DNA of 35,121 bases, from IMG/VR virus record IMGVR_UViG_3300044960_000917, positions 1 through 35,121 of that record. One strand, given 5' to 3'. The stretch is from a virus. Below the pieces are notes generated by a model, which saw nothing but the letters and a program-made list of their open reading frames with translations, did not search any database and was not told where the DNA came from. Both the position numbers and the translations under genes were made by a program. Of this stretch, positions 1-35,121 are shown one piece after another (within the stretch, counting starts at the first letter, position 1; each line of letters starts with the position of its first letter).

Positions 1-1086
1 TCAGGATGGGAAAGCCGTCACCTGCCCCTCGGTGTATTCCCGCTGCCGCTGCGCGCGCTGATCGAGGCGCTGCGCGGCCTCGCGTAAGTCGCCCGGCGAG
101 ACGATATTGTAGCGCTCAAACACACTGCGGGTCTTATGGCCCGTGATCAGCATGGCGACGCGCTCGGGGACGCCGGCGCGCACCAGGTTGCGCACGGCCG
201 TGCGGCGGAAGTCGTGCGGGATCCGCGCGGCCAGGCCGGCCGCGTGGCAGGCGTTGCGCCAGGCCTTGCGAAAGTCCCGGATCCGCCGGCCCTCGCGATG
301 GAACACCAAGGGGCACTCTGGATACCACTCGAGGTGCTCGGCCCACTGCCGCTCGATCAGCTCCCAGAGGAGCTGCGGCAGGTAAATCGTGCGCCCCTCT
401 TTGTTTTTGGTCGTGCCGGGCTCGCGGCGCACGGTTTTTTCCTCGAGGTCCACCTGCGCCCAGGCGAGGGGCAAGATCTCGCTGGCGATCCGCCAGCCGG
501 TGTAATAGGCGAAGGTGAGGGGAGGCTGCAGGGAGTCCGGCAGCCGGGCCAGCACCTGCTCAAACTCCTGGCGCTCGAAAAACCCCTGGCGCACATTGTT
601 TTCCTCCAGCATCTTGATGTAGGGCTGTTTGACGATGATCTCCGCACGACGGGCTAAAGTGAAGGCGCGCTTCAGCGCGGCCAGCTCGCGGTTAATCGTG
701 GCGGCACTGGCGCGCTCAGCTAGTCGCTGATTAACGTACTGCTGCACGTCGGCCGACGTGAGATGATGCGCTGTCCGATGAGCGAAGAAAGGACGAAGAT
801 GTTTCTCTACGCGAATGCGTACGGTTTGACGCGAAGCGCGTTGGTTGACCTCGTAGTCGATCAAGAGATTTTGTAGGAGCTGATCGATCATGACACGCTC
901 GACCGCCGGGCCGACATACCGGCCTTCGGCAATTTGGCCGAGTCGCGCTTGCAAGAGCTGTCTGGCCGCGGCTTTGTCTTTGGTCTTGGCGGCTTCGCAG
1001 ATGAGCTTGCCATTGACATAGTAGCCGATGTAGCACCAGCCGCGTTTGAGATAGACGCTGCCGGATCCCCGTCGATACTTGGGCAT
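1..1086 (-). CDS. int: Tyrosine-type site-specific integrase
   Basis: Phage integrase that would catalyse recombination between attP and a host attB site through a covalent 3'-phosphotyrosine intermediate. The protein is about 361 residues, a normal family length. An N-terminal arm-binding/SAM-like region (about 1-165) precedes the catalytic domain. The catalytic set is visible, numbered from the longer form: Arg200 in TGWRIASE, a Lys in the TKNK beta-hairpin, His292 and Arg295 in HDFRR, His318 in GHK, and nucleophile Tyr327 in RYN. Two adjacent ATGs exist (1089 and 1086). The second is preferred because the AGGAGG box (complement of 1092-1097) lies 5 nt from it but only 2 nt from the first. 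The gene ends exactly at the left edge, so the attachment site is probably just outside the window. Family assignment is firm; the integration target is unknown. Confidence 0.97.
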   Translation of the reverse strand: MPKYRRGSGSVYLKRGWCYIGYYVNGKLICEAAKTKDKAAARQLLQARLGQIAEGRYVGPAVERVMIDQLLQNLLIDYEVNQRASRQTVRIRVEKHLRPFFAHRTAHHLTSADVQQYVNQRLAERASAATINRELAALKRAFTLARRAEIIVKQPYIKMLEENNVRQGFFERQEFEQVLARLPDSLQPPLTFAYYTGWRIASEILPLAWAQVDLEEKTVRREPGTTKNKEGRTIYLPQLLWELIERQWAEHLEWYPECPLVFHREGRRIRDFRKAWRNACHAAGLAARIPHDFRRTAVRNLVRAGVPERVAMLITGHKTRSVFERYNIVSPGDLREAAQRLDQRAQRQREYTEGQVTAFPS

Positions 1087-1183
1087 CATTGCCTCCTCTC
1101 ACAACGGACTCCTCTTTTTCAGGCGACTGTCTGACTGAAGGAGGGGCAGGCGGGAGGAGTGTGCCGCTTTTCGGCCGCGCTGA

Positions 1184-1444
1184 TCAGGCGCCGCCTAGCC
1201 CCTGGGGTGCAGGCGGTCTATAGCGGATTCCGCGGGGAGCGGCAAGTTGTTGCGTCCGCTGCCTTCTCTGCTTCGCCATCTCACGGTCAAGCAGACGCCG
1301 AATGAAGGCCGACGCGTTGTCTTGCTGCTCCAGAAAATCATTCTGCTCGCGTGAGAGCGTGATGAGGCGCCTCACGACTTCACCACTAGTGAAACGTGGC
1401 CTGCCCGCCGCCCATGTGCGTTTGGATCCTTTTTTGATGGGCAT
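1184..1444 (-). CDS. Small basic ribbon-helix-helix-like regulator (putative)
   Basis: An 86-residue basic protein. The central stretch VRRLITLSREQNDFLE followed by NASAFIRRLLDREM has the pattern of a CopG/Arc-type ribbon-helix-helix domain: a short strand, helix A, a turn, then a second helix with the Ser-x-Phe-Ile-Arg-x-Leu-Leu signature. The N-terminus is Lys/Arg-rich and the tail is basic and Pro/Gln-rich. It is transcribed divergently from the microprotein operon at 1560. A TATAAT hexamer on the minus strand (1467-1462) lies just upstream of its ATG, but no good Shine-Dalgarno sequence is seen. Inference: an autoregulator, or a regulator of excision or of the divergent operon, acting on the AT-rich inverted repeat at 1478-1522. 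The RHH assignment rests on pattern only. Confidence 0.7.
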   Translation of the reverse strand: MPIKKGSKRTWAAGRPRFTSGEVVRRLITLSREQNDFLEQQDNASAFIRRLLDREMAKQRRQRTQQLAAPRGIRYRPPAPQGLGGA

Positions 1445-1477
1445 AGGCAGAGTGTAGCAGAATTATATTAAAAATAC

Positions 1478-1522
1478 ATATATTTATTAGAATACCGCTT
1501 GACAGTCGTTCAATAAATATAT
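1478..1522. repeat. 11-bp perfect inverted repeat, candidate operator
   Basis: ATATATTTATT (1478-1488) is repeated as its exact complement AATAAATATAT (1512-1522), 23 bp apart. The arms flank the TTGACA box at 1499-1504, and the right arm touches the -10 box. AT-rich arms around a divergent promoter next to a ribbon-helix-helix-like gene suggest an operator. AT-rich sequence makes chance repeats more likely, so this is tentative. Confidence 0.5.
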
Positions 1523-1527
1523 ATATT
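1499..1527 (+). promoter_or_regulatory. Sigma70-like promoter for the 1560 operon
   Basis: A consensus -35 box TTGACA (1499-1504) is followed by a 17-bp spacer and TATATT (1522-1527). Transcription would start near 1534, giving a leader of about 26 nt containing an AAGGAG ribosome-binding site (1547-1552) 7 nt before the GTG start at 1560. Confidence 0.75.
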
Positions 1528-1559
1528 ATTATAAAAGGGGCACAGAAAGGAGCGCGTGG

Positions 1560-1793
1560 GTGGCGAAAAAAGAGCGGTTAACCGAAGAGATTCGATACAG
1601 CGCTGAACTGGTGAAAGTCACGTGGGCGACGTTGATTGCGGTGGTTGCCGGGACGCTCAGTGTCTTTGCGAAAAACGTTCCGTACCAGCTAGCATTGGTG
1701 ATCGGGATTGTGGTAGCGATAGGATTGGGAATGATGACGTGGCGCTTACATAAAAAAGTCGAAACACACATCTCGCAGTTAGAGGAGGTGTGA
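1560..1793 (+). CDS. Small two-TM membrane protein
   Basis: A 77-residue protein starting at GTG, chosen for the AAGGAG box 7 nt upstream. It has two hydrophobic segments, about residues 20-37 and 42-60, separated by a short KNVP-containing turn, with charged N- and C-terminal tails. This is a hairpin inner-membrane topology with both ends probably cytoplasmic. It is the first gene of an operon with the 24-residue membrane peptide at 1796 and the DUF2283 protein at 1873, driven by the promoter at 1499-1527. No family is recognised. The size and topology would suit a superinfection-exclusion or membrane-modifying protein, but that is speculation from position beside the immunity region. Confidence 0.7.
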   Translation: MAKKERLTEEIRYSAELVKVTWATLIAVVAGTLSVFAKNVPYQLALVIGIVVAIGLGMMTWRLHKKVETHISQLEEV

Positions 1794-1795
1794 CG

Positions 1796-1870
1796 ATGAC
1801 ACTCGAAGTATTCACCTTAATCGCACTGGCTGCCGTCATCCTCATTACCGGCTGGGCCATTAGCAAGTAG
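1796..1870 (+). CDS. 24-residue membrane microprotein
   Basis: An ATG ORF starting 2 nt after the preceding stop, with a strong AGGAGG box at 1782-1787. It encodes 24 residues: a short acidic N-terminus (MTLEV), then about 17 hydrophobic residues ending GWAISK. It is essentially a single transmembrane helix. The strong ribosome-binding site, close spacing and the downstream gene starting 2 nt after its stop support it as a real gene. No homologue is recognised. Confidence 0.6.
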   Translation: MTLEVFTLIALAAVILITGWAISK

Positions 1871-1872
1871 CC

Positions 1873-2127
1873 ATGGAGAGTGCGTATTTCCCAGACACCA
1901 ATACGTTACTCATTCGGTTCAGTGAGGCCCCGGTCACCGACACGCGTGACCTGACCGGGGATGTGCTAGTGGAGTTTGACGCGGCGGGCCAGCTGGTCAG
2001 CATGACGATAGAACAGGCGAAGGCCCGCCCGGGGCTCGAGCCCGTGTCGTTTCAGACCCTCCCGGCCGTCGGCCCGATTGTCCTTGGCTCCGAACAGGAC
2101 AAGCAGCGCAGCCCGCAGGCGGCGTAA
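1873..2127 (+). CDS. DUF2283-like protein
   Basis: An 84-residue protein. It resembles the DUF2283 family: an opening of the type YFPDTNTLLIRFSE, then GDVLVEFDAAGQLVSMTIEQA, matching that family's pattern of a strand carrying an 'I.F' core followed by 'G.l.e.d..G..v.i.i..A'. DUF2283 proteins are small and common on mobile elements and next to toxin-antitoxin loci; their biochemical role is unknown. The gene starts 2 nt after the preceding microprotein and is the last intact gene of its operon. A well-placed AGGAGG and ATG follow at 2128-2141 but lead into a minus-strand gene. Confidence 0.75.
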   Translation: MESAYFPDTNTLLIRFSEAPVTDTRDLTGDVLVEFDAAGQLVSMTIEQAKARPGLEPVSFQTLPAVGPIVLGSEQDKQRSPQAA

Positions 2128-2172
2128 GGAGGCCTCAGATGATCATAAATGGATGGCTCGCCGATGTGTCAT

Positions 2173-2661
2173 CTACCGCTGTGGCCCGTCGAATGGGTTC
2201 TTCCCGGCTCGCTTCAGCGCTATCAGCCTGCTCGCGCACTGTAGAGTCGAGAGCTGGTTGACCTGTGCGTCGTAAAACCACTGTGTGAGACCAACCCCCA
2301 GGCGCACACCGAGCTTGTACCCCTGACTTTTGTCTGGTCGTTTCTCGATATCTCGTATGCGCTGTGCCCGGAGCTCGGACTTGAGAGCTGCACAGGGGCT
2401 GAGCGTGCCGAATTGTAAGAAGAATGCCGAGAGCGCTATACCGATGATTCCTAGGATGAGTGCGGCAATGCTTTCCAGCCCTGTCGGTTGACTAGCAGGT
2501 TTTTGGGTGGGGGGAAGGGGATCTGCCTGGGGTTCTGTCTTCTTCGCCACCGGGATCTTCTCTGGCTGATCAGCCGCGGCCGCTGCCGTGCGGCGTCTCT
2601 GTTGTTGGGCGCGGATGTATTCGCCGGAAAAGCCCACGGTAAGCCCCCTTATGTCTATCAA
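2173..2661 (-). CDS. Single-TM protein of a moron cassette
   Basis: A 162-residue protein. It has a basic, Gln/Ala-rich cytoplasmic-looking N-terminus (about 1-60, with a Pro-rich stretch around 45-58) and one strong transmembrane helix (about 63-83, rich in Ile, Leu and Gly). The C-terminal part contains two Cys residues and many charged residues (RDIEKRPDKSQGYKLG) and would lie outside the cytoplasm in an N-in topology. It is the third gene of a minus-strand operon with two secreted-protein genes. No family is recognised. Base composition is less GC-rich than the phage backbone. Confidence 0.65.
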   Translation of the reverse strand: MIDIRGLTVGFSGEYIRAQQQRRRTAAAAADQPEKIPVAKKTEPQADPLPPTQKPASQPTGLESIAALILGIIGIALSAFFLQFGTLSPCAALKSELRAQRIRDIEKRPDKSQGYKLGVRLGVGLTQWFYDAQVNQLSTLQCASRLIALKRAGKNPFDGPQR

Positions 2662-2676
2662 AGAAATCGGCCTTTC

Positions 2677-3027
2677 TCATTCACAAAGCTTCAGACCACG
2701 CTGGATAATGTCCGTGTCGGAGATCGGAAAGAATCCACCAGCCTGGGCAACCGTAGGCAAAGGGTGAGGCTTCAGAATTTCTGTGATCGGCTTATATCGG
2801 CGAGCATATCGGTCCATGGCTTTCCCATTGATGTTATACGTCCCGCGGTCTGTGTGCAGAATGACTGCATTAATCCGGCACTCCAAGCGTCCAGAACTGA
2901 TGGTGAATGGCCACTTATCCCCGTACTCATCTTTGGAGATATACTCCATTCTGGCTGCCTGGGCGCTTGCCAGCACCAGAACAGCTAAGAGTACATCTGT
3001 GAGAATGGCTCCAAAAAATTTCTTCAT
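2677..3027 (-). CDS. Secreted DUF2511 (YebY-like) protein
   Basis: A 116-residue protein with a clear Sec signal peptide (MKKF start, hydrophobic core, ASAQAA cleavage region near residue 25). The mature part begins ISKDEYGDKWPFTI and contains a conserved Cys in LECR, the YNINGKAM segment and a C-terminal KLC. This matches the DUF2511/YebY pattern of periplasmic proteins of unknown function. The longer ORF extending to 3276 was rejected, because an AAGGAG box sits 6 nt before this ATG and the signal peptide starts here. It lies 10 nt downstream of the Cys-rich secreted protein gene and upstream of the single-TM gene. Finding it between the integrase and repressor of a prophage suggests lysogenic conversion. 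Confidence 0.78.
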   Translation of the reverse strand: MKKFFGAILTDVLLAVLVLASAQAARMEYISKDEYGDKWPFTISSGRLECRINAVILHTDRGTYNINGKAMDRYARRYKPITEILKPHPLPTVAQAGGFFPISDTDIIQRGLKLCE

Positions 3028-3037
3028 CAATTGCTCC

Positions 3038-3298
3038 TTAGCAGGATTCTTCGAGGCCTGGCCCGTGACACCTGCAGCTCGGGCTGAGTGCACCGTCACA
3101 GCATCGCACCCGGCCGCCGTCGCAGCCACAGACGCCGCCGTGATGTGAGCAGCAGCCGCGCCGCTCGGGCGCGTCCTGCGAGAATCCGCCTGCCGTGACA
3201 AGGAGCGATGTTGCAGAAGATGGTTTGGAGATAATGACACCACCGACCGTAAGGAAGAGAGCCCAGGTAAGAGCAAGGATCGAGAGGGATGTTCTCAT
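3038..3298 (-). CDS. Secreted cysteine-rich small protein
   Basis: An 86-residue protein. The N-terminus (MRTSLSILALTWALFLTVGG) is a signal peptide or anchor. The C-terminal third is very Cys-rich, with nine Cys in about 40 residues, in a CCSHHGGVCGC, RCCDG, SPSCRC arrangement typical of a recurrent family of small exported SHHGG-type bacterial proteins of unknown function. The start was set at 3298 rather than 3316 because a GAGGAG box lies about 7 nt upstream. It is the first gene of the three-gene minus-strand cassette. The paired Cys and His residues suggest metal binding or multiple disulfides outside the cytoplasm. Confidence 0.75.
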   Translation of the reverse strand: MRTSLSILALTWALFLTVGGVIISKPSSATSLLVTAGGFSQDAPERRGCCSHHGGVCGCDGGRVRCCDGALSPSCRCHGPGLEESC

Positions 3299-3396
3299 GA
3301 CCGATCTCCTCTGCAAAGAGATCGGCTCTTATTGGAAAGGCTTAATATTAACAATAGGCGAAATACATCATTGACTGACAATAAACCACAATCAGC

Positions 3397-3777
3397 CTAT
3401 TTTTCCGCACGGCCGCTCGATATCCGTTTTTCTGTAGGCAATGGAAGTTTTCTTTCCAGGGCTAACTCCCAGAGGCGATTTTTTCGGCCGAGTTCTTTGA
3501 CTTCTCCGTACATAAGAGTGTCTTCGTCTACATCGCAGATCTCTACGATCCTCGCGATGGTTGCACCGTCTGGGACTCGTTTGCGTTTTTCCCAGCCAGT
3601 AATCGTGGATTGTTTGACGGGGTTCATGAGGGAGCCAATAAGCAAACCGAACTCCGCCTGGGTGAGCTCTTTCAATTCGCCTTGAGCGTCAGTCTTTCCG
3701 AGTAATCTACCAGCCAAGTATCGGATTCTTTGGATGTTTTTCCCGAAAGTTTCCGGCCTATTTAATGCTCTTGACAT
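3397..3777 (-). CDS. Phage repressor (XRE/HTH_3, CI-like)
   Basis: A 126-residue DNA-binding protein. A helix-turn-helix of the Cro/CI type is visible at about residues 37-85: LTQAEFGLLIG, then QSTITGWEKRKRVPDGATIARIVEICDVDEDTLMYG, where STITGWEKRKRVP is the recognition helix and following loop. It is divergent from the Cro-like gene at 3810, with operator-like repeats between, which is the classic lysogeny switch. It is too short to carry an S24/LexA-like self-cleavage domain and no Ala-Gly/Ser/Lys cleavage motif is seen. Induction probably does not use RecA-stimulated autocleavage. No Shine-Dalgarno sequence precedes the ATG, so its maintenance transcript may be leaderless. Confidence 0.88.
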   Translation of the reverse strand: MSRALNRPETFGKNIQRIRYLAGRLLGKTDAQGELKELTQAEFGLLIGSLMNPVKQSTITGWEKRKRVPDGATIARIVEICDVDEDTLMYGEVKELGRKNRLWELALERKLPLPTEKRISSGRAEK

Positions 3778-3804
3778 TTTAATGCTTAAAGCGTTATTAT
3801 GCTT
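3761..3804. promoter_or_regulatory. Three operator-like repeats of the lysogeny switch
   Basis: TTTAATGCT occurs at 3761-3769 and 3778-3786, and ATTATGCT at 3796-3803. The GCT triplets are exactly 17 bp apart each time. The first two extend into imperfect 15-bp dyads: AATGCTCTTGACATT (3764-3778) and AATGCTTAAAGCGTT (3781-3795). They overlap the -35 and the spacer of the rightward promoter, as expected for repressor and Cro binding sites. Confidence 0.65.
3771..3800 (+). promoter_or_regulatory. Rightward early promoter (pR-like)
   Basis: TTGACA (3771-3776), an 18-bp spacer and TATTAT (3795-3800). The predicted start is at about 3806-3808, only a few bases before the ATG at 3810, so the first message would be essentially leaderless. 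It overlaps the operator repeats. Confidence 0.75.
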
Positions 3805-3809
3805 ATGGG

Positions 3810-4079
3810 ATGAAAAACAAAGCTTTAATAAATTACAACCTTTTAAGTCCTTACCGGCTAGACCGCAAAAAAGTCAAGTTATTACAAGCTGAACGTGAGC
3901 TGAGAAACATAGACATTGCCCGGATGAAGGGCATTCATCCCGTTCCGCTCGCTCACAATATCTCTGGCAAGGGCCGAAACCTTGCGATTCAACAAGCGAT
4001 TGCTGACGCGTTGGGCGTTTCCCTCGAATCCATCGCTATTCCTGTTGCCAAAACGCGAGTCAGAAAATGCGCCGCCTGA
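3810..4079 (+). CDS. Cro-like HTH regulator
   Basis: An 89-residue DNA-binding protein. The C-terminal half (about 25-75) reads as a small HTH of the Ner/Cro type: AERELRNIDIARMKGIHPVPLAHNISG, then KGRNLAIQQAIADALGV, the last part being the typical 'ieeaiAeaLGv' helix after a recognition helix. It is divergent from the CI-like gene. The start codon follows the predicted transcription start by a few bases and has no Shine-Dalgarno sequence. The nearer ATG at 3805 is out of frame and stops at once. Likely role: early lytic-side repressor of the maintenance promoter. Confidence 0.8.
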   Translation: MKNKALINYNLLSPYRLDRKKVKLLQAERELRNIDIARMKGIHPVPLAHNISGKGRNLAIQQAIADALGVSLESIAIPVAKTRVRKCAA

Positions 4080-4142
4080 GGTCCCCATGCTGACCGCCAC
4101 CGACACCCGGAAAACCGACACCACCCCACGAAAGGAGACCGC

Positions 4143-4376
4143 ATGATTCGCGGTGCGCTTCCCTCATCCCCGCTGGAGCGCTGGCAGTCCGCCCGCGAGC
4201 TGCAGCGGCAGATCGACGCGAGCTGGCAGACCCTCGCGCAGCAGCTGCAGGCCTTACACCAGGTGGATCGGGCCGCCTTCGAAGACGAGCTGGTCACCTT
4301 ACGCGGGCAGCTCGTGCTGCTGTGGCAGGCACGCCACCACGCCGCACGTCCCACTCAGCCCGGACACGGAGCCTAG
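4143..4376 (+). CDS. Small helical hypothetical protein
   Basis: A 77-residue protein dominated by one or two amphipathic helices (LERWQSARELQRQIDASWQTLAQQLQALHQ, then AAFEDELVTLRGQLVLLWQARHH). An AAAGGAG box lies 5 nt before the start. A possible 19-codon leader ORF (4087-4146) overlaps its ATG by the ATGA arrangement. It is part of the early rightward operon and is followed 2 nt later by the next gene. No family is recognised. Confidence 0.65.
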   Translation: MIRGALPSSPLERWQSARELQRQIDASWQTLAQQLQALHQVDRAAFEDELVTLRGQLVLLWQARHHAARPTQPGHGA

Positions 4377-4378
4377 CC

Positions 4379-4636
4379 ATGCCGTCGCTTACGCTTCCGC
4401 CCCCAGATCACACGGGTTGCGAGCCACTCCGCACGACCGTGGAACAGAAAACGCAGGCCGCCATCACCCTCATCGCGCGGGTGTCACGCCGCCCGGTGCA
4501 CGAGATTGAGACCCAGCTCCGTCAGCGCTGGCACGCCCGGGGGCTCACCGCCGGGGAGATCGAGGCCGAGCTCACGGCCACCATTGCCGACCTCCGCCGG
4601 GACCTGGCTTGGCAGCGCGAACAGGTGGCCGGCTAA
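4379..4636 (+). CDS. Small hypothetical early protein
   Basis: An 85-residue protein starting 2 nt after the preceding stop. The longer reading from 4322 was rejected because it overlaps the previous gene. The C-terminal half is helical and charged (VHEIETQLRQRWHARGLTAGEIEAELTATIADLRRDLAWQ) and may form a coiled coil or dimerise. No family is recognised; its position in the early operon suggests a regulatory or accessory role. Confidence 0.6.
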   Translation: MPSLTLPPPDHTGCEPLRTTVEQKTQAAITLIARVSRRPVHEIETQLRQRWHARGLTAGEIEAELTATIADLRRDLAWQREQVAG

Positions 4637-4651
4637 CGAAAGGACACGACC

Positions 4652-4750
4652 ATGACCGTGCATGACCTGTTTGCCGTGCTCTCGCTGCTGCCCACGCTCC
4701 TGATCGGCACGGTGGTGCTCTGGGGCGCGCTGCGGGTGGTGAGGGCGTAG
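4652..4750 (+). CDS. 32-residue membrane microprotein
   Basis: An ATG ORF of 32 residues with an AAGGA box (4639-4643) at suitable distance. Starting MTVHDLFAVLSLLPTLLIG, it is a single hydrophobic helix ending in a basic tail (RVVRA), a topology consistent with a small inner-membrane protein. It sits between two early genes with 15-nt and 2-nt gaps, which supports it as a real gene. It is unrelated in sequence to the microproteins at 1796 and 20710. Confidence 0.6.
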   Translation: MTVHDLFAVLSLLPTLLIGTVVLWGALRVVRA

Positions 4751-4752
4751 CC

Positions 4753-5352
4753 ATGGCGATGCTCCAGGAACTACCGCCGCCGGCGCCCGCGCGCAGGGGG
4801 ACCGCCACCGACCGCATTGTGGTGGTAAACCGCTTGACGCTGGTCGAGGACCTCGTCCATCACGAACTCGAGCGCTGCTTCGTGCTGGAGAAACAGGCCT
4901 CGGTCCGACAGGCGGCCCAGCAGATGGGCTGGGGCTATGATTCACTGGTGCGCTGCGTGCGTGGCGTGCAGCCGTTCCCGGCCGGCCGGCTGCCGGCCCT
5001 CTGTGTCGCCACGCAGAGCCTGCGCTTTCTCGAGGTGCTGGTCCGGACGCTGGGCAGGCACATCGCGGAGATCCCGGGACTGCCGCGGATGCCGCTCCCC
5101 ACGCGGCCGCCGCTGCTCGTGGTCACCGAGCTGCTCGCCATCTGCGGGAGGCTGGCACAGGCGATCCGGCTGGTGGCGGCGGACGAGGACGAGATCCAAG
5201 TCCCGCTCGATCCCGACAACCTGCGGGAAATCAACAACGCGATCGACGAGGCGCATGCCTTACTCGAGATCTTACGCACGGTGATGAACAGCGCCGGCAA
5301 GCCGTCGCAGAGACCGCGTGGAGAGCACCAACACGATGAGGGAACCACGTAA
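4753..5352 (+). CDS. CII/CP76-like phage regulator (putative)
   Basis: A 199-residue protein. Residues about 48-100 (ASVRQAAQQMGWGYDSLVRCVRG, then FPAGRLPALCVATQSLRFLEVLVRTLG) have the layout of the phage regulatory CII/CP76 family: a helix-turn-helix followed by a helix that reads 'l...ela.i..atgd..il..la..lG'. The C-terminal part (about 120-185) is helical (LLAICGRLAQAIRLVAADEDEI; NNAIDEAHALLEILRTVM). It starts 2 nt after the microprotein stop, and its end overlaps the next gene by 17 nt. The likely role is early transcription control of the lysis-lysogeny decision. The similarity is by pattern, so a different HTH regulator is possible. Confidence 0.6.
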   Translation: MAMLQELPPPAPARRGTATDRIVVVNRLTLVEDLVHHELERCFVLEKQASVRQAAQQMGWGYDSLVRCVRGVQPFPAGRLPALCVATQSLRFLEVLVRTLGRHIAEIPGLPRMPLPTRPPLLVVTELLAICGRLAQAIRLVAADEDEIQVPLDPDNLREINNAIDEAHALLEILRTVMNSAGKPSQRPRGEHQHDEGTT

Positions 5353-5866
5353 GCACCACCCGGGGGGGGGAGCATCGCCGCGGCCCCCCAGCGGCAATCC
5401 GTCCGCCGCCGTCATTCGCGTGGCCAACGGGTACATCGTGTGTGAGAACGATCGGCTGATCCCGACGCAGATCTGCGCCGACTGGCCGAGCGTCGCCGCC
5501 GCGCTCTACCAGGCGCTGCACCCCGACGGGCCCGACCCCGCGTGCGCGGTGCCTGTTCCACCGTCACCCCCGGACACCCCGGAGCCCCCTGTATCATCGG
5601 CGGAGTCACCGGAGTGGCTCACCGCCCCCGAGCTCGCGCGGCGGTTGCGTGTGCAACTGCGCACGATCCGCGCCTGGACGAAGGAGGGCATGCCGCACCT
5701 GCCCGTGGGGCGCAAGATCCGCTACCGCGTGGGCGAGTGTGAGATGTGGTTACGCGCGCGTCAGGCGAAAAAAAAGCAAATCCGTGATAGGTCGAACAGG
5801 TTACACCCGGCGGGGAACCAACTCAGGGGGGAGGACGATGAACGCCCGACTGGCCTATCTGTGTGA
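5336..5866 (+). CDS. Excisionase/MerR-like HTH_17 protein
   Basis: A 176-residue protein in which residues about 93-140 form a helix-turn-helix of the HTH_17/excisionase type: EWLTAPELARRLRVQLRTIRAWTKEG, then LPVGRKIRYRVGECEMWL. This is the form seen in Xis and in helper DNA-binding proteins. The N-terminal domain (about 24-62) is of unknown type, and a Pro-rich linker (about 66-92) joins the two. The ATG at 5336 is preferred over 5318 because a GGAG-like box precedes it and the overlap with the upstream gene is shorter. Nine consecutive G residues (5362-5370) encode Gly10-12. Its role is probably directionality of integrase or early regulation. Confidence 0.7.
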   Translation: MREPRKHHPGGGASPRPPSGNPSAAVIRVANGYIVCENDRLIPTQICADWPSVAAALYQALHPDGPDPACAVPVPPSPPDTPEPPVSSAESPEWLTAPELARRLRVQLRTIRAWTKEGMPHLPVGRKIRYRVGECEMWLRARQAKKKQIRDRSNRLHPAGNQLRGEDDERPTGLSV

Positions 5867-6080
5867 ATCGTGTCACGCCATTTTCGAGCGGTGTCCCCAC
5901 GGCCGATGTGAGACGTGTGGATCCGCGGCCGTGTGGCCGCTGGCGACGCTGCTCGCGGGCCGCCCGCCCGCCCTCGCACGGCACGAACAGGGGCAACGGA
6001 ACGGCCAGGTGCCGGCGCGGACGCCGGGGCGCGTGCTGGCCTTTGCGTTCGTGCGCTACGGTCAGCGCCGACGAGAATAG
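5838..6080 (+). CDS. Small zinc-ribbon protein
   Basis: An 80-residue protein preceded by a strong GGGGGGAGG box and overlapping the previous gene by 29 nt. Near the N-terminus, LCESCHAIFERCPHGRCETCGS contains Cys pairs (CxxC and CxxC) plus a His/Cys between, a zinc-ribbon pattern. The C-terminus is basic. Small proteins of this type are frequent in phage early regions and may bind DNA or RNA polymerase; the specific role is unknown. Confidence 0.7.
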   Translation: MNARLAYLCESCHAIFERCPHGRCETCGSAAVWPLATLLAGRPPALARHEQGQRNGQVPARTPGRVLAFAFVRYGQRRRE

Positions 6081-6113
6081 CGCCAGATCGCGCCATACCG
6101 CGCCAGTGGCGCC
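6080..6113. repeat. 10-bp-phased GCGCCA iterons
   Basis: GCGCCA occurs at 6080-6085, 6090-6095 and 6100-6105, exactly 10 bp apart. A GGCGCC palindrome at 6108-6113 carries a fourth GCGCC. The repeats fill most of the 53-bp gap upstream of the tandem-HTH gene. One helical turn of spacing puts every copy on the same face of the DNA, as in operators or replication iterons. Confidence 0.55.
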
Positions 6114-6133
6114 CAGGGGAGTGAGCAGAATCG

Positions 6134-6658
6134 ATGGCAGACATCGCGCAGGCGGCACCGCAAGACTACGCCCAGTGGAAGCTCAAGGCCGACGCGATCC
6201 GTGACCTCGGCCTCTCCGAGCGCACGATCGAGCGGTTGATCCAGGCGGGCCGGATTCGCACAGCGCAGCGGCGGGTGCCCGGCCGCCGGCCACTGACCGT
6301 GTTGCACCCAGACGATGTGGAGCAGATCCGCCGGGAGATCATTCCCGCACAACCGACCGGACCGCCCTCAGTCCCCGCCGCGCGGCACAGCAACGGCGCG
6401 CCCCTGCCGTCCCTCTCGTTCGAGGCGTTCCAGGCGCTCCTGCGCGGCCCGGCCGTGCCGCTGCACCGGAAGCTGTATCTGACCGTGGCCGAGGCGGTGG
6501 CGTATAGCGGCCTGCCCAAAACGGTCCTCCTGCGTTGGATCCACGCTGGCACCTTGCCAGCCATCCAAGCGGGGGGGTATCGCATCCGCCGCGCTGACCT
6601 CGAACGCCGGAGCGCGGCAGGAGGGGGTGAGTGCACACACGCGCGGCGCCGCGCGTGA
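6134..6658 (+). CDS. Tandem-HTH DNA-binding protein
   Basis: A 174-residue protein with two helix-turn-helix units. The first (about 18-65) reads ADAIRDLGLSERTIERLIQAG then RPLTVLHPDDVEQIR. The second (about 113-155) reads LYLTVAEAVAYSGLPKTVLLRWIHAG then GYRIRRADLE. Both match the MerR/excisionase-like fold, in which a wing follows the recognition helix. A Pro/Ala-rich linker joins them. Two DNA-binding units in one chain suit binding to direct repeats, and phased GCGCCA repeats lie immediately upstream. Likely roles are autoregulation or binding at a replication origin. It is followed by a hairpin and the replication-initiator-like gene. Confidence 0.72.
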   Translation: MADIAQAAPQDYAQWKLKADAIRDLGLSERTIERLIQAGRIRTAQRRVPGRRPLTVLHPDDVEQIRREIIPAQPTGPPSVPAARHSNGAPLPSLSFEAFQALLRGPAVPLHRKLYLTVAEAVAYSGLPKTVLLRWIHAGTLPAIQAGGYRIRRADLERRSAAGGGECTHARRRA

Positions 6659-6679
6659 GCGCGACAGGAAGTCGTCAGC

Positions 6680-6719
6680 AAAAAACCGGCGTGCCGCCGT
6701 TGGGAGGCGCGCACGCCGG
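6680..6719 (-). terminator. GC-rich hairpin with T-tract on the minus strand
   Basis: CCGGCGTGC (6686-6694) pairs perfectly with GCACGCCGG (6711-6719), and inner CGCC/GGCG pairs extend the stem. Six A residues (6680-6685) precede it on the plus strand, so on the minus strand the stem is followed by a T6 tract. That is an intrinsic terminator for leftward transcription. The 149-bp gap 6659-6807 otherwise holds a palindrome, ACCACGTGGT (6735-6744), and no gene. Confidence 0.6.
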
Positions 6720-6807
6720 GAGTGAGACCAACCGACCACGTGGTGGTCATTGACCGCTCTCTCCACTAGTACGCATGTCCGGAGCGTATGCAAGGAGGGA
6801 TGCGCTT

Positions 6808-8127
6808 GTGAGCGTGGAGGCCCCTGTGGGAAGGAGAAAATTTCGCAAGCGCTGGGATTTCTGGTGGACGTATGACGTGACGAGAGCCCTGCGGGGCAAG
6901 CTGGCGCACCAAGCCGTGATGAATTACGTCACGAGCTGCCCCGCCTGCAACGACATCGGGCTCTACGACCTCTCCCTGGCGACGTTATGTCATGACGTCG
7001 GGATCGCCCGCGAAGAGGCGTGGGAGATTTTGGCCGACTTGGCCGACTTGGGGTTCTGCTTCTACGACGGGGATCGGGAGGAGATCTTTATCCCGATCAT
7101 GGCGCGGTGGGAGCATCTGGAAGGGCCGCCGCGGACGTGCCTCCACCCCCGTGATAACAACGTGCGCCACATTCACATGGAGCTGTGGAAGCACAGGGAG
7201 AGCCCCTTCGTGTGGTATTTTTATGAGCTCTACCACGAGGCCTTCTACCTCCCCCGCGAGTGGGCGCACCCGGGGGACTGGCGCCCCCCGGAGTCCCCCG
7301 GCGCCGCGCCCCCCGCGGCGCCGCTGCCAAGAGGCTGTGAAGCCCCTTCCCAAGCCCCTGTGAATGGGATGGAAAGCGGCAGGCAAGACGCGATTCCCCC
7401 CTTGGCCGCCCCTTCACAGCCCCTTGTGGAGCCCCTTGTGAGACAGGAACACGAACACGAGTATGAGAATGAAAATGATACTGACAGTGATCGCACAATT
7501 TTTTCAATGAATGGGAACGGGACAGGGAGCGACAGCGATCACCGCACGCGCCCGCTGCGCCAGGCCGCGGCGTTTCGGCCGACGCGCGCACACTGTCCGC
7601 CACGCCCGCGGCAGTCAGTCGCCGTGGGCGAGCAGTACACCGTGGTGCCTCTGGGGACCGAGGGACCGTGGCCGTCGGTGCAGGCCTTCGTCCATGCGTA
7701 TAATCTCACCATTCCCGAGGAATGGCCGCTGGTCCGGGACCAGGATCTCAGCGCTGAGCTCGTCGAAGCCATTCGCGCCGCCCTGACCCGACACCCGGAC
7801 AAGCGCTTCTGGGACACCGTCTTTCACCAGGTCGAGCTGTCGCTCTACCTGCGCGGGCAAAGCAAGCTCGGCAGGCCGACGAACATGAGACCGGGGATTG
7901 GCTGGCTCGTGGGGTATGGCGTGAGAGACGGGGAAGAGAATGCGATCAAAATCTACCGCGGCGATTACGCCCCGGGCAAACTCAGGCGCGAGAGCGGGGC
8001 GAGGCCGGCCCAGGCCGACAGGTCGGCGTGGTGGGCCATGCGGTGTCCCCACTGCGGGGCCCGATTGCCGCAGCACGGCCACAGGCGAGCGGACAACAGG
8101 CACCTCACGGGAGGAGATGGCGGATGA
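6808..8127 (+). CDS. Replication-initiator-like protein
   Basis: A protein of about 439 residues. The N-terminal 150 residues look like the winged-helix domain of phage replication proteins (O/replisome-organizer type): FWWTYDVTRALRGKLAHQAVMNYV, then GLYDLSLATLCHDVGIAREEAWEILADLADLGFCF. A central low-complexity linker (Pro/Ala-rich, then Glu/Asp/Asn-rich) follows. The C-terminal domain (about 290-400) contains FWDTVFHQVELSLYLRGQ and ends with a CPHCG zinc-ribbon half. GTG 6808 is chosen because AGGAGG (6793-6798) lies 9 nt upstream; the in-frame ATG at 6775 has no ribosome-binding site and sits upstream of that box. Its stop overlaps the ParB-like start (ATGA). Replication is inferred from fold pattern and position. 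Confidence 0.6.
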   Translation: MSVEAPVGRRKFRKRWDFWWTYDVTRALRGKLAHQAVMNYVTSCPACNDIGLYDLSLATLCHDVGIAREEAWEILADLADLGFCFYDGDREEIFIPIMARWEHLEGPPRTCLHPRDNNVRHIHMELWKHRESPFVWYFYELYHEAFYLPREWAHPGDWRPPESPGAAPPAAPLPRGCEAPSQAPVNGMESGRQDAIPPLAAPSQPLVEPLVRQEHEHEYENENDTDSDRTIFSMNGNGTGSDSDHRTRPLRQAAAFRPTRAHCPPRPRQSVAVGEQYTVVPLGTEGPWPSVQAFVHAYNLTIPEEWPLVRDQDLSAELVEAIRAALTRHPDKRFWDTVFHQVELSLYLRGQSKLGRPTNMRPGIGWLVGYGVRDGEENAIKIYRGDYAPGKLRRESGARPAQADRSAWWAMRCPHCGARLPQHGHRRADNRHLTGGDGG

Positions 8128-9758
8128 ACAGCGAATTTCGTATGGTCCGACGCGATCAGCTCTCTGAATCCCCGCTGAACCCACGGCAGCGCTACGATGA
8201 GCAGAAGCTCCAGGAGCTCGCCGACAGTATCAGGCAACAAGGGATCCTGACGCCGCTGCTGGTCCGCCCCTTGGCGACGGCCGCCGGCTGCTACGAGATC
8301 GGCGCCGGCCACCGCCGCTTCCGCGCCGCCGCGCTCGCCGGCGTGGAGCAGATCCCGGTCATCGTCCGCGCGATGGACGACACGGCGTTTCTCGAGCTGC
8401 TCACGATCGAGAACCTCCAACGCGAGGACGTGCACCCCCTCGAGGAAGTGCAGGGCTACCGCACCCTGCTACGCGAGGCCCGCTACGACGTCAAAGACCT
8501 CGCCACCAAAATCGGCAAGTCGCTGAGCTATGTGTATCAGCGCTTGAAGCTCCTCGACCTCATTGCCCCCGCGCAAGAATACTTCCTCGCCGGCGAGCTC
8601 ACGCCGAGCCACGCGATCCTGCTCGCTCGCCTGCAGCCCACAGAGCAGGCGCGGGTGCTCGAGGAGTGCCAGGACACGGAGTGGCACGGTGGCAAGCCGG
8701 AACGGATCGGGTTCTGTTCGGTGCGCGAGATGGCGCGCTATATCGAGCATCACATTCACCTCGACCTGCACGCCGCGCCGTTCAGCGCGAAAGACGAGAC
8801 GTTGCTGCCGGCAGCCGGCTCCTGCCAGGCCTGCCCCAAGCGCACCGGTTTTCTTCCCGAGCTCTTCCCGGATATCGCGAAAAAAGACACCTGCACAGAT
8901 CCGGCTTGTTTTAACGCCAAGCTCGACGCGCACATCGCGCGGAAGAAAAACGAGCTCACCGAACCCTTTCTCGAGCTCGACAGTAACTACGACTACAGCA
9001 AGAGGCGGAAAGACGAGGATCCTTTGCCGCGCAATGCCTGGACGCGGATCGAACGGAAGACAGATCGCTGCGCGCACGCACAGCCGGGGCTGATCGTCGC
9101 CGGCCGCGAGCGCGGCTCGGTCATCGACGTCTGTGCCGAGCCGGCGTGCGCGAAGCACTACCCCTTCTCGAACGAGCGCCACGATGAGCAGTGGAAGGCC
9201 GAGGAAGAGAGGCGCAAGGAGAAACAACGGCGCCAGGCCGAAACCCGCCGGCGCCTCTTCGGTGCCATTAGGGGGAAGGTCACCGCGCCGCTCCCCCGCC
9301 CGGTCCTCGACCTCGTGCTCGCGGAGATCTGGAAAAAAACCTGGAGGGATACCCAGAAGCGGCTCGCGAAACTCTACGCGTGGGAGACCAAGGGGCACAA
9401 GATCGACCTGAATGCGTATGGCACTGAGCAGATCCGGCGCATGACCGAGGACGAACTCGCGCGGTTTCTGGTGGATCTCGTCCTTACGCCGGCGTTGCAC
9501 GTCTCGACCTGGGGCCCCGACACCGCCGAGGTCCTGTCCCAGATGGCGCAACTCTACGGGGTCGAAGGCCTGGGGCGCAAGAAGTCATCCGAGAAAGCAA
9601 CGCGCAAGAAATATCTGGCCCAACTCCCGGATCTGCGGGTCTGTCAAGTCTGCGGCTGCACAGACGCGGACGGCTGCGAGAACGGGTGTTATTGGGTCAA
9701 GCCCGATCTATGTAGTACCTGCGTTGATGCCCCTGTGGAGGCAGAGGAAGCAGTGTAG
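8124..9758 (+). CDS. ParB-like protein with zinc-finger modules
   Basis: A 544-residue protein. Residues 1-110 form a ParB/Spo0J N-terminal domain: SPLNPRQRYDEQKLQELADSI, the CTP-binding box II GAGHRRFRAAA (60-70) and box III ENLQRED (96-102). An HTH domain follows (about 120-175: VKDLATKIGKSLSYVYQRLKLLDL, ELTPSHAILLARL). The rest is atypical, with three Cys clusters at about 234-262 (CQAC, CTDPAC), 316-342 (C, CAEPAC) and 507-533 (CQVCGC, GC, CSTC), the last a common phage zinc finger. A highly charged helix lies at about 355-378. No ParA is encoded in the window. Possible roles are DNA bridging or loading at phage sites, replication, or gene regulation. It is translationally coupled to the initiator-like gene. 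Confidence 0.85.
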   Translation: MNSEFRMVRRDQLSESPLNPRQRYDEQKLQELADSIRQQGILTPLLVRPLATAAGCYEIGAGHRRFRAAALAGVEQIPVIVRAMDDTAFLELLTIENLQREDVHPLEEVQGYRTLLREARYDVKDLATKIGKSLSYVYQRLKLLDLIAPAQEYFLAGELTPSHAILLARLQPTEQARVLEECQDTEWHGGKPERIGFCSVREMARYIEHHIHLDLHAAPFSAKDETLLPAAGSCQACPKRTGFLPELFPDIAKKDTCTDPACFNAKLDAHIARKKNELTEPFLELDSNYDYSKRRKDEDPLPRNAWTRIERKTDRCAHAQPGLIVAGRERGSVIDVCAEPACAKHYPFSNERHDEQWKAEEERRKEKQRRQAETRRRLFGAIRGKVTAPLPRPVLDLVLAEIWKKTWRDTQKRLAKLYAWETKGHKIDLNAYGTEQIRRMTEDELARFLVDLVLTPALHVSTWGPDTAEVLSQMAQLYGVEGLGRKKSSEKATRKKYLAQLPDLRVCQVCGCTDADGCENGCYWVKPDLCSTCVDAPVEAEEAV

Positions 9759-9817
9759 CGAGATTGCAGACGCCTGCAAGAACAGCACGCAGAGAAAAAA
9801 GTAGTGAAAGGTGAAAT

Positions 9818-10252
9818 ATGTTGCCGTATGAGAACAGCACCAGCGGCGACCGTGCGCTCCTCGAAATTCAGAAGCTGTTGCACGGTTTCGGCTGTACGAA
9901 ATTTGGGTCGATGATCGATTGGGAGAAGGGGGAACTCATCGTCCAGTTTGAATGGCGGGGGCGAAAGATTCACCATCTAGAGTACACAGGCGGGTGCCGA
10001 GAGAGTGATGTCGTGAAGGGAGGAACAAGGATGAAGATCATCATCGAAAGCACCGCAAAAATCGTCGAGCTGAACGGCGTCCCGGCGCGGATCTGGGAGG
10101 GCACCACGGAGAGTGGGATCCCGGTGCACGCTTTCATCACGCGGATTGCCGCGCCGGAAACAGCGGACCTGAAGGAGTTCGAGCGCGAGCTGCAGGCCTG
10201 CAGAGCTCCCTCTCTCGACGTACAGGCCTATCCCGTGCGGTTGGTGCTATGA
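9818..10252 (+). CDS. Small early protein, probable fusion of two phage ORFs
   Basis: A 144-residue ORF with a good GAAAGG box. Residues 1-60 (GDRALLEIQKLLHGFGCTKFGSMIDWEKGELIVQFEWRGRK) resemble the opening of a phage protein family that normally continues with a longer helical part; here it stops after about 60 residues. From Met72 (ATG at 10031, with an AGGAAC-type box) the sequence looks like a complete separate small phage protein (NGVPARIWEGTTESGIPV, EFERELQACRAPS). I infer that the second half is an independent gene whose upstream neighbour has been truncated or frameshifted into it. The end overlaps the next ATG. Confidence 0.6.
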   Translation: MLPYENSTSGDRALLEIQKLLHGFGCTKFGSMIDWEKGELIVQFEWRGRKIHHLEYTGGCRESDVVKGGTRMKIIIESTAKIVELNGVPARIWEGTTESGIPVHAFITRIAAPETADLKEFERELQACRAPSLDVQAYPVRLVL

Positions 10253-10476
10253 GAGCGGTAGAGGTCCCGGGCGCCGTCGCGACGCGGCAACTTGACGATG
10301 GTCGCGTTGTGGCATTGTTGCCCCTGACATTTGGCCGGTTGCGGCTCACCGTGGGCTGGGACCTCCTGACCTACGACGACTATTGGTGATTCGAGGACCT
10401 CACGGCCGCGGTCGTGGCCTATGCGAACTTCCCACTTGAGCCGGCCGGCTGGCGACGCGCCGGCGGCGTCGGATAG
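10249..10476 (+). pseudogene. Small phage gene split by an in-frame TGA
   Basis: ATG at 10249 overlaps the previous stop (ATGA) and opens a reading frame of 46 codons ending ...TYDDYW at a TGA (10387-10389). The same frame stays open for 28 more codons (FEDLTAAVVAYANFPLEPAG...) to TAG at 10474-10476, and that extension looks protein-coding. The whole resembles a recurrent small phage protein in which, from memory, the residue after DD-W is Cys. A TGC/TGT to TGA change would explain the break. Other genes here end normally at TGA, so general recoding is unlikely. A nested hairpin (GGTCACG 10476-10482 with CGTGACC 10505-10511) follows. Confidence 0.5.
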
Positions 10477-10533
10477 GTCACGCGTTACGCCGATTCGGCC
10501 GACACGTGACCCATGCTCCCACAGGAGGAAGTC

Positions 10534-10785
10534 ATGGTTGCTATCGATCTGAATCTCGAGGGCGATGGGATCTGGCCGGATCTGCGAGGCAAGCACGTGA
10601 TCCACCTCACCGACGGGAGTACCATCGGCATCGCTGCGTTGCCGGGTGGCATGCGAAGTGGCCGGCCCAGTGTGGCGATACGGATTGACCTGGATGGGCA
10701 GCGCGTGGTGTTTGTCGAGACCAGTCTCCGTCTCTTTCTCGCCGCGGCCGATGCCCTCCGCGCCCGCTACGGGCAGGAACTCTAA
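10534..10785 (+). CDS. Small hypothetical early protein
   Basis: An 83-residue protein with a strong AGGAGGAAGTC box directly upstream; the longer start at 10513 would overlap that box and was rejected. The sequence is a mixed alpha/beta pattern: DGIWPDLRGKHVIHLTDGSTIGIAALPGGM, then SVAIRIDLDGQRVVFVETSLRLFLAAADALRARYG. It resembles small conserved phage early proteins of unknown function that have an 'R..LFL.AAdAL.ArYG' ending. It is followed 3 nt later by a zinc-ribbon gene. Confidence 0.7.
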   Translation: MVAIDLNLEGDGIWPDLRGKHVIHLTDGSTIGIAALPGGMRSGRPSVAIRIDLDGQRVVFVETSLRLFLAAADALRARYGQEL

Positions 10786-10788
10786 GCG

Positions 10789-11037
10789 ATGGCGTATACG
10801 CTGGTGACCAAAGACGGAGTGACGGGGATCCGCTGCCTGACCTGCGGCCGGACGAGCTATCACCCGGAAGATGTCAGGCACAAATATTGTGGCCACTGCC
10901 ACATCTTTCATGATAAGGACAGAGCACCCAAGGGCTACGGGTTTTTCTGCGTGTGGTGCCGGACCCCGTTACCCGACCCGCCACAAGACCCGCCATTATG
11001 TGACCAGTGCAAGCCGCTCGTACACAAGGAGACCTGA
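10789..11037 (+). CDS. Small double zinc-ribbon protein
   Basis: An 82-residue protein with two zinc-ribbon-like units. The first uses IRCLTCGRTSYHPEDV with KYCGHCHIFH (CxxC...CxxC); the second uses FFCVWCRTPLP with PLCDQCKPL. The opening (MAYTLVTKDG..IRCLTCG, HRYCGHCHxFH-like) is a form I recognise as frequent in small phage and bacterial ORFs of unknown function. The stop overlaps the next start (TGATG), implying coupled translation. Confidence 0.75.
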   Translation: MAYTLVTKDGVTGIRCLTCGRTSYHPEDVRHKYCGHCHIFHDKDRAPKGYGFFCVWCRTPLPDPPQDPPLCDQCKPLVHKET

Positions 11038-11396
11038 TGCCTACCCCCCAACGTGGCCAACGACCGAGTCTGTCGCCGGCGCCCTCTGCCCCTGCGCAAC
11101 GCCCGTGCAAGTTGTGTGGCGCCCCGCTGATCTTTGCGCGCAGCGAGAATGGCGTGGTGGTACCGCTCGATCGGAAAGCGCCCGTCTACCGTGTCACCCG
11201 CGAGGGGACGGGGCAATTCCGTGCCGTGCGCGACGTGACCAGCCTCGTCTCGCACTTCTGCACCTGCCCGAAGGCCAATGAGGTCAAGCGGCCAGGCCAG
11301 CAGCAGCGCCAAGCTCCGCCCACGCAAGCCTCGCCTGGTCAGCGCCCGGCCGGCAAAGGGCCACCGAAAGAATACGGCAGAAGATACCGACGATGA
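11037..11396 (+). CDS. Zinc-finger-like hypothetical protein
   Basis: A 119-residue protein. A CKLCGAPLIFARSENGVVVPLD unit and a later HFCTCPKA supply a CxxC...HxCxC metal site (about residues 24-80). The N-terminus is Pro/Ser-rich, and the C-terminus is Gln/Lys/Arg/Pro-rich and basic, so nucleic-acid binding is plausible. It is coupled to the preceding gene by a TGATG overlap. The reading frame remains open past its TGA for 43 codons to 11528, and the extension contains protein-like sequence (AKILIFYGKTEKDMEKELRA). Confidence 0.65.
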   Translation: MPTPQRGQRPSLSPAPSAPAQRPCKLCGAPLIFARSENGVVVPLDRKAPVYRVTREGTGQFRAVRDVTSLVSHFCTCPKANEVKRPGQQQRQAPPTQASPGQRPAGKGPPKEYGRRYRR

Positions 11397-11453
11397 GCAC
11401 GCCACCGCTGGAATGCCAAGATCCTCATCTTCTATGGCAAGACGGAGAAAGAT

Positions 11454-11528
11454 ATGGAGAAGGAATTACGTGCCCATGGCCTTATCTCCAATAAAACTGA
11501 GATCCATATTGACCCGAAGCTGAAGTAA
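11454..11528 (+). CDS. Possible 24-residue microprotein
   Basis: An ATG preceded by GGAG at 6-nt spacing opens a 24-residue, charged ORF (MEKELRAHGLISNKTEIHID...). It lies in the same frame as, and downstream of, the zinc-finger gene ending at 11396, so it may instead be the tail of that gene beyond a stop mutation. Support is weak. Confidence 0.3.
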   Translation: MEKELRAHGLISNKTEIHIDPKLK

Positions 11529-11831
11529 TACGGTGCGGATACAACGGGTGAAAGCGGCTCTGAGCGAGGAGAAGAGCGGGAATAAGCCTGCGGATCCACG
11601 TCGCTACTCTCCATGCTGCGCAACACACCACGCTGAGCCCGGATGAAAAGTGCATTATTGTTTAGCTGAAGCAAAAATGAATGGCAATTCACTAAAAAGA
11701 CAGGAAAAGCCTTGCAAAATCAAAAGCTTATGCGTTTGGGTCCTTCTGCCCGATTCAAGGCGCGCCGGTGGCAAATTGGAAAGAAGGAGGGAAAGTAGCG
11801 CGCCGATTTTTTTGAGGTAAGTCGAGCACTT
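11529..11831. other. 303-bp gap before the terminase genes
   Basis: No standard gene is seen. A 42-codon open stretch without an ATG start (from about 11669 to the TAG at 11795-11797) encodes a Lys/Arg-rich, protein-like peptide containing MRLGPSARFKARRWQ. It has a possible TTG start at 11713 and a late ATG at 11730, and could be a gene remnant or a basic microprotein. At its end GGCGCGC (11759-11765) can pair with GCGCGCC (11798-11804), followed by T7 (11807-11813), a weak long-loop terminator or attenuator. A GAGGTAAG box near 11814 serves the small terminase gene. Confidence 0.45.
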
Positions 11832-12161
11832 ATGCCAACGGTCTCGAAAGCGGTCAAGGCCACCACGACGAAGATCACCGAGGAGCGTCTCAAACGGCTG
11901 CGACACCAGAATGCTAAGTTGTCCATCGAGGTGAAGAGGCTGCGCGGCCAGCTGGCGCCGGTGGAAGAGGTCAAGCGTGCGGTCCTCGCTGCGAACACGG
12001 TCGTCAAGCAGCGGTTGCTCGCGCTCCCTTCCAAGCTGGCACTGCAGCTGTCGTTATTGACGAACCCGGCAGAAATCGAGGCGCTGCTCAGGGAGCAACT
12101 CACGGACACTATCAATGAACTCGCCTATGAACAGGAACGGGCAGGGCAAAACGCAGCGTGA
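11832..12161 (+). CDS. Terminase small subunit (putative)
   Basis: A 109-residue protein directly upstream of the large terminase and overlapping it by 47 nt. It has a basic N-terminus, a coiled-coil stretch (EERLKRLRHQNAKLSIEVKRLRGQLAPVEEVKRAV), then VVKQRLLALPSKLALQL and a C-terminal helical part with a LREQL element. This layout, a long helix plus the 'v..rllalP.klA..l' element, is typical of Nu1/TerS-like subunits of lambda-type phages that recognise the packaging site. The usual N-terminal winged helix is reduced or missing, so DNA binding may rely on the basic N-terminus. A GAGGTAAG box precedes the ATG. Confidence 0.75.
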   Translation: MPTVSKAVKATTTKITEERLKRLRHQNAKLSIEVKRLRGQLAPVEEVKRAVLAANTVVKQRLLALPSKLALQLSLLTNPAEIEALLREQLTDTINELAYEQERAGQNAA

Positions 12162-14079
12162 GGTCGCCAGCTGGTATTGGTCGAGTTTGCGTATCCCGAC
12201 CCGTCTCACCGTGACCGAATGGGCTGACCGCTATCGGGTGCTCAGTCGAGAGAGCAGCGCGGAACCCGGGCGCTGGTCTACGGCCCGCACCCCCTATCTG
12301 CGTGGCATTATGGACGCCCTCACCGACCCCCACTATGAGATGGTCATTTGGGTCGCGTCCACCCAAGTGGGGAAGACGGAGTGTGGGTTGAACTTTGTGG
12401 GCTGGATCATGGACCAGGATCCCGGGCCGACGTTGGTCGTCCAGCCGACCCTGGAGTTGGGCCGCGCCTGGTCAAAGGACCGGCTGGCCCCGATGCTGCG
12501 CGACACGCCCCAGCTCGCGGAGAAAATCAGCGGGAAACGCGGTTTACAAGACCTTGACGAGCTGGCGTCCAACGAGCAGCTCCACAAGAGCTTTCCAGGC
12601 GGCCACATCACGATCGTGGGCAGCAACAGCACGAGCGGCTTGGCGGCGCGGCCGATCCGCTACGTCATCGGCGACGAGCTCGATCGCTGGGAGGCCGCGG
12701 CGGGCGACGAGGGCGATCAGATTGAGCTCGTCAGGCGGCGGACCGAAACCTTTTGGAATCGGAAGATCCTCTTTGTCAGTTCGCCAGGCGTCAAAGGGCT
12801 CTCCCGCATCGAACGCTACTATGAGCTGAGTGACCGGCGCCGCTATGAGGTGCCGTGCCCGCGGTGCGTGGCGTCTCAAGTGCTCGCCTGGGACAACCTC
12901 CGCTGGGAGAAGACCAAAACGGGCGCACATCGACCCGAGACCGCGCACTTTGTCTGTGTCTCCTGCCAGCAACGTATTGACGAACGGTGGAAAGCCCAGC
13001 TGCTGGAGGTGGGCCGATGGCGAGCGACCGCCCCGGCTGGCAAAATTGCCGGCTTTCACCTCTGGGCAGCCTACTCGCCCTGGAAAAGCTGGGCTTCGAT
13101 CGTGGAAGACTTCCTCCGCACCCATGCGCACAGAGAACCATTCAAGGTCTTTGTAAACACCGTGCTGGCGCAGACGTGGGAAGAACCCGGCGAAGCCCCG
13201 GAGTGGGAGCTGCTCATGCAACGGGCCGAGCCGCGCCAGCAGTGGATTGTCCCGGACGGGGTCTACTTTCTGACCTGTGGCGTGGACGTGCAGGAGGACC
13301 GGCTGGAGGCCTCCGTCTATGGGTGGGGGGCCGACGAGGAGTGCTGGCTTGTCGGGCACGGGATCTTGTACGGCTCCACAGACAAGGACGAGGTGTACCG
13401 CGCACTGGATCAGCTCTTAGCCACGCCTTGGCCACAGCCGACGCAGCAGCGCACGCTGGTGATTCTCGCGACGGCGATCGACTCAGGGTACAAAACGCAG
13501 GAAGTCTATCGCTATTGCCGCGGGCGCACGAACGTCTTCGCGACAAAAGGGGTCGCGGAACGTACCGCCCCCCCTGTCGGCCGCCCCTCGTTCCAAGACA
13601 TCTCGCACCTCGGCCAGCAGGTGAAACGCGGCGTGCGGTTGTGGCCCCTCGGCACGCATGTGCTCAAGAGCACGCTCTATAGCCGGCTGCGCCTCACCGA
13701 ACCGGGCCCCCGCTTCCTCCATTTTCCTCACGGACTCGATGAGGAATTCTACCAGCAGCTCACGGCCGAAAAGCTGGTCACTCGCTACGTGAAAGGGTTC
13801 CCGGTGCAGGAATGGCAGAAAACCCGAGCGCGGAATGAGGCGCTCGACTGCCTGGTGGAGGCGTATGCCGCCGCCCTCATTGCGGGGATTGAGCGGGTCA
13901 ATTGGGATGCGGCCGCGCGGGCCATGACCCCCTCCGCACCACCGGCACCGCAGCACCCACCCGCTCCCGGGCCGCCGGATCCCCGCGCGGTGGTCCAATT
14001 CGGTCCGCCCACGCTCGGCCGCACACGCCAGATGCGCTCGAGCGGGCACGGGGTGATGAGTGAGCTGCTCAGACGATAA
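12115..14079 (+). CDS. Terminase large subunit, GpA family
   Basis: The packaging ATPase/nuclease that pumps DNA into the prohead. At 654 residues it has normal GpA-family length. The ATPase domain shows Walker A STQVGKTE (82-89) and Walker B YVIGDELD (183-190), with a coupling SSPG motif at about 222-225. A zinc site (CPRC 248-251, CVSC 281-284) is characteristic of the lambda GpA family. The RuvC-like nuclease part has CGVDVQEDRLEA (about 386-397), an AIDSGYKT strand and NEALDC near the C-terminus. The C-terminal tail is Pro-rich. It starts inside the small-subunit gene; a second ATG at 12127 is a possible alternative. GpA-type terminases usually cut at cos or generate defined ends. Confidence 0.96.
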   Translation: MNSPMNRNGQGKTQREVASWYWSSLRIPTRLTVTEWADRYRVLSRESSAEPGRWSTARTPYLRGIMDALTDPHYEMVIWVASTQVGKTECGLNFVGWIMDQDPGPTLVVQPTLELGRAWSKDRLAPMLRDTPQLAEKISGKRGLQDLDELASNEQLHKSFPGGHITIVGSNSTSGLAARPIRYVIGDELDRWEAAAGDEGDQIELVRRRTETFWNRKILFVSSPGVKGLSRIERYYELSDRRRYEVPCPRCVASQVLAWDNLRWEKTKTGAHRPETAHFVCVSCQQRIDERWKAQLLEVGRWRATAPAGKIAGFHLWAAYSPWKSWASIVEDFLRTHAHREPFKVFVNTVLAQTWEEPGEAPEWELLMQRAEPRQQWIVPDGVYFLTCGVDVQEDRLEASVYGWGADEECWLVGHGILYGSTDKDEVYRALDQLLATPWPQPTQQRTLVILATAIDSGYKTQEVYRYCRGRTNVFATKGVAERTAPPVGRPSFQDISHLGQQVKRGVRLWPLGTHVLKSTLYSRLRLTEPGPRFLHFPHGLDEEFYQQLTAEKLVTRYVKGFPVQEWQKTRARNEALDCLVEAYAAALIAGIERVNWDAAARAMTPSAPPAPQHPPAPGPPDPRAVVQFGPPTLGRTRQMRSSGHGVMSELLRR

Positions 14080-14091
14080 GGAGGCATGACG

Positions 14092-14352
14092 ATGGTGGAT
14101 TTCCCCCGTGCGCCGGTAGTGACGATTGAATGGGTCGGCCGGTGGAAGCCGCTGTACCGCTACGTCCGTGGGGCCAACTTCGCCGGCGTCTCTCTCGGCC
14201 CGCTGCACATTTGCTGGCGACGCCCGTGGCTTCCTCGTGCTGCCTACCAGATGGGCTGGGACGCCGGCTGGCGCGCCGGCATGGCACGCTCCCTCTCCTT
14301 CGCCCTGCCCAAGAGGGCTCAGAAACCGCCCGGTGAAGACAGAGGGCATTAA
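14092..14352 (+). CDS. Small hypothetical protein after terL
   Basis: An 86-residue protein. The second ATG (14092) is preferred to 14086 because AGGAGG (14079-14084) is 7 nt from it and only 1 nt from the first. It is aromatic- and Arg-rich (VVTIEWVGRWKPLYRYVRGANFAG), with a YQMGWDAGWRAGMA repeat-like element near residue 60. No family is recognised. It lies in the terminase transcription unit before the terminator at 14684. Confidence 0.6.
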   Translation: MVDFPRAPVVTIEWVGRWKPLYRYVRGANFAGVSLGPLHICWRRPWLPRAAYQMGWDAGWRAGMARSLSFALPKRAQKPPGEDRGH

Positions 14353-14390
14353 CGGAGCACTCTCCCCGCTTGCAACACTCCAATTCGTCT

Positions 14391-14600
14391 ATGCGCATCT
14401 CGTTGAACGATCAGACTGTGCTGCTGCTGCCGCGTGTGGCCGAGATGGTGCAGTCATTGATCCAACGGCAGGGTGAAATCGAGCAATATAGCAGTGCGGA
14501 GATCCGCATTACCTACAGTACCTTTCAAGTCGAAATCCAAGTGATCCCCCCGCCGGAGCGGCGAAAACTTGACAGATCACAAAAATCCGCTATAGGCTGA
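14391..14600 (+). CDS. Small hypothetical phage protein
   Basis: A 69-residue protein opening MRISLNDQTVLLLPRVAEMVQSLIQRQGEIEQ and followed by a beta-rich part (EIRITYSTFQVEIQVIPPPE). This resembles a group of small conserved phage proteins with a helix-then-strand layout and unknown function. No clear Shine-Dalgarno sequence is present; an in-frame TTG at 14370 is an alternative start. The promoter-like TTGACA at 14569 lies inside its 3' end. Confidence 0.5.
   Translation: MRISLNDQTVLLLPRVAEMVQSLIQRQGEIEQYSSAEIRITYSTFQVEIQVIPPPERRKLDRSQKSAIG
14569..14596 (+). promoter_or_regulatory. Promoter upstream of the head genes (pR'-like)
   Basis: A consensus -35 box TTGACA (14569-14574), a 16-bp spacer and TATAGG (14591-14596). 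Transcription from about 14603 would hit the strong terminator at 14684-14727 after about 125 nt, giving a short RNA unless it is antiterminated. Confidence 0.55.
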
Positions 14601-14602
14601 AC

Positions 14603-14727
14603 CTGTGAGTCAGTACCGTTGTCACACGGCGGCTCACCGTGAGTGGCAGTTGCAGTAGCTCAGGCGAGGACTCTTCCCACAGAGCCGCCTGTTCCGGGGC
14701 TCATCCCCCCGGGCAGGCGGCTTTTTT
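14603..14727 (+). ncRNA. Putative short phage RNA between promoter and terminator
   Basis: The interval between the promoter at 14569-14596 and the terminator at 14684-14727 has no convincing ORF. It contains small inverted repeats: CCGT/ACGG around 14618-14631 and CTCA/TGAG around 14634-14644. By analogy with the lambda 6S RNA made from pR' and ended at tR', it may be a short transcript read through only with an antiterminator; it could also be a regulatory small RNA. The existence of the RNA is inferred. Confidence 0.35.
14684..14727 (+). terminator. Strong intrinsic terminator
   Basis: GCCGCCTG (14684-14691) pairs with CAGGCGGC (14714-14721), with an inner CCGGGG/CCCCGG stem, followed directly by T6 (14722-14727). 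It separates the terminase unit from the head genes, although all are on the same strand. Confidence 0.88.
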
Positions 14728-14753
14728 ATTGTGGCCCGGTTGTAAGGGGGCGC

Positions 14754-15368
14754 GTGAAAACGGAACAAGAACTCCTGGATGCCCTGACCCGCGTGCGGGC
14801 ACAGATCGCGCGGGCGGAGTCGATCAAGGAGCAACAATACTCCGTCGGCGGCCGTCAGGTGACGCAATTCAGTGCCGCCATGCTCCAGGCACTGTATGAC
14901 CGCGAACGCGAACTGGAAGCGCAACTCGACCGCGTCCGCCGCGGCGGGATCCGGGTGCGCTACGGGGTGATCCGGCTCCTGCTGTACGCATTCCTCTGTG
15001 TCCCCTCCCTCGCTCTTGCCCAACAAGTGCCCAAGCTCACTCTCACGTGGACGGACAATGCGGACAACGAGGACGGGTTCAAGATCGAACGCCGTCTCGG
15101 CCAGACTGGTTCGTTCACCCAGATCGGCCAGGTGGGCAAAGATGTCGTGACCTACGCTGACACGCAGATTCTGGTCAACACCGAGTATTGCTACCGCGTC
15201 CGGGCGTTTAACGCCGGCGGGCAGTCCGCGTACAGCAACATCGCCTGTGGCCTGGTGCCGAGCGCGCCGGCCGCGCCGAGCGGCTTGGGCATCAAAGTGG
15301 AGATCTCGGCCACGGCCACGGACGCCAGCCGCATTGTGGTCGCGCCCCAGATACGAGTCTTCAAATGA
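14754..15368 (+). CDS. GpW-like head-joining protein fused to a signal peptide and FN3 domain
   Basis: A 204-residue ORF starting at GTG 14754 behind AAGGGGG. Residues 1-71 (VKTEQELLDALTRVRAQIARA, QYSVGGRQVTQFSAAMLQALYDREREL, GGIRVRYGV) match the small GpW-like head-tail joining proteins encoded between terminase and portal in lambda-type phages. They usually end at about this point. Here the frame continues into a signal-peptide-like segment (LLLYAFLCVPSLALAQ) and one fibronectin type III domain (LTWTDNADNEDGFKIER ... EYCYRVRAFNAGGQSAYSN). A GTG at 14967 could start the FN3 part separately. A readthrough fusion, a lost stop, or two genes sharing the frame are all possible. The FN3 part looks host-derived. 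Confidence 0.7.
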   Translation: MKTEQELLDALTRVRAQIARAESIKEQQYSVGGRQVTQFSAAMLQALYDRERELEAQLDRVRRGGIRVRYGVIRLLLYAFLCVPSLALAQQVPKLTLTWTDNADNEDGFKIERRLGQTGSFTQIGQVGKDVVTYADTQILVNTEYCYRVRAFNAGGQSAYSNIACGLVPSAPAAPSGLGIKVEISATATDASRIVVAPQIRVFK

Positions 15369-15682
15369 GCCTCGCGGAATCCCTACGGCACCTCCTCAGC
15401 CCTGTCCTGGGCCCGGCGCTGGCCGATCTCATCGCGGCCGTCGTGACGCGCCTCCTGCGCGAACTCGAGGCCACCAGCATCGATGACGAACTGGTCCACC
15501 TCCTCGCCCAGGTCGTGCGCCGCGTCCACGTACGCCACGCCGACGCCCCGGATGAGTTGAAGCGTCAGTATGCACAGCACGCCGTGCGCGCCGTCGTGCG
15601 CAACCGCACCCACCCGCTGCCGGATTCCGTGCTCAACCTGCTCATCGAAGCCGCCGTCCAGGAGGTGAAGGGGAAGGCATGA
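15365..15682 (+). CDS. Hypothetical helical protein before the portal gene
   Basis: A 105-residue, mainly helical protein (LLSPVLGPALADLIAAVVTRLLRELEA; ELVHLLAQVVRRVHVRHADAPDELKRQYAQHAVRAVVRN). It starts in an ATGA overlap with the preceding stop and ends in an overlap with the portal start, so it is translated within the head operon. The first helix is hydrophobic, but it contains charged residues and is not a clear transmembrane segment. No family is recognised; its position suggests a head-assembly accessory. Confidence 0.65.
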   Translation: MSLAESLRHLLSPVLGPALADLIAAVVTRLLRELEATSIDDELVHLLAQVVRRVHVRHADAPDELKRQYAQHAVRAVVRNRTHPLPDSVLNLLIEAAVQEVKGKA

Positions 15683-17328
15683 GCACTGCACTGACCCCCC
15701 GCACCCGGATTCTCGACGCCGCCGGCCGGCCGTGGCGACCGACCGCGACCCAGATGCAACAGCTCATGCGCCTCGCGGGCGAGAGCCCGTTCAAGGGGGC
15801 CTCCAGCGCCCGGCGCGCCGGCGCCCTGTGGTCCGCCTCGTCCGGCTCGGCTGACGCGGACCTCATGCCCTCGCTCGAGGTCCTCCGGGCGCGCTCGCGG
15901 GACCTCAAGCGCAACAACCCGCTTGCCGCCGGCGCGCTGAACACGCTCAGCACCTGCGTGGTCGGTTCCGGGCTGCTCTGCAATCCGGTGATCAATCGCC
16001 GGTTCCTCGGCTTGAGTGAGCAGGCCGCGCGGGACGCCGAACGCGAACTGGCCGATCTCTGGACCGAGTGGGGCGAGTCGGTCGAGTGTGATCTCAACCG
16101 CGTCTCGGACTGGTACGGGATCCAGCGCCTGGCGTACGAGTCAGAAAAGGAGAGTGGCGATATCCTCGTGCTGGCCCCTGCCGTGAACCGACCGGGGGCC
16201 GCGCTGCAGACGCGTGTGCAGCTGGTCGAGGCCGATCGCGTGGCCAACCCCCCGGGGGTGTGCAACTCGCAGCGTCTCGTCGGAGGGGTAGAACTCGATC
16301 AATACGGCGCCCCCTTCGCCTACCACGTCCGGACGGTCCACCCCGGCTCCCCCTGGTCCTGGGGGGCACTCTGGCAGAGCCAGCGGATCCGTGCGTTCGG
16401 TGCCGCGACCGGCCGCCGCAACGCCTGGCTGCTCTACCAACGCAAGCGGCCCGGGCAGACCCGCGGCATCCCGTACCTCTCCGTCGTCCTCGAGCACGCC
16501 AAGCAACTCGACCGCTATACCGACGCCGAGCTGGCCGCCGCCGTGGTCGGTGGCTCGTTCACCGTCTTTATCAAGTCGCCCCAGGGCGACGGGCTCATGC
16601 CCCTCGCGTCCGTGCCGCTGCAGCAGAGCGAGGGCACGCCGGCGGCCACCCCGAATGAGATCTTTCTCGACTACGGCGCGGTCGTGGACCTCCTGCCGGG
16701 CGAATCGATCGAGACTGCCGCGCCCAACCGCCCGAACCGCGCCTACGGCGACTTCGTGCGCTCGGTGATCGAGCAGTTCGGCGCCGGGATCAATCTGCCC
16801 TTTGAACTGCTGCTGAAGCACTTCACCGCCAGCTACTCGGCCAGCCGCGCGGCGCTGCTCGAAGCCTGGCGCTACTTCAAAGTCGAGCGGGGCTGGTTCG
16901 CCGGCCATTTCTGCCAGCCGGTCTACGAGCTCGTGACGACCGAGGCGATCTTACGCGGTCGGCTTGATCTCCCCGGCTACCTCGAGGACCCGCGGGCCAG
17001 GCGGGCGTGGTCGTATGCCGTCTGGACTGGGCCCGCGATGGGACAACTGAACCCGCTGGATGAGGTGGAGGCCGCGCGCGAGCGCGTGACTTTGGGGATT
17101 AGCACGCTCGCCAACGAGGCGGCCGAGATCACTGGCGAATCCTGGGAAGATCTCCACGCCCAACGGGTCAAAGAAGTGGAACAGCGCCGGCGCGATCGCC
17201 TCGAGCCGGATCCCGACGAGATGCCGGAGCAGCCCGCCCGCGGTCCTTCGTTTCCCATCAGCTACCGCCGGCTGGGGCGCGCGATCGCCCGGGCATTGAA
17301 GGAGGACCAGCATGGCCTTGCGGCATAA
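15679..17328 (+). CDS. Portal protein, lambda GpB type
   Basis: The 549-residue portal protein forms the dodecameric ring at one vertex through which DNA enters. It matches the lambda-type (Phage_portal_2) family: the LRARSRDLKRNNPLAAGALNTLSTCVVGSGL segment near residue 70, the VQLVEADRVANP strand region, the GVELDQYGAPFAYHV segment, the GIPYLSVVLEHAKQLDRYTDAELAAAVV helix and the LLLKHFTASYSASRAALLEAW element near 375-395. Its length is normal. It overlaps the upstream gene by 4 nt, and the protease gene starts 17 nt before its end. Confidence 0.95.
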   Translation: MSTALTPRTRILDAAGRPWRPTATQMQQLMRLAGESPFKGASSARRAGALWSASSGSADADLMPSLEVLRARSRDLKRNNPLAAGALNTLSTCVVGSGLLCNPVINRRFLGLSEQAARDAERELADLWTEWGESVECDLNRVSDWYGIQRLAYESEKESGDILVLAPAVNRPGAALQTRVQLVEADRVANPPGVCNSQRLVGGVELDQYGAPFAYHVRTVHPGSPWSWGALWQSQRIRAFGAATGRRNAWLLYQRKRPGQTRGIPYLSVVLEHAKQLDRYTDAELAAAVVGGSFTVFIKSPQGDGLMPLASVPLQQSEGTPAATPNEIFLDYGAVVDLLPGESIETAAPNRPNRAYGDFVRSVIEQFGAGINLPFELLLKHFTASYSASRAALLEAWRYFKVERGWFAGHFCQPVYELVTTEAILRGRLDLPGYLEDPRARRAWSYAVWTGPAMGQLNPLDEVEAARERVTLGISTLANEAAEITGESWEDLHAQRVKEVEQRRRDRLEPDPDEMPEQPARGPSFPISYRRLGRAIARALKEDQHGLAA

Positions 17329-18931
17329 CTCTGAGACCCGCGAGGACGAGCCGCAGTGGAGCGAGTGGCTCGGCCGTCATCGCGCACAGCTGCCAGATAC
17401 TGCCTTTGCGGACCCTGACAATCGCGCGTTTCCCCATCACTGGGTCGTGAATGGGTCCGGTGAAGATGAGGACGGCCGCTGGACAGACGGGGAGATGTAT
17501 CTCCACCGCGGCGGCCTCAACGCCGCCTGGGCCGCGGCCATGGGCGCGCGGTCTGCCCAGCGCGCCGCGCCAGAAGTGATTGACCACTTGCGTCAGCACC
17601 GGAGGGCCTTGGGGTTGGAGGACGCTGAAGGTGCGGACGCAGTGAGTGAGGCCGAGGGGGACTCCCCAGGTGTGAGCGACACGCACGCTGCGCAGGCGAG
17701 TGCCCACCCCTCCATCCCCCTCGGGCTCTCACTCCCCCACGTCGCGACACGGCTGTTCCACGCCCCCCTCGCGATCGAGCCCAATAAGCTACGGGCGATC
17801 CTGGCGGCAGTCGGCCCCCGGTTCGGGATCCCCGTGCGCGCGCAAGACGACCCGTTCCCCCCCCGGCGCCGTCCCCCGTACGAGGTCGTGAACGGCACGG
17901 CCGTCATCCCCGTCTTCGGCACGCTCGTGCAGCGTGCCTCGGGGATGGAGGCGCTCTCCGGCCTGACCAGTTATGAGCGTCTCGGCCACGAGCTCGCGCA
18001 GGCGATGGCGGATCCGCAGGTGCGGCGGGTGCTGCTCGAGATCGATTCGCCCGGCGGCGAGGTCGCCGGCCTGTATGAACTGGTCGCGCAGATCCGCGCC
18101 ATGCGTCAGCAAAAACCCATTCATGCGCTGGCGAATGCCATGGCCGCCTCGGCGGCGTATCTGATCGGCAGCGCCGCCACGCGGTTCTATGTCACGCCGG
18201 AAGCCGTGACCGGGTCGATCGGGGTGGTGTACCTGCACGTCGATGCCACGCAGGCGACGGCGAAGGAGGGGTTCCTCGTGACTGAGATTTTCGCCGGCCG
18301 CCACAAGGTAGACACGTCGCCATACCGCGCGCTGGCGCCCGACGCGCGCGCGCAACTGCAGCGCTACGTCAACACCTACTACGACCAGTTCGTGGGACAG
18401 GTGGCGACCTTGCGCCAGCTCGAGCCGGATGACGTCCGCGCGACGGAAGCGGCGCTCTACATCGGCAAAGACGCCGTGGCGATCGGGCTCGTCGATGGCG
18501 TGCGCCTCAAGCTCGATGTACTCGCGAACCCAGAAGAGGAGGACACCATGGAACGAACACCCAGCCGCCCGGCGGCTGTCCAGACCGCCGCGGATCTGCG
18601 CGCGGCCTACCCGGAGGTGATTAGGGAGATCGAGGCCTCGGCGCGACAGGCCGAGCGGACCCGCGTCAAGCAGATCCTGGCCTTGGCGGTCCCGGCGACC
18701 CGGGCGACCGCCGAGCAGCTCGCGCTCGAGCAGGACGTGAGTCCCGAGCAGGCGGCCGTGACACTCATCGGTGCCATGCGGACCCAGGCGCGCGTCGAGG
18801 CGTTCACCCAGGACGGGCCGCCCCTCGTGCCCTTCGCCTCGGGCGAGGGGGAGACCCCCGACCCGGAGACCGCAGCCGTCATCGCGTCCGCGCGCCGCAT
18901 CGCCGAGCAACGGCAGGCGCGCGGCTGGTAA
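17312..18931 (+). CDS. Prohead protease (S49 family) with C-terminal scaffold
   Basis: A 539-residue protein like lambda GpC. Residues about 14-101 form an extra N-terminal domain (LPDTAFADPDNRAFPHHW ... LHRGGLNAAWAAAMGAR) that resembles DUF6582-type domains of other phage maturation proteases. Residues about 145-400 are an SppA/ClpP-fold S49 serine peptidase: EIDSPGGEVAG, candidate nucleophile Ser280 in NAMAASAAYLIG, TGSIGVV, and candidate base Lys332 in GRHKVDTSPY. Residues 413-539 form a helical scaffold with its own internal start. It cleaves the scaffold and prohead proteins during capsid maturation. It lies between the portal and decoration genes, as in lambda. Confidence 0.93.
   Translation: MALRHNSETREDEPQWSEWLGRHRAQLPDTAFADPDNRAFPHHWVVNGSGEDEDGRWTDGEMYLHRGGLNAAWAAAMGARSAQRAAPEVIDHLRQHRRALGLEDAEGADAVSEAEGDSPGVSDTHAAQASAHPSIPLGLSLPHVATRLFHAPLAIEPNKLRAILAAVGPRFGIPVRAQDDPFPPRRRPPYEVVNGTAVIPVFGTLVQRASGMEALSGLTSYERLGHELAQAMADPQVRRVLLEIDSPGGEVAGLYELVAQIRAMRQQKPIHALANAMAASAAYLIGSAATRFYVTPEAVTGSIGVVYLHVDATQATAKEGFLVTEIFAGRHKVDTSPYRALAPDARAQLQRYVNTYYDQFVGQVATLRQLEPDDVRATEAALYIGKDAVAIGLVDGVRLKLDVLANPEEEDTMERTPSRPAAVQTAADLRAAYPEVIREIEASARQAERTRVKQILALAVPATRATAEQLALEQDVSPEQAAVTLIGAMRTQARVEAFTQDGPPLVPFASGEGETPDPETAAVIASARRIAEQRQARGW
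18548..18931 (+). CDS. Nested in-frame scaffold protein (Nu3-like)
   Basis: An internal ATG at codon 413 of the protease gene is preceded by AGAGGAGG at 7-nt spacing, a strong ribosome-binding site. It would give a 127-residue helical, acidic scaffold (TAADLRAAYPEVIREIEASARQ ... RVKQILALAVPA ...). This copies the lambda C/Nu3 arrangement, where the scaffold is translated from inside the protease gene in the same frame. Normal pipelines would not call it. Confidence 0.7.
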   Translation: MERTPSRPAAVQTAADLRAAYPEVIREIEASARQAERTRVKQILALAVPATRATAEQLALEQDVSPEQAAVTLIGAMRTQARVEAFTQDGPPLVPFASGEGETPDPETAAVIASARRIAEQRQARGW

Positions 18932-18961
18932 TCACACCCCCGAGCGACAGGAGGAATGACC

Positions 18962-19645
18962 ATGGTGAACTTTCAACCCAGCGGCCTCACCTCAGCGGTC
19001 TACAGCCCCGATACATTGCTCGTCACGGGCCCGTTCGAGACGCGCCAGATTGTCATTGCGCAGAACGCCGGCCAGACCTCACCCCTGCCGCGCGGTCAGC
19101 TGCTCTGTCTCGATGCGAACGGCCGCTATCAGCCGCTCGCCGCGGCGGAGACCACGGTCCTGATCGACGCCGCCGGCGAGGTGATCCGTAATAACCTGGC
19201 CGGCTCGGAAGTGTCGATCGACGTCGTCACCGCGAAACCGCCCATTCCAGGCACCCTGCAGCTCGCCACGACCGCGGACGGGTCGGCGACCATCGTCCTC
19301 AACCTCGGCACAGACAACGGTCGTGGCGTGGGGAGCGGCGCCGGCGGGCTGTTTTTCGTGGATTACCACACCGGCCGGATCCGCGCCGTGTTTACCACCG
19401 CGCCCACGGCCTCGCACGACCTGAAGGCCGGCTACAAGCACCGGAACCCGGCCGCCGGCGTGCTGGCCTTGCCGACGGTGGTGCTCGCCGAGGAGATCGA
19501 GGCCGCGAAGATCGCCGCGGGGCATGTCACCACGCTGGGCTACGTCCGCGGGGTGTTCAACAGTCAGGCCCTGGTCGGCTACAGCCCGGGCTACGACTAC
19601 CACCTCAATGCCATCGGCATCTGGGTGAAGACCACCGCGAACTAG
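18962..19645 (+). CDS. Head decoration protein (lambda D-like)
   Basis: A 227-residue protein. ATG 18962 is chosen over 18956 because AGGAGG (18949-18954) is 7 nt from it. It belongs to the Hdpd/lambda D-like group by position and by elements such as RGQLLCLDANGRYQPLAA and the C-terminal VLAEEIEAAKIAAGHVTTLGYVRGVFNSQAL. It is about twice the length of lambda D because of a middle segment (about 62-150) rich in beta strands. It would trimerise on the capsid surface and stabilise it after expansion. Confidence 0.88.
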   Translation: MVNFQPSGLTSAVYSPDTLLVTGPFETRQIVIAQNAGQTSPLPRGQLLCLDANGRYQPLAAAETTVLIDAAGEVIRNNLAGSEVSIDVVTAKPPIPGTLQLATTADGSATIVLNLGTDNGRGVGSGAGGLFFVDYHTGRIRAVFTTAPTASHDLKAGYKHRNPAAGVLALPTVVLAEEIEAAKIAAGHVTTLGYVRGVFNSQALVGYSPGYDYHLNAIGIWVKTTAN

Positions 19646-19677
19646 TTCGCGGTGAGACGCAAGACGGAGGAGTCATC

Positions 19678-20706
19678 ATGGGTCTCTTTGATACGCGCAC
19701 GATGTTGGAAGCCTTGCGGATCATGAAGCCGCCCCAGGCGTTTCTGCTGGATAAGTTCTTCCGCACCATCACGACGTCCTGGACGGAGTACGTCGATATC
19801 GATGTCGTGAAGGGCAAGCGCAAGATGGCGCCGTTTGTCCACCCGCTCAGCCCGGGCAAGGTCGAAAACCGCGAAGGCTACACCACGATGACTTTCAAGC
19901 CCCCGTACATCAAGCCCAAACGAGTCTCATCCGCGGCCGACTGGCTGAAACGGATGCCAGGGGAAAACCCGTACGCCAACCGCTCGGTCATGGAGCGGGC
20001 GGCGGAGCTGATGAACAAAGACCTCATGGAGATGGACGAGGAGATTACCCGCCGGGAAGAGTGGATGGCCGCCCAGCAACTCACGACCGGGCAAGTCGTC
20101 GTAACCGGCGAGGGGGTCAATGCGACCATCAATTTCCAGTGGAGCACGTCCCACCTCATCGCCAACACCGGCCTGACGGCGAACGGCTGGGACCAAGCCG
20201 GCGCGGACCCCGTCAAAGACATCATGCTGATGTCGCGCCGCATCGTGCAAGACTCAGGGCGGACCCCCGACGTGATGGTGTTCGGGTTCGAGGCGTGGGA
20301 TTTGTTCCTCGCCAACACCAAGGTGCAGGAGCTGCTGGACCGCCTCCGGATCACCCCCGGGAACGTGCAGCCTACGGCGTCCCGCACCGGCGCGCAGCTG
20401 ATGGCCACGCTGCTTGGTCTCGAAATGTGGCTCTACCTTGAGTGGTATATCGACGACGCCGGCGTCGAGCAGCCGATGATCCCGGCGGATTACGTGGTCA
20501 TGGGCAGCACAGCGGCCCGCTGCGAGCGGCACTACGGCGCCATTTACGATCCCAAGGCACTGGCGGTCGGCGACGCCCCGCCGCGGGTCTTTCCCAAGTC
20601 ATGGGGAGAAGAGGACCCGCCGGTCCGCTACGTCATGGCGCAATCGTCGCCGCTGCCCGTGGCGCATGAAGTCGATGCCTTCGTACGTGCGGACGTGAAA
20701 GGATAA
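19678..20706 (+). CDS. Major capsid protein (lambda E type)
   Basis: A 342-residue major head protein of the Phage_cap_E family with the HK97 fold. Recognisable features: the N-terminal LFDTRTMLEALRIMKPPQAFLLDKFF, the VDIDVVKGKRKMAPFVHP strand, the TFKPPYIKPKRV segment followed by the helical spine (RMPGENPYANRSVMERAAELMNKDLMEMDEEITRREEWMAAQQLTTG), and the C-terminal FPKSWGEEDPPVRYVMAQSSPLPV. Length is normal. A GGAGGAG box precedes the start. It follows the decoration gene as in lambda (D then E). Confidence 0.96.
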   Translation: MGLFDTRTMLEALRIMKPPQAFLLDKFFRTITTSWTEYVDIDVVKGKRKMAPFVHPLSPGKVENREGYTTMTFKPPYIKPKRVSSAADWLKRMPGENPYANRSVMERAAELMNKDLMEMDEEITRREEWMAAQQLTTGQVVVTGEGVNATINFQWSTSHLIANTGLTANGWDQAGADPVKDIMLMSRRIVQDSGRTPDVMVFGFEAWDLFLANTKVQELLDRLRITPGNVQPTASRTGAQLMATLLGLEMWLYLEWYIDDAGVEQPMIPADYVVMGSTAARCERHYGAIYDPKALAVGDAPPRVFPKSWGEEDPPVRYVMAQSSPLPVAHEVDAFVRADVKG

Positions 20707-20709
20707 GGC

Positions 20710-20793
20710 ATGCGGGATCCGGTGATGTGGTACGCGCTGGGCATTGTCACCCTGGCACTCGTCTTGTGTGCCCTGCTGGTGTGGTCCTGCTAA
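20710..20793 (+). CDS. 27-residue membrane microprotein between capsid and neck genes
   Basis: An ATG 3 nt after the capsid stop, with an AAAGGA box, opens a 27-codon ORF (MRDPVMWYALGIVTLALVLC and 7 more residues). It is a short N-terminus followed by one transmembrane helix of about 20 residues ending in Trp-Ser-Cys. The next gene starts 15 nt downstream. A membrane peptide within the virion structural operon is unexpected. Confidence 0.5.
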   Translation: MRDPVMWYALGIVTLALVLCALLVWSC

Positions 20794-20808
20794 GCCGGGG
20801 GCAGAGCG

Positions 20809-21438
20809 ATGGCCAAGCCGCATCTCACGATTGTCGCCTCGAACATGGACAACCTGCGTGCGCAAATTCGCCAGTGGCCGTCCACGGCCGCAGTCATTGC
20901 CGGCGAGGAACTACTGGCCGAGCTGGCGCCGTTCAAAGAGGAGATGAAACGGCGCTCGACGCAGGGGCCGCTGTTCAAGCGCAGCGGTCGCTTAGGCGCC
21001 TCCTGGGTGGCCGAGGTCCCCGTGCCACGGCGGTTGTCCGACGTGAAAGGGTCCGTCTATGCGCTCGCGGGCTATAGCTACATTCACGAGTTCGGCGGGC
21101 AGATCAGTCCCCCGGCGGGCAAGTCGTGGATCTTTATCCCCACGATCTACAACCTGAAAAACACCGGTCGGCCGCGCCTCACCGTCGAGCAGGTGATCAG
21201 CCAAGGGGGAAAATTCGGCACGCCACGCGACGTGGATCCGCTCATTCTCAAGAACCTCACCTACGTCACCCGGGCCATGGTCATCGACAAAGATGGGTTT
21301 CCCATGTTCACCCAGATCAAGCGCGCGACCTATAAGCCGCAGCTTGAGTTCTTCGCGCGGGGCAACACACTGGCCGGTCAGTTACCGAGCCGCATGGCCG
21401 ACCGCCTGGTGCGCTACTGGCAGGCGCCGGTGCTGTGA
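20809..21438 (+). CDS. Neck / HK97-gp10-like protein
   Basis: A 209-residue protein. The N-terminal helix (DNLRAQIRQWPSTAAVIAGEELLAELAPFKEEMKRR), then KRSGRLGASWV and a strand with YSYIHEFGGQI, match the HK97-gp10/minor tail type, in which a 'tGrL..sw' element is followed by 'y...vEfG'. These proteins act at the neck/tail interface. A longer C-terminal part (about 105-209) extends beyond the core. It sits between the capsid and the tail-terminator-like gene, as expected. Confidence 0.78.
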   Translation: MAKPHLTIVASNMDNLRAQIRQWPSTAAVIAGEELLAELAPFKEEMKRRSTQGPLFKRSGRLGASWVAEVPVPRRLSDVKGSVYALAGYSYIHEFGGQISPPAGKSWIFIPTIYNLKNTGRPRLTVEQVISQGGKFGTPRDVDPLILKNLTYVTRAMVIDKDGFPMFTQIKRATYKPQLEFFARGNTLAGQLPSRMADRLVRYWQAPVL

Positions 21439-21447
21439 GAGGGAGGG

Positions 21448-22008
21448 ATGCCAACGCTGACACCCGAGCCGCTCCGCCTCACACTGGCGCTGCCCGCGGC
21501 GGTGCTCGACCGCTCGCTCGTGCGCGAGCGCATCATGCGCCGTGTGGGCGCACGCCTGGCGCGGATCCGCGTCGCGAACGGCTATCAAACGGATCTCGCA
21601 CAGGCACTGTATTACGGCGCGCTGATCGAGGCGGAACCGCCCGCGTTGCCCGCCCTCAACTACTACGACGGGGATGAGGAAGGAGAGGCGCTGTACGGGG
21701 TGCGCGAGAAGCGGGTCGAGCTGACCATTGAGGCCTACGATAAGGTCCCGGACGCCACGACGGAGACGCTGCCTGATCACCTCTCGCGGGTGTCCGGTCG
21801 CATGCTAGGCGACATCGAGGTTGCCCTGGTGACAGGACCCACCGGGACTCCGGAGCCGACGTTCGGTGGCCTCGCGGCCGGCCTGCAGTACGCCTCGAGC
21901 CGCCTCATCATCGGCACGCGCCCCCAGCTGTGGGTCGGCTGTGTGAGCAACTGGATCATTACATACCGCACCCGACACGGGAACCCCTACACGACGGTGG
22001 AGGACTGA
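21448..22008 (+). CDS. Tail terminator-like protein
   Basis: A 186-residue protein. RERIMRRVGARLARIRVANGYQTDLAQALYYGALIEAEPPALPALNYY is the opening typical of tail-completion/terminator proteins of siphophages (a helix, then 'gY.td.g..v..G'). It is followed by a strand-rich core (KRVELTIEAYDKVPD; LSRVSGRMLGDIEVALV) and a C-terminal IITYRTRHGNPY. It would cap the tail tube and join it to the head. It is preceded by GAGGGAGGG. Confidence 0.75.
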   Translation: MPTLTPEPLRLTLALPAAVLDRSLVRERIMRRVGARLARIRVANGYQTDLAQALYYGALIEAEPPALPALNYYDGDEEGEALYGVREKRVELTIEAYDKVPDATTETLPDHLSRVSGRMLGDIEVALVTGPTGTPEPTFGGLAAGLQYASSRLIIGTRPQLWVGCVSNWIITYRTRHGNPYTTVED

Positions 22009-22012
22009 CGAC

Positions 22013-22438
22013 ATGGCCGCGTGGGTCTCGAACTACCTCAAGAAGAAGATCGCTAACGGCGAGGTGCAGCTCGTCGCGCACGACATCCGTGTGCTGCTCG
22101 TCTCTTCGAGCTTTAACGGGAACGCCAACCACGAGTTCGTGGGGAATGTGCCCGTACTGGGTGAGCTGAGCGGCACGGGCTACGTGCGCAAGTCATTGGC
22201 CAATAAGGTCGTAAACGTCGATACACCAAACAACCGGGCGGAGTTCGACGCGGACGATGTGACGTGGACCGGGATTAACGCCGGGACTGCCGTCGGTGCA
22301 CTGCTCATTCGGCATGTCACGAATGACGCCGACTCGCCCATTATCGGGTTCACGGATCAGGGCGGCTTCCCCATTACGACCAACGGGGGCGACGTTACCA
22401 TACAGTGGAACGCTGAAGGCATCTTACAGATCGCGTAG
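22013..22438 (+). CDS. Tail-associated structural protein (paralogue of 27195)
   Basis: A 141-residue beta-rich protein. It shares with the protein at 27195-27617 the elements LLV...F, RKSL, VDT, (V/L)TW, DADS-hydrophobic-(I/V)G(F/Y)T..GFP and the near-C-terminal NGGDVT-hydrophobic-x-W. These are characteristic of a small phage structural domain of unknown function. It lies between the tail terminator and tube genes, so a role in the virion is likely. The start has only a modest ribosome-binding site (GGAGGACTG). Confidence 0.72.
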   Translation: MAAWVSNYLKKKIANGEVQLVAHDIRVLLVSSSFNGNANHEFVGNVPVLGELSGTGYVRKSLANKVVNVDTPNNRAEFDADDVTWTGINAGTAVGALLIRHVTNDADSPIIGFTDQGGFPITTNGGDVTIQWNAEGILQIA

Positions 22439-22468
22439 GTGCGGAACCGAGAGTGAAGGAGGTTTGCC

Positions 22469-23446
22469 ATGCCATCTGCCGAAAACGCTCGGCTGCAGAT
22501 CGAAGCGGGCCAGACCCTGGTCGCCATGGCTCAGCTCACCGACAGTGGGGATCATATCAAGTTTACCGGCGTAAGCGGCCTGTGGTCAGGGGTCGCCGGC
22601 AAAACCCCGGTGATCCGGCCCAACGGCGTGCGCTCTGGCGGGGCGGTGACGCCGAAGAGTGGGGCCAACGATCAGGTGACGGTGGCGGCGCTGGAAGCGA
22701 ACTTAAATGGCGCCATCCAGAGCGTGGCCGGCGCGGACGTCTCGATCAGCCGCACCGCCGGTGGCGGCACCTACCAGAAGCACTCGATTATCGTGAACAA
22801 TGCAGGCGCGCTGGCCGCGGTCGCCGGCACGGAGGGGGGCGCGTTCAGCACCACACGTGGCGCCGCCGGGGGGCCGCCCTTCATCCCGGTCGATGCGGTT
22901 GAGGTCGCACAGATCTGGCTGACGTCGGATACGGCCGCGCCGATCCAGGCGAGCGAGATCAAGCAAGTGCAGGGCGAGCATTTCGAGCGGGCAAACTTCC
23001 CCCTCTATACCATCGACCCCTATAGCGGGGCGGTCTCCTTCGTCTCCGCCCTCCCGCTCTCGCACACGGGCAGCGTACCCAAACGCGTGTACGCCGAATA
23101 TTACACGCCGATTTTCGCGCCTGTGCCCAAGGCGCGGGACGTCGTGCTGCCCGAACGCACGTTCTCGATCAACTCGGAGGCGACGTATGACGGGCCGGAG
23201 GCCTCGGCCTCGAGCGCGCTCGCGCAGGGTTCTTTCACCGCCCTCCTGGAGAACGGTATCGATGACCTGTTGGTGCAGCTCGAAGGGCAAAACCTGTGGT
23301 TTAAGTTTTACCCCGACCGCTATAAGTCGGCCTATCACGCGTACCAGGGCATCCTGGGCATCGCCCGCCAGTTTCCGGCTGCCGGCAACCTCAATGCGTC
23401 GTGCACAGTCACGGCGGCCAAGCAGGGCACCAACGTCGCGGCGTAA
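22469..23446 (+). CDS. Major tail tube protein (putative)
   Basis: A 325-residue protein located between the tail-completion genes and the G/T chaperones, the standard place for the tube protein. It has beta-rich sequence with a typical N-terminal ARLQIEAGQTLVAMAQLTDSGDHIKFTGVSGLWSG. The C-terminal part (LLENGIDDLLVQLEGQNLWFKFYPDRYKSAYHAYQGILGIARQFP) resembles the 'wf.f.p...k..y...G.lgi.r' ends of tube proteins. The middle has an additional beta domain (about 150-230). An AAGGAGG box precedes the start. Confidence 0.78.
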   Translation: MPSAENARLQIEAGQTLVAMAQLTDSGDHIKFTGVSGLWSGVAGKTPVIRPNGVRSGGAVTPKSGANDQVTVAALEANLNGAIQSVAGADVSISRTAGGGTYQKHSIIVNNAGALAAVAGTEGGAFSTTRGAAGGPPFIPVDAVEVAQIWLTSDTAAPIQASEIKQVQGEHFERANFPLYTIDPYSGAVSFVSALPLSHTGSVPKRVYAEYYTPIFAPVPKARDVVLPERTFSINSEATYDGPEASASSALAQGSFTALLENGIDDLLVQLEGQNLWFKFYPDRYKSAYHAYQGILGIARQFPAAGNLNASCTVTAAKQGTNVAA

Positions 23447-23462
23447 ATAGAGGCGACTGCAC

Positions 23463-23927
23463 ATGGGACTCATTGACGTGCACCGGCTGCGCGCGACCGC
23501 GTGGCGCCGGCCGATGAAAGACGTGCCGGTTCCGGAACTGAAAGGCCTGCTCGCCCCTAACGGCAGTGGCCCGCCGGTCGTGCGTGTGCGCGGACTCACC
23601 GGCAACCAGATGTTCCTTGCGGCGGAGGCCAAAGCCAATCATGCGGTGTTCAAAGTGCTCAAGGACGCCTTCGCGTCCGGGAACGTGGACGAGATTAAAG
23701 CGGCGATGACGCGTGCCGTGCAGCCGGCCAAGAGCGAAGCGACGGCGGCCGAGACGGCGTACCGCATCGAGATCCTCGTGATGGGCGTGGTCGATGAAAC
23801 CGGCCGCCCGTACCTCGACTATGAGGATGCCGTGCGCATCGCGGAATACTTCCCGACCGCGTTCATTACCCTGACCACGGAGATTTTGTCGCTGTCCGGG
23901 GAGGGCAGCAGCGTGGGGGAATCGTGA
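23463..23927 (+). CDS. Tail assembly chaperone, GpG-like
   Basis: A 154-residue mostly helical protein immediately upstream of a T-like ORF and the tape measure gene, the position of lambda GpG. Features are a basic N-terminus, VRGLTGNQMFLAAEAKANHAVFKVLKDAF, and a C-terminal ILVMGVVDETGRPYLDYEDAVRIAEYFPTAF then LTTEILSLSGEG. These proteins bind the tape measure during tail assembly. Its TGA overlaps the GTG of the next ORF, which lies in the -1 frame. GGGGGAA (23915-23921) just before the stop could allow frameshifting. Confidence 0.8.
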   Translation: MGLIDVHRLRATAWRRPMKDVPVPELKGLLAPNGSGPPVVRVRGLTGNQMFLAAEAKANHAVFKVLKDAFASGNVDEIKAAMTRAVQPAKSEATAAETAYRIEILVMGVVDETGRPYLDYEDAVRIAEYFPTAFITLTTEILSLSGEGSSVGES

Positions 23928-24103
23928 CGCGCCTGTGGGCGGACCCGCAGGCGCGCAACGCCCTGGCGCTGTGTGAGGCGCGCGGGGCGTTTGTGTTTCA
24001 GGTCGCGCCGCAGTTCTGTCCGTGGGGCCGGCTCACCGCGGTCGAGATCGGCCTCTGGGCGCGGTACTACGAGGACCTCAAAGCACAGCGCAAACCGAGG
24101 TAG
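23924..24103 (+). CDS. Tail assembly chaperone part 2, GpT-like
   Basis: A 59-residue ORF in the -1 frame relative to the G-like gene. It can be made either from the GTG that overlaps the G stop (GTGA) or as the C-terminal extension of a G-T fusion by -1 frameshift at GGGGGAA. It is Cys/Trp/Arg-rich (LCEARGAFVFQVAPQFCPWGRLTAVEIGLWARYYEDL), like T-domains that bind the tape measure protein. It ends 3 nt before the tape measure ATG. Homologous systems in most siphophages use frameshifting. Confidence 0.65.
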   Translation: MTRLWADPQARNALALCEARGAFVFQVAPQFCPWGRLTAVEIGLWARYYEDLKAQRKPR

Positions 24104-24106
24104 CCG

Positions 24107-26848
24107 ATGGCCGACGCACGGCGCGTGATTGAACTGGTCTTCGGTGCCGCCGATCAGACCTCGCAGGTCGTCGATCACATGTCCTCGAGCCTGGACACCT
24201 TCGCCGGCAAGGTGTCCAATATTACGCAACCGGTCGCGACCCTGACCACCAACCTGCTGGCCTTTGAGGCGGCGGTCGGCGCGAGCGCGCTGGCCGTGGG
24301 GGCCTTCGCCACCACGCAGGCCGCGCAGTTCGATTCCCAGATCCGCGAGATCGTCACCCTCGTGAACGGCAGCACCGCGGAGGTACAGGCGCTGGGGAAG
24401 GAGATTCTCGCGCTCGGACCCCATTCCGCCTTCTCGTTCGATACCCTGACCAACTCGGTCTATAAGGCGGTCTCTGCCACCGGCGATCTCGGCGCCGGCG
24501 TGCAGGTGGTGCAGCAAGCCGAGCAGCTCGCCATCGCCGGCCGCGCAGAATTGAACGACACCACACTGCTGTTGGTCTCGACCCTCAATGCCTACGGGTT
24601 GGGGATGGACCAAGCCGCTCGCGTGTCTGACATTTTCTTTGCCGCCGTGCAGGGTGGGCAGACCACGGTCAGTGAACTCGCCTCGAGTATGGGGCAGGTT
24701 GCCCCGACGGCCGCGGCCGCGGGCGTCAGCATCGACGAACTCGCCGCCGCCGTGTCCTTCCTCACCAAGAACGGGTTAGGGACGAGTGAGGCCGTCACGG
24801 GCCTCAAAGCGGCCCTGTCGAACGTCATCCAGCCGACCAAGGAGGCCGAGGAGACAGCCCAAGCCCTCGGGATCCAGTTCGACGCGAACGCCCTCGCGAG
24901 CAAGGGGCTGGCGGGGTTCATCGCGGAATTAGCGCAGGCAACCGGTGGCAGTATCACCGAGATGGGGAAGTTCTTCGGCTCGGTCGAAGGGCTGAATGCC
25001 GTGATGGTGCTGGCGCAGGGCAGCGCGCAGGGGTTCGCAGCCCAGGTCGATGCGATTGGGAATTCTTCCGGCAGCACGCAGAAGGCCTATGAGCTGATGG
25101 TCGATACCGTCACCGTGCAGACGCAGCGCATGCTGAATGCCATTCAGGCGGCCGCCATCACGATCGGACTCCAGCTCCAAGAGCCGGTGGCTCAGGTCGA
25201 GGCCGCCATCGCGAACGTATTCGCGGCCATTCAGCAGGCCGCCAGTAGCGGGGCCTTTGATCCGCTGATCGATGCCCTGACGTCCGGGCTTAACACCATC
25301 GCCGGCGTGCTCAATGAGATTGCGAAAAACCTGCCCGCGGCCCTGGCGACTCTTGACTACTCCGCGTTCATTGCGTCGCTCGAAGAACTCGCGGCGACCA
25401 TCGGGCTGGTGTTCGAGGGGGTAGATATCTCGACGCCTGAAGGCCTCGCCGCGGCGTTGCAATCGGTCGTGAATGTCGGCACGACCCTGATTAACGTGAC
25501 CACCGGCATCGCCGAGAACGTCGTCCCGGTCATCCGTCAGTTCATTGACTGGGCGTCGGCCGCCGGGAACGTCGATAAGGAGACGGCCCAACTCATTGGG
25601 AATGCCAGCGGACTGCTGACCCTGATCAACAGCACCCTGCCGGCGGTCCAGGGGTTGGCCGGCGGCATGGAATTTCTGGCCTATACGATGGGCGGCAGTG
25701 TGCTGCTCAAAGCTGTGCAAGGGCTCCTTCCCGCGTTGGGCACGGGCGGGCTGCAGACCGTGGTGGCGGCGCTGGCGTCGCCGGCGGGCATTCTGGCCCT
25801 CGGCGGCGCGGCGCTGATCGTGACCGATCAACTGTTCAATTGGACCGGTGCCGTGAATGATGTCATTGACGCCGGCCTCCGGTTACTCACTACCACCAAC
25901 GAGTCGGCGTCGCGGTATGGCGAGCTCGCGCAGGCGACGGAGGCCGTGACCGGCGCCCACGGCGCGCTCCTCGGCGGTCTGCTGGCCGCGATCGAGGCAG
26001 AGCAGCAGGCGGCAGCCCAGGCCGCCCAGAACCGTGCGGAATTTGCCGAGTGGGCCCAGCTCGCGGATGAATTAGGCGGGCAGCTCAAGTTCACGGCCGA
26101 TGGCCTGATCGAGCTCACGTTCGCGCAGCGGGAAGCTGACGTGGCGGCCAAAGAGACCGCCTTGACCTTCCGGGACAGACTCATGCCCTCATTGGTGGAG
26201 ACCAAGATCAGCGCCGACTTGCTCAAAGACGGTTTCATCCTGGTCGATAATACGGTCACCGGCACCCTCGATACGTTCACCAAATATTCGCACGCCGTCT
26301 CCCAGGCTTCGGAGGAGGAAAAGAAAAAACGCGACGAGGCGGAACTCACGGCCGAGAAGCAAGAAGAGTTACGGCTGAAGACCGAAGAGCTCAACCTGGA
26401 GTGGGAAAAGCTGGCGAGCCAGGAGCGACAGGTGACGCTCCAGGTCCTCGGCGACATCCGCGTTGCCGAGATCCAGGCCCAGGCCGAACAGGTGATCGCG
26501 GCCTTCGAGTCGATCGGTGAGACGGTCAAGAGCACCGGGGAACTCATCGGCGAGCTCGCCGGGCTGTTTGTTGAGGCGGAAGGGTTTGAGCAGACGGAAC
26601 TCCTGCGCCTGCTCAACGAAGAGAACCAGCGGCGTCAGGAAGCCCTCGACCTGCAAAAGAAGCTGGTCGAAGCGCAGGTGGCCTACCTGGAAGCGACCGC
26701 GGAGCGGCTCAACCAAGGCGAGGCGCTCATCACCATTGAAGCCGGCGGCCTCGAGCACGACCTTGAGCATTTATTGTTCGAGATCCTGTCGCGGATCCAG
26801 ATCAAAGCGTCTGAAGCAGGGCAGAATTTCTTATTAGGGCTACAGTGA
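24107..26848 (+). CDS. Tail tape measure protein
   Basis: A 913-residue protein that sets tail length. At roughly 0.15 nm per residue this implies a tail of about 135-140 nm. The N-terminal part contains the TP901-type core (about 70-330): AAQFDSQIREIVTLVNGSTAEVQALGKEIL, VYKAVSATGDLGAGVQVVQQAEQLAIAGRAELNDTT, LASSMGQVAPTAAAAGVSIDELAAAVSFL and a run with LKAALSNVIQPTKEAEETAQALGI. A hydrophobic middle (about 520-600) and a charged coiled coil near 720-870 follow. No lysozyme or peptidase domain is visible. It is the longest gene in the window. Confidence 0.95.
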   Translation: MADARRVIELVFGAADQTSQVVDHMSSSLDTFAGKVSNITQPVATLTTNLLAFEAAVGASALAVGAFATTQAAQFDSQIREIVTLVNGSTAEVQALGKEILALGPHSAFSFDTLTNSVYKAVSATGDLGAGVQVVQQAEQLAIAGRAELNDTTLLLVSTLNAYGLGMDQAARVSDIFFAAVQGGQTTVSELASSMGQVAPTAAAAGVSIDELAAAVSFLTKNGLGTSEAVTGLKAALSNVIQPTKEAEETAQALGIQFDANALASKGLAGFIAELAQATGGSITEMGKFFGSVEGLNAVMVLAQGSAQGFAAQVDAIGNSSGSTQKAYELMVDTVTVQTQRMLNAIQAAAITIGLQLQEPVAQVEAAIANVFAAIQQAASSGAFDPLIDALTSGLNTIAGVLNEIAKNLPAALATLDYSAFIASLEELAATIGLVFEGVDISTPEGLAAALQSVVNVGTTLINVTTGIAENVVPVIRQFIDWASAAGNVDKETAQLIGNASGLLTLINSTLPAVQGLAGGMEFLAYTMGGSVLLKAVQGLLPALGTGGLQTVVAALASPAGILALGGAALIVTDQLFNWTGAVNDVIDAGLRLLTTTNESASRYGELAQATEAVTGAHGALLGGLLAAIEAEQQAAAQAAQNRAEFAEWAQLADELGGQLKFTADGLIELTFAQREADVAAKETALTFRDRLMPSLVETKISADLLKDGFILVDNTVTGTLDTFTKYSHAVSQASEEEKKKRDEAELTAEKQEELRLKTEELNLEWEKLASQERQVTLQVLGDIRVAEIQAQAEQVIAAFESIGETVKSTGELIGELAGLFVEAEGFEQTELLRLLNEENQRRQEALDLQKKLVEAQVAYLEATAERLNQGEALITIEAGGLEHDLEHLLFEILSRIQIKASEAGQNFLLGLQ

Positions 26849-27195
26849 TGCGCGTCGTCCTCTCCACGCTGACCTACGATCCGCAGGGATACATCGAGCT
26901 GCACCTCGACCCCCGCTCTGAACTCCTGCCCCGCGAGCGGCGGGTCACCCGGGTCGAGACCTTGGACGGCGGCGTGCAGCTCGACGATAACGGCATGACG
27001 CATGGCGACCGCACCTTTCGCCTCGTCGTCGCGGTCAACAAAGCGCAGTGGCAGCAGCTCACGGCGCTGCATGATAATTACTCCCTGTTGCACTGCGCGA
27101 CCGAGGAGGGGCTGTTTCTCGTCGCGCCGCAGCGGCTGGTGCACCAGGCCGGTCGTGCGTATCTCACCGTACTGGTGAAAGCAAAGGAGGGCTGA
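26848..27195 (+). CDS. Minor tail protein (distal tail)
   Basis: A 115-residue beta-rich protein starting in a TGATG overlap with the tape measure stop; the GTG at 26845 is a possible alternative start. It opens VVLSTLTYDPQGYIELHLDP. The sequence includes VETLDGGVQLDDNGMTHGDRTFRLVV, the pattern of small distal-tail proteins that adapt the tail tip. It overlaps the next gene by one base in another TGATG arrangement. Confidence 0.68.
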   Translation: MRVVLSTLTYDPQGYIELHLDPRSELLPRERRVTRVETLDGGVQLDDNGMTHGDRTFRLVVAVNKAQWQQLTALHDNYSLLHCATEEGLFLVAPQRLVHQAGRAYLTVLVKAKEG

Positions 27196-27617
27196 TGGCG
27201 GCTGGCGTGTATCCCTACGCACGACAGGACTTCGTCACCGGCGCGCTCGCGTGGACAGCCGCGACGCCACTGAAGGTGCTCCTCGTGAAAGACACCTTCC
27301 TCTACTCCCCGAGCCATCGCTACGTCTCCGGCATTGTGACGTATGAAGTCGCTGGCGCGAACTACAGCCGCAAGAGCCTCGACGGTATCAGCACCAGTGT
27401 TGACACCGTTGCCGACACCGTGCGCCTGCTTGCTCATCCGCTCACCTGGCCAGCACTGAACGTTGGCACGATCGGCGGCATGGTGGTGTTCGTGCAAGGC
27501 AGTACGGACGCGGATTCGCGCTTGGTCGGCTACACGACCGACGGCTTCCCGCGCGACAGCAACGGAGGCGATGTCACCCTGGCCTGGGATGTGACCGGGC
27601 TTGCGCTGCTGGTGTGA
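27195..27617 (+). CDS. Tail structural protein (paralogue of 22013)
   Basis: A 140-residue beta-rich protein that shares RKSL, VDT, LTW, DADSRLVGYTTDGFP and NGGDVT..W with the 22013-22438 protein; their N-termini have diverged. An AAGGAGGG box precedes the ATG. It lies among the distal tail genes, so the same fold is used at two places in the structural module, near the tube and near the tip. The exact role is unknown. Confidence 0.72.
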   Translation: MAAGVYPYARQDFVTGALAWTAATPLKVLLVKDTFLYSPSHRYVSGIVTYEVAGANYSRKSLDGISTSVDTVADTVRLLAHPLTWPALNVGTIGGMVVFVQGSTDADSRLVGYTTDGFPRDSNGGDVTLAWDVTGLALLV

Positions 27618-27653
27618 GGTTGCGGTGGTCGCCGTCAGGGAAAAGGTGGCGTG

Positions 27654-28775
27654 ATGGCATACGTGGATTATCCTATCGGCATTTATTACCCGAGTTTTCC
27701 CGTAGGATGGGGAAACGCCGTCAACCGTACTTTAGATAGTGCGAATGAGCGGTGGGCGTTTATCTTTCGCGCGCCGAAGACCGGCACCCTTGATCGTTTT
27801 GAGGCGGCTATAACGGTTTCTACTTTTAACGCTGCCAGCCGGATTCGTTTCTCGTTTCAAGACATCGACAGTAACGGTGTTCCCGATGGAATCGCGGACC
27901 AGTACCGCATCTTTGCAATGAGCGCGGGTACGGCGCAATGGATTGTTCCCCCTGGCCCAATGACATCGGACGGTACGGATCTCGGAACCAAGCGAAGCGT
28001 GACGCGCGGCGATTGGGTGGCGTGTGTCATAGACTATAACGTCTTCACTTCAGGCGACTCTATTATCGTGCTCTGCGATACCGTGGGGACCGACTCTATT
28101 GCAAAGGACGGTTACTACGTGGCTGATGACCTCACCGGAGGGGGAACGTGGTCCCGCTTAACGTCCGGTAAACCGCGCCTCGCGTTGCGCTATGTCAACG
28201 ATGACTATCCCGTTGTCGTGCCGGGGATTGTGTTGCCACACAAAGCATCCGGGGTTGTTCATGTGGAATCCGGTACGACTCCCGATGAGTTTGGGAATCG
28301 TTTCGTGCTCCCGTTTGCCTGCAAGGTCAGTGGGGTATGGGCATACTGGGATCAGGAAGGCAGCACGGGCACCGGCACGTTCAAAATTTACGACAGTAGT
28401 AACAACGTGATAGCGTCATACGACGTGGAGTCCGCCAAGACCGCCAGCCAGGGCAGCGGCACCATCGATTACCCGACCATGTTTTTGTTCAACAGCGATG
28501 TGGAGCTTGCCGCCAACACGCTCTACCGTATCGTACTGGAGGGCACACACGCGTCTATCGGGTATGATCTCCTGTATTACGACGTGGACCGCAACGAGAT
28601 CTTGAGCCAGGGGCTCAGCGGAGACCGGACCTGCTACGCCACGCAACGCACGGATGGTGGCTCATGGACCGACATGAACACTCGTCAAGCGTTTATGGGT
28701 GTGGTGATCTCTGCGATTGATATCGGCGCGAGCGGGCTGCTCGGTGGTTCACTCTTGAACCGGGGGTTGAACTGA
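27654..28775 (+). CDS. Putative receptor-binding / tail-fibre protein
   Basis: A 373-residue protein predicted to be almost entirely beta-strand. It appears to contain two jelly-roll-like domains: about 30-180 (WAFIFRAPKTGTLDRFEAAI, IRFSFQDIDSNGVPDG) and about 200-360 (NRFVLPFACKVSGVWAYWDQEG, FKIYDSSNNVIASYDVE, LAANTLYRIVLEG). Both follow the pattern of carbohydrate- or surface-binding sandwich domains. Base composition is visibly lower in GC than the flanking tail genes, suggesting recent acquisition. The assignment as a receptor-binding protein is from position and composition. ATG 27654 is preferred over GTG 27651. Confidence 0.6.
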   Translation: MAYVDYPIGIYYPSFPVGWGNAVNRTLDSANERWAFIFRAPKTGTLDRFEAAITVSTFNAASRIRFSFQDIDSNGVPDGIADQYRIFAMSAGTAQWIVPPGPMTSDGTDLGTKRSVTRGDWVACVIDYNVFTSGDSIIVLCDTVGTDSIAKDGYYVADDLTGGGTWSRLTSGKPRLALRYVNDDYPVVVPGIVLPHKASGVVHVESGTTPDEFGNRFVLPFACKVSGVWAYWDQEGSTGTGTFKIYDSSNNVIASYDVESAKTASQGSGTIDYPTMFLFNSDVELAANTLYRIVLEGTHASIGYDLLYYDVDRNEILSQGLSGDRTCYATQRTDGGSWTDMNTRQAFMGVVISAIDIGASGLLGGSLLNRGLN

Positions 28776-29314
28776 TGCAACAGATTTTTCGTAGTGAGCC
28801 GGAGGCCGCCCGCCGGCGGATCCCGTTTCGCATGGTTGATAGCGCCGACGGCAAGACGGCCAAAACTTGGCTCACGTTCGCGGCGGCCGACGTCAAAGTG
28901 AGCAAGTCTGGTGCGGCCGAGGCGAATAGCGCCGGCACAGTCACCGAGGTCGCCGGCGGCACATACTACTATGAGCCAACCGTGGGGGAGGTGGACACCC
29001 TCGGGTACTTGCAGTTGCGTGTCGTGAAGAGCGGTGCGCTCGACTTCGTGGCGGTTGTGCAGATCGTAGAGGAAGGGACACGTGGCGCCGTGGCCACGGA
29101 CGCCGGCAACGGCGCGACTAGCTTCAAAACGGACCTCGCAGACACGACCAATGACGTCCACAAAGATAAGCTCTGCCTCTTTCTCACCGGGGCTCTGGCC
29201 GGGCAGGTGAAGCGGGTCACGGCGTTCAACGGCAGCACGAAATTTCTGACCGTCGCCGGCGGGTACACAGGCACGCCGGCGAGCGGGGATAAATTTCGCC
29301 TCATCAACCAATGA
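28775..29314 (+). CDS. Tail protein with BppU-like and C-terminal beta domains
   Basis: A 179-residue protein. The N-terminal half (RIPFRMVDSADGKTAKTWLTFAAADVKVSKSGAAE ... GTYYYEPTVGEVDTLGYLQLRV) is a beta-rich module common in phage tail accessory proteins. The C-terminal half (SFKTDLADTTNDVHKDKLCLFLTGALAGQVKRVTAFNGSTKFLTVAGGYTGTPASGDKFRLI) is another widespread small domain seen at the ends of phage structural proteins. It starts and ends in 4-nt overlaps with its neighbours. Confidence 0.7.
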   Translation: MQQIFRSEPEAARRRIPFRMVDSADGKTAKTWLTFAAADVKVSKSGAAEANSAGTVTEVAGGTYYYEPTVGEVDTLGYLQLRVVKSGALDFVAVVQIVEEGTRGAVATDAGNGATSFKTDLADTTNDVHKDKLCLFLTGALAGQVKRVTAFNGSTKFLTVAGGYTGTPASGDKFRLINQ

Positions 29315-30540
29315 GCCGGATTCTTTTCGATCAGTTTGACGTTGCCGGCCAGGCGACCGTCACGCCCGCGGCGTTGGTGGTTGCCCTGAGTCTGACCACG
29401 CCGACCATCCAGAACCTCTCGCATCAGCGTCTCTTCCCACAGCCCCTGAAAATCACCCTCACACCGGCCACACCGCTGATCTCCAACTCGCGCCCTCTCC
29501 CCCCGCCGCTGCGGCTGACGATGTCCATCCCGACGCCGACGGTCAAGCGCGGGACCCGCTTCGTCTATCCGCCCCCGCTCGCCCTCTCACTGGCGCTCCC
29601 GCCGCCGGCGGCCTGGACCGGCCGTGTGCTGCGCCCGGATCCGCTCAGGCTCACCCTCACGCTGCCGCCACCCACGCGCCTCTCGACCACCGAGCAGAAG
29701 GTCACGCCGGCGCCGCTGGTGGTCGGTCTGAGCCTGCCGGCCCCGCAGGTCATGCCAGGGCCGGTCACGTTCGCTGTGCGTTCCATGCCCATGCGCGTGT
29801 GGGTGCAACCGCCAACCTCCGCGCCCGCGCCGGCCATTGGCCCGATCCGGCTCGTGCACGTCACATACCACGCCGAATTCTCTGCCACGGGGCTCACCCC
29901 CGCGGTGCAGAGTATTCCTGTCAGCTCTGCTACTGGCACACTCAAAAATGACTTTGCGCTCCGCCCAAAGGTCACGCGCACCGTCAATCAATACGGTCAC
30001 ATCGTGAAAACAGAGGTCACGCCGGCCACGCCGACCGACGCGGATTACGACACGCTCTCACTGGTCATCCCCAACGGTGCGCAGTGGTTGCCGATTGTCA
30101 CGAGTCTTTTTCTCTCCTCAACGCGGTGGGTTGTGTTGGCAGAACTCCGCCGGTACAGCGACGGTTCGGTCGTGCGTGTCCCGCTCATGGGCGCGACGCC
30201 AAAGACGTTCAGCAGGCAGCGCACGGCGCGCGGCTACCAGATCCAGATGCAGTGCGGGAGGGCGCTCAACCACCAGGGCGGGCCGCTCGTCGATCTCACG
30301 CCGCCGGACGTCGTGCAGTACCGGGTCGATGAGGGCGGACGCGCCACGTGGCAGATCGTGGCAAACTTTTCCATCCGCCCGCTCTCGACCATTCGCTGGA
30401 GCGGCCAGACCTACCAGATCCGCGACGTGCAATTCGCGCTGGGGCCGCGCCGCCGGGAGATGACACTTATACAACTCTTCCCGAGCGATATCCCGCAGCC
30501 AACGATTGTCCAACAAAGCGCGAGTGCGGGAGCGACGTAA
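29311..30540 (+). CDS. Tail protein with N-terminal PxPLxLxLxLPxP repeats
   Basis: A 409-residue protein. Residues about 17-152 contain six degenerate repeats of 21-24 residues, each with the core P-x-P-L-hydrophobic-x-(L/V)-(S/T)-L-x-x-P-x-P. The core Leu falls at about residues 22, 46, 67, 90, 112 and 136. The C-terminal part (about 180-400) is a separate domain with no recognised family, containing NQYGHIVKTEVTPATPTDADYDTLSLVIPNGAQ and WSGQTYQIRDVQFALGPRRREMTLIQL. Alternating hydrophobic residues and Pro suggest extended beta repeats forming a shaft. It overlaps both neighbours. Confidence 0.65.
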   Translation: MSRILFDQFDVAGQATVTPAALVVALSLTTPTIQNLSHQRLFPQPLKITLTPATPLISNSRPLPPPLRLTMSIPTPTVKRGTRFVYPPPLALSLALPPPAAWTGRVLRPDPLRLTLTLPPPTRLSTTEQKVTPAPLVVGLSLPAPQVMPGPVTFAVRSMPMRVWVQPPTSAPAPAIGPIRLVHVTYHAEFSATGLTPAVQSIPVSSATGTLKNDFALRPKVTRTVNQYGHIVKTEVTPATPTDADYDTLSLVIPNGAQWLPIVTSLFLSSTRWVVLAELRRYSDGSVVRVPLMGATPKTFSRQRTARGYQIQMQCGRALNHQGGPLVDLTPPDVVQYRVDEGGRATWQIVANFSIRPLSTIRWSGQTYQIRDVQFALGPRRREMTLIQLFPSDIPQPTIVQQSASAGAT

Positions 30541-31634
30541 TGGGCCGTGCACGGATCATCTCTCATCTCGGCGAAGCGCAGTACCAGGTGCGCTACCTCT
30601 ACAACGTCGCGGCGGTTGAGGCGGAGGAACAGCGGCTGGAAGAGCGGGCAGAGGTCATTGAAGCGGAGCTCAGACCCCAGGCCGAGGACGAGCTTGCCGC
30701 GGCAGAGCAAGCACTGAGTGACGCCCGGGCCGCGGTGAATACCGCGATCAGGAAGTACGAGGGACAGCCGACGCCGGAGATGCAGGCAGAGATGGCTGCG
30801 GCCGTCAGTGGCATCGGCACATTACGCACGACACTCGATAGTGTAGAAACCGGCCTGCTCAATGTCAGCGTCTCGGTTGCGACCTCCCGCGCAGCGCTGC
30901 CGGGCGGCGCTCCCCCCTCAGTCATCCAAGCCTACGACAGTTTACAGAACGGTATCACGACCGCACAAAGCGCGCGCAACGACGAGGAGACGTCCGTCGC
31001 GGCACTGCAGGGTACGATCTTGGAGATCAGCAACGCGATCGCCGGCGAGCCGGACATGAGCGGTGTGCGCGCACAGATGGCGACCGCGCTCGATCAACTA
31101 AGCCAGAGCCAAGTCCAACATAGTCAGGCGGGGGCTCGGCTGGCGGACGTAGAGACCTTGCTCGACGCGGCGCGTGATACGCTCCCAAGCGACCCTGCCT
31201 ATGACACGGCACGGGAGCATCTGGAGAGCGCGGCCAGTGCGCTTGCTACGGCACGGGCGTCCCACAGTGGGATGAACTATGGCAGTGTCAGCGCCGCGCT
31301 GGCGACCGCCGACCGTCTCATGCAGCCGGGCAGTGAAACCGCGAGACAAGAACTGATGGCCGCCCTGGCCCAGCAGAATGAAGCGTCTGCGGTTGCCCAA
31401 GAGGCGACCGCCGCACTCAACGAACTGGAGGCAGAGCTGGGGCAGATTGACGCCAGGCTTATCGAGCTGGCGCAGATCGCGCGCGAGGAGACGAAGACCG
31501 TGTGGTGTGCAGACTATTCGACCGAGCTGCAACCCGAGACCGAGGTGGGCACGCTCGAGGTGCCGGGCGAGCTCACCGAGATCCTTGTGCACCCTGACCA
31601 ACCCAACGGCAAACGCCGCGCGATGGGGCGATGA
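30540..31634 (+). CDS. Coiled-coil tail-tip protein
   Basis: A 364-residue protein starting in a TAATG overlap. After MGRARIISHLGEAQYQVRYLYN comes a long coiled coil (about 25-330), rich in Ala, Glu and Gln, with two breaks (about 115-130 and 250-270). The C-terminal domain (VWCADYSTELQPETEVGTLEVPGE) then resembles short ends of other phage baseplate-like proteins. The unusual extended helix suggests a fibrous component or a tip spacer. No catalytic motif is seen. Confidence 0.62.
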   Translation: MGRARIISHLGEAQYQVRYLYNVAAVEAEEQRLEERAEVIEAELRPQAEDELAAAEQALSDARAAVNTAIRKYEGQPTPEMQAEMAAAVSGIGTLRTTLDSVETGLLNVSVSVATSRAALPGGAPPSVIQAYDSLQNGITTAQSARNDEETSVAALQGTILEISNAIAGEPDMSGVRAQMATALDQLSQSQVQHSQAGARLADVETLLDAARDTLPSDPAYDTAREHLESAASALATARASHSGMNYGSVSAALATADRLMQPGSETARQELMAALAQQNEASAVAQEATAALNELEAELGQIDARLIELAQIAREETKTVWCADYSTELQPETEVGTLEVPGELTEILVHPDQPNGKRRAMGR

Positions 31635-33232
31635 CGCCGGTGCAGGCCATGTCCCCAGCGCAGGTCTTTTACAACTGGTGCATGGCACCGGGCTGGCAAC
31701 GCTTTCGACCGACCTTCCGATTTGCCCGGGTCGAAGCGGTGAATGACGATGGGACGCTGAAGCTCGCGTGGCTGCCTCCGAACACCAGCAAATACAGTGA
31801 GCATCGCTCACTCCTGCACGGCGCGCCGCTCGACATCACGCCCAAGACGCTGGACGACGCGGACATTCCGCTCGACAAGGTGCCGGTGACCTACATTGAC
31901 TGCCACGCCGCGGCGTTTGTAGCCGGCGATGAGGTTGTGGTGGAGTTCGAGGCGCAAGACCCCGAGCGCCCGCGGGTCGTCGGCTTCCGCAAGAACCCGC
32001 GGCCCTGTGGCAGTGTGATCGGCACTCCGACTGGCACCGTACAATTCGTTTCAACCCAATGGACCTTCACGCCGAAGACTGTATTGTATGGCGCCGTCAA
32101 CTGGCGGGGCGCCAACAATCAGGTGGTGAGTTGGCACGCCTCCAGCCATCGCGTGTTCAACCGCCTCCGTCCGACGGTACGAGAGGACTCGGGGCAGCTC
32201 AGCGGGCGCATTTATCTCGGTGGACGCCTGGCTGCCGAAGCGCCCGCGGAAATCGTGGGGGCGGCGATTCAACGCCTGGACACCGGGTCGTATTTGGTCG
32301 CGGTGTCCAGCCAGTCCGAGGTCGATGAGTCGTATGAAATGACCGGCGGTAAAGAAGTCGTGTACCGCAAGCTACTTCCTGACGGGCCGTGGGAAGTGGT
32401 CGCGGAGGTCTCCTGGCCGGATGCGTGGTGGCGGCGTCCGTCCGGGGCGGAGTACTATGGCTCGGTGCTCTATGGGCTCTGGCACTTCAACCCGTCAGGC
32501 ACGGAAGCGGTGAGCGTTCGGCAGCTTTTTACGACTTCACCCGGCGGTGGCGATAGTCTGGAGTTGAGGGTTTACCAACTCACCGTCGGCGCGGGCGCAA
32601 CAATCTCAGAGTTTGGGTCTGCCCCGTCCGGCGTGATCGCGGCGGACTATAATAGTGCCGGGAATTTGGTGTTTGCGACCTTTGGCCCAGGACCCACGAT
32701 CCGCCTGCCGAGTTACTCGTTCAGTGTCAACCGCCACTTCTTGGCGTATATGGACCTGCGCTACGAGATTGCCGTGACAGTCGAGTTGACGGCCGGCGCA
32801 GACCCAACAGGAACCGCAACACTCCACACGCCACTGTTCACGGCACCGTTGGTATCCACGTCTCTAGACTCCATTTTTGGTCACGAATTTAACGAGACTA
32901 ACGGCACAGATGATGCGGGACATTTTTTTACGTTTCGCGGCCCCTTTTCTCCGTTAGCGGACGAAGAGGGGGCGTTTCCGAAGTTTCACACGATCTTCCA
33001 GAGCAACGGTGGTCGGATCTTTTTGGACGAGTTCGCGTGGGTGGCGGCCGATCAGAATGGTCACTTTGTGGTCGCGCTGGCGCCCTTCCTGAAGGGCTAC
33101 ACGCAGGCGAATGGTGTCCAGGTTGTCAATGAATATAGCGATCGCCTGATTCGCGGATTCAGTCGCACTGGCGATGTGCGACAAGATATTGCCGGGGCAC
33201 TGTTAAATAATTACCCCATAGGATCGATATGA
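31631..33232 (+). CDS. Large tail-tip / host-contact protein (putative)
   Basis: A 533-residue protein. Residues 1-115 (QVFYNWCMAPGWQRFRPTFRFARVEAVNDDGTLKLAWLPP ... VPVTYIDCHAAAFVAGDEVVVEFEAQDPERPRVVGF) look like an OB-fold-type baseplate or spike domain, in the 'f..g..V.v.f' manner. The C-terminal 400 residues are beta-rich with Trp/Gly-rich strands and no recognised family; they could be a receptor-contacting domain. It is the last large gene before the lysis cassette and overlaps both neighbours. Confidence 0.6.
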   Translation: MTPVQAMSPAQVFYNWCMAPGWQRFRPTFRFARVEAVNDDGTLKLAWLPPNTSKYSEHRSLLHGAPLDITPKTLDDADIPLDKVPVTYIDCHAAAFVAGDEVVVEFEAQDPERPRVVGFRKNPRPCGSVIGTPTGTVQFVSTQWTFTPKTVLYGAVNWRGANNQVVSWHASSHRVFNRLRPTVREDSGQLSGRIYLGGRLAAEAPAEIVGAAIQRLDTGSYLVAVSSQSEVDESYEMTGGKEVVYRKLLPDGPWEVVAEVSWPDAWWRRPSGAEYYGSVLYGLWHFNPSGTEAVSVRQLFTTSPGGGDSLELRVYQLTVGAGATISEFGSAPSGVIAADYNSAGNLVFATFGPGPTIRLPSYSFSVNRHFLAYMDLRYEIAVTVELTAGADPTGTATLHTPLFTAPLVSTSLDSIFGHEFNETNGTDDAGHFFTFRGPFSPLADEEGAFPKFHTIFQSNGGRIFLDEFAWVAADQNGHFVVALAPFLKGYTQANGVQVVNEYSDRLIRGFSRTGDVRQDIAGALLNNYPIGSI

Positions 33233-33549
33233 AGGGGGCGGTGATGGTGTCGGCGTGGGACAGGTTGAAGGTCCGCGGTCCGGATCTCCCGTGGCCGCTG
33301 TCTCTCGCTGTATTCGATGCCGCCGTGAATCTGGGCCTGGTGGAGTCGGGAAAAATACTCCAGGCGCCAGTCAATGCACTCCGCAAAATCTACTCCCCGG
33401 CGCACCCGCTGTACCTCAAGCAGGATGGTATTGTAGGTGACAAAACGGTTGAGGTGGGTGAATCGCGTCGCGAGCCTGATGCAGTTCGCGAGTGTAACAG
33501 TCTAAACGGAGGGGGAAATGGTACCGAACGATCCTCTCCCGAGTTCTGA
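33229..33549 (+). pseudogene. Truncated GH108-like endolysin remnant
   Basis: A 106-residue ORF resembling only the second half of GH108/N-acetylmuramidase-type lysins: DLPWPLSLAVFDAAVNLG (about 19-36), then a PG_binding_3-like QDGIVGDKT (65-73). The N-terminal catalytic part of the family, with its Glu-Gly-Gly motif, is absent. After residue 73 the protein loses family resemblance. The +1 frame continues with VNRVASLMQFASV to a stop at 33503-33505, suggesting a frameshift. It is probably inactive, the active lysin being encoded at 34615. An alternative start is ATG 33244. Confidence 0.6.
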
Positions 33550-33736
33550 CCTGCTCGTCATGCGCCTAGCCGAGATGGGCGTGTGCGCCGTCGCCCTCCT
33601 TGCCGTGCTCCTCATTCATTATTGGTCGCTGCGCGATCTTCGCGGCGAGCTCTACCGCTTGCGCGAAGTGATCGGCCGACTGCCGGTCCGTGCCGAACCG
33701 GATCCGCATCCGCCCAAGGAACAGACGCGAGCGTGA
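33518..33736 (+). CDS. One-TM protein of the lysis cassette
   Basis: A 72-residue protein behind a GGAGGGGG box. A single hydrophobic helix (about 19-38: MGVCAVALLAVLLIHYW) is followed by a charged helix (LRDLRGELYRLREVIGRLP) and a Pro-rich tail. Size, topology and position suggest a holin, pinholin or antiholin accessory; it is not assignable by sequence. It overlaps the endolysin-remnant ORF and precedes the TM-DHp gene by 4 nt. Confidence 0.6.
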   Translation: MVPNDPLPSSDLLVMRLAEMGVCAVALLAVLLIHYWSLRDLRGELYRLREVIGRLPVRAEPDPHPPKEQTRA

Positions 33737-33740
33737 GGGC

Positions 33741-34241
33741 ATGGCAGAAGTGGTCACCTGGCTCTCGGTCATGCTCCGGGCCGGCGCCGTCGCGCTGGCG
33801 TGGGGCTTGCTGCTCCACTATGCGCACCGTCTGTTTCTCCTGCAAGTTGTGCTGTTCGCGGTCCTCTTCTTTCACCAGCTGCTGCTCTCGCCGTTGATTC
33901 CCGGTCCGGATTGGTGGGGGCTGGGGATCAGCATCGGGTTGTTGCTCTGGCTCGTGCAGCTGCAGCGCCTGCTCGAAGACGAACGACAGGTCCGGCGTGA
34001 GCTGCTCCGCGAGCTGGAAGCGCGCGAACAGTGGCTCGCCCAGGCGTACCACACACTGCGCACGCCCACGCACGTGATTATCGGCTTTGTCGAGATGATC
34101 GAGGACCGCGACGTGCTGACCGTAGAAGACCGCGAGTATCTTCGTCGGATCAAACAGGCCGGGCGCGCGCTGGCCGAGGCGATTGACCATCTCCCGGACC
34201 TCAAGAGGAGTGAGCAGCCACCGTGCCAGAGCCAGAAGTAG
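33741..34241 (+). CDS. Membrane-anchored orphan HisKA (DHp) protein
   Basis: A 166-residue protein. Three hydrophobic segments (about 5-26, 31-52 and 58-76) are followed by a coiled-coil-like linker (QLQRLLEDERQVRRELLRELEAREQWLAQ). A histidine-kinase dimerization/phosphoacceptor domain then appears: YHTLRTPTHVIIGFVEMI, with H-box His104 followed by LRTP, and EDREYLRRIKQAGRALAEAIDHLPDL as the second helix. The H-box differs from the classic HELRTP by Glu to Thr. No HATPase domain follows; the protein ends at 166 and the next gene is unrelated. Holin-sized membrane part plus DHp in a lysis cassette is, to my knowledge, unusual. Hypothesis: it heterodimerises with, or is phosphorylated by, a host kinase. 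The start at 33741 avoids overlap with the upstream gene. Confidence 0.75.
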   Translation: MAEVVTWLSVMLRAGAVALAWGLLLHYAHRLFLLQVVLFAVLFFHQLLLSPLIPGPDWWGLGISIGLLLWLVQLQRLLEDERQVRRELLRELEAREQWLAQAYHTLRTPTHVIIGFVEMIEDRDVLTVEDREYLRRIKQAGRALAEAIDHLPDLKRSEQPPCQSQK

Positions 34242-34618
34242 ACGGACAGAGTAAGCTATGGACCACGATCAGTAATCTGAGTGGCCATACCATCGTGGCC
34301 GGCGTGCTGATCTACGTGACCACGTATACCGTGCCGTCGCTCTCGCACGATTTTCGCTCCGTGCTCACCGAGCAACGCCTCGATTTCCTGAAGGCGGTCG
34401 AAAACACCCGCCAGGATTTCTTGAGTGCCATCCGCGACGACCGCGCCTGGAGCACGCAGCAGCACGCTGTGCTCTCCGAGCACCAGCGCGCGCTACAGGA
34501 CGCGTTACACGAGATCACGGCGCAGCTCGCCGAAATCCGCAAGACCCTAGACGAACTACAGCTGCAGAAGGTCCGGGAGCAGTTGCGCCAACGGGAAGAA
34601 GAGGGGGGCAAGTCATGA
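34223..34618 (+). CDS. Spanin-like TM + coiled-coil protein
   Basis: A 131-residue protein from GTG 34223, overlapping the DHp gene by 19 nt; a GAGGAG box lies about 12 nt upstream. One hydrophobic segment (about 20-37: GHTIVAGVLIYVTTYTVP) precedes a long coiled coil (about 45-125: LDFLKAVENTRQDFLSAIRDD ... LQDALHEITAQLAEIRKTLDELQLQKVREQLRQ). N-in membrane anchor plus periplasmic coiled coil is the layout of the inner-membrane spanin (Rz). No embedded Rz1 lipoprotein was found, and the gene precedes rather than follows the lysin. Alternatives are a second holin-like or MCP-like protein. Confidence 0.55.
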   Translation: MPEPEVDGQSKLWTTISNLSGHTIVAGVLIYVTTYTVPSLSHDFRSVLTEQRLDFLKAVENTRQDFLSAIRDDRAWSTQQHAVLSEHQRALQDALHEITAQLAEIRKTLDELQLQKVREQLRQREEEGGKS

Positions 34619-35121
34619 TTCACCCCGAACACCTTCGCCGCTACGTCATCGAACCGACGCTCCAGCGCCTCGGGCTGGACAGCGAGGCGGCGGTCATGTT
34701 GCTACTCGGGACTGCCGCGGTCGAGTCCCGGCTCGGGTTGTGGCTACGCCAGCTCGGCGGCGGGCCGGCGCGCGGCATCTACCAGATGGAACCGGCCACC
34801 CATGACTCGCTGTGGAAAGAATATCTCATCTACCGCACAGACGACTTGGCCGCGCGGATCCGCACGTTCGCCGCGCCGGCGTGCCCGCCCGTCGAGCAGC
34901 TGGAGTGGAACCTGGCCTACGCCACTGCCATGGCACGCGTGCGGTATCTCGTCGCCCCGCCGGCGTTGCCCGCCCCCACTGACTTCTACGGTCAGGCAAA
35001 ATACTGGAAAGAATGGTACCAACGGGGCGGCGAGAAAGGGCGCTCGGAGGGCGATTATGTACGCTGTGTCGATGACCTGATCCTGCAGGTACAGCGGCAG
35101 AGGCGCTACCCAGCGGTGTAA
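34615..35121 (+). CDS. Lysozyme-like endolysin (muramidase/transglycosylase)
   Basis: A 168-residue enzyme of the lysozyme-like superfamily that would hydrolyse peptidoglycan at lysis. The catalytic core reads GTAAVESRLGLWLRQLGGGPARGIYQMEPATHDSLW, with Glu37 as the probable acid. QLGGGPARGIYQMEP is a hallmark of a phage endolysin group that also ends in a 'NL.YA.AMaRvrY......LP...D....A.YWKeyY' segment, seen here as NLAYATAMARVRYL and FYGQAKYWKEWYQRGG. There is no signal peptide, so release would depend on a holin. The ATG overlaps the spanin-like stop (ATGA), and the gene ends exactly at the window's right edge. Confidence 0.88.
   Translation: MIHPEHLRRYVIEPTLQRLGLDSEAAVMLLLGTAAVESRLGLWLRQLGGGPARGIYQMEPATHDSLWKEYLIYRTDDLAARIRTFAAPACPPVEQLEWNLAYATAMARVRYLVAPPALPAPTDFYGQAKYWKEWYQRGGEKGRSEGDYVRCVDDLILQVQRQRRYPAV

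Follow-up and report, generated by a model that had tools for sequence, protein, structure and literature searches.

Bacteria sense their envelope chiefly by two-component signalling, and the known host targets of phages include transcription and proteases. In the HisKA dimerisation/phosphoacceptor (DHp) domain of sensor kinases, the motif H-E/D-x-x-T/N separates two activities: kinase activity requires the E but can do without the T/N, and the reverse is true of phosphatase activity; the acidic residue directly after the histidine (H+1) is required for autophosphorylation in CrdS, HK853, HK1190 and HK4262 (PMC3510030). The isolated DHp of HK853 is reported to have phosphatase activity, which is lowered by mutating the histidine (PMC5727384). 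For EnvZ, one study in mammalian cells saw no apparent phosphatase activity of the DHp by itself, so that it is disputed whether a lone DHp can act as a phosphatase; in the same study, strong phosphatases were obtained when kinase-dead EnvZ was fused to a rigid coiled coil (PMC8971529). DHp-bearing proteins also act on one another: RetS and GacS exemplify kinase-to-kinase control through mixed dimers (PMC12189002), and a ChrS pseudokinase, in which the ATPase domain is broken, pairs with HrrS (PMC9491836). A search of open-access papers returned no phage-encoded orphan DHp. Here, we describe a gene, referred to as the TM-DHp gene, whose product is very probably a membrane-anchored, stand-alone HisKA domain of a temperate phage and, judging from its sequence, a pseudokinase rather than a kinase.

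Results

Genomic setting of the TM-DHp gene

The window, that is, the whole 35,121-nucleotide stretch analyzed, is a viral record of a temperate phage encoding an integrase, a ParB-like protein, a lambda-type terminase and portal, an S49 protease, capsid protein E, and a tape measure. Apart from one shorter contig, this phage has no close relatives in the collection: among the matches listed, no other terminase is more than 46% identical to that of the window. The shorter contig, IMGVR_UViG_3300045136_000296, derives from the same phage, with 100% protein identity over the terminase and a 533-aa gene (window positions 12115–14079 and 31631–33232, respectively), and stops 142 bases past the 533-aa gene, short of the TM-DHp cassette. 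At the right end of the window, five genes follow one another with short gaps and overlaps:

33229–33549, + strand: eroded endolysin gene, in which only the last part of a GH108-type catalytic domain and the start of the binding domain are left (phrog_315 endolysin, E 9e-6; weak partial Glyco_hydro_108 match, E 0.16)
33518–33736, + strand: 72-aa protein with one TM segment by hydropathy and a strong ribosome-binding site, GGAGGGG
33741–34241, + strand: TM-DHp gene, encoding the predicted membrane-anchored orphan DHp protein of 166 aa (ORF listing, HisKA profile, codon composition, shuffle test)
34223–34618, + strand: 131-aa protein with one weak TM candidate and a long coiled coil, overlapping both neighbors (ORF listing, hydropathy)
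34615–35121, + strand: phrog_3108 lysin-like protein with invariant E37-S38 (E 1.5e-34; 12-sequence alignment; annotated relatives)

Annotation and family membership make it well supported that these genes form a lysis cassette, in which one small gene separates the TM-DHp gene from the phrog_3108 lysin-like gene. Alignment of 12 phrog_3108 sequences revealed the invariant Glu-Ser together with GxxQMEPATHD, a pattern that is lysozyme-like on inspection. One relative, in Pantoea phage Nufs112, is an annotated endolysin with Rz/Rz1-like genes nearby, another is annotated as a lytic murein transglycosylase, and in a Vibrio phage an annotated holin lies immediately 5′ of the homolog; a sequence search yielded no relative of the phrog_3108 protein with a solved structure. 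The lysis-gene setting described in an initial annotation of this DNA, made from the sequence alone, is therefore upheld by the eroded endolysin, the small membrane and coiled-coil genes, and the lysin-like gene that surround the TM-DHp gene.

Several further features of the cassette were observed. The family phrog_3108 is listed as of “unknown function” in PHROGs and is a good candidate for formal annotation. The GH108-type endolysin remnant, whose N-terminal catalytic part is missing, adjoins an apparently intact second lysin gene, an arrangement that suggests lysin replacement. The 72-aa protein matched no family in Pfam or PHROGs. In different phages, one-TM/coiled-coil proteins directly 5′ of a phrog_3108 lysin also occur, at L009:4648–5001 and L071:4633–5001; they have no clear sequence similarity to the 131-aa protein of the window and constitute an unnamed companion of this lysin. 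Weak coiled-coil matches of the 131-aa protein to the defense-system profile PD-T4-6 were taken as composition and rejected, and the TM-DHp protein was unmatched by defense-system profiles.

The TM-DHp protein couples a membrane anchor to a HisKA domain

The reading frame reported in the initial annotation, together with the sequence quoted from it, HTLRTPTHVIIGF, is present exactly as claimed. Its GC3 of 0.82 is phage-like, the terminase, portal, capsid, and tape-measure genes ranging from 0.79 to 0.86, and this agreement in codon-position composition with phage structural genes argues against a spurious frame. An upstream GTG start at 33690, which would give a basic N-terminus as in some antiholins, sits within the preceding gene and was rejected as unsupported. 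The 166-aa protein is laid out as two or three hydrophobic helices followed by a coiled coil and the HisKA (DHp) domain:

33759–33815, + strand: candidate TM segment 1, residues 7–25 (hydropathy; AlphaFold2 models residues 2–49 as one helix)
33831–33887, + strand: candidate TM segment 2, residues 31–49 (hydropathy)
33918–33974, + strand: candidate TM segment 3, residues 60–78, continuous with the DHp helix (hydropathy; predicted helix 58–121)
34020–34217, + strand: predicted HisKA/DHp domain, residues 94–159 (PF00512, E 7.6e-10; predicted helices 58–121 and 128–149; DHp folds rank first)
34050–34064, + strand: H-box core H104-T105-L106-R107-T108 (codons read; alignment; motif roles from PMC3510030)

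The protein had been described as having a three-TM region. The membrane anchor itself stands, and three is the likely number of segments: hydropathy gives three peaks, yet AlphaFold2 fuses segments 1 and 2 into one unbroken helix. As read from the sequence, the loop joining segments 1 and 2 carries HYAHR, the second loop has no charges, and RxxRR follows segment 3; these charges fit the positive-inside rule for an N-out/C-in topology with the DHp domain in the cytoplasm.

Pfam HisKA (PF00512) matched over positions 1–65 of its 66 at 39.1 bits against a curated cut-off of 26.9, and matches in PHROGs and NCBIfam were to DHp regions of kinases throughout. A Hidden Markov Model built from viral kinase DHp sequences, with the TM-DHp protein left out, scored it at 40.1 bits, whereas 2,000 shuffled versions reached 7.5 at most; with the same model, no second DHp-like ORF stood out among window ORFs of at least 40 aa. 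AlphaFold2 was run on the single sequence and then with an alignment of 22 locus-derived DHp sequences, the latter giving a mean pLDDT of 89.9; because that alignment included DHp relatives, the model depends on homology and is no separate proof. It shows a long helix at residues 58–121, which spans the last TM segment and the H-box, and a second helix at residues 128–149, with the DHp hairpin modeled at pLDDT 93–97. The top Foldseek rows were kinase DHp structures (ERS1, RetS/GacS, and CpxA), the ERS1 DHp (4mt8) aligning with a TM-score of 0.76 (target length) and a modest E-value of 5e-3. Modest Foldseek E-values are expected with a small helical hairpin. By sequence, the best PDB match was DivL of Caulobacter. 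The HisKA-like domain with a matching second helix that the initial annotation proposed thus finds support in a significant profile match and, as far as the AlphaFold2 monomer goes, in a predicted two-helix hairpin. Its statement that the ATPase domain is missing also holds, as a profile search that was positive in control genomes found no HATPase_c domain in the whole window; a receiver domain was likewise absent from the whole window.

The H-box loses its acidic residue and retains the phosphatase threonine

In the alignment, H104 coincides with the His of every viral kinase used, the H-RTP core and Gly115 are intact, and the H+4 T/N is kept as T108. The acidic H+1 is lost: the phage protein has T105, whereas E occupies this position in each of the 22 viral kinases in the alignment (the search pattern allowed E or T only). 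The PL/MN that usually follows the RTP core in kinases reads PTH. By sequence, this is a double lesion of the kinase, with the acid after the His gone and the ATPase domain missing, in which the phosphatase Thr is intact. The initial annotation had missed the H+1 loss and H+4 retention, which bear on the functions that it put forward. With the acid lost and Thr108 kept, phosphorylation by a host kinase is weakened as a proposal, and mixed dimers that block host signaling, also on its list, stay viable. Dephosphorylation of a host response regulator, absent from that list, fits the retained Thr108 and is favored alongside mixed dimers.

The TM-DHp architecture is known from one sequence

Searches with the whole TM-DHp protein found no relative in viral contigs, no more than ordinary kinases in phage records (even at E 10), weak DHp-only matches in plasmids, and two matches in bacterial species genomes, neither of the same architecture. 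These two were rejected as relatives: L082 is an ordinary kinase of 1,227 aa, and L083 is a frame open by chance on the strand opposite a transport gene. The pattern search of viral contigs requires short exact-like matches, so that distant TM-DHp relatives may go unseen by it. A HisKA search of 100 viral records that are related through their lysin or terminase detected no orphan domain, two complete kinases alone exceeding the cut-off. A DHp-profile/motif scan of viral contigs collected 28 proteins, all of which carry the domain within a longer protein; ATPase-box motifs were recognized by a simple pattern in 27, and the remaining one has 171 further residues. The closest viral HisKA proteins are full-length kinases. 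No short PHROGs family with an H-box was found, the DHp queries matching kinase-length families (468–970 positions); phrog_17184, considered as a short DHp family, gave a brief partial match with the H-box outside it. No recognizable source kinase with the same TM segments was found.

The check for the same architecture elsewhere, suggested with the initial annotation, found no case among viral contigs, phage records, and the genomes of bacterial species. Its view that the combination with lysis genes is undescribed agrees with the collections and open-access papers searched, in which the parts are known singly and their combination was not found; a single sequence that has no relatives limits this claim.

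Two other kinases near phrog_3108 lysins were noted. L006:6078–6824 and L015:6474–7190 encode complete cytoplasmic histidine kinases (HisKA plus HATPase_c), 59% identical to each other. Both lie shortly downstream of a phrog_3108 lysin and a TM protein, at the very border of the viral record, and may belong to the phages or represent one host gene, common to both contigs, next to an attachment site.

Discussion

For the TM-DHp protein, we tentatively favor the reading that it is a pseudokinase, tethered to the membrane, which acts in trans on a two-component pathway of the host; this is a plausible mechanism still short of even odds. The unbroken helix from the last TM segment would place the hairpin of the DHp domain on the cytoplasmic side, where it might dock a host response regulator and strip its phosphate, or might pair with, and stall, a host kinase whose DHp surface matches its own; by either route, a host two-component response, such as that to envelope stress, would be damped during late-gene expression. 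The natural helical lead-in of the protein resembles, by analogy only, the coiled-coil fusions of EnvZ, and the membrane part may double as a holin or derive from one. In its most specific form, in which the pseudokinase is made with the lysis proteins and shuts off a host pathway, perhaps that of envelope stress, before or during lysis through dephosphorylation or mixed dimers, the proposal is doubtful. We infer the partners, direction, and timing of this mechanism; the DHp identity rests on homology. A T108A substitution is expected to abolish the effect if the protein is a phosphatase, and not if it forms mixed dimers.

The main rival is that the protein is a phage holin or antiholin whose membrane part makes the lesion, the DHp domain serving only as a dimerization handle with leftover signaling residues. 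Its three candidate hydrophobic segments, N-out/C-in charges, small size, and position just 5′ of the lysin genes all suit a holin, as does the Vibrio phage in which an annotated holin directly precedes the phrog_3108 homolog, and the cassette has no other clear annotated holin. However, an intact H-RTP core and Gly115 would be superfluous in a mere dimerizer, and the two adjoining one-TM proteins are alternative holin candidates; Pfam, PHROGs, and NCBIfam gave no holin-family match, which is weak evidence because holins are very diverse. On balance, we consider this explanation somewhat unlikely.

Next comes the possibility that the phage recently acquired the 5′ part of a host sensor-kinase gene, which is now decaying as a passenger. 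The absence of relatives from phages, viral contigs, and species genomes fits such an origin, as does the fact that the H+1 acid and the PLN residues have been lost, and the eroded endolysin just upstream marks the region as broken and rearranged. Against decay speak an intact 166-codon frame of phage-like GC3, tight spacing and overlap with neighbors, and a full hairpin that ends cleanly past helix 2, and no kinase sharing these TM segments was recognized as the source; we regard capture and decay as unlikely. Finally, the suggestion that His104 accepts phosphate from a host kinase and passes the host signal state to lysis timing, as in the phosphorelay initially proposed, draws on the conserved His104 and on the position of the gene within the lysis cassette, its sole computed link to lysis timing, but is highly improbable and ranks last because the acidic H+1 required for autophosphorylation in the HisKA kinases tested (PMC3510030) is Thr, and the window encodes no phage receiver domain to take the phosphate.

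If the pseudokinase reading is correct, a kinase-dead, membrane-tethered DHp would give a phage a direct hold on two-component signaling and, in the specific lysis-linked form, represent a new kind of counter-measure. Compared with the DHp domains of GacS, RetS, CpxA, ERS1, and HK853, the phage protein shares the profile, the H-RTP core, the two-helix hairpin, and a coiled-coil/TM lead-in; it differs from sensor-kinase DHp domains in having no HATPase_c, in bearing Thr for the acid after the His, and in its lysis-cassette location. Like the kinase-deficient partners RetS, acting on GacS, and ChrS with a broken ATPase domain, acting on HrrS, it carries a DHp and could work by forming a pair with a second kinase, although those proteins are bacterial and much longer, and the phage protein consists of TM segments and DHp only. 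The Caulobacter pseudokinase DivL shares DHp homology and an altered H-box, but it has Tyr for the His and keeps the acid and an ATPase-like domain, which is the reverse of the phage protein. Class I holins have three hydrophobic segments, the likely number in the phage protein, and resemble it in small size and lysis-cassette position, whereas the phage protein has no holin family match and carries a 70-residue DHp in place of a short charged tail. The L006 and L015 kinases likewise place a HisKA domain beside a phrog_3108 lysin gene; theirs, in contrast, are complete kinases that have no TM segments and lie downstream of the lysin, at the record edge.
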